DNA of 64,000 nt from Anaerolineaceae bacterium (lineage in GTDB: Bacteria > Chloroflexota > Anaerolineae > Aggregatilineales > Phototrophicaceae). Of this stretch, positions 1 through 64,000 are shown in pieces. How positions within the stretch are numbered: position 1 is the stretch's first letter; every line of letters starts with the position of its first letter. The notes beneath the pieces are model-generated. The model ran no database searches and was not told where the DNA came from. It was given only the letters and a program-made list of their open reading frames with translations. The DNA lies in assembly GCA_002699585.1 (NCBI GenBank), contig PABP01000021.1, positions 496,001 to 560,000 on the forward strand, in the 5' to 3' direction. Made by a program: the position numbers and the translations under genes.

Positions 1-1
1 G

Positions 2-907
<906 letters not shown>

Positions 908-1017
908 TCCGCGCTGACGGATGAACGTGACGCAAACACGAGTCGTGTGATGATGTCATGGTTGAATATTGAAGGCCTATTTGCTGAGCAATTGCGAGCA
1001 ATGACAATGAGGTGGTT

Positions 1018-1884
1018 ATGAATGGTGTAGGCTTTGCCAAGGGGATGTGGGTAACTCTCCGGCATTTCCTTGAAACTTATGTAGATGATGTGCGCTACGG
1101 TTTTCGCAAGTACGCGCCTGATCTTGACAACTTTGAGACTCGCCAGGGTGTGGATGCACAGGGCGCGTTTACTGTGCAATACCCTGACGAAAAAGTAGCG
1201 GTTCCAGAGCGCTTTCGCTTTGTGCCGTTCCTGGTTGTGGAAAACTACGATCACGAGGAACGTCCCGGTAAGGACTGGTGCACGAGCTGTGGTATCTGCG
1301 CAAAAGTGTGTCCGCCACAATGCATCTGGATCGTGCGCAGCAATGACCCTGAAACAGGCCGTCCCGTCCCGGAGCCAGAAGCCTTCTTCATTGACATTGA
1401 CATCTGCATGAACTGTGGCTTCTGCGCTGAGTTCTGCCCGTTCGATGCCATCAAGATGGATCATGACTACGAACTGGCCAGTTACGACCGTACAACCAAT
1501 CATATCTTCGACAAAGATAAACTGTCGAAGGAATTCCGCTACTGGAACACCATCGCTCCGACGCGTGCTGTAGAAGAAGCTGAGGCGCGTGGCGGATGGG
1601 AACACAAAGACGTCCAGAAAGAAGCTCGGCGCGGGGGATCCACCCGTGACAAGAAGGCTGACGCGGCACGTGCCGAAAAGCGTGAGGCAGTTCGTGCTCG
1701 TAAAGAAGCGGCTGCCGCCCCTAAAGCCGAAGCTCCGGCTGCTGAGGCCGCACCAGCCAAAGAAGAACCGGCTGCTGAGGCACCATGGAACGATGATGAA
1801 GAACAGAAGCGCAAACGCCGTGAAGCCGCGCTGCGTCGTAAAGCAGCCCGTGCTGCCAAGCGCGCGGAAGATGGCGATAGTTAA
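1018..1884 (+). CDS. nuoI: NADH-quinone oxidoreductase subunit I-like 2x[4Fe-4S] ferredoxin with charged C-terminal tail
   Basis: A 288-residue ferredoxin subunit that passes electrons through the peripheral arm of complex I. It has two complete cluster motifs, CTSCGICAKVCP (residues 88-99) and CMNCGFCAEFCP (130-141). The N-terminal amphipathic helix resembles that of NuoI. The last 95 or so residues are a low-complexity Ala/Lys/Glu/Arg tail that ordinary NuoI lacks. ATG at 1018 is preferred over GTG at 1012 because GAGG at 1009-1012 is well spaced for it. It follows nuoD after 110 bases that hold no gene, so nuoH, which often sits between D and I, is not here. A strong terminator follows. 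Confidence 0.88.
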   Translation: MNGVGFAKGMWVTLRHFLETYVDDVRYGFRKYAPDLDNFETRQGVDAQGAFTVQYPDEKVAVPERFRFVPFLVVENYDHEERPGKDWCTSCGICAKVCPPQCIWIVRSNDPETGRPVPEPEAFFIDIDICMNCGFCAEFCPFDAIKMDHDYELASYDRTTNHIFDKDKLSKEFRYWNTIAPTRAVEEAEARGGWEHKDVQKEARRGGSTRDKKADAARAEKREAVRARKEAAAAPKAEAPAAEAAPAKEEPAAEAPWNDDEEQKRKRREAALRRKAARAAKRAEDGDS

Positions 1885-1910
1885 CCCAACCGCATTCTGA
1901 CCGCAAGAGA

Positions 1911-1939
1911 AGCCTGGCCAAACTTGACCAGGCTTTTTT
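1911..1939 (+). terminator. Rho-independent terminator of the nuo genes
   Basis: AGCCTGG and CCAGGCT arms (1911-1917 and 1928-1934) enclose a short loop and are followed by a run of T, 27 bases after the nuoI stop. It ends the complex I transcript. Confidence 0.85.
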
Positions 1940-2168
1940 TAAACCAGGTTACTGTAGCCAAAAGGGTAAGTACGTGCTAGCGCGAGGCGTCCATTAGCAA
2001 AGACCATGCCTTTATGGACAAACGTCACCAGAGTTCGTGATATAGGCACTGTCTGCAGATGCATCTGGTGCATGATAAACTACAAGCATAGGCTCTGCTT
2101 CAGTTCATAGGCAAAGCTAATTTGTGAAATAAGCAATCAAATAACATGATTGATATGAGGTGTATTTT

Positions 2169-3221
2169 ATGAGCGATGTTAAAGAACAGGTGATGGCTGC
2201 CTTAAGTACAGTCATCGAGCCTGAACTTCACAAGGATATTGTTTCACTCAATATGGTTCGTGACCTCGAAATCGAGGGAAGCACAGCCAGCTTCACCATT
2301 GTGCTAACGACGCCCGCCTGCCCACTTAAGGATGTTTTCATCGAGCTATGTCAGGATGCGATTATTGGCAAGGTCGCGGGTATCGATAATATTGCCATTA
2401 GCTGGGATTCTCAGGTTCCAGTAGATCGCCGCATTCAGGGGCAGCTTAATGCGCCGATGCGCAGCATCATTGCTGTTTCCAGCGGTAAGGGTGGTGTCGG
2501 CAAGAGCACAGTATCCGTCAACTTGGCGGCTGCACTGGCTCAGGAAGGGGCTAAAGTTGGCCTGATCGATGCTGACATCCTCAACCCGAATGTGCCGCAG
2601 ATGATGGGCCTGATGACGGGTAAGCCCAAAGTTGTCAACAACAAGATGCAGCCGATTGAAGCCTACGGCGTCCAGATCATGAGCACGGGCTTCCTGACAA
2701 CCCCGGATAAGCCCATGATTATGCGTGGCCCCATGCTGCACAGCGCTATTCGTCAATTCTTCACCGATGTCAACTGGGACAAACTCGACTACATGATTGT
2801 TGACCTGCCGCCTGGGACTGGTGATGCGCCGTTGTCGCTGGCCCAATCCTTCCCGCTGGCCGGGGCGATTATTGTGACACAACCGCAGTCTGTGGCCGTG
2901 TCGGATGCCTTGCGCGCTGGTGCCATGTTCGAGCAGCTTGACGTGCCTGTTCTGGGCGTTGTCGAAAATATGGCTGGGGAATTCTTTGGCAGTGGTGGCG
3001 GTGAGGCCTACGCGAACGAACGCAACATCCCGTTCTTGGGCCGTATTCCGATGGCTGCGAACGTCCGTGAAGGCGGCGACTATGGCCGTCCCGTCGTTGC
3101 GACCGACCCGGATTCAGAACCGGGCAAGGCGTTTGCGGCGCTGGCTCAGGCCGTAGCTGCGCGTATAAGCGTCGTCATGATGCAAAATTCAGACGTTATT
3201 CCGATCAACATCGTCGGCTAA
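2169..3221 (+). CDS. mrp: Mrp/ApbC-type Fe-S cluster carrier ATPase with N-terminal DUF59 domain
   Basis: A 350-residue cytoplasmic P-loop ATPase of the Mrp/Nbp35 family, which carries Fe-S clusters to apoproteins. Residues 1-85 are a DUF59 (MIP18-like) domain with the conserved TTPACPLKD cysteine. A deviant Walker A, SSGKGGVGKST, lies near residue 110, followed by DADILNPNVP and DYMIVDLPPGTGD. The start is ATG 2169, with TGAGGTG just upstream. Most Mrp proteins have a CPxC pair after VVENM; here the sequence goes straight to AGEFFGSGGG, so the usual cluster-binding cysteines are missing. It is a monocistronic unit with its own terminator. It fits with the suf operon 20 kb away. Confidence 0.9.
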   Translation: MSDVKEQVMAALSTVIEPELHKDIVSLNMVRDLEIEGSTASFTIVLTTPACPLKDVFIELCQDAIIGKVAGIDNIAISWDSQVPVDRRIQGQLNAPMRSIIAVSSGKGGVGKSTVSVNLAAALAQEGAKVGLIDADILNPNVPQMMGLMTGKPKVVNNKMQPIEAYGVQIMSTGFLTTPDKPMIMRGPMLHSAIRQFFTDVNWDKLDYMIVDLPPGTGDAPLSLAQSFPLAGAIIVTQPQSVAVSDALRAGAMFEQLDVPVLGVVENMAGEFFGSGGGEAYANERNIPFLGRIPMAANVREGGDYGRPVVATDPDSEPGKAFAALAQAVAARISVVMMQNSDVIPINIVG

Positions 3222-3247
3222 ACGCTGCACACGTATTTCAAGTATGA

Positions 3248-3274
3248 AGAGCATGTCTAAGGCATGCTCTTTTT
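3248..3274 (+). terminator. Rho-independent terminator of mrp
   Basis: An 8-bp stem AGAGCATG/CATGCTCT with a 7-base loop, followed by TTTT. It lies between mrp and the convergent small membrane gene. Confidence 0.8.
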
Positions 3275-3277
3275 GCG

Positions 3278-3547
3278 TTAATCGTCCAGGCCGTAGACTT
3301 TGATGGTGTCGTCTGTGGGAGCAGGATTGTAGCGTCCTATGAACAGCCAGAATAAGAAGCTCACGACCAACGCTATCGCGTAAGCGATGAGATTCTCCAG
3401 ATGCAGCGTGTAACGGATCATCAACAAAACAGCCAGCGCGATAACGAAAATCCGCATGATCTTTCGCCGTTTTTCAATCATACGCTGTGTGGCAATCAGC
3501 ATAATACTGAAGAGTAGTGCTACTGCTGCGATATAACCCGAATCCAT
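3278..3547 (-). CDS. Small two- to three-span membrane protein of unknown function
   Basis: An 89-residue hydrophobic protein. It has a first membrane segment (about residues 4-22), a basic loop with QRMIEKRRK, and two further hydrophobic stretches (about 34-48 and 54-72). It ends in a polar tail, GRYNPAPTDDT. The layout is like that of DUF2304-type proteins, often found beside glycosyltransferases, but no such partner is here. ATG 3547 is chosen because GAGGTGAT lies 5 bases upstream; the longer frame has no ribosome site. Confidence 0.6.
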   Translation of the reverse strand: MDSGYIAAVALLFSIMLIATQRMIEKRRKIMRIFVIALAVLLMIRYTLHLENLIAYAIALVVSFLFWLFIGRYNPAPTDDTIKVYGLDD

Positions 3548-3685
3548 ACCGATCACCTCGTAAATTCCGATGACACAAACCCACAAGTAGTGCTCAGGTT
3601 CGTGAAGTCATTTAGCATTCTCATCTAATGCCGGATATGGTAACACGCTACTATTGGTTTTTGCTTAACAGGATTTAGAATATGG

Positions 3686-3691
3686 TATACT
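3686..3691 (+). promoter_or_regulatory. Probable -10 box of the STAS/anti-sigma unit
   Basis: TATACT sits 29 bases before the STAS start codon, and the same hexamer serves the suf and selD promoters in this window. Possible -35 elements (TTGCTT or TTAACA) are not at ideal spacing, so only the -10 box is convincing. Confidence 0.4.
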
Positions 3692-3719
3692 TCATCCTAT
3701 CGTTTTGAGGAGCTGCTTC

Positions 3720-4055
3720 ATGATCGAGATCAACATTTCGGATCACCAGCAAGTTACACTGGTTGAGGTCAGTGGGCGCGTTGATAGTATGAACGCCAAC
3801 GAACTCGGCAGTGCCATTAATCACCAGGTTACTGGCGGTCATGTTCGGCTTGTACTGGATCTCAGTCATGTCGAATACATGAGTAGTGCGGGCCTGCGGG
3901 AAATTGTTGTTGGCTTAAAAGCGACCAAGCGCGCTTCTGGCGATTTGCGCATTGCCCAGCCGTCCGACCGCGTCCGGGAAGTCCTGGAGATGTCGGGCCT
4001 GGATTCGATCCTCAATATCTATGAATCGCAATCAGCAGCGATTACCAGCTACTAA
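3720..4055 (+). CDS. STAS-domain anti-sigma factor antagonist (SpoIIAA/RsbV type)
   Basis: A 111-residue single STAS domain. In this family the antagonist binds the anti-sigma kinase when a conserved Ser is unphosphorylated. The Ser lies in the segment HVEYMSSAGLREI, preceded by the usual hydrophobic strand RLVLDLS. The start ATG 3720 has GAGGAG 7 bases upstream. The next gene is an RsbW-like kinase, so the two probably form a partner-switching pair. No sigma factor or phosphatase gene is adjacent, so the target is unknown. Confidence 0.88.
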   Translation: MIEINISDHQQVTLVEVSGRVDSMNANELGSAINHQVTGGHVRLVLDLSHVEYMSSAGLREIVVGLKATKRASGDLRIAQPSDRVREVLEMSGLDSILNIYESQSAAITSY

Positions 4056-4144
4056 TCCCAACACCGTGTTGTGTGTCTATAGATCATTTTCAATATAGGA
4101 AATTCTGCCTGCCATTGGAGTATATTTGAGCGCCGGAGTCCCGT

Positions 4145-4570
4145 ATGGCTTCATCAAAGAGCACATTACGCATACCCGCTGCCATAGACCAGATTCGTCG
4201 TGCGGTGCTGTTTGTTGCTACCAGTTCTCAACGCATGGGTATGGGGACTGATGGCGCCCATCAGGTCCAAATTGCCGTAGAAGAAATCATCACGAATATT
4301 GTTGAGCACGGCTACCGGGCAGATCCGCAATCCGCAGTGATTGACATTGCCGTCGAGCGAGAAGGCCAGCAGGTCATTATCACCATCACCGATGATGCGC
4401 CCCTGTTTAACCCGCTCTTGAACACTGAACCTGATCCCCACACACCACTCGAAGACCGTAAAACAGGGGGGTGGGGCGTTTACTTCGTTAAACAGTATGT
4501 CGATGCTGTCCACTATCGGGCGGCTTCAAATCGAAACCAGATCACACTCATCAAGAAAATTGCCAACTAG
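4145..4570 (+). CDS. RsbW/SpoIIAB-like anti-sigma serine kinase (HATPase_c_2)
   Basis: A 141-residue GHKL ATPase domain. The N-box reads EEIITNIVEHGY, the first glycine/Asp box ITDDAPLFNP, and the second GGWGVYFVKQY. Proteins of this type bind a sigma factor and phosphorylate a STAS antagonist; the preceding gene is the obvious partner. There is an 89-base gap between the two with no terminator, so they are probably co-transcribed. The gene ends only 5 bases from the convergent serine hydrolase. Confidence 0.85.
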   Translation: MASSKSTLRIPAAIDQIRRAVLFVATSSQRMGMGTDGAHQVQIAVEEIITNIVEHGYRADPQSAVIDIAVEREGQQVIITITDDAPLFNPLLNTEPDPHTPLEDRKTGGWGVYFVKQYVDAVHYRAASNRNQITLIKKIAN

Positions 4571-4575
4571 CTTCA

Positions 4576-6231
4576 CTAAGGTGTCGAACCTGTCTCGCGC
4601 CAACCGTTAATGTTATTCAAGTCGACTTCACCATAGGGTGGCAGATAATTATAGGTGGTGTTGCCTTCAGCATCGCGTGTAAAGCATTCTGCTGCGGACG
4701 CGGGTAAATCGCTGCGAGGCTGCGTTAGGGCTAGCTCCGGGTTAAAGTGATTCCAGGCCGCGCGAGAAATATCCTCAATGATAGGCCACAATTCCGCATA
4801 AATCTGGAAATCTTCCGGCGTATCCTGCCACAAGAAAACGGAAATTACATAATGACGTCCATTTGGTGAGTAAACGATACCCGCTTCGCCGGCTGTTTCA
4901 CCAAACCAACCGTTTTTGTGCGAGATGCGCGTGCCCTGCGGAATACCGCCTTGTAACAATCGCTCCAGATCATTTGCACTCATGAGTTCAATGAGTTGAC
5001 GGCATTCACGCTGCGTAATGTCTCCCTCGTAGACTGATGCTAACCCAGACCCAAATTCCGAACAATCATAGAGCAAACTGAACAGTGTGCCCAGGTCTTC
5101 GGCTGTTGTCTGGTTATAAGGATCAGCCCCTGTATCGAAATTGGGGTTGGGTGAAGTCTGTGGGCGCGCGACGGATCCAAATTGTTGGTCAGGCGAACCA
5201 TCAACCAGTGGCGAAATAAGATACGAATTACTCAGGCCGATTTCCTGCATCATATCGCGTACACGCTCAATCCCTGCGAACTGGTCGCCATCCCCTAAAA
5301 AGGTAGACATAATGAGGTTTGAAGTGGAGTTCGCACTACACAACAGCGAATTGGCCATCAACCAGGCATCATCCTGCGTTGGCTCCTCGTCAAGAACGCT
5401 CATAAAAGCGACGTTGATAGGGACTTTGACGGTACTTGCAGCCGTATAGGCAACATCACCTAGAATGCTGATTTCTTCGCCCGTTGTCATGTCCTGAATG
5501 AAAACTGACGCGACAGTCGTCTGGCCATCATAGATAAAACCACGGTTATCCAGATAGTTGATGATGAGGTCGCGCAGGGTATTCAGGTCAGCGATGCCAC
5601 TTTCTCGATTATCAATCGGCAGATTTACCGTACGGTTAAACGGAGAGTAGAGCGCATCATCAATGAGCGTTAGGGCTGCATCAATATCGAGTTCGTACCC
5701 GCCACCACCGCCAAACGTGGTGAGGGTTGTTGTGTCATAAACAGACTGTCCTGAAATCTGATCATAACGTGTGGCAATGTCTTCCAGCGTTGCTCGTACC
5801 GCATTAACCTGATAATCGGCATCTAGCGGAATGTCACGCTGCGCACTGGCTTCTCGCCCCAGCAAGTAATTGACAAATCGTGTCCAGAAACCACCGCCGG
5901 TTTCGCTAGCGGCGGTGGCATCAGCCAGCATGGAAGTCGTGCTGATCCTGAAGCCAACAGTGTCGGGTTGTAACAGTATTGGTGAATCATTGTAGTACAG
6001 TACAATCGGCTGTGCATAGGATTCTTCGAGTTGCGCGTCTGCAATATCCAGCGGCAAATTACCAACAGACACACCACCCAGCGTGAGATCGGCTGCTAGC
6101 AATTCCTCACGTTGGGAAAAACCGAGCAATTCTGTGACGAAAATCGTACCCGCACCCAGTACCATTGCCAGTGATAGCAGGGGCAGCACAATGGATGGGC
6201 GTCGGCGACGTTGGGACATCAAGCGAGACAT
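4576..6231 (-). CDS. Membrane-anchored class A beta-lactamase-fold serine hydrolase
   Basis: A 551-residue extracytoplasmic protein. A basic N-terminus is followed by a membrane anchor or uncleaved signal (residues 14-36). Residues 45-210 resemble the VanW/YoaR-type peptidoglycan-binding region (GVSVGNLP). From about 235 there is a class A beta-lactamase-like domain with Ser266-T-V-Lys269, an S-x-N element (SANSTSN), and K-N-G in SHKNGWFGE in place of KTG. Such proteins are more likely cell-wall or peptidase-like enzymes than resistance enzymes, because no classical Glu166 omega-loop motif was seen. It is convergent with the anti-sigma gene. Confidence 0.75.
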   Translation of the reverse strand: MSRLMSQRRRRPSIVLPLLSLAMVLGAGTIFVTELLGFSQREELLAADLTLGGVSVGNLPLDIADAQLEESYAQPIVLYYNDSPILLQPDTVGFRISTTSMLADATAASETGGGFWTRFVNYLLGREASAQRDIPLDADYQVNAVRATLEDIATRYDQISGQSVYDTTTLTTFGGGGGYELDIDAALTLIDDALYSPFNRTVNLPIDNRESGIADLNTLRDLIINYLDNRGFIYDGQTTVASVFIQDMTTGEEISILGDVAYTAASTVKVPINVAFMSVLDEEPTQDDAWLMANSLLCSANSTSNLIMSTFLGDGDQFAGIERVRDMMQEIGLSNSYLISPLVDGSPDQQFGSVARPQTSPNPNFDTGADPYNQTTAEDLGTLFSLLYDCSEFGSGLASVYEGDITQRECRQLIELMSANDLERLLQGGIPQGTRISHKNGWFGETAGEAGIVYSPNGRHYVISVFLWQDTPEDFQIYAELWPIIEDISRAAWNHFNPELALTQPRSDLPASAAECFTRDAEGNTTYNYLPPYGEVDLNNINGWRETGSTP

Positions 6232-6272
6232 GGCGATGACCTTAGAGCTATGGGCTGACTAGCACAAAAAGA

Positions 6273-6770
6273 CTATGCGCTGGCCGATGATTGCATTTCC
6301 TGATAAATACGTACCGCTTCTTCTATTGCCAGTCGTTGGAAGTTGTGGAGCGGGGGCGCATCGTTTGGGTGACGCCACTCGTACCGCAGCAGCTCATAAC
6401 TCAGGTCACCAACTTCGCCGATAGGTTCACACAAAAAGGCAATGTCCAGATGCAGTCGTTGCGTTTTTCGGAGTAGCACGAGACGCTGAACCTCGATATC
6501 GAGCTGCAACTCTTCCTGGATTTCCCTGGCAACCGCTACGGCTGGCTCTTCATTGTTGCCAATCCACCCGCCAGGTATTCCCCAGGGCTTCTTCGGATGG
6601 AAGACATGCTCTACGAACAGCACCTGGCCCCTGTCATTGATGATGATGCCCACCACACCCACAGTATACTTGGGTTGGAAGAATCGATAAACGTAGTATG
6701 CTATGGCAAATAGCAGTGGAATGCGCCTGATGAATGTTGCCAGTTTTTGTTGCCATTGTGCTGGAGCCAT
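6273..6770 (-). CDS. NUDIX hydrolase
   Basis: A 165-residue protein with a full Nudix box, GGWIGNNEEPAVAVAREI then QEEL. This signature binds divalent metal and hydrolyses nucleoside diphosphate-linked substrates. A short hydrophobic N-terminal stretch (LLFAIAYYVYRF) precedes the domain, so it may sit at the membrane. ATG 6770 is preferred over a TTG 18 bases upstream. The substrate cannot be told from sequence. It lies 41 bases upstream of the serine hydrolase on the same strand and may be co-transcribed with it. Confidence 0.85.
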   Translation of the reverse strand: MAPAQWQQKLATFIRRIPLLFAIAYYVYRFFQPKYTVGVVGIIINDRGQVLFVEHVFHPKKPWGIPGGWIGNNEEPAVAVAREIQEELQLDIEVQRLVLLRKTQRLHLDIAFLCEPIGEVGDLSYELLRYEWRHPNDAPPLHNFQRLAIEEAVRIYQEMQSSASA

Positions 6771-6978
6771 GGGGTACCTAATACGCAATTGGAATCATGC
6801 GGAATGCCGCGTCGTGGGCAGTCAGTCTAATGCGTGGATGACGGTGCGTCAAGCAGAAAAGTCAGTGCGTCAAGTTCTTATTCACTGCAAGATACATACC
6901 ATTATCTAACCGTTTCTGGTGCCTACATCACAAAACCATTTGTTATTGTTATGATATACTTACTGTTGTTTTACCAGT

Positions 6979-9900
6979 GTGTGTAGCTTCTATGTTCATT
7001 TATTTCTCACGATTGGGAATTCATCGGTGTTTTCATTAGATGCACTAAGCTTTTTTGCTCAGCCACCCGGTGATATTATCTACTTTTTGCTTGTGATCTT
7101 GTTGTTGCAGGCAAATTTGCTATTTGTAAACGGGTTTTCCTTCAACAGCGTCGATGTGCCGCCGATGCGGGGCTATATATGGGGCATTTTGCTCATAGTG
7201 GCCTTCTGGCTGGTCTATGTGGCCGCATCGTTTATTGCTATTGCGACACCGCTTGATGCTCGTTTGCTGCTTCCTCCCATTGAACGCGGTGCAATCTTGG
7301 GTAGCATGGGCGTCTTCATCTGGCTATTTACCAGCCAGGACACAGCTCGGTCCGGTTTTGATGCCCGCTTAATCGCCTATGTTGTAATCGTTGCCTTGGG
7401 CATAGGTGCCTCCATTGCCCTTTGGAATAGTGAATATACAGCCATAGAATTTAATCAATCGGTATACCATCAGGTTTTCCTAATAGTCGGCCTGATCGTC
7501 AGTGTAGGTGGCATTGTATTGATTGCCATGCGCAGTCGGGATACCATCGATACACCGCTCAAGATCGCTCTGATGGGCATTATTGCTGTTGGCTTTGGCC
7601 TCAGTCTTGTGGAATCTATGGATGTCACAGTCAGTAGCGATGAACCCGGCATTCTGCGTCTCGCCTATGTCATTGCCTTGGCAGTTGCCCCGTATATTGT
7701 CTACCGACTGTCCCAATATCGCATTCAAGAAGCGGTAGTCAAAAAGCTGAGTTCCTGGCAGGGGACACCGCGCGTTGTACCGCCTTTAGCCACCGAAGAT
7801 GAGCGCATTCGCACCAGCCCGACCAACTCGCAATCGATGCAGTTATTGCGTGCCTTGGGCCGTATTCTGGAAGACTCCAATCCTGAGGCCCTCCCGCGCC
7901 AGATTGTCATGATCGCTCTGGAAACTTGTCACGGTGATGTGGCTGCGCTGCTGCGTTTGCAGGATGTTAATTATGCGGACCTCACCGATGGCTATGATCG
8001 CTCTCAACAGAGAAAGATCGCGCCGACTTCGGTCAACTTAAATAACCAACCAACGCTGGTCAATGCCATTGAACGCAAAGCCCAGCGCGCCCTCTATCCA
8101 GATCGTAACCGCGAGGAATTGCAAGACATCTATACGCGGCTCAACATCGAGCACACTGGGCCTGTTTACTTCCAGCCTATGCTGCGTGGCGATGATGTCG
8201 TTGCAGTGCTGCTGCTTTGTTTACCGTATGCTCAGCGTGAGCTAAATAGGGGAGAGGCCGAGCTGCTAAATGGGTTTGGCATCATGGCCAGCGACTTGCT
8301 GCAATTGAGCTATGAAGCCAAAGAAGGGCGGCTACAGGCCGAACAGCGCACGATTGATGCCATGCTGGAAGGCGTCACTGAGGCTACCTCAATGTCCACG
8401 CAATTTGACCAGCTTGATCTCCCAGCTTCGACTAGCGAGGAACTCAATTTAGCTCGCTCGCAGATTAATGAACTCACGCGTCAGGTGATGGAACTCAAGC
8501 TCCGGCTAGATGATGAACGCACGCGCCTAGCCAATATGCTGGATGCCGCCGACGATACCCTGACTGTCTCTCAGCGTATCCGGGCGATAAATGAAGAGCA
8601 GCAGCGCCTCCGTGAAGAACGTGATGAACTGCGCCGCCGCCTGCAAGAAGCAGAAACCGCCCTCAACAGCGCGACCACAGAAGACAACCGCCTTGTCGTT
8701 GATCGCATTGTTGATACGCTCAAAGACGAACGTGACAACCTCACAGCGGAGCGTGAACAGCTTCAGCGCCAGCTAGACGAACTGCGTGTCCAGCAGACAG
8801 AAGCTGAAGATGCCGATGTCCAGCAGATGGTCAACAACATGATCGAAGAGCGGTCGCGTTTGGAAGTCGAGCGCGATAAGCTTAAAGACAATTTGTTAGG
8901 TATTCAATCACAGCTATCTGAACTGGGCATTGAAGAGGGCACCAGTGGTCTGGCTCAGTTGATAGGGCAGCTATACGAGCAGCGCGCTGACCTGCGTGAA
9001 CGCACGGAAAAACTCCAACGTGAGCGCGATGCCTTGCTCAACGAGCGCAAAACCTACGAAAGCTCTATCAATCAAGAGAAAGAGCGCGACGAGCAAATCG
9101 CCAATCTCCAACTCCAGATTGAAAACGTGGCCGTGGATCGGGATACCATCATGCGCCAGCGCGATAAGCTTCGTGCGGAGCGTGACGAAACCCAGGAGAA
9201 ACTGGATACCGTAAAAGACCATCGTGCACGTGTCCTGGCGCAGGCCTCTGGCCTTGAACTGGAACTGGAAGAAGCTGTTGCTGAGCAAGCTAAGCTTCGT
9301 GATGAAATCCAGAAGCTAGCCAACGAACGTAGCGACCTCATAAGTGAGCGTGATCGCCTTTCTGCGGAAGCCAAAGCCTTGCAAACAGAGCGTGACCAAC
9401 TACTCGCTCATTCAGAAGGCAACCGCGTCCGCTTCCAGGAATTGAGCGAAGAAGGGGTTGGCTCGCTGCGCGATATGATCGACGATTTGACCAACCAGCG
9501 CAGCCAGCTAGAACGTCAACTGGCCGATGTAAGTTCGCGATTGGTGGAGTCCGAGAAGCAGCTCTCTCGCTTAAAGACACAGAGTGGCTCATTGGCCATG
9601 ACCGAAGCATTCACGCCGGAACAAAGCGAAATGATGGTCAGCCTTGCCCAGGACCTGCGCACGCCTTTAACCTCTATTTTGGGCTATTTGAGCCTGCTGT
9701 TGCAGGAAAATGCGGGCATCCTGGGTGAGCGCCAGCGCAATTATCTGGAGCGTATGGCCACTGGGGTGGATCGTCTGGAAATCATGATTGATGACCTCGT
9801 GAAAATCACTGCGCTGGATACAGGTCAACTCAAGCTGCACATCGAGCCAGTGAACATCGTGCAGGTAGTTGAAGATGTCATCACCAGCACATATATGCAA

Positions 9901-10362
9901 TTCAGAGAAAAGCGTCTCGCGCTCAACCTGGACCTGGATGACACATTGGCTCCTGTCCTGGTTGATAGAGAAGGGCTGCGCACAGTTATCGGTCAACTTT
10001 TGACCAATGCGTATCTGGCATCACCACCTGGCCAGGAAATTAGCGTTGTTGTTCGTCAGGATGCCTATCAGATCCATGAGCGTGAAAACCTGCGTGAGTG
10101 CGTCTTCATTAGCGTTCTGGACCAGGGTGGTGGCGTTTCACCAGAAGACATCGCCGATGTCTTTAAACGTCGTTATCGCGCCACAAATCCCCTGATTTCT
10201 GGTCTGGGTGATACCGGCGTGGGACTGGCGATTGCCAAAGCCATCGTAGAAGCGCATCATGGTCGCTTGTGGGTGGATGTGCAGGAAGGTGTTGGCACGC
10301 GCTTGAGCATCGTCATTCCGATTGAGGGTAATCAAATGCTAACCGACGAAGCAGGTGGTTAA
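6979..10362 (+). CDS. Large membrane sensor histidine-kinase homologue lacking the phospho-acceptor His
   Basis: A protein of about 1,127 residues. Seven hydrophobic spans fill residues 20-255. A GAF-like region follows (about 285-460), then a very long Glu/Arg/Gln-rich coiled coil (about 480-875), and a kinase core from about 880. The dimerisation helix reads [13 protein letters not shown], where kinases have S-H-E-L-R-T-P; His is replaced by Gln (codon CAG at 9649-9651, residue 891). The ATP-binding part looks complete: [11 protein letters not shown] (N-box), LDQGGGVS (G1) and [13 protein letters not shown] (G2). It is therefore either a pseudokinase or a partner of another kinase. GTG 6979 is the longest start; GTG 7027, behind a weak GGGA, is an alternative. 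It is translationally linked to the next gene (5-base gap). Confidence 0.82.
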
Positions 10363-10367
10363 TTAGG

Positions 10368-12083
10368 ATGCGTCGTAACCTGGGTAATGAGCTGATCGTA
10401 GCTGTAGTTGTTGTTGTCATGCTGGTGTTGGCATTGGCATTTGCCATGCTGGTGACGTATCAGCCCGTCGATGAGGATACTGTCGATATTGCTGTGGCTC
10501 AGCGGCTGACCGATGCGGAAATGACGGGCACAGCCTTAACAGAGAATCAGTTAACGCAGCAAGTCGCTGCAACCGCTGACCCTGCGGCATCAGAAGTCGT
10601 TGCTGATCCGACCACTACCCAGACAGTCGAGCCTATCGCTGATGCAACTTCGACGGAAAAAGCTAGTGAGACACCCACCGAAACAGATGAGCCTGTCATC
10701 CAGACGGATGAACCCGCGACTGAACAACCAGACACCCCTCAACCATCGGCTACCCAGCCTGAGGTTGTAGCGACTGAGTTTGTAGATATTGAACAGACGT
10801 CAACACCAACGGCTACAATGACAACCGCTTCGGTAGTTGCTCAGGTCGCAACAGACAACCCGACCTCGACACTGACTGAGACATCAACCTCAACGCCCAC
10901 ATCAACACAGACACCGGAACCAACCGACACACCGTCATTGACGCCCACCTTCACGCCGCAACCGACAAATACATCCGAACCAACCGCAACAGCGACCTAT
11001 ACAGCGACGGCGACTGACACACCCACAGATATACCAAGTCCGACTTCAACTGCGACGGATACGCCAACTGAGCTACCAACGGACACGCCGGAACCCACAT
11101 CTACGGATACTTTCACGCCTGAACCGACAGATACAGCGACAGCTACACCAACCGATACAGCAGAGCCAACTGCGACTGACACGGCGACACCAACAGAAAC
11201 ACCCGAACCAACTGCGACATTGACATATACGCCTGTGCCTACAGACACTCCTGAGCCGACGTCAACGGCTACAAACACGGCGACAGCGACCTATACTGCA
11301 ACTGCAACATCAACAGAAACGCCGCAACCTACTTTAACGCCGACATCAACGCCTACCGCAACACTTATACCGTCAGAGACACCGGAGCCAACCAATACGG
11401 CTACGGATACCCATACTCCTACGCCAACATCGACAGCGACTAACACGCCGACCAGTACAGCAACGATGACGTACACATTAACGTCGACACCCACAGATAC
11501 GTCAACGTGGACGAGTACGCCTTCACACACACCAACATTTACCGCTACGCCGACGACGACACCCAGTGCGACACCGACATCTACTGATACGCCAACGAGC
11601 ACACCCAGTGCGACATCGACGTCCACGGACACGCCAACCGTGACACCAAGCCCAACTGCGACGCCGACGGATACCCCGACGCCTACGAATACGCCGACGT
11701 CAACACCGACCAATGTGCCAACCGGTGAATCTGATATCTTCCCGACGGCTGTTGGCGGTGATGACCAGCTACGGGTAAACGGTTGTACTGAAATTGGTGC
11801 GCTGATTATTCTGCCTGCCCCGCGCGAGGTACTGAGTGGCGAGTTCGTTGTATTTGGCGCAGCCTTTGATCCGGCCATGACCGCCTATACGCTTTCTGTT
11901 CGCCCCGATTGGGCCGATGTGTATACCGAAGTGATCCAGGGAGATGAGCCCGTTCGTTTCGATGACATCGCAACAATTGATACAACAGAGTTTGGTAGGG
12001 GCGTTTTCTGGTTACAGGTCCGCGTTGATCTGGAAGACGACGAAGCATCGCTACTGTGTGAAGTGCCTGTCTATTTTGAATAG
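10368..12083 (+). CDS. Membrane-anchored Thr/Pro-rich stalk protein with small C-terminal domain
   Basis: A 571-residue surface protein. Residues 1-35 are a basic start plus one membrane span. About residues 80-455 are almost entirely Thr, Pro, Ser, Ala, Glu and Asp in irregular TPT/TDTPT/TATPT units, the kind of O-glycosylatable stalk common in Chloroflexota. The last 110 residues form a compact domain with two Cys (VNGCTEIG and [10 protein letters not shown]) that could make a disulfide. The DNA of the stalk is repetitive, so length may vary between strains. It lies 5 bases behind the sensor kinase gene and ahead of an LCP gene. Its function is unknown; display of the C-terminal domain beyond the wall is an inference. 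Confidence 0.8.
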
Positions 12084-12151
12084 CGCCTGTGAGTAGCGCC
12101 AGCCACAAAAGAACATAGGGGGAGCGGCGGTCGAAAAACGGCCAATGTTCC

Positions 12152-12172
12152 GCTAAACTTGCACTGTTTAGC
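12152..12172. repeat. Inverted repeat in the leader of the LCP gene
   Basis: GCTAAAC and GTTTAGC arms (12152-12158 and 12166-12172) are separated by 7 bases, 22 bases before the ATG at 12194. It could be a small RNA hairpin or an operator; no T-run follows, so it is not a terminator. Confidence 0.35.
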
Positions 12173-12193
12173 AACAAATCGACAGAGACCCCT

Positions 12194-13819
12194 ATGACAC
12201 CAAATACAGCATCAACGTCATCCCGCCTGGGATGTGTGATCCATCTGGTTTTATTCAGAGTACTTCCAGTAGTCCTCATAGTGGCGATTGCTTGGACGGG
12301 TTGGCAGGTCATAGCTGCGCAATCTGACCAGACAGACGCGCAATCGTCAGTCGATGCCCGTCACGCTGATTATGCGTCGACTGCAACGGCTTTGTCTGTG
12401 CCCGTTGACGGTGTGAGCCGTGATGATGGCTATCAATTGGTCCAGTTTGCGACCAATACCCCTGATGCCGCTGAAGTCGCCCCGACAGCTACCCCTGAAC
12501 TCGCCAGTCAGGCCCAGACCACGCCAACGCCCTATGAAGGCACAATTGAGGTTGATCTACCAGACTTTTATGTTCCGCCAGGTGCGGAAGAAGGGCAGAT
12601 CATCAGCGGGACTGCTGTGCCAACCCAGGTTCCGTTGATTCAACGTGACTATCCGCTTGTGAATATCCTGCTGCTGGGTGGTGATGACTCGCTGTACCAG
12701 GACGGGTCGATTCGCACCGATGTAATGATGGTCGTATCGCTCAATCTGGAAACACGCACGGTCTCGCTGCTGAACCTGCCCCGTGACCTGTTCGTGTATG
12801 TGCCCACGCCGACAATGGCACGCCTCAATACCGTATATGGCATTGGTGAAGCTTTTGGCTGGACGGATGGCGGCTTCGGCTTACTTGCGCAGACCATCTT
12901 CTACAACCTGGGCATTCGGGTGCATTATTATGCCCGTGTCAACTTCGATGGATTCGTTGATATCGTCGATACACTCGGTGGCGTGGATATGGCTGTGGAC
13001 TGTGCTTACCAAGACTACGCCCTGATTGATACTGAAATCCCAGAGGGAGCCTATCTGGCCGACGAGGAAGCTGGCCTATGGACCTTGCCAGTCGGCTACT
13101 ATCGCATGTCAGGCCGAGAAGCGCTGTGGTATGTGCGTACCCGCAACTCCTCGCGTGATGAATTTGATCGGGCGCGTCGTCAGCAGCAGCTCATACGCGC
13201 CATCCTCAGCGAAGCACTGGATAGCGGCACCATCCAGCAACTTCCCACACTCTGGGATCAAGTTACGCAGGTCGTTGATACCAATCTGACGCTTGATGTG
13301 ATGCTGCGTCTGCTGCCGATTGCCTTTGAGTTGGACCCGGCCAAAATCGTATCTTACAGCATGGTTCGTACCTATCACACGACTCCCTGGCAACCGCCGG
13401 AAGGGCCTTATGCTGGTCAGGCTGTTCAATTACCCAACTATCAGCCGATACACGATCTGCTCTATGATTTCTATCAGCCTCCAACCTCGACCCGCTTGTC
13501 ATTGTCGCAGTCGTCAATCGCTGTCTACAACGGTAGCACACAGCCTGATCTCGACTTGGTAGCTGTACAAAGCTTGCGGGAGCAAGGCTTCAATGCCGTT
13601 GCCTATGGCCCCGTAGAGTCAACCGACTATGTGGACTCAGTCGTCATTGACCAGATTGGTGATGAGAAGGATAGTTTGAGCACGGATATCGCGCATGAAC
13701 TGAATATCACATCCGAGAATATCCTAATGCAGTTGGATACCAATCGCGAGGCGGACTACAGAGTCATCATTGGTAGCAACTACAATTCCTGCACTGCCAA
13801 TGTCTTACCCGTCGAGTGA
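12194..13819 (+). CDS. LytR-CpsA-Psr (LCP) family cell-wall glycopolymer ligase
   Basis: A 541-residue membrane protein. An N-terminal span (about 14-35) leads into a Thr/Pro-rich linker and then the LCP domain (about 150-385). Family signatures include NILLLGGDD, RTDVMMVVSLN, LLNLPRDLFV and the Arg-rich YVRTRNSSRDEFDRARRQQ helix. A LytR C-terminal domain (about 435-535) follows. LCP enzymes transfer glycopolymers from lipid carriers to peptidoglycan or proteins on the outer face of the membrane. The preceding stalk protein is a plausible neighbour in envelope building. The ribosome site is weak. A bidirectional terminator follows. Confidence 0.88.
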   Translation: MTPNTASTSSRLGCVIHLVLFRVLPVVLIVAIAWTGWQVIAAQSDQTDAQSSVDARHADYASTATALSVPVDGVSRDDGYQLVQFATNTPDAAEVAPTATPELASQAQTTPTPYEGTIEVDLPDFYVPPGAEEGQIISGTAVPTQVPLIQRDYPLVNILLLGGDDSLYQDGSIRTDVMMVVSLNLETRTVSLLNLPRDLFVYVPTPTMARLNTVYGIGEAFGWTDGGFGLLAQTIFYNLGIRVHYYARVNFDGFVDIVDTLGGVDMAVDCAYQDYALIDTEIPEGAYLADEEAGLWTLPVGYYRMSGREALWYVRTRNSSRDEFDRARRQQQLIRAILSEALDSGTIQQLPTLWDQVTQVVDTNLTLDVMLRLLPIAFELDPAKIVSYSMVRTYHTTPWQPPEGPYAGQAVQLPNYQPIHDLLYDFYQPPTSTRLSLSQSSIAVYNGSTQPDLDLVAVQSLREQGFNAVAYGPVESTDYVDSVVIDQIGDEKDSLSTDIAHELNITSENILMQLDTNREADYRVIIGSNYNSCTANVLPVE

Positions 13820-13841
13820 CCTACTCCAGTTGACAAACAAA

Positions 13842-13873
13842 AAAACGCGGTCCAAACGGACCGCGTTTTTTTT
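13842..13873. terminator. Bidirectional terminator between the LCP and peptide permease genes
   Basis: AAACGCGGTCC and GGACCGCGTTT arms with a 4-base loop are flanked by A and T runs on both sides. It serves the LCP gene (+) and dppC (-). Confidence 0.88.
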
Positions 13874-13894
13874 GTTCAGTAATCTCGCTAGAGA

Positions 13895-14809
13895 TTAGTC
13901 ATTGACTGTCGGGTCAAAGGCGTCACGCAAACCATCGCCGATAACGTACAGGCACAGCACTGTAATCGTGATCAGCAGGCCCGGCATCACCACCAGATGG
14001 GGTGCCCGTTGGAAGTAAGCCTGCGCGTTGGTGAGCATGTTACCCCAGCTTGGGATAAATGACGGAATACCGAAGCCCAGGAAGCTTAAGCCCGATTCCA
14101 CCAGGATCAAGACGCCAATATCAATTGCCAGCGTAATGATCACAATCGAGATGATATTCGGCAGAATGTGTGATGCCATGATTCTTGCATTAGAGGCACC
14201 CATGGCCCGGGCCGCGACGATGAACTCGCGTTCACGTAATGTAAACGTCTCACCACGCACCAGACGCATCGTGCCAGTCCACCCCAAGAAGCCAAGTACC
14301 AGGATCAAGTTGACCGGACTGGGTCCTAAGACGGACGAAATGATTAATAACAAGAACAGACTTGGTATAGAGTTCAACGTGGTGATAAACCACATCATCA
14401 CATCATCAACGATGCCGCCATAGTAACCCGTGAACAGGCCCAGGGTGACGCCAATTGTCAACGACAGGATCGATGCGAAAAACGCGATACCAAGCGAGAC
14501 CTGGCCGCCCCAGATCAAACGGGTTAAATGGTCACGGCCTTGTTCGTCCGTTCCCAATGCATGCTCATAGGATGGCGGTGAGAACGTGCGCGATAGGTTT
14601 TCCTCATCAAAGCGATAGCCCGTCACATATGTGCTGATTTGTGGCGCAAATATCGCGAGTAAAGTCAGGAGAACGACAACACCGAGTGCAAGCAGGGTCA
14701 GATAATCGTGACTCAACTGATACATTGCGCGTTGCCAGTGTGATCGGCTCTGTACGTGCTGATCGAGTTCTTCCATCTCTAGTTTTGCAATTGTTGCATC
14801 TGATGCCAT
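13895..14809 (-). CDS. ABC transporter permease, DppC/OppC type
   Basis: A 304-residue inner-membrane permease of a family 5 peptide importer. An N-terminal cytoplasmic segment and first span (LTLLALGVVVLLTLLAIF) are followed by the DppC-type periplasmic motif HALGTDEQGRDHLTRLI, four or five more spans, and the EAA loop (AARAMGASNARIMASHILPN) that contacts the ATPase. ATG 14809 has GGAG upstream; the longer frame has no support. It is the last gene of the binding protein-permease set, with no ATPase genes in the window, so the ATPases must be encoded elsewhere. Confidence 0.9.
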   Translation of the reverse strand: MASDATIAKLEMEELDQHVQSRSHWQRAMYQLSHDYLTLLALGVVVLLTLLAIFAPQISTYVTGYRFDEENLSRTFSPPSYEHALGTDEQGRDHLTRLIWGGQVSLGIAFFASILSLTIGVTLGLFTGYYGGIVDDVMMWFITTLNSIPSLFLLLIISSVLGPSPVNLILVLGFLGWTGTMRLVRGETFTLREREFIVAARAMGASNARIMASHILPNIISIVIITLAIDIGVLILVESGLSFLGFGIPSFIPSWGNMLTNAQAYFQRAPHLVVMPGLLITITVLCLYVIGDGLRDAFDPTVND

Positions 14810-14825
14810 TAGACTTCTCCTCAAA

Positions 14826-15956
14826 CTAGAAACGGATACGCGGATCGAAAAGCGCGTACAAAACGTCGGAAATGATATAGGCAATCACAGTCAGTAGCGC
14901 ACTGATGATGACCGATGCCATAATGACCGGATAGTCGCGGTTCGTCACGGCTTCGACGATAAGCCTGCCGAGGCCTGGCCAGGAGAATATCGTCTCCGTA
15001 ATGGCCGCACCTCCAATCACCCCAACCAGTGCAGGTCCGAGGAATGTGGCCAATGGAATGAGCGCGTTTCTCGCAGCGTGGTTTAACCATACAGAGCGGG
15101 ATGTGAGTCCCTTAGCGCGGGCTGTACGGACATAATCGCTGTTAATCGTATCTAACATGGATGTGCGCATATAACGGGAGTAACCTGCAATACCGCTGAG
15201 TGAAAGTACAAAGACTGGCAGGATCAAGTACTCAAGCCGATTATAAATGGGCACCACATCGGCACAGCCCCCAGAGCTACCATCCTCTAAGCGTACGCGC
15301 ATTCGCTCACAACGCCCGCCTGAAGGTAATATGTCCAGGGTAAAAGCAAATAAGAGCAATAACATCAACCCCATCCAGAAGCTAGGGACCGCATTGCCCA
15401 CCACCGCGAAAACGCGCGTGAAATTGTCGAATAGGCTGCCACGGGTAACCGCAGCGAATAGACCAATCGGCACACCCAAGAACAAGGCGACAAATAGTGT
15501 GGCAATGCCAAGTTCCATCGTGGCAGGTAGACGTTCCGCAATCAAATCGACAACGGGTCGGCGCCACTTAAATGAACATCCAAAATCGCCCCGTAAAATA
15601 CCTTGGCGTTCTGTCGCTAATACAGAACAACCCTGGACACTATTGCTTGTGCGGGCTGTGCTGCGCGTTGTAGTGGCTGCATCGTCTTGAGTCGCTGCCG
15701 TCTCAGATTGTGGCAACCTGAAAATAATATCTGTGCCGATAAGCCAGCGACCATACTGGATATACCAGGGGTCAGATAAACCAAATTTTTGCTCAAGGTC
15801 CGCAACTACGTCTGCACTTGTTTCTTGCGGATTGGCGATACCCAGAAATGAAAGTGGTCCACCGGGTGCGAAGGACATAATCATATAGGAGAGCAAGGTC
15901 ACGCCGATGAGGGTAGGTATGGCCTGCAGCAGGCGTCTGATGATGTGCCGCGTCAT
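14826..15956 (-). CDS. ABC transporter permease, DppB/OppB type
   Basis: A 376-residue partner permease. The start MTRHIIRRLLQAIPTLIGV is typical of DppB. A periplasmic insert rich in Thr and Ala with two Cys (about 85-130) is longer than usual. The EAA loop reads TARAKGLTSRSVWLNHAARN. It is 16 bases upstream of dppC and lies 88 bases after the binding-protein gene, with a strong stem-loop between. Confidence 0.9.
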   Translation of the reverse strand: MTRHIIRRLLQAIPTLIGVTLLSYMIMSFAPGGPLSFLGIANPQETSADVVADLEQKFGLSDPWYIQYGRWLIGTDIIFRLPQSETAATQDDAATTTRSTARTSNSVQGCSVLATERQGILRGDFGCSFKWRRPVVDLIAERLPATMELGIATLFVALFLGVPIGLFAAVTRGSLFDNFTRVFAVVGNAVPSFWMGLMLLLLFAFTLDILPSGGRCERMRVRLEDGSSGGCADVVPIYNRLEYLILPVFVLSLSGIAGYSRYMRTSMLDTINSDYVRTARAKGLTSRSVWLNHAARNALIPLATFLGPALVGVIGGAAITETIFSWPGLGRLIVEAVTNRDYPVIMASVIISALLTVIAYIISDVLYALFDPRIRF

Positions 15957-15989
15957 AGTGTCAAATACCGTTCTACTTAGATATAGGGA

Positions 15990-16020
15990 AGAATGGCCAT
16001 CAGCTTGTGATGGCCATTCT
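15990..16020 (-). promoter_or_regulatory. Intercistronic stem-loop between binding protein and permease genes
   Basis: A 13-bp perfect stem, AGAATGGCCATCA/TGATGGCCATTCT, with a 5-base loop. It lies 25 bases after the binding-protein stop and has no long T-run. In peptide importers such hairpins often protect the upstream mRNA and lower permease expression; that role is inferred here. Confidence 0.65.
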
Positions 16021-16044
16021 CTAGACTTACAACAGAATTACGAC

Positions 16045-17895
16045 TTAGTCTTCCAGAACGCGCCAGGCGTCCATGTTCCAGAGGTTAGCCGCCGGCAGCG
16101 GATCCCAATTCTCAACGTTCGGCTGGGCTGCAGCCATCACGTTGTTGATCACCAACCACAGGTAGGGCTGATCTTCGTACAGAATCTGCATAGCTTGCTG
16201 GTACAGTTCAACACGAGCCTCAGGATCACAACCTGGAACGGTTGTAGCTTCTTGCCACAGGTCGTTCAGCTCTTCGTTGTTGTAGCTTGTGAAGGCAAAG
16301 CCTGCACCAGGAATGTCAGATTCAGCCGAGAATGCCCAGCGGCCATCTGGGTCGAAGGGCAGGCCCAGGCTCCAGCCGATGATGATAGCATCATGCGTCT
16401 GGGACAGCAGCAGGTCAACCAATGCGCCGAAGTCAATGGCTTCGTATTCAACGGTGATGCCGATTTGGCCAAGCTGTTCGCGGATGGTCTGGCCGACACG
16501 TTCGCGCACGTCGTTACCAGCGTTGGTTGTGAGCGAGAAGCTCATCGGGGTGCCATTGTAGTCAGGATCAACTTCACGGGCATACAGGCAGTCGTTGCAT
16601 TCCAACTGGCCGTCGCCGTCCTGGTCTGACCAGCCAGCTTCAGCCAGCATTTCCAGGGCTTTTTCCTGATCGAACGGATACGGATCCAGGCCTGGATCAA
16701 CGAAGGTCACGCCTTCACCGCTGTTATGGGTTACTGCCTGATAACCATTACCTTCCAGAATACCGGACGCCGGGGTGTCACCATCCGGGCGGGTACCGAT
16801 CATGGAAGTGGTATCAATAGCATATGCCATTGCCTGACGAACCAGAACATCACCAAAGACCGGGTGAATACCCTGATCAATCAATTGGCCATTTTCGTCG
16901 AGGCCAGGTTGCGGGTTTGCCGGATCAGCAACGTTCCAACCAACATAGGTGTAACCATTTTGCGGTGATTCGAAGACCTGGTAGCCTTCTTCGGCAGCCA
17001 GTTCACGGAAGTCGTTCTGACGATCAGCGCTAACGCCAATGAATGTCAGTTCGCCAGCCAGGAAACGTTCGTATTCAACAGTGGTATCGGGAACGATCAA
17101 CTGAACGTATTCTGAAGGGCTTACATAACCGAGGACAGCGTCGCTGTATTCAGGAGCGCCGAGCATGCTAACCTGTACGCCAGCTTCAAAGAACGGATCG
17201 GTGAACGGACCGAATGTTGCGGTTGGGACGAAGAATGGATCGGAGTCCATTGCAGCATAATCCATACCGAAGGCAGCATCATAAAGATGTGAAGGAACAA
17301 CCGCAACATCGGCAATGCTGTCAATAGCCGTACAATTCGGGGTGATCTCTGTTACATTGCCTTCATCATCGAAAATGGGCTGGCCCAATACGAATTCGAT
17401 GGTGAAGTCATCGATTTTCTCATAGCTATCGACAAAACCACCGGCCTGCGTACCATCAGCCAGGGTTGTGAAAGCAGATGTACGCGGTGAGCTGGTTTCG
17501 CCACTACGTACAGCATCAGCAGCCCAGATCCAGTCATCAGCTGTGATCGGGGTGCCATCGCTCCACACCAGGTCTTGGCGCAGGTACAGGGTCAGGACGG
17601 TACCGGACTCATCATATTCCCAGCTCTCTGCCAGCCCACCGAGTTGCATCGGTTCGCTACGCAGTGTTTCCGGGTTGATTGCGATAATGTCTGGATACAT
17701 TTTGCCATAGATATCGGAAGAGGTTGTATCGTTACCGATAAGGGGATTGAAGGAACTTGGATCACTACCAATGTTACCTTCGATGACAACGCCACCCGTG
17801 TTGGGTTCAGCGTCTTGTGCTGCGGCAGGGCCTACCAACGCCATGACAAGCGTAAGCAAAGCACCCACCATAAGAAAATGGGTAAACCGCTTCAT
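16045..17895 (-). CDS. Extracellular oligopeptide-binding protein (SBP family 5)
   Basis: A 616-residue solute-binding protein of the DppA/OppA family. A signal peptide with basic MKRF start, hydrophobic core and AAAQ cleavage region opens the protein; there is no lipobox Cys. Landmarks are PLIGNDTTSSDIYGKMYPDI, the AESWEYDESGTVLTLYLR segment and VRQAMAYAIDTTSM. ATG 17895 has AGGAG 7 bases upstream, so the longer frame is rejected. It is the first gene of the importer operon. The 250 bases upstream, up to the tRNA terminator, are AT-rich and must hold the promoter, though none stands out. Confidence 0.93.
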   Translation of the reverse strand: MKRFTHFLMVGALLTLVMALVGPAAAQDAEPNTGGVVIEGNIGSDPSSFNPLIGNDTTSSDIYGKMYPDIIAINPETLRSEPMQLGGLAESWEYDESGTVLTLYLRQDLVWSDGTPITADDWIWAADAVRSGETSSPRTSAFTTLADGTQAGGFVDSYEKIDDFTIEFVLGQPIFDDEGNVTEITPNCTAIDSIADVAVVPSHLYDAAFGMDYAAMDSDPFFVPTATFGPFTDPFFEAGVQVSMLGAPEYSDAVLGYVSPSEYVQLIVPDTTVEYERFLAGELTFIGVSADRQNDFRELAAEEGYQVFESPQNGYTYVGWNVADPANPQPGLDENGQLIDQGIHPVFGDVLVRQAMAYAIDTTSMIGTRPDGDTPASGILEGNGYQAVTHNSGEGVTFVDPGLDPYPFDQEKALEMLAEAGWSDQDGDGQLECNDCLYAREVDPDYNGTPMSFSLTTNAGNDVRERVGQTIREQLGQIGITVEYEAIDFGALVDLLLSQTHDAIIIGWSLGLPFDPDGRWAFSAESDIPGAGFAFTSYNNEELNDLWQEATTVPGCDPEARVELYQQAMQILYEDQPYLWLVINNVMAAAQPNVENWDPLPAANLWNMDAWRVLED

Positions 17896-18148
17896 ATGTG
17901 TGCTCCTTGCGAACAACATGAATTTATTCGTGCGCTTCGCGCGCACTGTTTATACCACATTCGTGGTATGACGACTATTTATGAAATTACCCAAAGAATA
18001 TGAAGATGTTTTGAAGATTCTGATTATAAAAGCGCATAATTAGTGTTTTGGTTAATCGGATCTTAATGTAAATCCCCATAAAAGGTGTGATTGCAACACT
18101 AATTTTCGTAATTCACGATAGCCAAATAACATCAACATGAACTCCTGA

Positions 18149-18178
18149 ATCAAAAACTCCCACAAATGCGGGAGTTTT
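18149..18178 (-). terminator. Terminator of tRNA-Pro
   Basis: Read on the minus strand, CAAAACTCCC, an 8-base loop and GGGAGTTTT are followed by T, directly behind the tRNA 3' end. Confidence 0.8.
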
Positions 18179-18183
18179 GATGT

Positions 18184-18257
18184 CGGGGCGGCGGGATTCG
18201 AACCCACGACCTCTTACACCCCATGCAAGCGCGCTAGCCGGGCTGCGCCACGCCCCG
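18184..18257 (-). tRNA. tRNA-Pro (anticodon GGG)
   Basis: A 74-base cloverleaf. The acceptor stem CGGGGCG/CGCCCCG is perfect, and the anticodon stem CTTGC/GTAAG encloses loop ATGGGGT with anticodon GGG. The T arm is GTGGG-TTCGAAT-CCCGC. CCA is not encoded. A TATACT box lies 14 bases upstream on the minus strand (18271-18276). Confidence 0.93.
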
Positions 18258-18329
18258 TCGACATGCATAAGTATAGCAGAATTGTTCCCAGATGGAAGAT
18301 ACTAAATACAAAATGCATGAACTTGAGTG

Positions 18330-18358
18330 TTGGATGTCATACGTAATCTCGCTATACT
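18330..18358 (+). promoter_or_regulatory. Promoter of selD
   Basis: TTGGAT (18330-18335), a 17-base spacer and TATACT (18353-18358) match a sigma-70 type promoter, 54 bases upstream of the selD ATG. Confidence 0.65.
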
Positions 18359-18411
18359 GCACCTGGTCTCAACAGATCAAGATTTGTACGCACGATTTGA
18401 AGGTCATTTGG

Positions 18412-19461
18412 ATGACGCGGCAGCAAATTCGGTTGACGTCGCTTGCTTCATGCGCTGGTTGAGCGTCTAAGCTCGGAGCGAGCGATCTGGCGCAGGTCCT
18501 GCGCCCATTAACGGAATCATTCAAAACTGAAGACTACCCTCAATTGCTAGTCGGCCTCGGTTCTCCCGATGACTCTGCCGTCTATCAGTTCGATGCGTCT
18601 CGGGCCATTATTCAAACAGCGGATTTCTTCCCGCCTGTGGTAGATGACCCATATGCGTTTGGTGCGATTGCTGCTGCTAACGCCCTTAGCGATGTCTATG
18701 CGATGGGCGGCAAGCCCATCATGGCCATGAATCTGGTGGCCTTCCCCGATGGACACGATATGCAAATCTTGCAAGATATCCTCAGGGGTGGGGCAGATAT
18801 TGTGAAACAGGCTGGGGCGGTCATCGCTGGCGGTCACACGGTCGTTGATAAAGAACCCAAGTACGGCCTTTCTGTGATGGGGGAAGTTCATCCAGATCAC
18901 ATCATTCGTAAATCAGGCGCACAACCCGGCGATAAGCTCATCTTGACCAAGCCTTTAGGAACGGGCGTTATCACCACCGCGCTTAAACGTGGCGAAGCCT
19001 CTGATGAACATATTGAGCACGTCACCCAGGGCATGATGCAGCTCAACCGGGTTGGTGCCGAACTGGCCCAGCGCTATCAGGTCCATGCGATGACGGACAT
19101 CACGGGGTATAGCCTCATCGGGCACGGCTATGAAATTGCCGAGGCGAGCCAGGTCCGTATGCGCATCCACTTCGACCAGTTACAATGGTATCCAGGCGCA
19201 ATGGAATATGGCCAAGCAGAAGTCTTCCCTGGTGGCACAGGTCGCAATGCAGTGCATTTTTCACAATGGCTGACGGATACCCGCAATCTGGACTTCTGGC
19301 AATCCCAAATGATCTTTGATCCCCAAACCTCTGGTGGTCTCCTAATGTCCGTTGACCCTGCCGAGGCGGACACACTGCTTGCTGATTTAATCAGCGAGGG
19401 CATTCAGGCATTCTTTGTTGGTGATGTCGTCGCGGATGAAGTCGGCATCACGCTTCTATAG
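18412..19461 (+). CDS. selD: Selenophosphate synthetase, itself a selenoprotein (Sec17)
   Basis: SelD makes selenophosphate from selenide and ATP for selenocysteine and 2-selenouridine. The frame has ATG 18412 with GAAGGT 7 bases upstream, then an in-frame TGA at codon 17 (18460-18462), then runs open to 19461: 349 residues if TGA is read as Sec. Around it the sequence is LTSLASCAG-U-ASKLGASDLA, which aligns with E. coli SelD LTQYSHGAG-C-GCKIS, so the UGA is exactly at the catalytic Cys17 position and the catalytic Lys20 is kept. Downstream are the DDSAVYQF and GGHTVVDKEPKYGLSVMGEV signatures of the AIRS fold. A start after the TGA would remove the active site. A sound gene, not a pseudogene. 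Confidence 0.93.
18460..18505 (+). promoter_or_regulatory. Sec UGA codon and bacterial SECIS-like hairpin in selD
   Basis: UGA (18460-18462) is followed 26 bases later by GGCGCAG-GTC-CTGCGCC (18489-18505), a 7-bp stem. Its top, GCAGGTCCTGC, closely resembles the GCAGGTCTGC apex of the E. coli fdhF SECIS that SelB binds. The loop G lies 34 bases after the UGA, within the spacing usual for bacterial SECIS elements. A smaller hairpin (GCTCG/CGAGC, 18471-18483) sits between. Confidence 0.78.
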
Positions 19462-19615
19462 AACAAATCTGAAACATCGACCCCACTTTATTCCTATTAT
19501 CGCAATCTCGATAGCGGAACTATGCTATTATGAGGTTGATATTTGGTTTGTTACCTTATTATTTTGAATAAGAGCACGCTTTTAACCTATCCAGTCGACA
19601 GAGAGGTAAAGCGCG

Positions 19616-21748
19616 ATGAGCAGTTCCGCGTCCGTACCCAAACCAAGTTCCCCCGGTCCCGCACAAAAGGCCATTGCCAATACAAAATCGGCGTATGCCA
19701 ATATTCGCGTTGGGCCAGGAACACAATACCGCGACATCGGTGATTTAAGAGATTTATCCCTGTGCATCTACTATCCTCAGACTCGCACCAGTGATAACTG
19801 GTATTGGGTCGAGTATTCTGGTGTCGGTGGTTGGGTCGCCGGTAGTGTCGTTGAGTTTGAATCGGTTGTTGGTGGTGAACCGGATGATCGTCCCACCACG
19901 CCCTACGATGGCAAAGTCGCTGTCTGGCATTGGAAAGGCGATAGCATTGCCGAGCGAACGATTGATGAATTCGCTGGCAATATCAGGCGGCTGGCACCCA
20001 ATGTTAAACAAATCTGGGTAAAGACCAGCGATGGTTCATTCTGGCAGGGGCGCTTTGATAGCAGCCAGCTTGCAGTCAACGGATCGTCTGACCTCACGCG
20101 CTGGGCAAATACACTCAATAACTATGGCTTGGAACTACACGCTTGGTGTGTGCCGACAGGCGTCGACATCGAAGCTGAAGCGCGCATCATTGCTGAAACC
20201 TGTAATAACTCCGGCGTCAAATCCATGATCCTTGATGTCGAACCGTATACAGGATTCTGGCAGGGTGGGTCAGAAGCGGTTCGGCCCTTTATGATGCGTA
20301 TTCGCCAGCTTATCAATGATTCGCGCTTTCATATCGGTATGAGCATGGACCCGCGTCCCTGGCATTTTAGCAGTATTTACCCCCAGGAGTGGTATCCGTT
20401 CATAGATAGTGTCCATCCACAGTGCTACTGGTACACTTTCCGCAAAACGCCTGAAGAAACCTTGCAGCAGATGATGGATACCTGGGCCACTTATGGCAAA
20501 CCAATCATCTCAGCTTTACAGGGTGACGCGCCGTTGGAAGAACAGGTGACAGCCCACACCCTGGCCACCCAGCGCCATGACAATCTTGGCGTGAGTTGGT
20601 GGCGCTATGGGGTCATCGGTCAGTACGCCGCAGTCAACCTGCCGATTGAAGTGTCCCCAGATGAAGAACCAGACGATGACGAAGAATATTACTCGGATGA
20701 AGTCCTTGTCGTGCCTAACGGTCCCGGCTTTAGGAGCGGCACCTACACGGGCAATCAGGAATTCAGTTCGTTCCAGGGGACATGGAATTGGGAAGTACTT
20801 TATAAGAAGACCGAGGCGAACATCAGCAAAGTCTGGGCAGAATGGAAAACCGATCTGCCAGAATCCGGTCGCTATGAAATTGCCACCTTCGTCCCTGCGC
20901 GCAATGCCACCACGACCAAGGCCCGCTTTAAAGTGCATGGCATTCGCGGGACCAATACGGAAGTCGTTGTCGACATCAACCAGTGGCAAAACCGCAACCA
21001 GTGGGTCACCATCGGCATCTTCGATCTGGTGAAGGGCCAGCTCAATGCAGGTAAAGTCTTCCTGAATGATGTCACTGGCGAGCCGGACAAGGTCATTGCC
21101 TTCGACGCTGTTCGTTTCAGGCGTATTATCACCACATCTGGCAGCGGCGGCAGCGATACCGATACCGGTACAGGCTCAGATGGCGGCACGGATATTATCA
21201 ATGGCATCTATGTCGCCGATGGCTTTGACTCCCCGGTTGGTACCGAAGACGAACGAATGGCCGTACGTGTGTGGCCGCAAGGCTGGTTGGATGCCAGTCC
21301 CTATGCTGAGCTTTACTTTGTAGGGACGCCCAGCCAGGCTTATCATACGGGCGCGGACCTCAATTTTGGACGTCCGTACGAAGATCGCGGCATGCCTGTC
21401 TATGCCACAGCCAGCGGTGTCGTCACCTATCAGGCGGATCTGCGCCCCTGGGGTAACATCACCATTATTCGTCATGATCCCCTTAAGACAACCAAGGGGC
21501 GTGTGATGTATAGTCGTTATGGCCATATGCAGAATCTGCGCGTCAAAGTGGGTGATCGCGTCAAACGTGGCCAGCAAATCGCGGAAATCGGTGACGGCGG
21601 CGGCCGCTTCATCCCGCACCTGCACTTTGATATTGTGGCAACGACTGTTCTCGAACTCAGCCCTGGCGACTGGCCCGGCATGGACCTGGCCCGCTTGAAG
21701 AAGCACTATATGGATCCCAAGCTTTTCATCCAGAACAATCGCCCTTAG
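19616..21748 (+). CDS. Multidomain cell-wall hydrolase: SH3b, glycosidase-like barrel, golvesin-like domain, M23 peptidase
   Basis: A 710-residue protein. Residues 18-85 resemble a bacterial SH3 domain (YANIRVGPGTQYRDIG). Residues 100-345 look like a TIM-barrel glycosidase (MILDVEPYTGFW, GMSMDPRPW, VHPQCYWY). Residues 365-505 resemble golvesin-type carbohydrate-binding domains. Residues 540-700 are an M23/LytM metallopeptidase with the zinc motifs HTGADLNF and HLHFD and an SRYGHM strand. The N-terminus, SSSASVPKPSS, is not a signal peptide, so export is unexplained. GAGAGG lies 10 bases before ATG 19616. It is monocistronic with its own terminator. Phage-lysin ancestry is possible. Confidence 0.82.
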   Translation: MSSSASVPKPSSPGPAQKAIANTKSAYANIRVGPGTQYRDIGDLRDLSLCIYYPQTRTSDNWYWVEYSGVGGWVAGSVVEFESVVGGEPDDRPTTPYDGKVAVWHWKGDSIAERTIDEFAGNIRRLAPNVKQIWVKTSDGSFWQGRFDSSQLAVNGSSDLTRWANTLNNYGLELHAWCVPTGVDIEAEARIIAETCNNSGVKSMILDVEPYTGFWQGGSEAVRPFMMRIRQLINDSRFHIGMSMDPRPWHFSSIYPQEWYPFIDSVHPQCYWYTFRKTPEETLQQMMDTWATYGKPIISALQGDAPLEEQVTAHTLATQRHDNLGVSWWRYGVIGQYAAVNLPIEVSPDEEPDDDEEYYSDEVLVVPNGPGFRSGTYTGNQEFSSFQGTWNWEVLYKKTEANISKVWAEWKTDLPESGRYEIATFVPARNATTTKARFKVHGIRGTNTEVVVDINQWQNRNQWVTIGIFDLVKGQLNAGKVFLNDVTGEPDKVIAFDAVRFRRIITTSGSGGSDTDTGTGSDGGTDIINGIYVADGFDSPVGTEDERMAVRVWPQGWLDASPYAELYFVGTPSQAYHTGADLNFGRPYEDRGMPVYATASGVVTYQADLRPWGNITIIRHDPLKTTKGRVMYSRYGHMQNLRVKVGDRVKRGQQIAEIGDGGGRFIPHLHFDIVATTVLELSPGDWPGMDLARLKKHYMDPKLFIQNNRP

Positions 21749-21765
21749 CGCATACATCCAATAAC

Positions 21766-21793
21766 AAAAGCGACCTGCTAGCAGGTCGCTTTT
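21766..21793. terminator. Bidirectional terminator
   Basis: AAAAGCGACCTGC and GCAGGTCGCTTTT form a 13-bp stem with a 2-base centre between convergent genes (M23 protein and DUF59 gene). Confidence 0.88.
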
Positions 21794-21824
21794 GAATTTC
21801 CTCAGTTGTCGTGTGGCCTATAAC

Positions 21825-22133
21825 CTAGAATAAGCCCCAATCGCTGGCTGCGCCTTCTTCCATCATACTGGGGTCCCACATTTCCATCCCCATCTCGATG
21901 GTGGTTGGCACACCCAGGAAATCCTGAGCGGTGCGCCGCGTTTGCTCCAGCAGTTGTGGGGCATACGGGCAAAACGGTGTGGTCATAATCATCAGAATGT
22001 GAGCGCTGCTATCCGCAATATCAATATCACGGACCAAACCAAGCTCAACCACATTCATGCCGATTTCCGGGTCGATGACTGAACGCAGGGCTTCGCGCAG
22101 GCCATCTTCTTTGGTAACGTCTATATCGCTCAT
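21825..22133 (-). CDS. DUF59/MIP18-family Fe-S assembly protein (SufT/PaaD-like)
   Basis: A 102-residue single-domain protein with VIDPEIGMNVVELGLVRDI and the reactive Cys in TTPFCPYAPQLL. Such proteins help mature or transfer Fe-S clusters. It is divergent from the suf operon, which supports that role, and resembles the N-terminal domain of the Mrp protein in this window. ATG 22133 has GGAGAT 8 bases upstream. Confidence 0.85.
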   Translation of the reverse strand: MSDIDVTKEDGLREALRSVIDPEIGMNVVELGLVRDIDIADSSAHILMIMTTPFCPYAPQLLEQTRRTAQDFLGVPTTIEMGMEMWDPSMMEEGAASDWGLF

Positions 22134-22166
22134 TCTGCTATCTCCATCCATGCGATACGTGGCAAA

Positions 22167-22204
22167 AGGGTAGCATAGTGGTCAGTTGAAGTCAATTTGA
22201 CCAC
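22167..22204 (-). promoter_or_regulatory. Promoter of the DUF59 gene overlapped by a long dyad operator
   Basis: On the minus strand TTGACT, 17 bases and TACCCT form a promoter. Its -35 half is covered by a near-perfect dyad on the plus strand: GTGGTCA (22178-22184) and TGACCAC (22198-22204), with inner arms TTGA and TCAA. This is the arrangement of a repressor site and could also affect the divergent suf promoter 100 bases away. The regulator is unknown. Confidence 0.5.
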
Positions 22205-22299
22205 CTTGCACTTTGGTCGAAATTCAGTGCTATTTTTCTTATATAACACAACTCTATCATAGCGCAAATGAGCAATTAATCAGATAGGTATCATCATTA

Positions 22300-22328
22300 T
22301 TGACACTGCTGGTGGGGCTTGCTATACT
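22300..22328 (+). promoter_or_regulatory. Promoter of the suf operon
   Basis: A consensus TTGACA (22300-22305), a 17-base spacer and TATACT (22323-22328), 74 bases upstream of sufC. Confidence 0.8.
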
Positions 22329-22401
22329 GAGGCCTGTTTAACGGCAGGGTATAGATAATTTTTAACTGGCATTAAAATCAGATAAGAAGAAAGGCTGCAT
22401 A

Positions 22402-23184
22402 ATGGCAGTTGAGTTGCAAATTCGTAATTTACACGCGCACGTAGAAGGCGACGATCAGCCGATTCTACGCGGTGTCAACCTGACTATTCGCCAGGGTGAA
22501 ATCCACGCGCTGATGGGCCCTAATGGCTCCGGTAAGAGCACGCTGGCTAACGTGCTCATGGGCAACCCCACCTATGAAGTCACTGAAGGTGAAGTCTTGC
22601 TTGATGGTGAAAACATGCTGGATATGGAAGCCGATGAGCGCAGTCGCGCCGGGCTGTTCCTGGCATTCCAGTACCCCGTCTCGATTCCGGGCGTCACACT
22701 CGCTAACTTCCTGCGCCATGCATTGAACGCGCGCCTGAAGGAAGAGGACCCGGATTCAAAGGGCATGCCGATTCCCAAGTTCGCGCGCCTCCTGCGTGAC
22801 AAGATGAACCTGCTCGGCATTGATCACAGCTTTGCTGGTCGTTACCTCAATGAAGGTTTCAGCGGTGGCGAAAAGAAGCGTGCAGAAGTCCTGCAAATGG
22901 CCACGCTCGAACCGAAAATCTCAGTGCTCGATGAAACCGACTCCGGTTTGGACATTGACGCCCTGCGTATTGTCGCTGAAGGTGTCAACAAACTAACTGG
23001 CCCCAATATGGGTGCACTGGTCATTACGCACTATCAGCGCATGCTGAACTATGTCAAACCGGATTATGTACACGTTATGTTCGCTGGACAGATTGTTGAA
23101 AGTGGTGGCCCAGAACTGGCCCTTCAACTCGAAGAAAACGGCTACGACTGGATCCGCGAAAAGTACGCAGTCGCCCAGTCCTAA
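22402..23184 (+). CDS. sufC: Fe-S assembly ATPase SufC
   Basis: A 260-residue ABC-type ATPase that drives the SufBCD scaffold. Walker A is GPNGSGKST, the Q-loop FLAFQYP, the signature [12 protein letters not shown], and the Walker B region [16 protein letters not shown], with the late ITHYQRML His. These are the SufC-specific forms. It is the first gene of the operon, 74 bases ahead of sufB. Confidence 0.96.
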
Positions 23185-23258
23185 TTGCGCTGCTGGTCAC
23201 AATGCCGATGCGTTGCGATTAGCGAAATTGCCCGCAGCTATAGAAATCGAGGATACAA

Positions 23259-24707
23259 ATGGCGAACTATGTACCAAGCCAAAAACAGCTAACAGAAGAA
23301 GAATCCGCCCTTAAGCAACTGAATCGCTCATACGAAGATGCCTACGGTTTCTACGATGACGATGTTGTCTACAACTTCAAAAGCCAGAAGGGCATTAACG
23401 AAGAAATCGTGCGTCAGATCAGCGCGATGAAGAATGAGCCTGCCTGGATGACAGAAGCCCGTGTCGAGGCCTATCATACGTTCATGGCCAAGCCGACCCC
23501 GCAGTGGGGTGGTGACCTCAACCAGATTGACTACGACGACATCTTCTATTACGTTCGTGCGACCGACAAATCAGAAGCGAATTGGGATGATGTCCCGCCG
23601 GAAATCAAGGATACTTTTGATAAGCTGGGTATTCCTGAAGCTGAACAGAAATTCCTACAAGGTGTTTCGGCTCAGTACGACAGTGAATCGGTCTATCACA
23701 ACATCCAGCAAGATCTGGAAGCCAAAGGCGTCATCTTCCTGGACATGGATAGCGCACTCCGTGAGCATCCTGAAATTGTGAAAGAATACTTCGGTACGAT
23801 TATCCCGGCCGATGACAACAAATTTGCGGCCCTTAATACGGCTGTCTGGTCCGGTGGTAGCTTCATTTATGTACCGCCCGGTGTCCATGTGGAAATGCCG
23901 CTTCAGGCTTATTTCCGCATCAACACCCAGAACATGGGCCAATTTGAGCGTACCCTCATCATCGTCGATGAAGGCGCGTACGTACATTATGTTGAAGGCT
24001 GTACTGCACCGATTTACAGTAGCGATAGCTTGCACAGCGCCGTCGTGGAAATTATCGTCAAAGAGGGTGGCCGCTGTCGCTACACGACCATCCAGAACTG
24101 GTCGAATAACGTCTACAATCTGGTCACCAAGCGCGCCGTTGCTGAAAAGAACGCGACTATGGAATGGGTCGATGGCAACCTCGGTAGCCGCCTGACCATG
24201 AAATACCCGGCAGTCATCCTCACTGGCGAGGGTGCCCACGGTGAAGTGCTGTCGATTGCCTTCGCTGGTAAAGGTCAGCATCAGGATGCGGGTGCTAAGA
24301 TCACACACCTGGCCCCCAACACGACCAGCCAGATCATCAGCAAGTCCATCAGCAAAGATAGTGGCCGTGCTAGCTATCGCGGTCTGCTTAAGATAGGTGA
24401 TGGCGCTGAAAATTGCCGTAGCAATGTCGTCTGTGATGCATTGCTGCTGGATGAAAACAGCCGTTCGGATACGTATCCCACAATCGAGATCGAAGCCGAA
24501 AATGTGACGATGGGCCATGAAGCTTCTGTCAGCAAGATTGGCGAAGATCAGCTCTTCTATATGATGAGCCGTGGCCTGAGCGAAGACGAAGCCAATGCCA
24601 TGATCGTCAATGGTTTCCTGGAACCCTTGGTGAAAGAATTGCCAATGGAATATGCTCTGGAACTGAATCGTCTAATTCAGATTCAGCTTGAAGGCTCAAT
24701 CGGCTAA
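23259..24707 (+). CDS. sufB: Fe-S assembly scaffold SufB
   Basis: A 482-residue protein of usual length for SufB. It carries the beta-helix core and the conserved C-terminal run with [30 protein letters not shown] and the Asp/Glu-rich [10 protein letters not shown] helix. Together with SufC and SufD it builds a cluster from SufU/SufS sulfur. GAGGAT precedes ATG 23259. Confidence 0.96.
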
Positions 24708-24775
24708 GTCTATCGGCTAAGTAGTGCAAATCGCGGGTCAACGAGTACCCGAATAATCAAAGGAGCGAACGAGCG

Positions 24776-26107
24776 GTGGTTGTACAGAGACGCTCAAGAG
24801 TTGAGAATATCCCGGTTTACAGCCGATCAGATGTCGAAAACCTGATCGCGGCCAACAATGAACCTGATTGGTTGCGCGACCATCGGCTGGCTGCCTGGGA
24901 AACCTACGAAAATACGCCGATGCCCGGTAGAGAAGAAGAATGGCGTCGGACGGATTACAGTCATATTCGCTGGGCGGATGCCTCTAGTGTGGTTACGCCT
25001 AATGGCGCTGTTGCCGCAGACGTGCCCCAGAAAAATCTGGAGCCACTAATTGGTGATAAGCAGGGCGGCTTGCTGGTTTTTGTTGATGGCAAGCTTGTCC
25101 ATAACGAAGTTGCTGACGAGCTGGTCAGCCAGGGCATTATCTTCAAAGACTTGCGTACGGCTGTCAGCGAAGACCCTGAGATCGTGCGCGAATTCCTGAT
25201 GACCCAGGCCGTCAAACCAACGGATGGCAAATTTGCGGCGCTCAATGGCGCACTCTGGGATCATGGCATTCTGCTGTATGTTCCCAAAAACAAAGTTGCT
25301 GAGCTTCCGCTGCACGCGGTCATCTACAACACGCAATCGGGCGGCCATCTGGCCCATGTCCTGGTTGTTGTAGAAGAAAATGCCCAGGCAACCGTACAGG
25401 TTGACTATGCTTCTGCTGATAGCGAAACGCAGTCATCTTACATCGGTGCAACCGAACTCATCGTAGGCGATGCGGCCAATCTGCGTTACGTCGCCCTGCA
25501 AGAATGGAATCGTCAAACCTACGAGTTCAGCCATCAACGGGCTATGGTTGGCGAATCCGCTAATCTGGATTGGGTCATCGGCAATATGGGCACCCGCCTG
25601 ACCAAGGCCTTTATCGAAGTCGACATCGTCGGTTCTGGTGCCAATGGCCGTGTATCTGGCTTCTTCTTTGCCGATAAGAACCAGTTCTTCGACCTGGATA
25701 CGCAGCAGAACCACAATGCACCCTTGACCACGTCCGATCTGCTATTCAAGGGTGCTGCCAAAGATCAGGCCCGTACACTGTGGCAGGGTATGATTAAATC
25801 ATTGCCTCAGATGCAGAAAATCGACGGGTATCAGGTCTGCCGTAATCTGGTCCTGAGCCATGAGGCTCGTATGGATAGCATCCCCGGCTTGGAAATTGAA
25901 GCGGACGATGTAATGTGCTCCCATGCGGCGACCTTCGGCACGCTGGAAGAGGAACTCCTCTTCTATCTGATGGCCCGCGGTATTCCGCGCCCAGAGGCCC
26001 AGTTGATGGTCATTGATGGCTTCTTCGACGAGCTTTTGCAGCGCATTCCTTTCGAGCGCGTCCGTGAAAGACTGCACGCAGAGATTGAAGCCAAAATCTT
26101 AGGCTAA
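24776..26107 (+). CDS. sufD: Fe-S assembly protein SufD
   Basis: A 443-residue SufD. It shares the SufB fold, and the C-terminal segment CRNLVLSHEARMDSIPGLEI then MCSHAATFG holds the conserved His used in cluster assembly. The start is GTG 24776, with AAAGGAG 9 bases upstream. A strong hairpin follows, so sufS, sufU and the Rieske gene may be expressed by read-through or separately. Confidence 0.94.
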   Translation: MVVQRRSRVENIPVYSRSDVENLIAANNEPDWLRDHRLAAWETYENTPMPGREEEWRRTDYSHIRWADASSVVTPNGAVAADVPQKNLEPLIGDKQGGLLVFVDGKLVHNEVADELVSQGIIFKDLRTAVSEDPEIVREFLMTQAVKPTDGKFAALNGALWDHGILLYVPKNKVAELPLHAVIYNTQSGGHLAHVLVVVEENAQATVQVDYASADSETQSSYIGATELIVGDAANLRYVALQEWNRQTYEFSHQRAMVGESANLDWVIGNMGTRLTKAFIEVDIVGSGANGRVSGFFFADKNQFFDLDTQQNHNAPLTTSDLLFKGAAKDQARTLWQGMIKSLPQMQKIDGYQVCRNLVLSHEARMDSIPGLEIEADDVMCSHAATFGTLEEELLFYLMARGIPRPEAQLMVIDGFFDELLQRIPFERVRERLHAEIEAKILG

Positions 26108-26127
26108 ATGTCCTTGATATTCATGAG

Positions 26128-26160
26128 AAGGCGCGTCTTGAACTGGACGCGCCTTTTCTT
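26128..26160 (+). terminator. Terminator after sufD
   Basis: AAGGCGCGTC and GACGCGCCTT arms with an 8-base loop and TTTCTTTT behind. It divides the suf genes into CBD and SU parts. Confidence 0.82.
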
Positions 26161-26206
26161 TTATGTACTATTGTCATGCTAGACGCATTTTGTTTGAGGA
26201 ACACAA

Positions 26207-27454
26207 ATGATTGACCACCCCGATTATGGTTATGACATAGCAGCGGTACGCGCAGACTTCCCTATTTTGCGTCAGAATCATCACGACAATGTGCCGCTGA
26301 TTTATCTCGATAACGCGGCTTCTAGCCAGAAACCCCTGCAAGTTATCGAGTCTATTGAACAGTACTACAAAGGCTATAATGCCAACGTGCATCGTGGCAT
26401 TCATAAACTCAGCGAAGAAGCTACTAGCGCTTATGAAGGTGTCCGCAAAAAGATACGGAAATTTATCAACGCTGGCAGCCGCCGCGAGGTAATTTACACG
26501 CGCGGCACCACCGAGGGCATCAACCTTGTTGCCAATACGTGGGGGCGGGAATTCCTGAAACCAGGCGATGTTATCCTATCAACTGTGATGGAACACCACG
26601 CCAACATCGTTCCCTGGCAGATCCTCAGTGCTCAGATTGGTACAAAGGTGATGTATGTGCCGATTTTGCCAAATGGCACGCTCGATATGGATGCCTACGA
26701 GCGCCTGCTGCGTGATGAACCCGTCAAATTGGTAGCTGTGGCCCACGTATCCAATGTGCTCGGCACAGTCAATCCCGTTGAGGACATGGTCAAAAAAGCG
26801 CACGAGGCCGGGGCAAAAATCTTGATTGATGCCGCCCAGAGTGCGCCCCATATGCCGCTGGATGTCCAGGCAATCGATGCCGATTTCCTGACTTTTAGCA
26901 GCCACAAAATGATCGGCCCAACAGGTATTGGCGTGCTCTATGGCAAGCGTGACCTGCTCGAAGAAATGCCTCCGTGGATGGGCGGTGGTGATATGATCTC
27001 GACGGTCACATTGCAGGGCAGTACCTGGAATGATTTGCCATATAAATTCGAAGCCGGGACGCCCAGCATCGCGGAAGCGATTGGCTTTGGTGCGGCCATA
27101 GATTATTTGTCGAATTTGGGCATGGAGACCATTCATGCCCAGGAACAACGCATCACGGCTTATCTGCTGGAGCGTATGAGCGAAGTTCCTGGTATCACGG
27201 TTTTCGGCCCGGAAGCTGACCAAAAAGGGGCGGTAGCCGCATTTGTGGTTGACGGCGCCCACGCCCATGATGTGGCTCAATTGCTGGACGCAGAAGGCGT
27301 GGCCGTCCGTGCTGGCCATCATTGTGCGATGCCCTTGCACACTGAGCTTGGTGTTTCAGCAACATCTCGCGCTAGTTTCTACTTGTATAATACCTATGAC
27401 GAAGTAGACATCCTGATAGAGGCGCTCTACAAAGTCCAGAAAACATTGCGATGA
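26207..27454 (+). CDS. sufS: Cysteine desulfurase SufS
   Basis: A 415-residue PLP enzyme of group II that takes sulfur from cysteine. The PLP Lys is in SSHKMIGPTGIG, and the active Cys in RAGHHCAMPLH. LDNAASSQKP and NVHRGIHKLS are typical of SufS. It lies 9 bases before sufU, its sulfur acceptor. Confidence 0.95.
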   Translation: MIDHPDYGYDIAAVRADFPILRQNHHDNVPLIYLDNAASSQKPLQVIESIEQYYKGYNANVHRGIHKLSEEATSAYEGVRKKIRKFINAGSRREVIYTRGTTEGINLVANTWGREFLKPGDVILSTVMEHHANIVPWQILSAQIGTKVMYVPILPNGTLDMDAYERLLRDEPVKLVAVAHVSNVLGTVNPVEDMVKKAHEAGAKILIDAAQSAPHMPLDVQAIDADFLTFSSHKMIGPTGIGVLYGKRDLLEEMPPWMGGGDMISTVTLQGSTWNDLPYKFEAGTPSIAEAIGFGAAIDYLSNLGMETIHAQEQRITAYLLERMSEVPGITVFGPEADQKGAVAAFVVDGAHAHDVAQLLDAEGVAVRAGHHCAMPLHTELGVSATSRASFYLYNTYDEVDILIEALYKVQKTLR

Positions 27455-27463
27455 GGTTGTCTC

Positions 27464-27874
27464 ATGCACGATTTATACCGCGAAATCATACTCGATCATG
27501 CTGAAAACGGTCGCAACTGGGGCCTCTTGGAACCCAACGACTTCGACCATGAAGAACATAACCCCCTATGCGGCGATACTCTGCATCTGACGCTGCGCAT
27601 TGATGACGAAGGCATCATCCGTGAAGTTGGCTGGGATGGCTCTGGCTGCGCCATTAGTCAGGCATCGGCTTCCATGCTGGGCGAGCGCTTGGTAGGCATG
27701 CCGCTAAAAGATGCGATGCAGATCGATAAGCAGGAAGTTCTCGACGAAATTGGTATCCCCCTGACCATAAACCGGGTAAAATGTGCCCTTCTCGCGCTCA
27801 AAGTCCTCGTTGTTGGGGGTATGGGTAAGCGGGAGTGGGAACGTATTGAAGACGAGGAAGAAGACGATTCGTGA
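27464..27874 (+). CDS. sufU: SufU zinc-dependent sulfurtransferase
   Basis: A 136-residue IscU-fold protein. The three Cys lie in HNPLCGD, GSGCAIS and RVKCALL, and the Asp in the first motif completes the zinc site. The long linker between the second and third Cys marks SufU rather than IscU. It takes persulfide from SufS. It shares a 4-base overlap with the next gene. Confidence 0.92.
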   Translation: MHDLYREIILDHAENGRNWGLLEPNDFDHEEHNPLCGDTLHLTLRIDDEGIIREVGWDGSGCAISQASASMLGERLVGMPLKDAMQIDKQEVLDEIGIPLTINRVKCALLALKVLVVGGMGKREWERIEDEEEDDS

Positions 27875-28224
27875 GTGATTATGTGAGTGTATGCCCAACA
27901 TCAGACATCCCGGAAGGCCATCGTGAGGTTTTCGGGATTAATGATCATTGGGTAGCCGTTTTTTGTATTTCCGGGCGTTACTATGCTATAGAAGACTTAT
28001 GTACCCACGATGGTAACATTTTGACAGAAGATCGTGATGGAAACCCGGTGCCGCTGACCGATGAAACGGTCATTAAATGCCCGCGTCATGGTGCTCGTTT
28101 TGATGTGACAACAGGTAAATTCCTGGGTGGCCCCGCTGGGACGGTTGATGTACCGTTTTACGGGACCCGTGTCGAAGATGGCATGGTTCAGGTGACATTA
28201 CATCCACTTAAATCTACAGGATAA
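27871..28224 (+). CDS. Rieske [2Fe-2S] protein, NirD/ferredoxin type
   Basis: A 117-residue soluble Rieske domain with CTHDGNIL and CPRHGARFD cluster motifs. It starts at GTG 27871, overlapping sufU by 4 bases, so it is translated with the Suf proteins. Such small Rieske proteins are often found at the end of suf operons; it may be an electron donor for cluster assembly, but no partner is known. Confidence 0.9.
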   Translation: MSDYVSVCPTSDIPEGHREVFGINDHWVAVFCISGRYYAIEDLCTHDGNILTEDRDGNPVPLTDETVIKCPRHGARFDVTTGKFLGGPAGTVDVPFYGTRVEDGMVQVTLHPLKSTG

Positions 28225-28230
28225 GGCCCA

Positions 28231-28989
28231 ATGGAAAATCTCATATTGCAGGCCGCACAGGATGGCGAACTCCTGATTTATGGCCATAGTGGTGCGATGG
28301 GGTATCGACCTACGAACACTTTGCCAGCTTTTGAACTGGCCCTGGAACAAGGCGCACACGCGGTTGAGCTGGATGCCCATCGGTCGAAAGATGGCCATGT
28401 TGTCGTTGTCCATGATTTCACAGTGGATCGCACATCCAACGGTACGGGCAGGGTCAATGAAATGACGCTTGCCGAGCTTAAAGCCCTGGATGCGGGTTCC
28501 TGGTTTGATGAAAAGTACGCGGATATTCAGGTTCCCACATTGGACGAAGTTTTCGAGGCTGTAGGTCATAAGATGCTCGTCAATGTGGAAATCAAGTCTG
28601 ATTCTCAAGAGACTGATGGTGTAGAGCAAGCTGTCGCGGATTGTATTGCGCGTCACAATATGCAGCAGCGCGTCATTATGTCTTGCTTCAATCCGCTAGC
28701 CCTCAAGCGTTTTCGGGCAATCATGCCGCAAGTGCCGCTCGCATTCCTGTTTGCGTCCGACGTGCCTTATGACACCAAGGCACTCCTGGGAGATTTTCAG
28801 TACGAAGCCTACCATCCTAACTATATGATGATCGATGGCGACCTCATGCAGCAAGAGGCTAAGCAGGGGCGTATCGTCAATGCTTGGACCGTCAACGAAG
28901 TCGAGGATACGCTCAAGCTACGTGATCTGGGTGTGCATGGCATCATGACCGATTATCCTGATGTGATGCTCAACGCCTTGAAAGCATGA
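28231..28989 (+). CDS. Glycerophosphodiester phosphodiesterase
   Basis: A 252-residue GDPD-fold enzyme that cleaves glycerophosphodiesters. Catalytic elements visible are GHSGAMGYRPTNT (first His), ELDAHRSKDGHVVVVHD (metal Glu/Asp and second His), and a late NAWTVNE. It has no signal peptide, so it is cytoplasmic. It lies 6 bases after the Rieske gene and overlaps the next gene by 4 bases. Confidence 0.9.
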   Translation: MENLILQAAQDGELLIYGHSGAMGYRPTNTLPAFELALEQGAHAVELDAHRSKDGHVVVVHDFTVDRTSNGTGRVNEMTLAELKALDAGSWFDEKYADIQVPTLDEVFEAVGHKMLVNVEIKSDSQETDGVEQAVADCIARHNMQQRVIMSCFNPLALKRFRAIMPQVPLAFLFASDVPYDTKALLGDFQYEAYHPNYMMIDGDLMQQEAKQGRIVNAWTVNEVEDTLKLRDLGVHGIMTDYPDVMLNALKA

Positions 28990-29645
28990 CACGCCTGATT
29001 GACCTCTGGTGGCGATTGATCCGTTTTGGCTTTCGCCTGCTCTATAATGAACTGGCATTCACCTATGATTTGGTGAGTTGGATTGTCTCGTTAGGGGCGT
29101 GGCGCTGCTGGCAGAGGTCTGTTTTAGATTATCTGCCCCCTGCTGAGTCAGGTCCCATCCTCGAAGTCGCGCACGGCACGGGTAACTTACATGTCGATCT
29201 CAAACAATCGAACTATGAAGTTGTCGGCGTCGACTACTCGCCTTATATGGGGCGCATCACGCGCCGTAAGCTGTTCAAAAACAAACTATCGATTTGGCTA
29301 ACACAGGGGAAGGGGCAGGCGCTCCCATTTGCAGGTAGCACCTTTTCTACTGTCGTTTGCACGTTTCCCACGTCTTTCATTTTTGAGCAGCCCACATTAA
29401 ATGAGCTTTATCGTGTCCTTCAGCCAGAGGGTCGCGTTGTGTTGGTTCTAAGCGGTGTTTTCAAAGGCCGAGGACCTCTCAAGGCATTCTTGACATGGCT
29501 CTATCGTGTGACAGGGCAGGGCGCATCTGAAGAGGCTGCAAAGCAAGTCCTAGCAGCATTTGAAGATAGTCCTTTCCCTGTAGTGAAGTCACACATCGTT
29601 GACTGTCCTCGCAGTCAGGCTTATGTGATTGTCCTTCAAAAATAA
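28986..29645 (+). CDS. Class I SAM-dependent methyltransferase
   Basis: A 219-residue protein of the UbiE/Methyltransf_11 type. Motif I is LEVAHGTGNL, followed by VVGVDYSPYM, and the post-motif is FSTVVCTFPTSF. An amphipathic N-terminal region suggests a membrane-near substrate such as a lipid or quinone; the substrate is not known. It is the last gene of the host block before tRNA-His. Confidence 0.8.
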   Translation: MTRLIDLWWRLIRFGFRLLYNELAFTYDLVSWIVSLGAWRCWQRSVLDYLPPAESGPILEVAHGTGNLHVDLKQSNYEVVGVDYSPYMGRITRRKLFKNKLSIWLTQGKGQALPFAGSTFSTVVCTFPTSFIFEQPTLNELYRVLQPEGRVVLVLSGVFKGRGPLKAFLTWLYRVTGQGASEEAAKQVLAAFEDSPFPVVKSHIVDCPRSQAYVIVLQK

Positions 29646-29668
29646 TGCTAATTTGGCAGGATTATTTT
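29639..29668 (+). terminator. AT-rich hairpin at the end of the methyltransferase gene
   Basis: AAAATAAT and ATTATTTT arms overlap the stop codon and end in T. A weak terminator candidate. Confidence 0.45.
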
Positions 29669-29722
29669 CTAAATCACATCTAGATTTCAGCAATTGAGCA
29701 TGCTATACTGTCGCTCAGATAT

Positions 29723-29798
29723 GGTGGGTGTAGCTCAATGGCAGAGCACCTGATTGTGGTTCAGGCGGTTGTGGGTTCAAATCCCATCATCCACCCCA
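29723..29798 (+). tRNA. tRNA-His (anticodon GTG), probable phage attachment site
   Basis: The acceptor GTGGGTG/CATCCAC has an extra 5' G (29723) opposite C73, the mark of tRNA-His. The anticodon stem CCTGA/TCAGG holds loop TTGTGGT. The T arm is GTGGG-TTCAAAT-CCCAT and CCA is encoded. A TATACT box lies at 29704-29709. The integrase gene begins 830 bases downstream, so the 3' half is the likely attachment core; no second copy of it is seen in this window. Confidence 0.93.
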
Positions 29799-29902
29799 TC
29801 CATATAGGCGTTTTTCCCCATATTGAATGTGTTTGGGGGTGTCAATCCAAAAGCGCGTGTATGCAGTTTTTAAGCAGCACTGGAACCCTACTTGCCGGAG
29901 TT

Positions 29903-30175
29903 TTAGACGGCCTCAGCGAGTAGGGTTTCTTCTTGCCCCTCTGTAGTATCCTCAATGATCTCTACAACCTTTGGATCTCTCCAATCAAGACCATAGAAAT
30001 TAATGAGGGCGAGCAATACGCCTTCAATACGATCAGTTAGAATACCGTTTTCTGAAACATATCTAGCAACCGTGTTTGTGGAGACGCCTGTTTTCTTGCC
30101 GACCATATACGGTGATAACCCTGTGGCATCGTGGGCATCTTTGAGATACACCTTAAATCTTGGTATCTGTGCCAT
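29903..30175 (-). CDS. Cro/CI-type helix-turn-helix repressor of the prophage
   Basis: A 90-residue DNA-binding protein. The helix-turn-helix is LSPYMVGKKTGVSTNTVARY (residues 20-39). An acidic tail follows. AAGGAAAGG lies before ATG 30175. Its position next to the attachment site, divergent from integrase, suggests it keeps lysogeny. The TGACA repeats just upstream are likely its targets. Confidence 0.75.
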   Translation of the reverse strand: MAQIPRFKVYLKDAHDATGLSPYMVGKKTGVSTNTVARYVSENGILTDRIEGVLLALINFYGLDWRDPKVVEIIEDTTEGQEETLLAEAV

Positions 30176-30197
30176 GATGGACCTTTCCTTACGGTTA

Positions 30198-30267
30198 TGA
30201 CAATAATCTATATCAAATACTTGACATTGTCAACAACCTGATATACCATTGTGTCAGATAGTTGACA
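30198..30267. promoter_or_regulatory. Divergent promoter region with TGACA operator repeats
   Basis: Three sites share the half-site TGACA: a single one (30198-30202), an 11-bp dyad TGACATTGTCA (30222-30232), and TGTCA-6-TGACA (30252-30267). TTGACA elements inside them can act as -35 boxes on both strands (minus-strand TATAGA follows). The region lies between the repressor and the rightward zinc-ribbon/integrase genes. Confidence 0.55.
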
Positions 30268-30347
30268 TTCTTAAACAGAAGAAGCCCCACCCAGCGCCGT
30301 AGGAAGCAATGGGGTGGAGCCTCAAGTAGATGCACGGAGGTGAATCC

Positions 30348-30569
30348 ATGTCTACGTCTTCAATCATACCCGAACCCGGCCACGAACTCAACTGCCCTTG
30401 CTGCGGTGGCCAGGACACCGTCCCTGTCGAGACCCTCTTCCGCTGGGACCTCGACCCCTCACCGCGCATTTTAGTTATGGGCACCTGCACCGCCTGCGGC
30501 TCCACCCGCACCCAATGGCGCGAGACCCCATCCGGCGACCGTATCTATGACCAGGCCGCCACCTCTTAG
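30348..30569 (+). CDS. Small zinc-ribbon protein
   Basis: A 73-residue protein with two Cys pairs, NCPCCGG and GTCTACG with a third-position variation (C-T-A-C), spaced like a zinc ribbon. GGAGGTGA is ideally placed before ATG 30348. It is 60 bases upstream of integrase on the same strand and probably co-transcribed. The role is unknown; an excision or transcription accessory is possible. Confidence 0.65.
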   Translation: MSTSSIIPEPGHELNCPCCGGQDTVPVETLFRWDLDPSPRILVMGTCTACGSTRTQWRETPSGDRIYDQAATS

Positions 30570-30629
30570 GCGTCCTTTTTTTTGACCAACCGCGTATCTC
30601 ATAATATTGATTACCCAAGAGGAGCTATC

Positions 30630-31886
30630 ATGTCCAACCAGATCATTCTACTCAACCATGTACCCAGCGAAGACCACCAAACCTACAATACCGACGCCAT
30701 CATACCCCAGGATGTCGATACAACCTGGCTGCTTTACTTCCGCCCGCAGGATGCCTACCGTGACTTTCTCGCCGAGCTTGCCAACATGGCATCCAGCAAA
30801 ACCCCCGAAAAGCACACCTGGCGTGTTTACAATGGTGGCCTGAAATACTGGTTCGACCTTGTCGGTCAGGCCATGCCCACCAAATCACTCGTCACCCAGT
30901 ACATCACCCACCTGCGCCACCAAAAAGAATGGGGCCAGGGTAAACGCGGCTTAGCTGTCACCACCATCGGCAGCAAATATCTCGCCCCCCTGCGCAAGTA
31001 CCTGCAGGCCCTCGCAGGCCAGGACATCTTCACCCGTGTCGATGGCAGCCCCCTGACCAACCAGGACCGCGCCTTCGTCATGGATGCCCGTGAACAGATC
31101 CGCGCCGCTCACGCTGTCAAAACGCCTAAGCCGGAAGTCACCACCAACCGCGCTGCGCTCGATGTCCACGGCGAGCGCCTCACCATGCTCCAGGTGCAGC
31201 AGCTCTATGACACCTGTGATGTCAGCACCCTGGCTGGCCTGCGCGACCTGGCGCTGCTCTACATCGGCTTTAACACCGGCATGCGCATCGCTGAGCTGCG
31301 CCGCATCACTCTGGCCAAAATCAAGCAGGCCGATACCTGCTATCAGATCCATGTGCGCCGCAAGCGCGGCAATCACGACCCCATCAGCCTGGACGAAACC
31401 GGATTCCGGCTGATTACCAAATGGATCGAGCGCTACAACAACAGCCTGCCATCCGACGACCCGCGCTGCATCACAGCGGATCGGCCCATCTGGCAGTCTG
31501 TCCAGTTCAACGATGCCCCCTTCCCCATCGACTACAAAGGCACAGGCATGCAGATGTTTGAGCGCGGCATCAGCGCCGAGAGCATCCGCGCCATGCTCCG
31601 TAAACGGGCTAGTCTGGTGAATACAGGCACCTTCACTGAGTTCCCTAAGTTCTCCCCGCACGATATGCGCCGCACCGTTGCCGCCATCGCTCGCAACTCC
31701 GGCATGGACCTGACCGACATTCAAGGCATCCTCGGCCACAAGTCCCTGGCCACCACCGGCCGCTACATCGGCAAACCTGAAAAGCCAGAGCGTATGCTGC
31801 TCAAGCACAACTGGACCATCCCCGACATCCCCACCCAACCCCACCAGACGGAATTGTCCGAGCAAGCGCTATCCGAAGCTGTATAA
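30630..31886 (+). CDS. int: Tyrosine recombinase (phage integrase)
   Basis: A 418-residue site-specific recombinase. The N-terminal SAM-like core-binding domain covers about residues 35-150, and the catalytic domain about 180-385. The catalytic residues are Arg219 (TGMRIAELRR), Lys245 (RRKRGNHD), His344 and Arg347 (SPHDMRRT), His370 (LGHKSL) and Tyr379 (GRYIGK). All are present, so it should be active. ATG 30630 has GAGGAG 8 bases upstream; the longer frame is unsupported. It presumably inserts the phage at tRNA-His. Confidence 0.93.
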   Translation: MSNQIILLNHVPSEDHQTYNTDAIIPQDVDTTWLLYFRPQDAYRDFLAELANMASSKTPEKHTWRVYNGGLKYWFDLVGQAMPTKSLVTQYITHLRHQKEWGQGKRGLAVTTIGSKYLAPLRKYLQALAGQDIFTRVDGSPLTNQDRAFVMDAREQIRAAHAVKTPKPEVTTNRAALDVHGERLTMLQVQQLYDTCDVSTLAGLRDLALLYIGFNTGMRIAELRRITLAKIKQADTCYQIHVRRKRGNHDPISLDETGFRLITKWIERYNNSLPSDDPRCITADRPIWQSVQFNDAPFPIDYKGTGMQMFERGISAESIRAMLRKRASLVNTGTFTEFPKFSPHDMRRTVAAIARNSGMDLTDIQGILGHKSLATTGRYIGKPEKPERMLLKHNWTIPDIPTQPHQTELSEQALSEAV

Positions 31887-31888
31887 TC

Positions 31889-31917
31889 AAAAAGTCCCCA
31901 GCAATTGGGGACTTTTT
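31889..31917. terminator. Bidirectional terminator after integrase
   Basis: AAAAAGTCCCC and GGGGACTTTTT with a 7-base loop directly after the int stop; it also faces the leftward late transcript. Confidence 0.88.
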
Positions 31918-31942
31918 CCGCTTAAAATCGATCTGACACACC

Positions 31943-31968
31943 AGAACCGTTACGACCGTAACGGTTCT
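31943..31968. repeat. 12-bp perfect palindrome
   Basis: AGAACCGTTACG, two central bases, then CGTAACGGTTCT. It lies in the 145-base gap where integrase and the late operon converge. It could be a second hairpin or a protein-binding site. Confidence 0.6.
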
Positions 31969-31979
31969 CTCGCTTTTTA

Positions 31980-32032
31980 AGCCCCTCTCCTTCGGGGAGG
32001 GGTTTGGGGTGGGGTGTGGCCTTGGGGTGGGG
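31980..32032. repeat. REP-like palindrome with G-rich tail
   Basis: CCCCTCTCC-TTC-GGGGAGGGG followed by repeated TTTGGGGTGGGGT. Units of this sort are dispersed intergenic repeats in many bacteria; only one copy is seen here. Confidence 0.5.
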
Positions 32033-32176
32033 TTACTGCACCTGCGCCCAGATCGCCGCACACGCCAGCACCCCGCCGATCACCACTGCCAGCCGCAGCC
32101 ACCCCGGCCACAGCTCGCGCGGTCCCTCCTGCTTAAACTGTCTGTACGCCCAGTCCCTCACATCGCGCTTACTCAT
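32033..32176 (-). CDS. 47-residue single-span membrane protein at the end of the late operon
   Basis: A small frame with a basic N-terminal half (SKRDVRDWAYRQFKQEG) and one hydrophobic span near the C-terminus (LRLAVVIGGVLACAAIWA). Its ATG overlaps the stop of the previous gene (ATGA), which argues for real translation. It could be a holin-like or accessory membrane peptide; there is no direct proof. Confidence 0.6.
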   Translation of the reverse strand: MSKRDVRDWAYRQFKQEGPRELWPGWLRLAVVIGGVLACAAIWAQVQ

Positions 32177-32982
32177 TCATCCTCCAGCAGCAATGGATGT
32201 ATATCGTATCTCTCAGCGATATTCTCAACACTGAAGTTCATCCAAGGGGTGCCCTCACAATTCAACCTGGCTATCATACTAGAGTCGATTATCGTCTCAA
32301 TCGCTTCCGCTGGAGCACGCTGTCCTGTGTTGGTGATGATTGTCATCGTGCCAGTGATCTGATAATTGCGATTGGTAAGCCCCGCATCTCTCAATGCACA
32401 GACGAGCGTTGGGAATTCCAACTCAGCTTCTTTCCGAATGAAGTACGCGCTGATGTCGTTCAATGGAAAACGGATCGTCACGACGATGTCGTTTACGACG
32501 AGCGTCTGAATCTCGTCAATGCGAGAATCCCCAAACACACTTCCAAATGCTTGCCTTGCAATATCTTCCGGTGACGGAGTAGGGGTAATAGTTGGTGTGT
32601 CGGTCACAGTCGATGTAGCCGTCGCCGTAGCAGTCATCGTTGGAGTAGATGTCTCAGTTGGCAGCGAGGTTTCCGTAGCTGTCGCAGTCGGCCCCGGTGT
32701 ATGCGTTATCGTCGCCGTTGCTGGTGGAAGTGTGTTTGTTGCTGGTGGAAGTGTATTTGTTGCTGGTGGAAGTGTATTTGTTGCAGATGGAAGTATGTTT
32801 GTTGCTGCTGGCGTCTCACTCGGCACAGCCAGCGCCACACTCGTCGGCAGCGGTTCCGTCGTCGGCAAAATCACAATCCCGGTCGCTTCCTGGAACAGCG
32901 CAATCCCCAGCGGGATCATGCAGAATAAAACAAAAAATCCGATGCCGATCCACTTCAGGATGCGGCGACAACCAGCACGCAT
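32173..32982 (-). CDS. Membrane-anchored Thr/Pro stalk protein of the prophage
   Basis: A 269-residue protein. A basic start and one membrane span (about 10-30) lead to a Thr/Pro/Ala stalk (about 45-145), which includes a 7-residue repeat ATNTLPP. A C-terminal domain of about 120 residues carries two Cys (TLVCALRDAG, ARLNCEGTPW). The design copies the host stalk protein at 10.4-12.1 kb. No function is known; a surface role in the lysogen, such as blocking other phages, is an inference. Confidence 0.7.
   Translation of the reverse strand: MRAGCRRILKWIGIGFFVLFCMIPLGIALFQEATGIVILPTTEPLPTSVALAVPSETPAATNILPSATNTLPPATNTLPPATNTLPPATATITHTPGPTATATETSLPTETSTPTMTATATATSTVTDTPTITPTPSPEDIARQAFGSVFGDSRIDEIQTLVVNDIVVTIRFPLNDISAYFIRKEAELEFPTLVCALRDAGLTNRNYQITGTMTIITNTGQRAPAEAIETIIDSSMIARLNCEGTPWMNFSVENIAERYDIHPLLLEDE
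32717..32800. repeat. 21-bp tandem repeat, four units
   Basis: Unit GTTGCTGGTGGAAGTGTATTT (21 bp) occurs at 32717, 32738, 32759 and 32780, the last diverged. It encodes the 7-residue ATNTLPP repeat of the stalk on the minus strand and keeps frame, so copy number may vary without breaking the gene. Confidence 0.85.
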
Positions 32983-33087
32983 TGGTCTACTCCCTATGTA
33001 TAAGTAATCACATTAACATCTTACACCCACATCCTACACCAAAACCGCCTTTGGCATAACAAACATTCTCCGTATCGCGCTGTCCAA

Positions 33088-33114
33088 AACAAAAGCCCTC
33101 TCGTCGAGGGCTTT
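33088..33114 (-). terminator. Terminator after the lipoprotein gene
   Basis: On the minus strand AAAGCCCTC-GACGA-GAGGGCTTTTGTTTTG, 67 bases after the stop of the lipoprotein gene. Confidence 0.78.
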
Positions 33115-33180
33115 GTCAGGGGGAAGCATGTCTCCTGCAGCTAGGGAGGGAAGCTGAAGAAACCGATCTCATTCGGGCAG

Positions 33181-34563
33181 CTAGGCTGCCCAGGCGTACT
33201 CGCCACAAACGTCGCGCATATCGCCACCACTTGACCAATACTCTAACAGGTCATGCAGCTCATATAGGTAAGCCGCCTGCACCCCACTCACATCGAACGA
33301 AATCCAGAACGGGTTCGTGCTCCAGGTAAAGATGGCCACCCCGGCGTACTGCGGCGGTGCAATAAAGTCCCACCATTTCATCTGGCACACGGCTGCTTCC
33401 GCCGTCGTCCACTGCGGGAAGTATGCCCGCCACAGGTTCGCATAGCTGTTGATGCCGCGCATATCCCACATGTAGCGCTCGATGCCGTACTGCGCCCGCC
33501 AGTCCTGGATCGGCGTAATCACCCCGGCGATGTCGATGTCGCTCATGTTGTCCCACAGTCCCTCGCCATCGACCACCGTAAACGCCGACGCATCTAGCCC
33601 GATGCACTCCGCCCGGATCAGCAGCCAGGTTGTCCGCAGAATATGCCAGTACCCCGGCAGCGTGCCATCACAGACCGTCGCCTGCGCCATTGCCGGCTGC
33701 GGCGCGATGGATTGTTCGTACAGGCCAAATGGTGATGTCACCGGGTCGAGCACACCCTGAGCTCGCGTCACATAACCCATCGGCAGCGACAGCGGCCAGC
33801 TCGATGGCGCCATTGCTGATGGGTCCTGCAGCTGCTGGCGACTGTACTGCCCGACGCCAAATGGCAGGATCCCGGTCGTATACTCGTGCGTGCCCAGGAT
33901 ATGACCATAGCGCTCGACCGTGCGCAGCCAGTTATCGAATACCCCGCTGTTGATCGCCCACTCCGGGATCGCCCCCACAGCGAAGTTACCCGCGCTCACT
34001 CGGAACCCGGCAGCCGCCGCCGCGGTCATCAGGTTGATCTCCGACTGCACAAACGCCGGGATGTCATACAGGCTTGGCTCGTTGGTCGTATAGCGCACGA
34101 CCTCTTTGCAGCCCTCAGCCTGCCACTGGGCGATCCATTCACCGGTGGACCGTCGCGCCCATTCCCGGCCTTCGTGCGTGCTGTACGTCCGATGGATCAC
34201 AATCGCGTCAGGATAGCGCCCTGCTGCCTCACACGCCGCCCCAATGCCATTCATGAACAGCAGCACATGTGGTTGCAGCCGGTCCAGATGATCCCACAAC
34301 GCGCCCCAGTCCGGCACCGCCTCCGCGTTGATGTTGTACCCGATCCGCATGACTTCCTGCGTCGGCGTCGGGTCTTCGGTCGCGGTCGCTGACGGGGTCG
34401 CTGACGCTGACGGGGTAGGGCTAGCCTCTGGCGTCGAACTCGTTTCAGGCGTCGCCGTGATGATCCACGGGGTCGCCGTGACAAATGTCACATCACCGCC
34501 AAACGAACAGGCCCCCAGGACGAGGGCCAGTGCAATCAGGAAGAAGCTCGTAAAGCGCTTCAT
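33181..34563 (-). CDS. Prophage-encoded lipoprotein with glycosidase-like barrel
   Basis: A 460-residue protein. Signal peptide MKRFTSFFLIALALVLGACS ends in a lipobox (LGAC), so it should be a membrane lipoprotein. A Thr/Pro/Ser linker (about 28-68) leads to a domain of about 390 residues with clan-A glycosidase features: a YTTNEPSLYDIP segment (Asn-Glu before Pro) and a later TFVVDGEGLWDN-like strand (TVVDGEGLW) plus GTHEYTTG. It is 2 bases after the preceding gene. It may be a lysin, a lysogenic-conversion surface enzyme, or an exclusion factor; the exact family is not recognised. Confidence 0.62.
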   Translation of the reverse strand: MKRFTSFFLIALALVLGACSFGGDVTFVTATPWIITATPETSSTPEASPTPSASATPSATATEDPTPTQEVMRIGYNINAEAVPDWGALWDHLDRLQPHVLLFMNGIGAACEAAGRYPDAIVIHRTYSTHEGREWARRSTGEWIAQWQAEGCKEVVRYTTNEPSLYDIPAFVQSEINLMTAAAAAGFRVSAGNFAVGAIPEWAINSGVFDNWLRTVERYGHILGTHEYTTGILPFGVGQYSRQQLQDPSAMAPSSWPLSLPMGYVTRAQGVLDPVTSPFGLYEQSIAPQPAMAQATVCDGTLPGYWHILRTTWLLIRAECIGLDASAFTVVDGEGLWDNMSDIDIAGVITPIQDWRAQYGIERYMWDMRGINSYANLWRAYFPQWTTAEAAVCQMKWWDFIAPPQYAGVAIFTWSTNPFWISFDVSGVQAAYLYELHDLLEYWSSGGDMRDVCGEYAWAA

Positions 34564-34564
34564 G

Positions 34565-35155
34565 TTATTTGGGTGCCTCTGTCGGACCCGGCTCGCGCAC
34601 TTCCTGCGGTGGCACTTCGCGCCAGCGACCAAATGGCTTGGTCGCTTCCAGGTCGTTCATCGGTTCCTTCAACAGCGGGTCATCCGGGTCGACAGCCACC
34701 GTGCCCGTTGGGTCCGGCTGCAGCACCATCAGCCCGCGCTTCTTCGCTTCCTCAATCAGCATCCCCAGCGGGATGTCACCCAGGTTATACAAAATGTTGT
34801 CATAGGGGTTCGTCGTGCCTTCAACGATTTGCTTCATCTCATCCCGGAATGACTGCACAATCTGCAGCAGCCCATCCGTAAACGACTGGAACGAGTCCTT
34901 GGGAACACTCACCCCCAGTTCTGACTGTGCACGCCCCAACAAAATGTAGAATCCAATGACGAGCAGCAGCAGCAGCGCGATGAAGCCCAGGCCCAGGCCC
35001 ACCACCAGCACTGGCCCCCACGTCTCGCCGATCTCGGTGCCATTCGGCACCACGACCACCCCGTCATCCTGCGCGAATGCGGGCAACGCCAGCATCAGGC
35101 AGAAGACTACCAGTGCCAGCACCAACAAAAAATTGACGACCTTCGATTTGAACAT
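34565..35155 (-). CDS. Secreted/membrane protein with signal peptide and one further span
   Basis: A 196-residue protein. A signal peptide (MFKSKVVNFLLVLALVVF, cleavage near PAFAQ) is followed by a strong span (WGPVLVVGLGLGFIALLLLL) and a cytoplasmic or internal polar half that includes an amphipathic helix and a Pro-rich end. It is read between the coiled-coil protein and the lipoprotein. Function unknown; the place in the operon suits lysis or membrane modification. Confidence 0.62.
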   Translation of the reverse strand: MFKSKVVNFLLVLALVVFCLMLALPAFAQDDGVVVVPNGTEIGETWGPVLVVGLGLGFIALLLLLVIGFYILLGRAQSELGVSVPKDSFQSFTDGLLQIVQSFRDEMKQIVEGTTNPYDNILYNLGDIPLGMLIEEAKKRGLMVLQPDPTGTVAVDPDDPLLKEPMNDLEATKPFGRWREVPPQEVREPGPTEAPK

Positions 35156-35202
35156 GTTCCTCGTCCTCATACGTTTGCTAATTTGAAAAAGCCGTTTACG
35201 GC

Positions 35203-35859
35203 CTATTTCACAGGGTTTTGGCTATCATCCGGCGTGGATTCGCCGTTGGGGCTGCTGACAGGCGCTTTTGCTGGCACCACGTCCGTTTTCTTCACCAGGT
35301 CGCGCAGTTGTTGCATCGTCGTTTCGACACGCTCCATGCTCTCCCGGAACGATTTCATTTCTTCGTCGCGGCTGCTCAGGCTGTTGAGCAGCATCTGATT
35401 ACGTTCCTTGGCACTGTTGTCATGCAAAGAGAGCGCCTCACGGAACGTATCCACCGACGCCTGCAGATGCACCAGCACCTCATCCAGCACCGACCGCACA
35501 TCCAGCACGTTGGTATTCGTCTCGCCGACCACCCCGGTCAGCGTCTCGTTTGATTGATGGATGTGCTCCAGCACGCTGATCTGGCTCAGTTGTGTATCAT
35601 TCAGCACCGACAGCGCTGTCGCCATGCGCTCGTTATGGGCCTGGTAAACCGTCTCGCGCCGTTCCATGCTGGAGCGCAGCTCGATATTGCTGTTGGCGAG
35701 ACTGTTGATAATGTCCTTGTAGGTGGCCGTCTGCGTCTCCTCGGCTTTCGCCGCGTTGCTGTCGTGCTCTCGCATGAAGTTGAAGACGCGGTTCATCAGC
35801 CAGATGACCGCTAATCCAACGCCACCGTTGATGAGCAAAAAGGGAAGGCTTTCCTGCAT
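35203..35859 (-). CDS. Membrane-anchored coiled-coil protein (possible spanin-like or holin partner)
   Basis: A 218-residue protein with one N-terminal span (about 8-24) and then a long alpha-helical region to residue 190, rich in Glu, Gln, Ser and Leu heptads. The tail is Pro/Ser-rich. Lysis cassettes of phages often carry such single-span coiled-coil proteins, but no family match is clear. A terminator lies upstream, so it may start a separate transcript. Confidence 0.55.
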   Translation of the reverse strand: MQESLPFLLINGGVGLAVIWLMNRVFNFMREHDSNAAKAEETQTATYKDIINSLANSNIELRSSMERRETVYQAHNERMATALSVLNDTQLSQISVLEHIHQSNETLTGVVGETNTNVLDVRSVLDEVLVHLQASVDTFREALSLHDNSAKERNQMLLNSLSSRDEEMKSFRESMERVETTMQQLRDLVKKTDVVPAKAPVSSPNGESTPDDSQNPVK

Positions 35860-35945
35860 ATCGCTACCGTTTCGCGTCTTGTGTGGACCATCGCATTCAC
35901 AATACGCGCACCCATTAGCGATTTAGGTAACAAACTGTCTGCAAA

Positions 35946-35968
35946 CAAAAAGCCCCTTGCGGGGCCTT
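35946..35968 (-). terminator. Terminator at the end of the tail gene block
   Basis: On the minus strand AAGGCCCC-GCAA-GGGGCTTTTTTG, 44 bases after the 36012 stop. Confidence 0.82.
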
Positions 35969-36011
35969 TGTGATAACGGACTTTCTCACTATCGCGCTTG
36001 CGTCTCGCGCT

Positions 36012-36458
36012 TTACTTGCCTGCGCTCTCGCCCAGTGCCAGGTAAGCCAGCACCAAGAAGAAGTTATCTCGCTGGGCAGCCGTCGCGCTGGCCGCCGCCT
36101 GTTTCAACCAGGCGTACTTGTTCGCGTCCGCGCTGTCCTCGATGACCGCTTCCATGGCTGCCGTCACATCCGCCAGCGTCGAACCCTGCTTACGAGCCGC
36201 TTTGACAGCCGCCACAGCCACATCCTGGTACAACCCACCAAAGGAGCGCGCCGTCGCCGCCAGCCATTCATGTTCCGGCAGCGGGCTGCCTGCCTCCCAT
36301 AGCTCGTCGATGTGTGCCGGGATATACCCCTCGACATCGACCGCCATGTTCACCGTCCGCTCGTACTGGCGATACTCACCGTTCTGACACATGTACAAGC
36401 GCACCAGCTTGCTATCGCCGCTGGTTGCGCTGTTCAACACCACCACATACTCAATCAT
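36012..36458 (-). CDS. Hypothetical phage protein after the tail genes
   Basis: A 148-residue protein, mainly alpha-helical from residue 60 on, with many Ala. GGAGG precedes ATG 36458. It is the last gene of the tail block, before a terminator. No family is recognised; a short tail or assembly role is possible. Confidence 0.55.
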   Translation of the reverse strand: MIEYVVVLNSATSGDSKLVRLYMCQNGEYRQYERTVNMAVDVEGYIPAHIDELWEAGSPLPEHEWLAATARSFGGLYQDVAVAAVKAARKQGSTLADVTAAMEAVIEDSADANKYAWLKQAAASATAAQRDNFFLVLAYLALGESAGK

Positions 36459-36467
36459 CATCGCCTC

Positions 36468-37217
36468 CTAGGGCAGTTCAACCACAACCGTCACATCACT
36501 CAACCCGGCAGATCGCAAGCATTTGAATGTCGTACTCACTTCCAGGCTGGCGCCACCGCCATATTGGTTGACCATATCGGCGTGCGTCGATGACCACCAG
36601 CCGACCTCAACCTGGTGCGTCCGGTAGCCGCCGCCTGCTGTATTGAAGCAATATAACTTGCGCATGTGGCCCGCATTGTCAAAATGATGATTGACCACCA
36701 ACGTGTCATTCAACGCCATCGCATCGCGCTTCTCGTAAGAGATAGGTCGCGGGCGGATCAGAATCTCCGTCGTACTCAGCGCGATGCCAATCTCCATCAC
36801 CGCAATCTGCGCCCCGCCCGATGTCGGCAGCGGTCGTGTCTGCGTCAGGGCGCCCGCCGTCGTATCCACATAGACCAGTTGCCGCGGCGTCAGCCCCGTG
36901 AACCCGTCCATGATGCCTGTAAGCTGCAGCTTCCCGGTCGATCCCATCGGGCCCGTCGTCTTGAAGATGCCGCGAATGATCCCCGCACCCGGTGCAGCCG
37001 CATTCGTGTCCAGCTTATAGCCGTTGCCATCGGCGATACTGATGTACCCAGCCTCACCGGCGCTCACGTTCTCACCTAGCGACGGATAGTAATAGGCCCC
37101 AGCCGCCGTATCGTTCAGCTCACTGATGCCGCTGTCGAGCTGGCTCAGCTTCGTGTTGAGGAGCGTGCTGGTCAGCGGATCGCTAACGCTGAATGGCGTG
37201 TGCCAGTTGGTCGTCAT
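36468..37217 (-). CDS. Probable phage tail/appendage protein
   Basis: A 249-residue protein. An N-terminal helix (TLLNTKLSQLDSGISELND) precedes beta-rich sequence with GYISIADGNGY and LVYVDTTAG motifs like capsid- or tail-decorating proteins. ATG 37217 overlaps the stop of the hub gene by 4 bases and has GAGGAC upstream. Position after the hub suggests a tail tip or fibre base part. Confidence 0.55.
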   Translation of the reverse strand: MTTNWHTPFSVSDPLTSTLLNTKLSQLDSGISELNDTAAGAYYYPSLGENVSAGEAGYISIADGNGYKLDTNAAAPGAGIIRGIFKTTGPMGSTGKLQLTGIMDGFTGLTPRQLVYVDTTAGALTQTRPLPTSGGAQIAVMEIGIALSTTEILIRPRPISYEKRDAMALNDTLVVNHHFDNAGHMRKLYCFNTAGGGYRTHQVEVGWWSSTHADMVNQYGGGASLEVSTTFKCLRSAGLSDVTVVVELP

Positions 37218-39085
37218 GTTGTCCTCACTTTCGATATGTCGGCATCAATCTGGAACACCACGCTGATGTCCCCCCGGTCCGTGCCGCAGCTGATGACCAT
37301 CTCGTGCCATGCCCGGTAGCCCCCGGCCTTGCCCTTCACCGCATCGGTGATGTCGATGCGCACGATGTCCGCCGTCACATACTTGTCGCTGGCATCATCC
37401 GGGAACAGTCCCGTATCCACGCTGACTCCGTTCACCGTGATGTCCAGGTCTTCCGGCTTGACCGTGTCCTTCTGCACTTCCTGGAACTCGGTATCATGCG
37501 TGTGGTTGCCATCTGCGCTGTGTGTGTACAACTCGCTAAATCCCGACGAGGCGGCGAAGGCAATTTGCGCAGGGGTGAAGGAGTCGGCGGCTGCCACGGC
37601 GCTGAATTCATACGTCATATTGGCCAGGATCGCAGAATTGAACGGGCTGCTACTGACGAACTCGGCAACTCGGTGCCGATGGCTGCCACCTGCCGCCGCC
37701 GTACCGGCCACCGCGGTCCACACATCCCGGCTGATGTAGGCCACCACACTGTTCAGCCGCAGCACATCATCAAATATCGGGAAGCTAAACGTGATGTCTT
37801 CGCTGGTATCAATCGGCTGCTGGAACGGCCCCCACGATTGTTTGGCAGGGTAGGGCTGCACATCCACTTCCTGCGCCTGCAGCGCGTCGATCATGCCCAC
37901 GATCACCCCGGCAGCGTCCGCCTGGTAGCGGTCGATGTTGCTCAGCGTCAGTTGCAGCACCGGGCCATCCGTGCGCACCACTTCAATCGCCCGCATCACC
38001 CAAAAGTCCGCGTTGATGTCGATCCACTTGTAGGGCAGGTTGTTCTTATTGACCACACCCTGGTACGTCAGGTGGATCTTATCCCCCGGCTGAATGCTCA
38101 TGCGCACATTGCGTAGCATCACGCTGTAGATCTGCTGCGGCTCCTTATGACGATCCAGCTTGGCCTTAATCGCATCGGCTGCCGCGTTGGCCGCATACTC
38201 CAGCGCACTATCGGTCGTATCCGTCGGCACAATCCGCTTGGCATCCACCCGCCGCATGATCTTGCCATACACCGCCACGCTCAGGTTGTCCTTGATGATG
38301 TAGTGCGTCCGGCCATTGGCGCTCACCGTCTCCACAAAACCGCGCGTACTCAGACCCAGGTCGATGGCCGCATCGCCGCTGCCACCCGCAAACCCCACCA
38401 CATAATTAAAGATCTCCGCGCTTTCTTCCTGGATCTGCATCTGCTCGATGAGCATCGGGCTGTCACTGCGCCGATGGATCTCGCCCGCATCGCCTTCCAT
38501 GTAGTCGATCCATACCCCGGCATCGTCGCCAAACGGCCCGATCTCGATCTCCTTGGCCACGCTGGCAGATTCGCGCAGATGCACGCCCTTGATCTCGCAC
38601 ACCACCTGCAGCGCCTTAAATACCGATTCACCCCCGGCGAACTGCACGCTGATCGTGTCGCTGGCAATTGACGCATCCACATCCGCCGTCCACCCGGCCA
38701 TTGCAGCCAGCGCATCGACCACCGTCTCGACCGTCTGCGCTTCGTAACTCAACCCCGGCAGCAGCACCTCGTCAATCAGCGCCAGCATCGAGGAGCGCCC
38801 ACTGACGCCCCGTGCATTGCTCCCCGCCGTGATCGTATGGTTGTCGCCCTCAATCACAAACGTGCCCATCCGCCGCTTATCAAAACCATCCTCATGCACC
38901 CAGACCTCAACCACCCGCCTGGGCGCCAGGTACACCACCACCCTGGGGTCGATGCCCACCAGGTCAACTGAGCAGCTCCCCGTCTCATCCAGCCCGCGCC
39001 GCACCTGCGCACTCCGAACAAAAATAGGGCCATCGGTCACGATGTCCGTGTGCGTCGGGTCATAAATATCCAGCCATACCCGCAT
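37214..39085 (-). CDS. Tail hub/tail-associated protein (baseplate-like)
   Basis: A 623-residue protein that follows the distal tail gene, the place of the Tal/hub protein in siphophages. The N-terminal part (IYDPTHTDIVTDGPIFVRSA) resembles phage hub domains. A beta-sandwich-rich centre and an IHLTYQGV/WVMRAIEVVRTDGPVLQLTLSN-type region (split here) are consistent. The start is uncertain: ATG 39085 has a strong GAGGAGGAA, while ATG 39196 overlaps the upstream stop as TGATG and would add 37 residues with a hydrophobic stretch. Confidence 0.68.
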   Translation of the reverse strand: MRVWLDIYDPTHTDIVTDGPIFVRSAQVRRGLDETGSCSVDLVGIDPRVVVYLAPRRVVEVWVHEDGFDKRRMGTFVIEGDNHTITAGSNARGVSGRSSMLALIDEVLLPGLSYEAQTVETVVDALAAMAGWTADVDASIASDTISVQFAGGESVFKALQVVCEIKGVHLRESASVAKEIEIGPFGDDAGVWIDYMEGDAGEIHRRSDSPMLIEQMQIQEESAEIFNYVVGFAGGSGDAAIDLGLSTRGFVETVSANGRTHYIIKDNLSVAVYGKIMRRVDAKRIVPTDTTDSALEYAANAAADAIKAKLDRHKEPQQIYSVMLRNVRMSIQPGDKIHLTYQGVVNKNNLPYKWIDINADFWVMRAIEVVRTDGPVLQLTLSNIDRYQADAAGVIVGMIDALQAQEVDVQPYPAKQSWGPFQQPIDTSEDITFSFPIFDDVLRLNSVVAYISRDVWTAVAGTAAAGGSHRHRVAEFVSSSPFNSAILANMTYEFSAVAAADSFTPAQIAFAASSGFSELYTHSADGNHTHDTEFQEVQKDTVKPEDLDITVNGVSVDTGLFPDDASDKYVTADIVRIDITDAVKGKAGGYRAWHEMVISCGTDRGDISVVFQIDADISKVRTT

Positions 39086-39195
39086 GGTGGATTCCTCCTC
39101 GTCATCAGAATTCAGTCGTAAGTTGACGCCAAAAAACTGCTGCAACAACACCAGCAGCCCAACCAGGATCGACTTCAACCAGTCGCGTCTCAACA

Positions 39196-40077
39196 TCAGA
39201 AGTACGTATCCCAGCAATCAACTGTCAGCTCGGCATCCGCACTGAACGTCCCGCTGATCTCCAGCGTGGTTGTCCCTGGCGGCAGTTGCAACCAGGCGCC
39301 GCTGGCCACACTCAGCTTGCTGTAGCTCGGCAGCACCGTCATGTTGTAGATCGTGCTGTGCTCGCGTGCGTCGATCTCGACCACATCATTCGCCACCAGC
39401 GTATCCGTGTACGTCACCTGGTCGACGATCTGCCCGGCCTCATTGCGCCGCACAATCCTCGGGTTGGTCACCGTCACCCCTGTCGGGATGTCCCAGCGGA
39501 TGTATGCCCCGGCGTACGCATTGCCATTGTTGGTGATCTCTACCGTGTCGCCATTGCCCACCAGCTCCGCGTCCACTTTTGGTCCCGTCAGCGTCAGGCC
39601 ATCGTCCAGCGTCCAGCCATCATCGAAGAAGCTCAGGTCCGCTTTGCTGTACCATCTGGCCTTGGGTGTGCTCCAGGTGATCTGGCAGTCGCGTACCAGA
39701 TAAGATAGGTTATCTGAACGGTCACTCATCCGAATGTTGTTGATCGTCGCCCACGTCCACAGCTCGGTGCCATCCGCAAGCTGCTTAATCAGCCGCTTCT
39801 CGCCCCAGGCTTGCATGCCCAGTATCGCGTGGCTCTTGGCGCTGATGTCTGCCAGTGTCCCGTCACCCTCGATCTGGAAGAACGCCTGCGTCACCCCGAC
39901 TGAGCTGCGCGCCCCGTCGATCCCATCCAGGTTGTAGCCACCATGCAGCCCCGCCAGCCTGATGTTGTTGGGCATCAGGTCGCCATGTCCCACTGGCATC
40001 TCAATCTGCCGGATGAACGACTGCGTGAAGTCGTAGCTAAAGGCACCAATGCCAAAGCGCGTAATCAGATCACCCAT
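39196..40077 (-). CDS. Distal tail protein (Dit-like)
   Basis: A 293-residue protein between the tape measure and hub genes. The N-terminal half has a Dit/Sipho-tail-like pattern (IRLAGLHGGYNLDG, QAFFQIEGDG). The C-terminal half, with NGDTVEITNNGNAYAGAYIRW, resembles the galectin-like domain of such proteins. GGGAG suits ATG 40077 better than 40086. Its 5' end overlaps the tape measure stop. Confidence 0.72.
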   Translation of the reverse strand: MGDLITRFGIGAFSYDFTQSFIRQIEMPVGHGDLMPNNIRLAGLHGGYNLDGIDGARSSVGVTQAFFQIEGDGTLADISAKSHAILGMQAWGEKRLIKQLADGTELWTWATINNIRMSDRSDNLSYLVRDCQITWSTPKARWYSKADLSFFDDGWTLDDGLTLTGPKVDAELVGNGDTVEITNNGNAYAGAYIRWDIPTGVTVTNPRIVRRNEAGQIVDQVTYTDTLVANDVVEIDAREHSTIYNMTVLPSYSKLSVASGAWLQLPPGTTTLEISGTFSADAELTVDCWDTYF

Positions 40078-42631
40078 TGTAGCCATTCTCCCGCAGCTTC
40101 ATGATGAGCGCATCGCCGAACGCTTCGCCCGCCATCGCGCCTTCTTCCCGGCTGTTGGCCGTGATATTCCCAATACTGATCTGGATACCGCCACCCTCCA
40201 TCCCGCTCGGCTTGGTCGCCGCCGGGTTGTACGGGTTGTTCGCAGCCGGGATGATCGCCTCGCCTTGATGCACCAAAGTCAGCATGTCATGGGGTAGGTA
40301 GTTCGATCCCATAGCGTGGCCAGTCCATGGTTGCGGCGTCCCATTGATGATGCCCAGTGCCGTATCAACACCAGAAATGCCCGACATCGGGTTAAAGCCT
40401 GATAGGGCATTACTGATCGGTGTAATGATGTTGGTATTTACCCACGCCCCAATATTGGGAAGCGCGTTCCCGATGGCTTCCAGGATGCCCGTGCCGATCC
40501 CGGTCCAATCAATCTGGCTAATGGCTGATGCCGCGCCTGATACCAGCGGCCCCAGCACGTTATCGATTAACCACTTAACGAAGTTAAAGGCTCCGGTCAG
40601 GATGTTCCCGATGGCATTCATGATGGCGTCGCCCACATCCGACCAGTCAACCCCATCCGCAGCACCTTCGGAGTCACCGATAATTGGCTCAAAGATGGTG
40701 GTGACGATCCATGTCACAAAGTCAAATGCCGCCTGGATCGCTGCGCCGATGCCGTTGATAATATCCTCGCCCACCTGGAACCAGTCGACATTCTCAATCG
40801 CCGTTTTTGCATTTTGCAAAATGGGTGTCAGGAAGTTTTCGTTAATCCAGGCGATGAAGTCGCCAGCCGCCCGGATCGCCTGCCCGATAGCCGTCAAGAT
40901 ATCCGTGCCGACCTGCGTCCAATCCGTGTCAGAAACCAGGATGATGGCACTCTCGACCAGCGGCTGGATCACATTCTCGTCCAGCCAGGTCGCGATATTG
41001 ACGATGCCCTCAGCAATGCCCGTTAAGATGCTCTTGCCTAGCTCAACCAGGCTGTCCCAGAATTCACCACTGGCAATATACGGCAGCACCTGTTCCGTCA
41101 GCGGGGTGATGACGTTGTCTTTGATGAACGTCGCAACCCCTTGCAGGCCGCCTTCGCTGAACGCATTCGATAGCCCATCCATGAACGTTCTGATCGATTC
41201 GAGCATCGGCGCAAGGGCATTTTCTACTGTCGTTCGGATGCCCGCAAAGTCCGTCAGGAATGCCGCCGCAAGGGCCGCCACGGCCGCCACAACCAAACCA
41301 ATTGGCGATAAGAGGAACCCAATCGCACTCCCGATCACCGGCAGTAGCGTGCCAATGATGCCCAGCGCCTTACCCACCACGACCAGCGTGGGGCCGACTA
41401 CCGTCAGGATCGCCAGGAAACGCACAATCTGGGCGGCCAGTTCCGGGTTCTGGACAACCCAATCCCTGATGCCGTTTACCACAGTTGCCACCGTCTCCAC
41501 CAGCGGCCTCAGCGCATCGTTCATCAGCGGCATCAACGCCTCGATCATCAGCAGTTCGACCGAGCCTTTGAGGTATGCCATCTGCCCGCTGAACGTATCC
41601 AGTCGTGAGGCTGCCACATCGGCGATGTCGGCACCCTCGGCCATCGATGCCTGCATGTCGTCGATGCCATCCGCAGCCAGCAGGGCAGACAGACCAATTT
41701 GACCGAAACTCCCAGCCAGCGTCTGGATAATGAGGTTTCGCTCCTCATCACCCATGCCATCCATCGCCACATTTAGTTCCTGGATGATGGTGTTCATGTC
41801 GCGCATGTTGCCCTGGTTGTCGTACAGGCTTATGCCCAGGCGTTGCCAGGTTGAGGTCACGTCATCCGTGTCTCTCGTCATAGCAACTAACATGCTCCGC
41901 AATGTGTTGCCAGCGCGAGAACCTTTGATGCCGTTTTCGGCAAACACAGCCAGGGTCGCGGCAGTATCTTCTACCGATAGCCCCATGTTTCGCGCAACTG
42001 TGCCTGCATCTTGAAAGCCAGCTACCAAATCAGGGAATGTTGCTGAAGATGCACTTGTTGCATTGACTAAGGTTTGCATGACCTCAGTCGATTGTGAGGC
42101 TTCAAGCCCCATAGCTGCCATAATATCTGTTAAGGCATCGGCTGTATAACCGAGTTCTGTTCCTGAAGCTGCGGCTCCTCGCATCACGGCATCGATCTGC
42201 ACCATCGCCTCTTCGACGCTGCTGCCGCTCGTCAGCAGTTGCAAGAAGGCATCTGCCGCTTGTCCTGGACCGTATGTACCCTCGAGGGCTAGATCCTTCG
42301 TCTTCTCGACGACAGCCGCCATTTCCTCTGCCGTCAGCCCCGCCCGCACTTCAATCTCTTTCAGCGCGTCTTCGTAGCTCGATGCTGTGCGGATACCCTG
42401 TCCCATCGCCAGGGCAATCGGCGCGGTCGCGACCGTAATCTGGCTGCCGATGTTGCTCATCGTGCTACCGATGCGCTGCATCTGGCCGCCTATACGAGAA
42501 AGTGCATTATCAAAACTGCGCGTCGCGTTCTGCAACGCCGCATCGATGTTGTCATCGATGACGATCGACCCGTATGCCGATCCTAAATTTACGCCGCCGC
42601 CTGGGGATGTCACGATTGTCTGCTCGCTCAT
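40070..42631 (-). CDS. Tape measure protein, TP901 family
   Basis: An 853-residue protein that sets tail length. Residues 85-330 contain the TP901 core (YEDALKEIEVRAGLTAEEMA, FPDLVAGFQDAGTVARNMG, GIKGSRAGNTLRSML). Hydrophobic segments near 390-460 and repeated Trp-rich units (WSDVGDAIMNAIG, WTGIGTGILEAIG) follow. At about 3 A per residue of helix, its size implies a tail of roughly 100 nm or more. It is separated from the chaperone gene by a hairpin. Confidence 0.93.
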   Translation of the reverse strand: MSEQTIVTSPGGGVNLGSAYGSIVIDDNIDAALQNATRSFDNALSRIGGQMQRIGSTMSNIGSQITVATAPIALAMGQGIRTASSYEDALKEIEVRAGLTAEEMAAVVEKTKDLALEGTYGPGQAADAFLQLLTSGSSVEEAMVQIDAVMRGAAASGTELGYTADALTDIMAAMGLEASQSTEVMQTLVNATSASSATFPDLVAGFQDAGTVARNMGLSVEDTAATLAVFAENGIKGSRAGNTLRSMLVAMTRDTDDVTSTWQRLGISLYDNQGNMRDMNTIIQELNVAMDGMGDEERNLIIQTLAGSFGQIGLSALLAADGIDDMQASMAEGADIADVAASRLDTFSGQMAYLKGSVELLMIEALMPLMNDALRPLVETVATVVNGIRDWVVQNPELAAQIVRFLAILTVVGPTLVVVGKALGIIGTLLPVIGSAIGFLLSPIGLVVAAVAALAAAFLTDFAGIRTTVENALAPMLESIRTFMDGLSNAFSEGGLQGVATFIKDNVITPLTEQVLPYIASGEFWDSLVELGKSILTGIAEGIVNIATWLDENVIQPLVESAIILVSDTDWTQVGTDILTAIGQAIRAAGDFIAWINENFLTPILQNAKTAIENVDWFQVGEDIINGIGAAIQAAFDFVTWIVTTIFEPIIGDSEGAADGVDWSDVGDAIMNAIGNILTGAFNFVKWLIDNVLGPLVSGAASAISQIDWTGIGTGILEAIGNALPNIGAWVNTNIITPISNALSGFNPMSGISGVDTALGIINGTPQPWTGHAMGSNYLPHDMLTLVHQGEAIIPAANNPYNPAATKPSGMEGGGIQISIGNITANSREEGAMAGEAFGDALIMKLRENGYNG

Positions 42632-42636
42632 TAAAC

Positions 42637-42672
42637 GAAAAACGCCATCGCTTCAAGTGTCAGCGACGGCGT
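42637..42672 (-). terminator. Hairpin between tail chaperone and tape measure genes
   Basis: On the minus strand ACGCCGTCGCT, a 9-base loop and AGCGATGGCGT (one G-U pair) run into TTTT. It may lower transcription into the tape measure gene. Confidence 0.7.
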
Positions 42673-42695
42673 CTGCTATTAAGGCAATCAGGCGA

Positions 42696-43055
42696 TCAGG
42701 CCGTATCGTTCACAGGTCCGGCGAAGTTACCCGCCATCATCATCAGCCCCGCCAGCGACTTGCTCTCGCGCCTGCCGTACTCGACAAAAGCCGGGTCAAG
42801 CACCTGTTGCAGGCTGTACATCGGCTTACCCTTGTTCTGGCCAGCCGTATGCCGCATCTGCAGCTTGCTATCGACCCATCGGCCAAAGTACAGCACCGCA
42901 TCATTGACGCACCAGCACAGGTAGCCGCAGTCGGGGTCAAGCTCCAGGATCTGGCTTGGATTCGTCCCCCACGCCAGCGACTGCTGGTACAGGTTCCACA
43001 TTTGCGCGCGCTGCTTGACGAAATGTCTCCATCGCCTGCACGTCCTCCCCACGGC
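42696..43055 (-). CDS. Second frame of the tail assembly chaperone (T part)
   Basis: About 90 residues beyond the overlap (QSLAWGTNPSQILELDPDCGY onward) form the downstream half, as in lambda gpGT. It has no ribosome site of its own. The frame is +1 (or -2) relative to the first part. It is open from 43055, so the shift must fall between there and 42937. The likely site is the run of five G on the minus strand (42966-42970, GTG-GGG-GAC). Confidence 0.7.
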   Translation of the reverse strand, partial: AVGRTCRRWRHFVKQRAQMWNLYQQSLAWGTNPSQILELDPDCGYLCWCVNDAVLYFGRWVDSKLQMRHTAGQNKGKPMYSLQQVLDPAFVEYGRRESKSLAGLMMMAGNFAGPVNDTA

Positions 43056-43431
43056 CTATCCCATATGCGGCTGCGATGCCCATTTCATCGGGGTCAATAT
43101 CTTCGATACTGACCTCACCTGGATGCTGAGGGTCGCCTTCAACGACTTTAGGCTCATCAAAAACAGCCTTCGTCATGAAGATGACAAACTCAACAGCTTC
43201 CACGGGGTCCAAATCATCAAGAGAGAACCCTTCCTTGTTGGTCTCTCCGCGCAACGATTTAGCTACATAGGCTTTCAGGAAATTGGGGACATCCTCACCA
43301 CGACGAACCATCGTCATGAAGTTGACTCGCTTGAATCGTGCGACGCGACCAGTCGGAAGTTCGACCAACTCAGTAGGTCTGGCCCATTGGCTTGCCGGGG
43401 TGACCTGCAACTCCTTCTGTTTAGTCATCAT
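42937..43431 (-). CDS. Tail assembly chaperone (G part)
   Basis: A 164-residue acidic protein between the tail tube and tape measure genes, the place of lambda gpG-type chaperones. These coat the tape measure during tail assembly. The opening TKQKELQVTPASQWARPTEL and the GEDVPNFL segment are typical. It ends shortly after the G-run where the second frame can be entered. Confidence 0.78.
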   Translation of the reverse strand: MMTKQKELQVTPASQWARPTELVELPTGRVARFKRVNFMTMVRRGEDVPNFLKAYVAKSLRGETNKEGFSLDDLDPVEAVEFVIFMTKAVFDEPKVVEGDPQHPGEVSIEDIDPDEMGIAAAYGIGRGEDVQAMETFRQAARANVEPVPAVAGVGDESKPDPGA

Positions 43432-43437
43432 GCACCC

Positions 43438-44031
43438 CTAGCTAATCCCGAAGAAAGCATCGAAGTCCAGCACATCGGCTGCGACTTTGCGTTGATCGAT
43501 GAACAAGCCGCGCCGCGGGGTGCTGCTCGCGCTGTTGGCGATGCCCTTACCCGCACTGTCCGGCAGGATGAATTGGTTCTGCTCGGATGACAGGCTGGGG
43601 ATCGTATCCAGCTTACACAGCGGGATGCCCATAGCCACGTCGCCGTTGTCGTCACTGGAGAAGGTGCCCACCACGCCGAAATAGGGCAGGCCCGCGCCGC
43701 CTGCATCGAAGCCCAGGCGCTGTGTAGCGTCCGCTGCGCCACTCGTGCCACTGACAGCTTGTGCTAACCCGGTCATCACCCAGATGGCATTAGCCTGTAC
43801 CAGCCCCACGCCGATATTGAAGTTGACATGTGTGAAGACTGTCAACAGCCGCATCATGCGTCCGTAGGCTTTCTTCTCGTCGGTATCGGCCTGTGGTGTG
43901 AACTGCAACGTCTGGCCCTCAGCCAGCAGGACCGTATCGCCGTAATTAGTGCCGTCCCAACGTGCAACGCGCAGGGATGACAGCGTGTACATCGACTGCG
44001 GCATCCCACTTTCAAAAGTTGGCATCGTCAT
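43438..44031 (-). CDS. Major tail tube protein
   Basis: A 197-residue protein placed between connector and chaperone genes. The GTNYGDTVLLAEGQTLQFTPQ strand and ADTDEKKAYGRMMRLL fit a tube subunit that changes conformation on assembly. ATG 44031 overlaps the preceding stop by 4 bases. Identity comes mainly from position and length. Confidence 0.68.
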   Translation of the reverse strand: MTMPTFESGMPQSMYTLSSLRVARWDGTNYGDTVLLAEGQTLQFTPQADTDEKKAYGRMMRLLTVFTHVNFNIGVGLVQANAIWVMTGLAQAVSGTSGAADATQRLGFDAGGAGLPYFGVVGTFSSDDNGDVAMGIPLCKLDTIPSLSSEQNQFILPDSAGKGIANSASSTPRRGLFIDQRKVAADVLDFDAFFGIS

Positions 44032-44495
44032 GATTGTTTCCTCGTGATCGTTATCTGGAATCGCATCAGGTCCATGTTGGCCGTCAGCGTGTCTTCCTGG
44101 TCCTGGCCCTGCGGCAGATCACCCAGATCATTCAACCACCAGAAGTAAGCAAACCCCTCGTGGTCGGTGCTGCCCAGGTACTTCTTCTGGAGCAGCTCCC
44201 AGATACGGCGTTTGCCATAATCGATCTTATCTCGGTCGCCACTGTCATCGTCGTAGAGATACAGATCGAGCATGTACATCGCCGCATGGTCTGGGCCTCG
44301 CATCGACTGCGGGCCTCGCCAGCGTAACGCGCCGGTCGGCTTGATGGTCACACCATCCGCTTCTCTTTGGATGGTAGAGTAGTCGAGCTGGCGCTTAGGC
44401 AAATCACCAACGTTCACGAACCCCCCGGTGAACACATCCGTCAGGTCCGTATCGCCATTCAAAATCGCCACGGTCGCAGCTTTTAGTGTCGCCAT
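44028..44495 (-). CDS. Tail completion/minor tail protein
   Basis: A 155-residue protein in the fourth connector slot before the tube gene. Sequence such as MYMLDLYLYDDDSGDRDKID and MDLMRFQITITRK is like tail terminator proteins (gpU type). The ATG overlaps the prior stop (TAATG). Confidence 0.6.
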   Translation of the reverse strand: MATLKAATVAILNGDTDLTDVFTGGFVNVGDLPKRQLDYSTIQREADGVTIKPTGALRWRGPQSMRGPDHAAMYMLDLYLYDDDSGDRDKIDYGKRRIWELLQKKYLGSTDHEGFAYFWWLNDLGDLPQGQDQEDTLTANMDLMRFQITITRKQS

Positions 44496-44836
44496 TAGCG
44501 GAACAACCTCCGGTAGCTATCCTGGATCTGCTGATAATGCGCCTCCAGGCTGGGCATGATGATCGCGTAGCGGCCCTGGTTCCTCAGCTCCAGCCACACG
44601 CCATACGGCATCCCGTGGCTCAGCCAGATGATGACTTTGCCATCAGCACTTTCAACGTACGCATACAGCGACTGCCGCGCGTTGGCTGTCCGGTCCGTCC
44701 AGCGTGCATGCTCTTTGGCATAATTCTCGATCTCTGGTTTCCAGCGATCTGCCAGCGATACCACCGCCTGCTTGGCATCCCGTGCGTACTGCGCCATCCT
44801 GCGTTTGACCTCGTCGTCACCTCGCCACTGTGTCAC
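44495..44836 (-). CDS. HK97 gp10-like head-tail connector
   Basis: A 113-residue protein with the MPYGVWLELRNQGRYAII segment characteristic of gp10-type connectors. The start is GTG 44836 with GGAGCG upstream, one base after the preceding stop; the longer frame has no ribosome site. Confidence 0.75.
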   Translation of the reverse strand: MTQWRGDDEVKRRMAQYARDAKQAVVSLADRWKPEIENYAKEHARWTDRTANARQSLYAYVESADGKVIIWLSHGMPYGVWLELRNQGRYAIIMPSLEAHYQQIQDSYRRLFR

Positions 44837-44837
44837 G

Positions 44838-45206
44838 CTACACGCTCCTGGCGAACGCCTGCACTTCACCCGGCAGGTCGATCACGCGCTCGACCACATA
44901 CACCGTTGTCTTGCCATTGACCGTCAGCGCGAACTTATCACCTGGCACGATGACCGTATCGGCTACGGCCACATTGGGATGATCTTTCACCCCGTACACC
45001 GTGCAGCGCAAACTATAAGCCCGCCCCGAAGTTCCAGGCTGCTCCTGTGGCGTGCTGTCATGCTCAATCTTCACCGTAACCGCTGAGCCAGACCCCTGGA
45101 GCGTGATGCTCGTCGGCTTATCCAGGATGCGGTTCCAGGCATCCACCGCCCGCGACACCGGGTCGATGGTGTCTGAGCTCTGCCAGTAAGCATCGTAGTT
45201 AGGCAT
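44838..45206 (-). CDS. Head-tail joining/adaptor protein
   Basis: A 122-residue beta-rich protein. It is in the slot of the head-closure (stopper) protein, with GDKFALTVNGKTTVYVVERVIDLP-type strands (given in part) near the end. AAGGA precedes ATG 45206, overlapping the earlier gene by 8 bases. Confidence 0.62.
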   Translation of the reverse strand: MPNYDAYWQSSDTIDPVSRAVDAWNRILDKPTSITLQGSGSAVTVKIEHDSTPQEQPGTSGRAYSLRCTVYGVKDHPNVAVADTVIVPGDKFALTVNGKTTVYVVERVIDLPGEVQAFARSV

Positions 45207-45561
45207 CGGGGTATTCCTTCAATCGGCTCGGCTTCCTGGTGGATCGGCCAGCTCGCACGCTCGATCCCGCCACCCGCTCCTGGGCTTCACTCAGCTCATC
45301 TTTGTAGATGGTCCGCATCTTCGACAGGTTGCTGAACTTCTGCGACTTCTTCTCGCTGCTGTCGTTCTGCGTATAATCCGCGAACTTGGCTGCGTTCATC
45401 ATCAGCCGCGTCACCGCGATCAGCCGCGCCCCTTCGTAGGCCACATCCGCACCGTAAGCCTCAATCGCCGCCGTCTCCAGCGTATCAATGTCCGAATTGC
45501 TAAAGGCCTCGTTCTCGTCGCCGATGTCTGCCCGGAAACTTGCATAATTCAGTGTCATCAT
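45199..45561 (-). CDS. Head-tail connector (gp6/gp15-like)
   Basis: A 120-residue alpha-helical protein (FRADIGDENEAFSNSDIDTL, then AYEGARLIAVTRLMM) in the first connector slot. Two ATGs (45561, 45558) overlap the glycosyltransferase stop as TGATG. The basic C-terminus is typical of such adaptors. Confidence 0.66.
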   Translation of the reverse strand: MMTLNYASFRADIGDENEAFSNSDIDTLETAAIEAYGADVAYEGARLIAVTRLMMNAAKFADYTQNDSSEKKSQKFSNLSKMRTIYKDELSEAQERVAGSSVRAGRSTRKPSRLKEYPDA

Positions 45562-46574
45562 GCCCCCTCGAAATAAATATCTAGCACCTGGTCGGCGAAG
45601 TCATCCCACTGGTACAACTCGCGCACCTTGTTCACACGCAGCGCCATCGAATCAGCGAAGATCGCTTCGTATTTGGCCACCGTCGCCATCATGTCGGTTA
45701 GTACCTGCACATCCGGCTCGGCCCACAGCCCGCACTTGCCAGTGAACTTCGGTTCGTTCGGCCACGCCGGGACCAGCTTATGTGCTATCGGATGCCCCCA
45801 GTAGCGGATGTCATCCAGCGTGCCGCCCCAGCCGGTGGCCAGCACCACGCCCCCGGTCGCCGCGAATTCCCGCGGTGGCAGCCCAAAGCCTTCACCCCGT
45901 GTCGGGAAAACCATGCAGTCACATTCGGCATAGAGTGCGGCCATCTCTTCCACGCTGAGGTCTGCCCGCAGGATCTCGACATTGGCATCACCGCTCGATA
46001 GTTGGCGCATGCCGTCCTCACGGCACTTCAGGATCAGCTTGTGCTCCTCACTGTCCCCGAACGCGCTCCTGAAGGCATGCCACGCCAGATCCCAGCCCTT
46101 GCGCACGCCCCGGTCCGCAATCGCCAAAAACGTATACGGTCGGTTCGCCCGCGGCTGACGCTGCACCTGCAGGTACGCCTCATCAATCCCCAGCGGGACG
46201 ACTGCGATGCAGCTCGTCACCCCGTTGTCCCGGAACACCTGCCACACGAATTCGCTGGGCACCACCACCACATCGAACTGGTTCAGCGCCTCGACCCAGC
46301 CCTCCGGCAGCAGCGTGCTCTCGAACATCGTCACCGCCACCCTGCGCCCCAGCGTCACCAGCGGCCCGTACTTTTCCAGCAGCGTGGGGTAGCCCAGCAC
46401 GATGCCCCCCGGCGCCGGGATCAGCGTCGTGCCGTCCTCGTCTTTCAGGCTCAGCCGGTTGACCGTTGCTTTACTCCGCTCCGCGATCTTGCGCGCCAAT
46501 ATCCCGTAGCTGTCCATCGCGTCCCACTGCGGGCTGTAGATACTGACCACGCGCTCTTTTACTGCACTGCTCAC
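45558..46574 (-). CDS. Glycosyltransferase (GT-B, GT4 type) inside the virion operon
   Basis: A 338-residue enzyme with a GT-B fold. The C-terminal half has FLAIADRGVRKGWDLAW, the acidic EGFGLPPRE (E-x7-E) motif and GVVLATGWGG, which bind the nucleotide sugar. GTG 46574 has GGAGGAG 7 bases upstream. It lies between the capsid and connector genes, an unusual place. It is translationally joined to the connector gene, so it probably modifies a virion protein. The sugar and target are unknown. Confidence 0.85.
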   Translation of the reverse strand: MSSAVKERVVSIYSPQWDAMDSYGILARKIAERSKATVNRLSLKDEDGTTLIPAPGGIVLGYPTLLEKYGPLVTLGRRVAVTMFESTLLPEGWVEALNQFDVVVVPSEFVWQVFRDNGVTSCIAVVPLGIDEAYLQVQRQPRANRPYTFLAIADRGVRKGWDLAWHAFRSAFGDSEEHKLILKCREDGMRQLSSGDANVEILRADLSVEEMAALYAECDCMVFPTRGEGFGLPPREFAATGGVVLATGWGGTLDDIRYWGHPIAHKLVPAWPNEPKFTGKCGLWAEPDVQVLTDMMATVAKYEAIFADSMALRVNKVRELYQWDDFADQVLDIYFEGA

Positions 46575-46606
46575 GTCGCACTCCTCCACTTGGCTTTACC
46601 ACTTAG

Positions 46607-46632
46607 CAAAAAGGCCCCAGGGTAGGGGCCTT
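46607..46632 (-). terminator. Terminator after the major capsid gene
   Basis: On the minus strand AAGGCCCC-TACCCT-GGGGCCTTTTTG, 22 bases after the capsid stop. Partial termination here would keep capsid expression above that of downstream genes. Confidence 0.8.
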
Positions 46633-46654
46633 CCAATCTCTGCTGCTGTGATGA

Positions 46655-47767
46655 CTAGCTGGTCGGCCAGTTGATCTTCTGCACCGCGTCAGGAGCCATG
46701 TACAGGGCACGATCCCAATCGAGGATCGTCTGTTCCATGATGCGCCGCGACACGTCCGGGTTGCCCGTGGTTTCTTCCAGGCCCTGGTTCTGGTAGCTCT
46801 GGAAGTCATCAGCGCGGGTGCCCAGGCCAATGAGATAACCGACATTATCAGTAACGCCATCATATGTGGTCGTTTCGCCCAACATCTCGCCCGTCCAGCT
46901 GTTGTAACCAATGATCTCGTTGACCTGGTCAGTCACCGGGAACTTGTTGGGGTTGCCGTCCTGGATGGTAATCATCATCGCAGTCGCAGCCGCGCGCGCG
47001 TTGCTCTTGCCCGTCAGGATCACATACGGGCCGTAGATGTTACGCGCTTCAGCCTGGTCGACCGCATCCCCAACCGTATTGACATACTTCTGGTACAGGT
47101 TGTCACCCAGCGACGACGCCGAGGTTTCCGTGCGTGTGCCGATGCCGCCCGATGTCGAATAGGACCCGTTCAGGATCGGGTAGAAGTGCAGGTGATTCTG
47201 GATCGCGTTGTAGGCGATGCCTGCCTGGCGCTGGAAGATACCCACGTTCCACAGCTGGTTGTACTTCACCAACTCTTTCGTGTACTTCAGGCCAACCGCA
47301 TAATCCTTCAACGTCACCGTGAAGTCCGAAGACAGGATCTCAGCGAACTTCACTTCGCCGCCTTCTGCGATCTCAGTGAACACCACGCCACCCGGTCCCA
47401 GCCGATGCACCGGAATGACTTTCGGCAGCGAAGAGTTGACGGTCTCCACGTAGATCGGCCGCCACAGTTCGGGTTCCATGTCGCGGCCAGCGTAGATCTC
47501 ATAGCGCTCGCGCTGCGTCCACTCCGCACCAAAGTTCCCGGTCGAGACCAGCTCAGCCAGCACGCCGCGCTGGCGATCTTCACGGCTGGGTTCCTTGATG
47601 TGCTCACGAATGTCGAACCCGTTTGGGAACTTCCATTCGGGGATCAGGTTGTTGTCCAGCTCGCGCAGCAGTCGATCCTTTTCGGGATGACTGCCCGCCT
47701 CGACCCGGCGCTTGCGGTTCTCGATAGCTTCTTGCAGAAGCGTTTCTTTAGTTACTAGCTTCACCAT
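46655..47767 (-). CDS. Major capsid protein
   Basis: A 370-residue protein after the protease-scaffold and decoration genes. An N-terminal helical region (to about 60) precedes the body with EWTQRERYEIYAGRD, EGGEVKFAEILSSDFTV and GLKYTKELVKYNQ (the last typical of HK97-type E-loop/P-domain junctions). Size and place fit an HK97-fold capsid. GGAG lies before ATG 47767. Confidence 0.85.
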   Translation of the reverse strand: MVKLVTKETLLQEAIENRKRRVEAGSHPEKDRLLRELDNNLIPEWKFPNGFDIREHIKEPSREDRQRGVLAELVSTGNFGAEWTQRERYEIYAGRDMEPELWRPIYVETVNSSLPKVIPVHRLGPGGVVFTEIAEGGEVKFAEILSSDFTVTLKDYAVGLKYTKELVKYNQLWNVGIFQRQAGIAYNAIQNHLHFYPILNGSYSTSGGIGTRTETSASSLGDNLYQKYVNTVGDAVDQAEARNIYGPYVILTGKSNARAAATAMMITIQDGNPNKFPVTDQVNEIIGYNSWTGEMLGETTTYDGVTDNVGYLIGLGTRADDFQSYQNQGLEETTGNPDVSRRIMEQTILDWDRALYMAPDAVQKINWPTS

Positions 47768-47807
47768 TGTCTGGGTCTCCTTAAATTCCGCCGATAGGGC
47801 TTGCGGC

Positions 47808-48185
47808 TTAGCTGAAGTTAATCAGCTTGCCGTCGATAAAGTTGTTGGCATCCTTCTCGGAGAGCACGCGCACAAAGGGAACTTTGCCCGCGCCGCTGCT
47901 GGTCGAGTAAGCCGCGGCAGGGATTTCATGCGCGGTCACACTCGCCACTGTTACATAAATTGTGTCGCCGATACTCGGCGTCAGCGATGCGCCGATGTCC
48001 ACGCGGTACACCGCGCCATCAGCACTGATAGCCCGCATATCGCCGCTATCGCCGCTTTCATGCGGGAACCCTGGGATGTTGTTCACCAGGATCGGCTTTC
48101 TGCCGCTGATGCTGTGGCTCAGCGTCACATCGACCGCATTGCCATCAGATTTAGGACCATGAAATTCACGAGTCACTGTCACCAT
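47808..48185 (-). CDS. Capsid decoration/head protein
   Basis: A 125-residue beta-rich protein located directly before the capsid gene, the usual place of decoration proteins (gpD or DUF2190 type). Features are VYRVDIGASLTPSIGDTIYV and a Gly/Pro-rich centre. GGAG lies 9 bases before ATG 48185. Confidence 0.66.
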   Translation of the reverse strand: MVTVTREFHGPKSDGNAVDVTLSHSISGRKPILVNNIPGFPHESGDSGDMRAISADGAVYRVDIGASLTPSIGDTIYVTVASVTAHEIPAAAYSTSSGAGKVPFVRVLSEKDANNFIDGKLINFS

Positions 48186-48231
48186 AATTGGGATCTCCTA
48201 ATGTATGTCCTGCTTGGGAAGGCGCTAGCGC

Positions 48232-49251
48232 CTAGCTCGGCAGCGGCGAACCAAGCACCGGCTCGCCCTTATCCTTGCGATTCGCGGGCTGCACGAAGTC
48301 AGGACCCATCATTTCCTTGACGCTCTCTTTGTTGAACGCCTCCAGGTCCTCGTCGGCCAGCACCGTTTCCAGCGCCTTGTCCGCCTCGGCTACCGTCGAT
48401 ACGCCGTCGATGCTCAGCTTGCCATCGTCGGTTTCTTTGATGCCCACCAGCTTGCTAACCAGCTTCTGCACTGGCTCCAGCTTCACCGCCTCAGCGATCT
48501 TCGCCTTGACGTAGGTGGCCAATAGTGTCGATGCTTCACCGCGTGCCGCATCCCGCTCCGCCGTCACTGTGCTGACCTGTTCTTTCAAGGTCTTGTTTTC
48601 GGCTTCCATCTCAGTCAGACGTGCGCCACTCTGCTGAGCGTCATACTGCTCCAGAATCTGCTTCTTGATCGATTCCGGTACATCTTCCAAATGAATTTGA
48701 TCTGGCATAGTGTTATCCTCTGTCTCTTTGGTGATTATTGGCTCAGCAGCAGTCTCCGGGATGCCGACTCGGTCCGGTGCAGCCAAGTCGATGCTTTCCA
48801 GCTCGAAGGCCACCACGTTGTCACCGTCCATCCGGCCAAAGCCATAGACAGAGGTTCCGACGCGGCTGCCCGCGATCTTCGCCAGCCTGAAGTGCTCGCG
48901 CGCCTCAGCTGTAACGGGGATGCCTTTCGCCCAGGCCACGCCCTCGCCGTCGATCATCGCCGCCAACCAGCGCATGGCAGGGGGTGCATACTCGTAGGGG
49001 CGGTCTTCATCACGAAGATGGCCCCAGCGGCCCTCTGGCTTGTTCTTGTTGACCGCGTCAACAATCGCCTGGACCGCCTCACGGGTATACGTCCGCCCGT
49101 TCCGCGAACGAGCGCCCACACGCCCAATCGGCAGTGTCACGAACATCGCGTCCTCACCCAGCTCCGCCACCATGTTGGCTGGCAGCGCTATCGTCGGATG
49201 CGCCCCGCGAAGTTCACTGATCTGTAGCAAGGTTGTTTGGACTAACGACAT
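48232..49251 (-). CDS. Prohead maturation protease fused to a scaffold domain
   Basis: A 339-residue protein. Residues 40-165 match the gp21-type prohead protease pattern: SRNGRTYTREAVQAIV, the His in RWGHLRDEDRP and the Ser in SRVGTSVYGFG. Residues 200-330 are coiled coil and acidic, like a scaffold that is cleaved away. A fused protease-scaffold is therefore inferred. ATG 49251 with GGTGG upstream is favoured; an upstream GTG (49320) has no good ribosome site. Confidence 0.72.
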   Translation of the reverse strand: MSLVQTTLLQISELRGAHPTIALPANMVAELGEDAMFVTLPIGRVGARSRNGRTYTREAVQAIVDAVNKNKPEGRWGHLRDEDRPYEYAPPAMRWLAAMIDGEGVAWAKGIPVTAEAREHFRLAKIAGSRVGTSVYGFGRMDGDNVVAFELESIDLAAPDRVGIPETAAEPIITKETEDNTMPDQIHLEDVPESIKKQILEQYDAQQSGARLTEMEAENKTLKEQVSTVTAERDAARGEASTLLATYVKAKIAEAVKLEPVQKLVSKLVGIKETDDGKLSIDGVSTVAEADKALETVLADEDLEAFNKESVKEMMGPDFVQPANRKDKGEPVLGSPLPS

Positions 49252-49330
49252 CTCGAATCCACCACATGAGCCAATAAAGAAGGAGTAGCCACCCTTAAGG
49301 TAGCCCCCACCCATCGGCACATAGGCAAAT

Positions 49331-49361
49331 AAAAAACCCCTGTGTGAAGACAGGGGTTTTT
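49331..49361 (-). terminator. Terminator separating cargo genes from the capsid block
   Basis: AAAAACCCCTGT and ACAGGGGTTTTT arms with a 6-base loop. It closes the transcript of the 49.4-50.7 kb cargo genes, so the protease gene needs read-through or a promoter close to its start. A second AT-rich hairpin is at 49378-49401. Confidence 0.83.
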
Positions 49362-49440
49362 CAACATGATGGGGCCAAGAGTTATTGTTAAAATAAACTC
49401 TCAGGGGGAAGTTTTGGGCAATATCGCGATACTGAGAAGA

Positions 49441-49980
49441 TTACTTATCTGATTCGTCTTCTGGTGCCTCGACGAGTTCCGCATCCGTCTTTCGAATATT
49501 GTGTGGAGCGCCATAATCGTCTTGGCACACGAAATAGACTGATGTGACGATATTGACAGTCGCCTCAAACCCTTTCTCTTTATGCCTGATCCGCTGGCCC
49601 AGATAGAGGTCCTGTTCACGTTTTGCCAAACACAATTCTTTTAGCGTCTCCGTCGATTGTCTGACTGTCCGCATGTCAATCGTATCAAATGATCCGGGTG
49701 CCATGCCCTTTGTTGGCAATGTCTTATATTCCCACCATTCACTGCAATCATATTCATGGCGTTCCAGCCACCAATCTTCGCCAACAATGATTAGATCCGC
49801 GGGGACATCGATTCCAGTAGTATTCGAGTGTGGCCAGTATTCGAAGTCTGCTATTTTTTCGAACGCTTCCCAACCGATGGCGTACTCCCCATCAGCCGAT
49901 CCGACCCACAAGACATCTGCAGGTGTCTTCCCGTTGTCAGCCAGCATTTCAAGCGTTTCCTTCAAAAAAGTCTCACTCAT
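49441..49980 (-). CDS. Hypothetical cargo protein A of a duplicated pair
   Basis: A 179-residue acidic protein. It matches its neighbour over most of its length (TFLKETLEM, VLWVGSADGEYAI, KIADFEY, GEDWWLERHEYD), so the two arose by tandem duplication. No known family is recognised. Base use is more AT-rich than in flanking phage genes. Confidence 0.6.
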   Translation of the reverse strand: MSETFLKETLEMLADNGKTPADVLWVGSADGEYAIGWEAFEKIADFEYWPHSNTTGIDVPADLIIVGEDWWLERHEYDCSEWWEYKTLPTKGMAPGSFDTIDMRTVRQSTETLKELCLAKREQDLYLGQRIRHKEKGFEATVNIVTSVYFVCQDDYGAPHNIRKTDAELVEAPEDESDK

Positions 49981-49982
49981 GG

Positions 49983-50519
49983 CTACTCACCTCCGATTTT
50001 GTCCTCTGATTCGTCTATTAGTTGAATATCTTCTTTTAGAAAACCGTAGATGCCATCCCCCTTAATTTGCACTTTCATAGACATAGAGAAGACGCTAACG
50101 ACTGTGCCTGTTCGTCCATCAACCAATCGAACGCGCTTTCCTAAAAATTTATTCTCTTCCTCACGCGCCTTGAGCAATGCACTGATAGTGCCGGCATTCC
50201 GATGCACCGCATTTATATTAATAAGATTAAACGGTTGTGGATGATTTGAAACTAATGGAATGGTCTTAAAACTCCACCACTCCGTGCCGTCATATTGATC
50301 GCGCTCCATCCACCACCCATCACCGACAACAACCAGATCGGCTACAACCTCTAGCCCTCTATGGTTATCTGGATCGTATTCAAAGTCTGCAATCTTCACA
50401 AAATCGGCCCAGCTAATGGCGTACTCGCCATCATCAGACCCGACCCACAGCACTTCATCTGTCGTATGGCCATTCTTAACTATGCACTGGACAGTCTCTT
50501 GCAAAAAGTTCTCACTCAT
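49983..50519 (-). CDS. Hypothetical cargo protein B of a duplicated pair
   Basis: A 178-residue paralogue of the preceding entry (NFLQETVQC, VLWVGSDDGEYAI, KIADFEY, GDGWWMERDQYD). AGGTGAG lies before ATG 50519. It overlaps the next gene by 4 bases. Function unknown. Confidence 0.6.
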   Translation of the reverse strand: MSENFLQETVQCIVKNGHTTDEVLWVGSDDGEYAISWADFVKIADFEYDPDNHRGLEVVADLVVVGDGWWMERDQYDGTEWWSFKTIPLVSNHPQPFNLININAVHRNAGTISALLKAREEENKFLGKRVRLVDGRTGTVVSVFSMSMKVQIKGDGIYGFLKEDIQLIDESEDKIGGE

Positions 50520-50719
50520 GGCGACTCACCTCCGCTTTTTACTTCTGATTCGTCGACAACCTCACAATACCTTTCAGCAGATCTTTTAGATATGGCATCA
50601 ACGCGATCCCAGGGCGTGAGCTTCCACGTTTTGATAGTCGGTGTCTCATAAATCAAATATCGCAGGTACTTTTTACCTTGCTTATTGATATAAATCGACG
50701 ACCTGTTTTTCTCGCTCAC
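50516..50719 (-). CDS. Small hypothetical protein
   Basis: A 67-residue basic-then-acidic protein. It starts at GTG 50719 with GGAGGG upstream and overlaps paralogue B by 4 bases. No domain is seen. Confidence 0.5.
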   Translation of the reverse strand: MSEKNRSSIYINKQGKKYLRYLIYETPTIKTWKLTPWDRVDAISKRSAERYCEVVDESEVKSGGESP

Positions 50720-50737
50720 GCTGGCTGCCCTCCGCTT

Positions 50738-51463
50738 TTACATATCCAAGTCGCTCATCAGCACATTCTCGAAGAACAACCGGTGCGCCACCTGGTACAG
50801 CCGCATATCCTTCTGCTGAACCCGCTCAGCTAGCGCATGTGTCTCCGCGTCCAGCTCAATCGCATCTGTATCGACCACCGCCTTATTATAGCGCGGTGGC
50901 GTCGGTAAGCTCCACCCAAACGCCTGGTTGAACCGTTGCACGCTCTCCGGGAAATATGCCACCAGCCCGAACACCATGCGCGGGTCCTGAATGTTGCGGA
51001 TGGCCGCCTCGACATCACCCAGGCCCAGCAGTCGCGTCTGCACATTGGCATACGACGCCGAATGATGCTCCAGCCAGTAGTGGAACCCGTTGAGGCACGT
51101 ACGCTCCCACTCGTCACCATGCCCATCACGCGCCTTCTTGATGAAGTAATACCGGCTCAACAACTGCCTGACGGGGTGCCGCAGCATGGTCATCAGCCGC
51201 CACTCGTTCCCGGCCAGCCGTGTGACCCGCCAATCGTAGTGGCTCATCACCAGGCGGTACGGCGCGATGTCTGTCGGGGTCAGGCTCAGCATATGCGCAA
51301 TCGCATCCACATTCATATACGGGTAGGGCGGCTTCGCCTTGCTCAACGGGCTGATCGGCACCGGCGCGATCTGCTCCCTGGGGTACTCCTCCGCCAGCAG
51401 ATGCCGCAGCGTCGTGCCCCCGCACTTCATCAAATGCAAAAAAAACACCTTACTCCGCAACAT
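50738..51463 (-). CDS. PAPS-dependent sulfotransferase
   Basis: A 241-residue protein of the Sulfotransfer_2 type. The 5'-phosphosulfate loop is FFLHLMKCGGTTLRHLL (residues 7-23). The 3'-phosphate site is MLRHPVRQLLSRYYFIK. These bind PAPS; the acceptor may be a sugar or Tyr. GGAGGTGG lies before ATG 51463. Such enzymes are rare in phages. With the glycosyltransferase five genes away it may sulfate a virion or envelope glycan. Confidence 0.82.
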   Translation of the reverse strand: MLRSKVFFLHLMKCGGTTLRHLLAEEYPREQIAPVPISPLSKAKPPYPYMNVDAIAHMLSLTPTDIAPYRLVMSHYDWRVTRLAGNEWRLMTMLRHPVRQLLSRYYFIKKARDGHGDEWERTCLNGFHYWLEHHSASYANVQTRLLGLGDVEAAIRNIQDPRMVFGLVAYFPESVQRFNQAFGWSLPTPPRYNKAVVDTDAIELDAETHALAERVQQKDMRLYQVAHRLFFENVLMSDLDM

Positions 51464-51749
51464 CCACCTCCATGCTGATGCCTGCCAGGTCGATGCCCGC
51501 CATCTCCAGCGCGATCCGCTGACAGCTCACCTCATCAATGCCCCGCTCGATGCACGCGCTAACATCGCGGTCGATCTGTGCCCACACATCCGGCTCACGC
51601 CGCTCAGCGGTTGACAGCGTGAATATAACCAGCACCAAGCCAACGGCCACAGCCAGAAAGATTACCATCAGCGCAATACCAAAGCCGTCATCACCCATCG
51701 TTCCGTATGATGCCTCTGGCTGAGGTTTGACCTTCATTTTCTCACTCAT
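51450..51749 (-). CDS. Small single-span membrane protein
   Basis: A 99-residue protein with one span (about 24-44) and an acidic C-terminal half with two Cys (VSACIERG, DEVSCQRIAL). AAAGGA precedes ATG 51749. It overlaps the sulfotransferase start by 14 bases and may be a membrane partner for it. Confidence 0.55.
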   Translation of the reverse strand: MSEKMKVKPQPEASYGTMGDDGFGIALMVIFLAVAVGLVLVIFTLSTAERREPDVWAQIDRDVSACIERGIDEVSCQRIALEMAGIDLAGISMEVDVAE

Positions 51750-51954
51750 AGCGTTGATCCTTTGCTTGTCCAAACACCTGCAGGATGACCGTCGCGCCCA
51801 GCATAAATCCGACCGCCAACCCGATGAGCAGCTCCAACTTACCCGGCACCACGATCAGGAAGAGGATGCCCACGCCAATCCAGAACAGCGAGCACCACCA
51901 GCAGTCTGGCTCCTTCGGTACGATCACCGGGTCACGTCTCCGTGCGATCTTCAT
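51742..51954 (-). CDS. Small two-span membrane protein
   Basis: A 70-residue protein with basic start MKIARRRD and two hydrophobic segments (WWCSLFWIGVGILFLIVV and LLIGLAVGFMLGATVIL). It overlaps both neighbours. Holin-like in shape, but in the head gene block. Confidence 0.55.
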   Translation of the reverse strand: MKIARRRDPVIVPKEPDCWWCSLFWIGVGILFLIVVPGKLELLIGLAVGFMLGATVILQVFGQAKDQRYE

Positions 51955-52204
51955 CCTCACCGCCTTTCTGATAATGGACATTCTCAGGCACCACCTCATT
52001 GATCGGCTCCCAGCTCGCATCCCGAACCAGGTAGTCGATATCGTTCTCACGCACGTGCTTGTAGCCCAGCTTGGCATAGAAGGCGATCACCTGCCCGATG
52101 TCCCGCCCTGGGAACTTGGTGCGGATCTTCTCATTCTGCAGATGAGTGGTCATCAGATGACCATCCTCATCGACCTGTATTTTATAGCCCTGCAATGGTT
52201 CCAT
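51932..52204 (-). CDS. Small hypothetical phage protein
   Basis: A 90-residue charged protein with a Trp in RDASWEPINE. GAGGTGAG precedes ATG 52204. It is 13 bases after the head-morphogenesis gene. No family recognised. Confidence 0.5.
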   Translation of the reverse strand: MEPLQGYKIQVDEDGHLMTTHLQNEKIRTKFPGRDIGQVIAFYAKLGYKHVRENDIDYLVRDASWEPINEVVPENVHYQKGGEDEDRTET

Positions 52205-52217
52205 CTCTCACCTCACC

Positions 52218-53402
52218 TCACAATAGCGGCGGCTGAATCGGTAGCGCCTGCCGCGTGATATTCCACAACACGTCGCCCAGCAGGTTGCGCGTGAACTGCT
52301 CGGCTTGCACGGGCGATACATACGGCGTCAGGTTCGCCTCACGACTGGCCGCCAGCACCGCCCGCAGATCATCCTCAACGCTCTGAACACTTTGTGTCAT
52401 CGACGACCTTACGCCACACATATCATGCGGATGGAACGGAGGAATAGGCGCGCCATCTATCGGGTAAGGCTCTCGGACGCGCACCCCACTCAAATCAATC
52501 GTCGCATGCTGCGGGCAAATCGGGCAGGTGGGGTCGCCATTCAAACTGCGAGCGATGTCAATGCCATCCACATAGGGATTCCTGCGCGCGGCAATGTAGG
52601 CCGCGTTATTTGCCCCCGCGGAGATCTCCGTCCGCGCCAGCCGCATGGCATCATACGACATATCCGACCCGTACGGCTTATTCGTCCGCACCTTCTCCCT
52701 GCCCGGTATCAGATACCGCGTGGACAGCCGTGCGATGTCTACCGCGCTCAGGCCCTGGCTGATGCCATCCATCAGCATGGCGTCCAGCTGCTGCCGCGTG
52801 CGCTGGTCCACCCGCCAGATGCGGTCACTCAGCCGATACCCACTCGGATCGACCCACGTGTGCGGCGCTTCGTACGCCGCCAGCGGGTTCGGGTCGAACA
52901 GCCGCAGCCGGGATGCCTTCTGCGCATCTTCGCGCGACAACTGCGGGAAGCGCTCCAGCATCTGGTCAATTGTCAGTTCGCGCATCGTTCGCCGCCCGAT
53001 GCTCATCTCGCTCACCGAGCTGCGCTCCATCCAGTAGCGCACATCGCCCGGCAGCCGCTTACGCAAAAACGTGCGATGCGCCAGCACGATCTGGTACACC
53101 ATCACGCCGATTTCTTCCAACAGCACCCGCGCATACGGTGAACGCGGCGTCCCGTCAGGCCGGATCACCTCGCGGCCACCATTTCCGAGCAGCACCCCGT
53201 CCAGCACGGCGACAGCATCCCCGGCCACCGCCCCGGCACGCTCCACCGGCACGATGCCATCGTCATCAGCAGCCCGCAGCACCACCGCCCCGATGCGCTC
53301 AGCAGCGTTGGTCATCAGCACCGTGTACCGCTTGCGGAACCGGACCTGGGCACCCGGCATGATCCGGCTATAGGGAATTGGGTTCGGTAGCGTCCTCGCC
53401 AT
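52218..53402 (-). CDS. Head morphogenesis/minor capsid protein (Mu gpF/SPP1 gp7-like)
   Basis: A 394-residue protein. The C-terminal part has RLARTEISAGANNAAYIAAR and the Cys/His cluster DPTCPICPQHAT...FHPHDMC that define the Mu-F-like domain. Such proteins enter the prohead with the portal. GGAGGA just before ATG 53402 fixes the start, overlapping the previous gene by 35 bases. Confidence 0.87.
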   Translation of the reverse strand: MARTLPNPIPYSRIMPGAQVRFRKRYTVLMTNAAERIGAVVLRAADDDGIVPVERAGAVAGDAVAVLDGVLLGNGGREVIRPDGTPRSPYARVLLEEIGVMVYQIVLAHRTFLRKRLPGDVRYWMERSSVSEMSIGRRTMRELTIDQMLERFPQLSREDAQKASRLRLFDPNPLAAYEAPHTWVDPSGYRLSDRIWRVDQRTRQQLDAMLMDGISQGLSAVDIARLSTRYLIPGREKVRTNKPYGSDMSYDAMRLARTEISAGANNAAYIAARRNPYVDGIDIARSLNGDPTCPICPQHATIDLSGVRVREPYPIDGAPIPPFHPHDMCGVRSSMTQSVQSVEDDLRAVLAASREANLTPYVSPVQAEQFTRNLLGDVLWNITRQALPIQPPLL

Positions 53403-53778
53403 CGTCCTCCGCCTCAATCTCATCGAGCGGCATAGCGGCTGATTTAATGATGTGCAGCGTCACACTAGCCCCATGCTCGCCCTTGATGAGCAGCGAGTTA
53501 ATCGACCATTCCATATTGTGATCGTTCAGCCACATCTCGAAATTGCCGCCAGGTGACAGGTCCAATCCGTGAACCTCGCCTTGTAGCAGCTCCTCGATCC
53601 GCTTCCGCAGATTGACTCTGGCACTCTGCAGGCGATGATTACCCGTTTCTTCATGCCAGTCCTTCACAACCTGGAAGGCTTGCTGTAGTTCTTCGGCCTG
53701 CTCGATGAGAGCATACTTGTCACGTGCATCGATTGCCTTGTCTGCCATTTTCTTGATGTCCTCCACATCCTGAGTCAT
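53368..53778 (-). CDS. Hypothetical phage protein
   Basis: A 136-residue acidic helical protein (DKAIDARDKYALIEQAEELQ) with a C-terminal beta part. GGTGAG precedes ATG 53778. No family recognised. Confidence 0.55.
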   Translation of the reverse strand: MTQDVEDIKKMADKAIDARDKYALIEQAEELQQAFQVVKDWHEETGNHRLQSARVNLRKRIEELLQGEVHGLDLSPGGNFEMWLNDHNMEWSINSLLIKGEHGASVTLHIIKSAAMPLDEIEAEDDGEDATEPNSL

Positions 53779-53788
53779 TATCTCACCT

Positions 53789-54043
53789 CTATAATTCCCA
53801 ATCTGGAAGATTATCCACTTCGGATCGTTTCATTTGCTTGGCATTAATTGTGATAGTGGCGTGCGCTTGACCTTCAGCCTTATCTTCGAGGTACATCTGC
53901 CACATTTCGGGTTCGTCGCCCATGCACCACGTCAGATCAATTTTGTCATGTGGCTTGATGACCATCTTCATAGCTTCTGGTACATCATGCCATTCAAGCT
54001 CAAATACCCAAATTAGTTCATCGCCATCGGTTACTTCACTCAT
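53789..54043 (-). CDS. Small acidic phage protein
   Basis: An 84-residue protein rich in Asp, Glu, Met and Trp. The start is one of two adjacent ATGs (54046, 54043) behind GAGGTG. No function known. Confidence 0.5.
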   Translation of the reverse strand: MSEVTDGDELIWVFELEWHDVPEAMKMVIKPHDKIDLTWCMGDEPEMWQMYLEDKAEGQAHATITINAKQMKRSEVDNLPDWEL

Positions 54044-54052
54044 CATCACACC

Positions 54053-54271
54053 TCACTCGTAGAAAAAACCGTCGCTCAAAAACACATGCCGACCCTGTAG
54101 CGCGTCGCCTTTGCAGAACGACGCCAGACAATAGCGGCCTTGGCTGCCGAACTGCATCCAGCGCACGATGACGCAGTAGTTCACATCATCCCGCTCGATG
54201 ACCTCGCCATGCTGGCCATATAGCGGCTCGTCCGGCTGGATCGCCACCACAGCCCCTACAGGTGGCCTCAT
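54053..54271 (-). CDS. Small phage protein with SH3/KOW-like beta fold
   Basis: A 72-residue protein. VGAVVAIQPDEPLYGQHGEV then NYCVIVRWMQFG looks like a short beta-barrel. ATG 54271 overlaps the upstream stop (ATGA). Function unknown. Confidence 0.5.
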   Translation of the reverse strand: MRPPVGAVVAIQPDEPLYGQHGEVIERDDVNYCVIVRWMQFGSQGRYCLASFCKGDALQGRHVFLSDGFFYE

Positions 54272-54516
54272 GCGTCGTCGTCATTCAGCAGCGCGCAAAA
54301 GTCTATCCAGGCAACCAGAACGAATGCCATCATTTTCAGCAGCCGGAACATCGCCGGAGACATTTCGCTTTCGATTGACTGCCACAGCTCGTTGACCGCC
54401 GCATGAAGTTTCATGCTTTCAGTACGCATCGTGTGGATCTCGACGTATTGGCCGCGCTGTTCGTCCTCGTCCCACACAAATATGACCTGTGGCTCGTCGC
54501 CTTTCGGATAAGCCAT
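54268..54516 (-). CDS. Small phage protein with a C-terminal hydrophobic helix
   Basis: An 82-residue protein with a hydrophobic stretch near the end (MAFVLVAWIDFCALL). ATG 54516 with GGTGGAG upstream. No family recognised. Confidence 0.5.
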   Translation of the reverse strand: MAYPKGDEPQVIFVWDEDEQRGQYVEIHTMRTESMKLHAAVNELWQSIESEMSPAMFRLLKMMAFVLVAWIDFCALLNDDDA

Positions 54517-54531
54517 CTTCTCCACCTCGCG

Positions 54532-54717
54532 CTACACGACGGGGTGCGTGAAGATAGAGTGCCAAATTCCCTGCTGAATGATACGGCGATGAAACTCTAG
54601 CAGGACAAGCTCGTCTTTCTCCTCGTCAGTCGCAGATTTCTCGGTATTCGGCTTCATCACGGAGTAATCCGGTCTGGAAACCAGCCGACCATTCTCGTCC
54701 CGGTCTATTCGAATCAT
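54532..54717 (-). CDS. Small charged phage protein
   Basis: A 61-residue protein, MIRIDRDENGRLVSRPDYS at the start. AAAGGA lies 6 bases before ATG 54717. No family recognised. Confidence 0.45.
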   Translation of the reverse strand: MIRIDRDENGRLVSRPDYSVMKPNTEKSATDEEKDELVLLEFHRRIIQQGIWHSIFTHPVV

Positions 54718-54728
54718 TTTGCGTCCTT

Positions 54729-55091
54729 TCACACTCCCGACTGTTCGAGCTTAGCCCGCCGATCCTGCACCAGCCGCCCGATCTTCAGCAGCTCCTTTTT
54801 GCTGGCGCCCGTCACTTCCTCGACACCCGCCCCCTCACGCAGCCACTTCAGCACCGCCTCCGCCACATGCTGGATCGCGACCTGCTTACGTTTGGGTAGG
54901 GTGATCTGCGAGCGGTACGCGGCCTCAATCGCCTTGCGGATCGCGCGCACTTCTTTGTTCGTCTGCCAAAAATCTTCTTCGCCTTCCCGGTCGAACCGGA
55001 TCATCAGGTCAGCGAAGATGAACTGCATGATGTTGGCAAACGAGTTCGGGTTATAGCTGTTGGGGTTGTATTCGGTCTTTGGCTCAGGCAT
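54729..55091 (-). CDS. Hypothetical phage protein next to portal
   Basis: A 120-residue protein with an Asn/Pro start (EYNPNSYNPNSFAN) and a basic helical body. AAGGGG precedes ATG 55091. Possibly a head-assembly accessory. Confidence 0.52.
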   Translation of the reverse strand: MPEPKTEYNPNSYNPNSFANIMQFIFADLMIRFDREGEEDFWQTNKEVRAIRKAIEAAYRSQITLPKRKQVAIQHVAEAVLKWLREGAGVEEVTGASKKELLKIGRLVQDRRAKLEQSGV

Positions 55092-55112
55092 TTGGCTACC
55101 CCTTCAGAACAG

Positions 55113-56618
55113 TTATGTGTTGGCTACAGGCCAAGCATAAGCCGGTTCTGAACCAATGTTCAGTGGAATCGGCATTTGGATCATCTGCGCATCCGGCTGA
55201 TCCTCATCAGCGTCAGCCGCATCAGCCTTCATGGCCGCATCGAAGGCATCGCCCCGATCTTTGGCCGCCTGGTCGGCTGCCGCCTTCAGCTTGGCCAGCA
55301 TCGCCTCAGGGTCCTCGATCTCAACTGGCATCAGGCGCACCGCATTCTCATCGTCCACCAGCCCGACCCCGTAGGCCCATTTCAGCGTATCCAGCGTCAG
55401 CCGATGGTCGTCGTCGGTCAGTTTCGGCCACAGCACCTTCACGCTGATGTCCGTTGCCGTCCGCCGCATGGCCACCGTGCGTGTATACGCCACCACCAGG
55501 TCGACCAGGTCCATCACCCAGCCCTCGATCAGCTTCTGCTCTTTCTCAATGAACTTGATGAAGGGTGGCATCTGCGTTTCGGCTGATGCCTTGCTGCCCT
55601 GGATTGCGCTGCCCATCAGGAATTCCGGCAGCTCGGTATGCTCCAGGATCAGGTAGTACAGGATCTGCAGAAAGTTCATCACATCGGTGGAGGATGACCC
55701 CGGCGTCAGGTACTTGGCCTCGGCGTTGGCGTAGGTGATGACTCCGTCCATGTCGATGTCCAGCTGCACCGTCGATTCAGTCGTGCCATCCGGCAGCGTC
55801 TGCGTGGTCGTCGTGGCGTAGGTATCCCAGAACTTATCCATCGCCTGCACGCTGTCGAACTTCATGCCCAGCGAAGGCCGCCCCTGGCGATAGTTGCCAT
55901 CCAGCCCGCTGTCGAGCACCTGCCCGTAAGCATGCAGCGCATTCAGCATCGCCTCCGCTCGTGGACGCCCCCACTTGTCATTGACGCCTTTGCCCGGACC
56001 CGGCACATGCACCACCGGGATCCTGCCCAGGGGGTTACGGAACGGCTGGCGGTCGATTTCGCGGCCATCGCGTAGCATCACCCGCACGCGCTGATCGGCG
56101 TAATATTCATCGCTGATCGTCATCGTCTTGGCGCTTTCCGGGTGCGGATACACGGCGTTTACCCGCCAGCCGATGATCTGCGAATAATCGTCCTCGTCCA
56201 CAATCGGCGTCACAATATCCGGCTGCACCAGGCTGATCGTGCCATCGCCGTTCAGGATGATGTACACATCGCCCAGCTTCTCAGCCTCCATCGCCGCTTC
56301 CAGGATGCGCCCCTCGTTGGCCTGCCACCAATCGTTGACCTCGCCCTGTAACGGTTCATCCTCCGCAATGCCGATGTCCGGCGCCTGACCCAGCACCCAG
56401 GCCACAATCTTGCTGCTGATCGGTTTCACCAGCAGCCCGGAAATCTCTAACCCCAGTGCTTGCCCACGCCATAGCTTGTCATAAAACGCATAATCGACCC
56501 GCTGCCAATCGATACTCGGTCGATGGCTCCAGATGCGGTTGCTCCACACATCAATCGTGCGCCGCGCATTCCCGATCAGCTCGCTGACCACCTGCCGTAC
56601 TCGCTGCCTCAATCCCAT
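55113..56618 (-). CDS. Portal protein (SPP1 gp6-like)
   Basis: A 501-residue protein 2 bases after the large terminase gene. KPISSKIVAWVLGQAPDIG, WWQANEGRILEAAMEAEKLGDVYIILNGDG and GWRVNAVYPHPES are typical of the SPP1-type portal wing and stem. GGAG precedes ATG 56618. Acts as the DNA entry ring. Confidence 0.88.
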   Translation of the reverse strand: MGLRQRVRQVVSELIGNARRTIDVWSNRIWSHRPSIDWQRVDYAFYDKLWRGQALGLEISGLLVKPISSKIVAWVLGQAPDIGIAEDEPLQGEVNDWWQANEGRILEAAMEAEKLGDVYIILNGDGTISLVQPDIVTPIVDEDDYSQIIGWRVNAVYPHPESAKTMTISDEYYADQRVRVMLRDGREIDRQPFRNPLGRIPVVHVPGPGKGVNDKWGRPRAEAMLNALHAYGQVLDSGLDGNYRQGRPSLGMKFDSVQAMDKFWDTYATTTTQTLPDGTTESTVQLDIDMDGVITYANAEAKYLTPGSSSTDVMNFLQILYYLILEHTELPEFLMGSAIQGSKASAETQMPPFIKFIEKEQKLIEGWVMDLVDLVVAYTRTVAMRRTATDISVKVLWPKLTDDDHRLTLDTLKWAYGVGLVDDENAVRLMPVEIEDPEAMLAKLKAAADQAAKDRGDAFDAAMKADAADADEDQPDAQMIQMPIPLNIGSEPAYAWPVANT

Positions 56619-56620
56619 AT

Positions 56621-58180
56621 CTAAAATCTCCGTCTCGTCCGACCCCGGCTGAGCTTCTGGCGGCCACTTGGCATTGACGCCCGCCGCATCTCCACCTTGT
56701 CGCTCTCCGCCTCTGGATCGTCAAAATACATCACCATATAGCGCACCGCGTCGACCCCGTGGTCATCTTCTTTCACAGGTTCCTCTTGTTTCTTGGCATC
56801 GTTCCACACATACCCCGGCATTTCTTCCAGCGTCGATGTCGGCTTCCCGGCTTCTTTCAGTTCCGGGTCCATCCGTACCCTGGCATTGCGCACGATGAAG
56901 AGGGCAGGCTTGCCCGTCTCATCCACCCGCAGCCGCTGCTGCACCGCCTGGATGCCATTGGCCACCGATTTACGCGCCGCCACCGTCACGATGCCGTACT
57001 TCTCTAATGTTGCACGATCTTCCCGGTCATGATCGGCAACCGAGGCATAAATCGGCTCCCGATCTTTCGCCAGCGCCCACATCTGCCGCCAGAACCGACC
57101 GTCCGGGTCGTCCACATCGCGGAACTCGTCGCGCAGCTTTTGTACATCCTCCTGGCTCAGTCCCGCTTCCAGCCGCACCACTTCGATGGCCGCGTCGCTC
57201 ACCAGCAGCCCCGTCATGTAAATCTCGCGATACAGATAAAGTCGCTTATCCGCGTCCTCACCCCACCATTGGACCACCAGCGGGTTCCTAAAGCCAAAAT
57301 CGATTGAGCGATAGCGCCGCACGAACGGCGGGCAGTCCTCGATGCTTTCCAGCACATGCAGCTCTTCGCTGAACTCGTAGATCGCCCCTTCAGCAATCGC
57401 CCACTTGTTCTCCAGGAACCGCGCCCGTCGCACGCCACTCAGCCGCTGCAGCTTGCCCTGGACGTAATTCGTGCCGCGCTTCGTCCACGCCTGCTTGTCT
57501 TTGTTCCAGTAACTGGGGTTGTCTTTGTGGTAGGTATTCAGCAGTTGCGTCATACCGTTGTCGCAGCGCCGCTTTAGCCAGTGATCCGGTGCATCCGGGT
57601 TGGTATCCGCGATCAGCATCGGGTTGGGGTAGGGGCCAGCTCGCAGGCGCATGATGAACGTCTCCCAGTCCTTCAGCTCGAACTGCACCGCCTCGGCTGC
57701 ATAGATGATGTCATACTCCGAACTGAGGATGCGCCCCGGTCGGTCCATGCCGCCGACCACGATCTCGCTGCCGTTGGGGTACTTATAGCTCTTGCGGCTC
57801 TCACGCTGCACCGTGCTGACGATGGGGTTATCCAGCCCCATGATGTCGCGCTCGTACGTGACGAGGGTAGATTGCGCCAGGTCAGCTCGCACCTTACGCA
57901 CAATCAGGATGCGCGCCCCTGGGTAGCGCCAGCACACATCGTTGATAAAATGCAAAATGCGGAGCGTTTTGCCCGTTCCGGCAGCCCCGCATAACAGCAC
58001 TTCTTCATGGTCTGCGATGGCCGCCTCAAACGGCGCGCCCATATTCCCGCGAAACTCGTAATCCCACTTGCAGGCCGCCCGCGCCTTGCGGATCAATGAC
58101 TTCTGTTTGGCGCGCTCCAGCTTAGCCCGTTGCTGCCACTGGGACTCCCGCCTCGCGGAAGAGTTCCGCTGCAAGATCAT
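56621..58180 (-). CDS. terL: Terminase large subunit
   Basis: A 519-residue DNA-packaging motor. The ATPase part has Walker A LLCGAAGTGKT (about residues 64-74), an adjacent LIVRKVRADLAQSTL and Walker B-like YDIIYAAEA. The nuclease half has SIDFGFRNPLVVQWW and ASVADHDREDRATL acidic motifs. The only plausible ATG (58180) overlaps terS by 59 bases. Confidence 0.94.
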   Translation of the reverse strand: MILQRNSSARRESQWQQRAKLERAKQKSLIRKARAACKWDYEFRGNMGAPFEAAIADHEEVLLCGAAGTGKTLRILHFINDVCWRYPGARILIVRKVRADLAQSTLVTYERDIMGLDNPIVSTVQRESRKSYKYPNGSEIVVGGMDRPGRILSSEYDIIYAAEAVQFELKDWETFIMRLRAGPYPNPMLIADTNPDAPDHWLKRRCDNGMTQLLNTYHKDNPSYWNKDKQAWTKRGTNYVQGKLQRLSGVRRARFLENKWAIAEGAIYEFSEELHVLESIEDCPPFVRRYRSIDFGFRNPLVVQWWGEDADKRLYLYREIYMTGLLVSDAAIEVVRLEAGLSQEDVQKLRDEFRDVDDPDGRFWRQMWALAKDREPIYASVADHDREDRATLEKYGIVTVAARKSVANGIQAVQQRLRVDETGKPALFIVRNARVRMDPELKEAGKPTSTLEEMPGYVWNDAKKQEEPVKEDDHGVDAVRYMVMYFDDPEAESDKVEMRRASMPSGRQKLSRGRTRRRF

Positions 58181-58709
58181 CGTCGAATACCTCGGCTATG
58201 TCGTCATATTCCACGTCGCCGCTGCGGATCGCCATAATGGCATCTGTCCGCCAGTCCATCACCTCGACCTTGTCGGTGAACAGCTTATAAGCTCGTCCGA
58301 GCTGCACCGCAGCCGCCTGCGGGTCATGTAGCTCGATGTCGAACTCTTCCACCGTCGTCTCTTTGGTCTCGATGGTCCGCTTCTTCCAGCGCTTGATCGT
58401 ATGCGTCGCGTGGTTCTCTATCGCCTTCTTGAAGTCCGGCTCGCCGCTTTCATTCAGCACCCGTCGGATGTCACCTAGCGCGTGCTGCGTCAGAATGTAA
58501 AGCACCTGGTTGGCCGCCAGCGTGTTTTCCTCAAGCCGTTCGTCGATCTTCGCGCGCACGTGCGGCTTTCTAAGGTTTTCTGAGGCGATAGACGCGGCGG
58601 TCTGGCGGTTCTTGCAGTCGTACACCTGCATCGCCGCCTCCGTCCCATTCATATTGCACAGGAAGTATTGGTCGATGAATGCCTGCTGCTTATTCGTGAG
58701 CTTTGCCAT
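58122..58709 (-). CDS. terS: Terminase small subunit
   Basis: A 195-residue DNA-recognition subunit. The N-terminal LTNKQQAFIDQYFLCNMNGT and ASIASENLRKPHVRAKIDE form the helix-turn-helix typical of Terminase_2 proteins. ATG 58709 overlaps the wHTH stop as TGATG. Confidence 0.88.
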   Translation of the reverse strand: MAKLTNKQQAFIDQYFLCNMNGTEAAMQVYDCKNRQTAASIASENLRKPHVRAKIDERLEENTLAANQVLYILTQHALGDIRRVLNESGEPDFKKAIENHATHTIKRWKKRTIETKETTVEEFDIELHDPQAAAVQLGRAYKLFTDKVEVMDWRTDAIMAIRSGDVEYDDIAEVFDDDLAAELFREAGVPVAATG

Positions 58710-58984
58710 CACGCTGCCTGCCACATCGTTTCATGCTGCCGAATGATCGGCATGATCTGCGGCCTGGATGCCTGGTAGCCGCTGCGGGTTCCCCGCGGGC
58801 GCCTTAGCAGCCCCTTGTTCTCCAGCTTGCGTAGGTAGTAGCGCATCGTGCGCCCGCTGATGCCCAACTGTTCCGCCAGCAGCTTACTCGGCGCCGGACG
58901 CTGCAAATCGCGCTGAACCTGGCAGATGGTCCGCAGCAGATGCGCATCAAATGGACTCAATTGTTCGGCCTGGATCGCTAACAT
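58709..58984 (-). CDS. Winged helix-turn-helix DNA-binding protein
   Basis: A 91-residue protein with helix-turn-helix PSKLLAEQLGISGRTMRYYL and a wing, KGLLRRPRGTRSGY. Directly upstream of terS, so a late-gene regulator or terminase partner. Confidence 0.7.
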   Translation of the reverse strand: MLAIQAEQLSPFDAHLLRTICQVQRDLQRPAPSKLLAEQLGISGRTMRYYLRKLENKGLLRRPRGTRSGYQASRPQIMPIIRQHETMWQAA

Positions 58985-59121
58985 CCCTTTTCCTGCCGTC
59001 TCAAAACGTCATTAATAGGTACGCTAAGAGGCGGGAGAACCCGCCTTCACTTTTCACATTAATGAGCATAGGGCTTGAATTGGGCAATGTTCAGTCAGCG
59101 TAAGAGAATTCATACTGACTC

Positions 59122-59151
59122 AAGGCGCGCCTACGGAAGAAGCGCGCCCTT
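59122..59151 (-). terminator. GC-rich hairpin after the spike gene
   Basis: AAGGCGCGC and GCGCGCCCTT arms, 36 bases after the 59188 stop. There is no T-run on the minus strand, so it may be a weak terminator or an mRNA end. Confidence 0.45.
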
Positions 59152-59187
59152 GTGATAAGACACTTTCTCAGGGTGGCGTAAATCGTG

Positions 59188-60270
59188 CTAGTCGATTGTC
59201 ACGCTATCAACAGCACCGTCGCTATCCAACTCAATGTAAGCGCGGGTGACAACGGTTGTATTGGCGTTCACATCGAACGCGCTTTCGTGCGGGCAAGCTG
59301 CATCCCCGCCGCACATCAGGCTATCCAGTACAATATGCAGCGGTGCGCCGGGTCGGGCATAGATGACAGGCTGTGCGGGTGCGTTACGCGCTTCAACATT
59401 GTTCAGCTTTAAGATGCCGGATTGCCGCCAGTCGATCCAGTTACCGCCTTGATCCTGACCATGCCATTGACAGTTCTCTATCGTCAGTTGTGTGCCAAAG
59501 GTTGACACGCCACCCGACACTAGGAATTGCTTGCTTTCCTCACAGCGCATGTTGCTGATGATGCCCGTTGTGCCATGATATAAAATATCAAGGTCGGCCC
59601 GGTCAAAGTTTCCACCATCAAGGTGCGTCTGCGCCTGACTAATGTGAAAATGGGTGCTATGCCCGGAGCAACTCAGGCCATAAAATTTGTGGAGCATGTT
59701 ATTGCCCCAAATGCCATCGCCACATATGACGCCCGTTGATGCACCTGTATAGGTGCAACTGCACTCAGTCCGCATGAACAACGTGTCATCACATTGACCA
59801 CCATCGCCCGGTGTACCAATGCGGATGCCTATCTTGTACTCGCCCTGTACCCAGGTATCGTAAAAGGCATTGTTATGTGAGAAACCATCATCGCGGCGCA
59901 CATAGAGCATATTGTCCACCACATTGTCGGTGGTTGCTTCCAGTCGCAGACCATGAAAGGAGCAGCGTGCGGTGTCTCGCACCTCAAGCAGCGCTGTCAT
60001 GCTGGCAGCGCTACGTATCCTTGATCCATATGCAAAAACGTGCAGGTTAATTGCGCCATCAATCAATAGCGTTTGGCTCAGGTTGTGTATACCCGGTGCG
60101 ATGATTAGCGGCCTGCCCCTGGTGATCGCATCGTTTACAGCCGCTTGCAGGCTGGCATAGTGCCCACTGTACACCGCATCCTTGAGGCGTTCGTGTATAC
60201 GGTTGTGGTCCTCAAAATGCTGGTCGCGGGTCCGTGTTGCTGATACGTTGGTAGGTAAGTCTGTCAACAT
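59188..60270 (-). CDS. Tail spike, pectate-lyase-like beta-helix
   Basis: A 360-residue protein. The N-terminal part carries an RLKDAVYSGHYASLQAAVND segment and LIIAPGIHNLSQTLLIDGAI, the hallmark of Pectate_lyase_3-type phage spikes. Repeating short beta-strand turns continue to the end. It probably binds or cleaves a surface polysaccharide of the host. It lies upstream of the terminases, not behind the hub gene. Confidence 0.75.
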   Translation of the reverse strand: MLTDLPTNVSATRTRDQHFEDHNRIHERLKDAVYSGHYASLQAAVNDAITRGRPLIIAPGIHNLSQTLLIDGAINLHVFAYGSRIRSAASMTALLEVRDTARCSFHGLRLEATTDNVVDNMLYVRRDDGFSHNNAFYDTWVQGEYKIGIRIGTPGDGGQCDDTLFMRTECSCTYTGASTGVICGDGIWGNNMLHKFYGLSCSGHSTHFHISQAQTHLDGGNFDRADLDILYHGTTGIISNMRCEESKQFLVSGGVSTFGTQLTIENCQWHGQDQGGNWIDWRQSGILKLNNVEARNAPAQPVIYARPGAPLHIVLDSLMCGGDAACPHESAFDVNANTTVVTRAYIELDSDGAVDSVTID

Positions 60271-60303
60271 TTAGTAACCGTCCCCATAGCCGGGGTATCC
60301 CCT

Positions 60304-61392
60304 TCAAGCCGGGAAGAACGCATCTAACTGACTAAGGGGTTCATCTGTCGGGTTGGATTGCCAGATGCCCAGATTTGCACCGGCATGAGACACTTTTACA
60401 CCCGTCTCGGTTTGATTGTATGTGCTTGTAGTGTCGTTTTTAAACGATAGCTCTACGCGCGTAATGATATTGCTGCCATAAAGTGACACATGGACGCGGT
60501 AAGCCGTTGCATTTGTCCATGTCTGAGCCGCGCTGTTAAGCTCGGTTTCGACACCAGCCTCTTTTTTGATGACTTTGATTGTGCTGCCTGCCTGATCCAT
60601 GCGAATGATAATGCAGTTGTCATCATCCACACGGCGTACCATCAATTCTTGTGTGACACCCGTTGCAGCCGTAATAGTATGCTCAATAATGGCGTTACCG
60701 GATTCAGCCGCCGCGATCTGGCCATCTGTTGTGGTAGCAACATGCGTTGCTGTTACCCAATCACTTTTGTACGCAGGTAATACAGCCGCACGCGCAACCG
60801 ACGCAGAAAAAGCGCCGCCTATGTTGGTAATACCTGAATAAACAGGCGTGTGATTATCCACATAACCTACACCTGCGAGTGTCCATGTTGTAAACGCGCC
60901 ACCGCGTATGTATACCAATTTGCCCGCTGGTCGCTGAACGACCACCACATCATAGTCTGTATCGTAGGAGTAGACTTTACTTAACGCGCTGCCAAATACG
61001 CCGTCAAACATCACGCGCAATATATTGCTGACATAAAAATAAATGCCATTGCGCAAGCCAGTGGATTGATTGCTGTCTGCCCCCACTGTTACCTGCGGAT
61101 TCGCCAAAATACGAACACGCCAGCCTATCGCCAGCCCCGTTTTTGTAGTCAAACCCGCGTGCCAAATGTGCGCACTACCAGCAACTACAGTCGATGTAAT
61201 TAGGCCATTAGCCTCAGTCACAGACATGTAATTCGCTGAGTCTGTTACGGTACGTACCTGACCCGTGCCATCGGCCGTTGTGCCGTTGACGCTTCCCGCG
61301 CTAACAGGCGTGCTGAACTCATCGAGCAACACGTAAGTAGGCACAAATGGCCCACCTTCATACAGATGATGATAATCAACCGCGTGGTCCAT
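60304..61392 (-). CDS. Probable tail appendage protein with lectin-like beta domains
   Basis: A 362-residue beta-rich protein with FDGVFGSALSKVYSYDTDYDV and a repeat of two laminin/lectin-like halves (RNGIYFYVSNILRVMF, later DDDNCIIIRMDQAGSTIKVI, given in part). GAGGTAAGG precedes ATG 61392. Likely a fibre or spike component that acts with the beta-helix protein. Confidence 0.6.
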   Translation of the reverse strand: MDHAVDYHHLYEGGPFVPTYVLLDEFSTPVSAGSVNGTTADGTGQVRTVTDSANYMSVTEANGLITSTVVAGSAHIWHAGLTTKTGLAIGWRVRILANPQVTVGADSNQSTGLRNGIYFYVSNILRVMFDGVFGSALSKVYSYDTDYDVVVVQRPAGKLVYIRGGAFTTWTLAGVGYVDNHTPVYSGITNIGGAFSASVARAAVLPAYKSDWVTATHVATTTDGQIAAAESGNAIIEHTITAATGVTQELMVRRVDDDNCIIIRMDQAGSTIKVIKKEAGVETELNSAAQTWTNATAYRVHVSLYGSNIITRVELSFKNDTTSTYNQTETGVKVSHAGANLGIWQSNPTDEPLSQLDAFFPA

Positions 61393-61395
61393 ACC

Positions 61396-61743
61396 TTACC
61401 TCGTCACCAGCCAGCCGCGCAGGGCAGGGGTCAGCGCGCTGCCCGCCCCGGCGATGGTCAATCTCACCGTCCCGCTCGCTACGGGGGGGCCGCCGCGGTT
61501 GTCGTCGTCCTTGGTCCCCGCCAGCAGCACCCGCGCATCCGCCGCCACCGTAATCTGCGGGTTCATCAGCGACACTTCCTCATCATCGGCAGCAAACGCA
61601 TGCACTTCCTGGATGTCCAGCGTCATGCTCGCGCTGGCGCTGTCATGCGGCAGCACCACCGCCTCCACCACCATGCCATAAATCTCCAGGTCCACCGTTC
61701 CACCGCCACCGGCTGCACTGTTTATCTCAAATGGATGTCTCAT
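61396..61743 (-). CDS. Small beta-rich structural protein of the appendage cluster
   Basis: A 115-residue protein with Gly/Ala/Val-rich beta-strands (TVDLEIYGMVVEAVVLPHD). It is 3 bases before the appendage gene and has GAGGT upstream. It may be the trimer base or adaptor. No family recognised. Confidence 0.52.
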   Translation of the reverse strand: MRHPFEINSAAGGGGTVDLEIYGMVVEAVVLPHDSASASMTLDIQEVHAFAADDEEVSLMNPQITVAADARVLLAGTKDDDNRGGPPVASGTVRLTIAGAGSALTPALRGWLVTR

Positions 61744-61814
61744 CGCATCGCCTTCGCTACCTCGTCACATACGCTACGCTATGGATACCACCCGCCCGCC
61801 CCCGATTAGGCAAC

Positions 61815-61840
61815 AAAAAAGCCCCTGCACCCGCAGGGGC
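61815..61840 (-). terminator. Terminator within the late region
   Basis: On the minus strand GCCCCTGC-GGGT-GCAGGGGC followed by six T, 73 bases behind the 61913 stop. It separates the early/Dam genes from the appendage genes. Confidence 0.83.
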
Positions 61841-61912
61841 CGCCTATCGCACAATCTTCCTTATCCCAACCGCCAATTAGTTTCATTTCTATCTTGGTTG
61901 TGGAACCTTGGC

Positions 61913-62116
61913 TTAAAACGGAAACTTCCCATCCCAACAGCCGTAATAAACAGGGCTGTGTGTAACGTCGATGCTCATATCGTCGTACACCTGGACAAAC
62001 ACATCATAGAGATAACCATCCATAAATATCATCCGGCCATCTTCAATCATCAGATCCCGGTCATACTCTGGCTGTTCGCTGTCTCTCGCCTCAATTAGTT
62101 TCACTAAAAGTCCCAT
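61913..62116 (-). CDS. Small hypothetical phage protein
   Basis: A 67-residue acidic protein. ATG 62116 has an ideal GAGGTG; a longer frame overlaps Dam and is rejected. No family. Confidence 0.5.
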   Translation of the reverse strand: MGLLVKLIEARDSEQPEYDRDLMIEDGRMIFMDGYLYDVFVQVYDDMSIDVTHSPVYYGCWDGKFPF

Positions 62117-62124
62117 ATCACACC

Positions 62125-62979
62125 TCACAATAATTGGATCTGCTTCGGTACGACCAAGCCTCGACGACACGCATTATTCATCCAGATAATTTCCTCGCGC
62201 TGTGCCCCACCGTCTGCGGCAGCTTGCCGCGACACCACATGCCAGTCGTTATATAGTTCGTCGTACAGCTCGCACGGATAGCCGCTAATCAACGCCATGC
62301 CTTTGATGTCATGTAGAGCTGCAGCAAGTTTGGTGTGCTGTTCGTCTGACATTTCATGCCGATACACTTTGCGGTATGACCTGGTAGCCATTGGATAAGG
62401 CGGGTCGATGTAAAAGATAGTGTGTGCAGCATCCCATTGTTTGATGACGCCCAGCGCGTCTTTATTCTCGATGCATACACCTAGCATACGATCACAGATC
62501 TGATGTGATACTTCGATCATCTGCCGCCAATCCATTGGTGGTGCTCCCCGTGTCTGGAATCTGTGACCAGTACGAAAGCCCGTGTTTGAAAAAGTACCGC
62601 GACTGGCAAACCCCTGCCAGCTCCGAACCAATAGCATTCTGGCTCGTTCGATGTTGTCAGCGTCATCATAGCGCTTGTAGGCTTCGTCGAACTCAGATCT
62701 GGCAAATGGTGTAAACCGCAGGCGATATATCAACTCATGGCGATGATCCCGCATGACTTCAAAGAGGTTTACAACTTCCTTATCCAAGTCGTTATAGCAT
62801 TCTGACCGCGATCGAGGCTTAGAAAGCAGCACAGATCCACCGCCACCGAACGGCTCAACATAAACCTCATGCGCCGGGATGTGTTTGATGATCCAGTCAG
62901 CAAGGCGATACTTGCCGCCAAAATAGCGAAGTATGGGCTTTGATGGCCTTTCGTATGGGATTGCTGCTAAAGTCGTCAT
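62125..62979 (-). CDS. dam: DNA adenine methyltransferase (Dam/D12 class)
   Basis: A 284-residue orphan N6-adenine methylase. The SAM loop is RYFGGKYRLADWI (residues 18-30), the FGGGGS loop follows, and the catalytic motif is DPPY (192-195). The target, probably GATC-like, cannot be told from sequence. GAGGAT precedes ATG 62979. No restriction enzyme is next to it. May protect phage DNA or control packaging. Confidence 0.9.
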   Translation of the reverse strand: MTTLAAIPYERPSKPILRYFGGKYRLADWIIKHIPAHEVYVEPFGGGGSVLLSKPRSRSECYNDLDKEVVNLFEVMRDHRHELIYRLRFTPFARSEFDEAYKRYDDADNIERARMLLVRSWQGFASRGTFSNTGFRTGHRFQTRGAPPMDWRQMIEVSHQICDRMLGVCIENKDALGVIKQWDAAHTIFYIDPPYPMATRSYRKVYRHEMSDEQHTKLAAALHDIKGMALISGYPCELYDELYNDWHVVSRQAAADGGAQREEIIWMNNACRRGLVVPKQIQLL

Positions 62980-62986
62980 CACATCC

Positions 62987-63211
62987 TCATTTCTGCTTTT
63001 GCAGCATCTCACTAGCCGTTACATACATCAGTGAGCGCATTTTTATCAGGCTCAACCTAATGTTGTTCAACTGGTCAACCACATCATTTCTCAATTTTAG
63101 GTCATCTGCGGCGTGTATCGTTTTTTGTGCCTCAAGCAAAATGGCGTCAGCCGCACTTACCATGCTGCCAGTCTTGTTTAAGATTAATGCTTCTGTGATC
63201 TCTTTTTCCAT
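62987..63211 (-). CDS. Small helical phage protein
   Basis: A 74-residue protein, mainly helix. GAGGATGAC precedes ATG 63211; the gene lies 7 bases before dam. No family. Confidence 0.5.
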   Translation of the reverse strand: MEKEITEALILNKTGSMVSAADAILLEAQKTIHAADDLKLRNDVVDQLNNIRLSLIKMRSLMYVTASEMLQKQK

Positions 63212-63271
63212 GTCATCCTCGCTTCATTGCATATACTGTCGATTCTCTATAGTGATATTTATTCACTACCC

Positions 63272-63595
63272 TCAGCCCGCATCCGGCGGGATCACATCCG
63301 CAGGCGTCACAACCAGGTAGACATCATCCTTCGCCTTGTCGTAAAACGTCTGCATGCCGATCTCATTGAACCGCGCGTTGATCCGGGCCACCAGCTCGTA
63401 ATCGCTTTTGCGATACGCTTCGTGCACCAAATCATTCAGCCTGACGCAGTGGGCAGCAGGGATCGGCCCCGTGCCCATCAGCATCGTCTCGTCTTTCCCC
63501 GTCAGCGCGATCATTCTTGACCATCCGGCAGTAGTTTCCGTTCCTGGATGACATGGCGACAGATCCCGCCGCACGTAATGCGTCTTAATTGCCAT
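63272..63595 (-). CDS. Hypothetical phage protein coupled to the helicase loader
   Basis: A 107-residue protein whose ATG overlaps the stop of the previous gene as TGATG. Sequence such as HEAYRKSDYELVARINARFN is helical. No family recognised; it may work with replication genes. Confidence 0.52.
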   Translation of the reverse strand: MAIKTHYVRRDLSPCHPGTETTAGWSRMIALTGKDETMLMGTGPIPAAHCVRLNDLVHEAYRKSDYELVARINARFNEIGMQTFYDKAKDDVYLVVTPADVIPPDAG

Positions 63596-64000
63596 CAGCC
63601 GGCTTTAATCGCCGTATTAAAATGTCTCAGGCGCAGCCCCCCCAGGTTGATCCAGTGCGCCCGCTCAAAGACCCGCGTCGCAATCCGGTTCCCCCAGTGG
63701 AAGGCGAAGTCCACGTCGCGGCCTTCCCGACGCGCCTGGTCCCGCTCACGGGCGTCCATCAGCTGCGCCAGATTGGTCGTTAAAATCGTTGGTTTGTCAT
63801 AACCGGCACTGTGCCGCGGCGATACGATGTAATCCATGAACAGCGATTCGCGGTCCTGGCTGGCACGGCCCCAGGCATCGGCCTGCACGTTGGCCTCATC
63901 GACGATCAGCAGATCCGCGTCGATCAGCGGTTGCGTCAGCCGCTCTTTGTCAGCCTGCGCGCGTTCCCGCCCCCCTGCGTCCGATGCATACCCATAGGTC
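63595..64000 (-). CDS. DnaC-like helicase loader ATPase, 3' part
   Basis: The last 134 residues of an AAA+ protein; the frame is open to the right edge, so the start and Walker A lie outside. Visible are the Walker B DADLLIVDEAN, sensor-1-like KPTILTTNL and the RIATRVFERAHWINLGG arginine-finger region typical of DnaC/IstB loaders. The gene marks the phage replication region. Confidence 0.78.
   Translation of the reverse strand, partial: TYGYASDAGGRERAQADKERLTQPLIDADLLIVDEANVQADAWGRASQDRESLFMDYIVSPRHSAGYDKPTILTTNLAQLMDARERDQARREGRDVDFAFHWGNRIATRVFERAHWINLGGLRLRHFNTAIKAG

Follow-up and report, generated by a model that had tools for sequence, protein, structure and literature searches.

Does the selD gene of this bacterium, whose reading frame meets a TGA at its seventeenth codon, encode a selenoprotein, or is the TGA a mutation, a misread base or a stop that lies outside the true gene? 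The gene is located in a window of 64,000 nucleotides, by which we mean the whole stretch of DNA analysed (positions 496001-560000 of contig C35), taken from a 6.70-Mb genome (G000; 6,701,443 bases in 42 contigs, 96% complete). We consider, with a probability of about 0.97, that the gene encodes SelD and that the ribosome inserts selenocysteine (Sec) at codon 17, directed by a SelB-bound hairpin; judging from sequence comparison, this Sec would be the catalytic residue. The positions of the features on which the argument depends are collected in Table 1.

Table 1. Location and basis of selD, its recoding signals, the Sec machinery and other TGA-bearing genes. Positions without a contig number refer to the window; those with one refer to contigs of the same genome.
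Feature	Position	Strand	Basis
selD, selenide, water dikinase	18412-19461	+	349 aa with predicted Sec at residue 17, stop codon included in positions; TGA=U translation, TIGR00476, PDB 3u0o
In-frame UGA, codon 17, catalytic position	18460-18462	+	Sequence, PDB 3u0o alignment, relatives' loci
GAAGG, probable Shine-Dalgarno site (modest)	18399-18403	+	8 nt 5' of ATG; sequence and inference
Bacterial SECIS-type hairpin, GGCGCAG-GUC-CUGCGCC	18489-18505	+	Stem of 7 bp with apical GUC; 33 nt from UGA to loop
tRNA-Sec	C28:401341-401434		Anticodon TCA; 72.8 bits against gathering score 47
SelA	C28:896798		565.5 bits against cut-off 267.9
SelB	C35:425515-427362		344 bits against cut-off 242.25
Rdx/SelW-like gene, second probable selenoprotein	C28:694164-694385, in L144	-	PF10262 match with inner TGA
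AhpC/TSA matches with one TGA	C25:2049-2420; C3:156380-156754; C12:1341-1715		Profile match

Read directly, the frame opens with an ATG, runs for 16 codons to the TGA and then stays open as far as a TAG, so that the initial annotation, which had described a start codon with a ribosome site and SelD continuing in the same frame beyond the UGA, was correct on each point. Coding potential persists over the 332 codons 3' of the TGA, and the codons 5' of it score poorly. The protein belongs to the SelD family (386.6 bits on TIGR00476, whose cut-off is 125, with residues 7-318 aligned with profile positions 1-310 of 311), and its best solved relative is PDB 3u0o (E 2.7e-70, residues 1-342), which we take to be E. 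coli SelD. In this alignment U17 falls on C17 and K20 on K20, as had been proposed; Lys20 is presumably a residue with a catalytic role in SelD. The two proteins are therefore whole-length homologues with Lys20 in common, whereas the E. coli enzyme has Cys at both 17 and 19 and the window protein has a predicted Sec at 17 and Ser at 19. The pair expected of a SelD, a catalytic Cys or Sec at 17 together with Lys20, is present in the alignment with 3u0o, and the UGA stands at a Cys position, as it does in bacterial selenoprotein genes, both against PDB 3u0o and among 31 SelD loci described below. Sec is described as a catalytic residue of SelD in PMC13188914. Just upstream of selD, on the opposite strand, lies a tRNA-Pro gene (GGG; 18182-18257, minus strand). 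A search of Rfam with positions 17500-19700 and E values up to 10 returned eight matches, none over its gathering score except tRNA.

A plain table-11 call of the gene begins at TTG 18544 and gives 305 aa, and so misses 44 N-terminal residues and the active site, an outcome that the initial annotation had predicted. Perhaps SelD is simply this shorter protein, begun no earlier than TTG 18544, and the upstream UGA is irrelevant; the mechanical list of open reading frames offers exactly such a 305-aa frame, and a 311-aa SelD chain (PDB 2zau_A) matches the window protein only from residue 46 on. We give this very little credence, because the conserved N-terminus, with the catalytic position and Lys20, lies within these 44 residues and recurs in all 31 loci (the motif having also been used to locate the place in each), and because the N-terminal part matches PDB 3u0o from residue 1.

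A survey of SelD in 151 genomes of the order, our own included, gave some match in 133; among the weaker matches, many are short or have low scores. Where the match was full-length, that is, over at least 300 query residues, exactly one inner TGA was present in 95 of 109 cases and no stop in the other 14. We read 31 loci individually: our own, the 29 of the order that scored next best, which are an uneven sample, and one in an Alkaliphilus MAG, the single relative found in a search of genome contigs from which the window's own and very near genomes may be excluded. At the aligned codon 29 of these have TGA, and the remaining two (L018 and L037) have TGT or TGC (Cys). The relatives are not independent, and such counts therefore overstate significance. 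They nonetheless bear on the reading of the gene as a pseudogene or an error, in which the TGA arose by nonsense mutation or by misreading of a Cys codon. Cys is indeed the alternative residue at this place, one base away from TGA, in those two genes; a sequencing error is not credible, however, when the same single TGA recurs in 95 of 109 full-length matches, and its conservation largely refutes a pseudogene as well. With coding potential maintained downstream, a conserved hairpin and the Sec machinery in the genome, we regard either form of this explanation as extremely improbable.

If the UGA is a Sec codon, a bacterial SECIS element should follow it, and a hairpin of this kind had been noted 3' of the UGA; it is present, conforms to the published model and is retained in relatives. 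As set out in section 5 and Fig. 2A of PMC13188914, the model comprises an apical loop of 3-9 nt with G in its first two positions, a stem of 4-16 bp, a distance of 16-37 nt from the UGA and a minimum free energy at or below -7.5 kcal/mol. The window hairpin has a loop of 3 nt in which G is first and U follows, 7 bp of stem and a distance of 33 nt, and on its own folds with -11.3 kcal/mol. Its apparent likeness to the E. coli fdhF SECIS extends to a short apical loop in which U follows G, a G+C-rich stem and similar letters round the apex; the fdhF loop lies about 18 nt after the UGA, compared to 33 nt in selD. Two folding results count against the hairpin. Left unconstrained, 18460-18507 has another minimum-energy fold, at -20.7 kcal/mol against -18.9 with the GUC hairpin forced (a difference of 1.8), and selD stretches compared with shuffles gave weak z-scores (-0.18 to -1.27). 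Geometry without the energy rule says little when the stem may be as short as 4 bp, being found at 62% of 537 stop TGAs and 64% of 6799 in-frame Cys codons; a 7-bp stem reduces these figures to 6% and 7%, and a GU triloop with at least 7 bp of stem, a form chosen after the hairpin had been seen, to 0 of 537 and 13 of 6799.

Comparison was more informative. The hairpin was aligned across 29 Sec-SelD genes (28 distinct), the tested structure being drawn from one of these sequences, and all 29 retain its inner four pairs, with compensatory changes. When synonymous codons were redrawn from our genome's own usage (300 draws), these four pairs were intact in a mean of 3.8 and at most 9 of the 29 genes. 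The window gene alone gives p = 0.06 for its full stem under synonymous redrawing, and the weight of the hairpin evidence hence lies in the comparison, among genes that are themselves related. Standard pairs occupy 93.4% of pair cells, compared to 88.4 after shuffling; three pairs have changes on both sides, which 2 of 500 shuffles equalled, and the covariation score of 0.223 (0.115 shuffled) was reached in none of 500. Further pair types showed no excess over shuffles (5 versus 5.0). Taken with the synonymous-codon null, this covariation indicates that the element is conserved as RNA beyond the demands of the protein. Column pair 36/40, for example, is A-U in 22 genes and G-C in seven. Towards the base of the stem, eight of the 28 distinct rows do not pair at 31-45 and five do not at 32-44. 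The Cys-SelD genes, L018, in which an amino acid within the stem is changed, and L037, provide a small control of two: they keep 3 and 4 of the seven pairs, and of the inner four 1 and 3. The hairpin region of L037 (G108:C13:20293-21303) has the appearance of a decayed SECIS. Two other helices were considered and discarded, namely a GCG-loop helix that competes in free energy and showed no covariation excess over shuffles on the alignment, and a 5' helix proposed by RNAalifold (columns 1-4 with 13-16), in which no pair changes on both sides.

Decoding UGA as Sec demands dedicated machinery, and the initial annotation had supposed that the organism possesses SelA, SelB and tRNA-Sec, such that a genome lacking tRNA-Sec or SelB would tell against it. 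All three were found in the window's own genome, the combination expected for a bacterial selenoprotein gene. SelB combines its GTPase with the SelB beta-barrel and the winged-helix domains SelB-wing_2 and SelB-wing_3; six further SelB matches and nine further tRNA-Sec matches are all weaker and below the respective cut-off and gathering scores. The genes are dispersed, selB being about 87 kb from selD, and selA and the tRNA-Sec gene being on another contig. The same complement makes it highly unlikely that UGA is read here as another amino acid, or has been reassigned throughout the organism. Readthrough without Sec does have a proposed precedent in hymenopteran SPS1-UGA (accessible text of PMC4561486), yet in the stretches that we read UGA serves as a stop, since 537 stop-to-stop frames of at least 200 aa end at TGA, and the recoded position is catalytic, with Cys in both of the stop-free genes read.

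Sec insertion at codon 17 would proceed as follows. SelB carrying Sec-tRNA-Sec would bind the hairpin and deliver Sec at the UGA; in the finished enzyme Sec17 and Lys20 would be catalytic, with Sec binding selenium, and selenide and ATP would be converted to selenophosphate. SelA would use the selenophosphate to make more Sec-tRNA-Sec, and SelD would thus take part in its own synthesis. We infer the binding, insertion and catalytic steps; the frame, the alignment, the conservation of the codon, the RNA hairpin in comparison and the machinery genes are observations.

We sought other products of the Sec trait through a readthrough scan of 2,871,841 of the 6,701,443 bases (43% of the genome). An initial, stricter scan of 464,000 bases had returned three candidates without selD among them, and the criteria were widened accordingly; coding potential then gave 46 and 23 candidates, and relaxed cysteine-motif criteria gave 77, some of them repeats. 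Judged by eye, SelD and an Rdx/SelW-like gene alone looked real within that 43%, and the idea that SelD is the sole selenoprotein of the genome was rejected, the second gene being convincing as well. One of two PF10262 (Rdx) matches carries the TGA; the gene reads MHITVEYCAAU, a CxxU motif, is followed after the UGA by a 6-bp hairpin with a GUU loop, and scores 63.7 bits against PF10262 when C is substituted for U. Among 19 AhpC/TSA matches (PF00578) in the genome, three, all located beyond the scanned stretches, have one inner TGA and are probable Sec peroxiredoxin-like genes, although the C3 and C12 matches score identically and a single repeated copy may account for both. We found no Sec formate dehydrogenase: PF00384, within which we assume the Sec of FdhA to fall, has four matches in the genome, none with an inner stop. 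Neither was there a match to the selenouridine synthase profile TIGR03167.

The distribution of the trait among relatives was assessed in 86 genomes of the family, several of which are incomplete, so that absences are soft. Sec-SelD occurs with tRNA-Sec in 52 genomes and without it in three; one has tRNA-Sec and no SelD, and 21 have neither. Over these 77 genomes the co-occurrence is strong (Fisher p about 1e-14, a significance inflated by kinship). Stop-free SelD accompanies tRNA-Sec in one further genome and stands without it in two, SelD fragments occur with tRNA-Sec in three, and three genomes were outside the SelD survey. The three with Sec-SelD and no tRNA-Sec match at E 1e-9 (G136, G090 and G095) may reflect an assembly gap, loss in filtering or a real oddity. 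TGA-bearing Rdx is found in 53 family genomes with tRNA-Sec and in two without, while six have tRNA-Sec and no Rdx match. A TGA within PF00384 appeared once in the family among the matches listed (G086). In a set of 15 hand-picked genomes, G067 has no TGA-bearing AhpC/TSA gene among the matches listed, and at least 10 of the remaining 14 have one. G067 belongs to the same genus and is assembled in one contig; it has no SelD match and no tRNA-Sec, and its two Rdx frames are free of stops. The Sec trait was probably lost within the genus, in G067. In G108, Cys-SelD (L037) coexists with tRNA-Sec and a TGA-bearing Rdx, from which it seems that Sec in SelD itself is dispensable for the trait.

That several SelD proteins carry Sec at this place, as the initial annotation stated, agrees with the literature: Table 1 of PMC1794560 counts 38 SelD selenoproteins, and the accessible text of PMC4561486 gives Sec in 19% of SelD genes in a reference set of 223 genomes, always at the same position, and reports bacterial SECIS elements in Sec-SelD. 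Few bacterial selenoproteins have been described as often as Sec-SelD, and the window gene is an ordinary example. It shares with other bacterial Sec-SelD/SPS2 genes the same catalytic UGA, a SECIS just downstream and SelA, SelB and tRNA-Sec in the genome; it is no different in kind, and its sequence differs as expected. No paper on this particular gene was among the matches listed in our literature searches. According to the accessible part of PMC1794560, Sec-decoding organisms without FdhA all have Sec-SelD, and most have the selenouridine trait; the same text records selenoproteins in Chloroflexi and the selenouridine trait as absent there, and the available portion of PMC5322559 likewise gives no selenouridine for Chloroflexi. 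Our genome fits the first part of this rule, with Sec-SelD and no Sec-FdhA found, and belongs to the minority that lack selenouridine.

In practical terms, every other SelD gene of the order that carries the TGA would likewise be truncated by table-11 gene calling and lose its active site. A genome in which no Sec formate dehydrogenase or selenouridine synthase was found, and whose relatives include some without the trait and some with a stop-free SelD, is also useful for studying how Sec is gained and lost. We see an even chance that the lineage keeps its Sec trait without Sec formate dehydrogenase or selenouridine, the sole outputs being SelD and thiol-redox selenoproteins (Rdx/SelW-like and AhpC/TSA), and that G067 has lost SelD and tRNA-Sec. 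If true, the group would be a natural test of what maintains the Sec trait.
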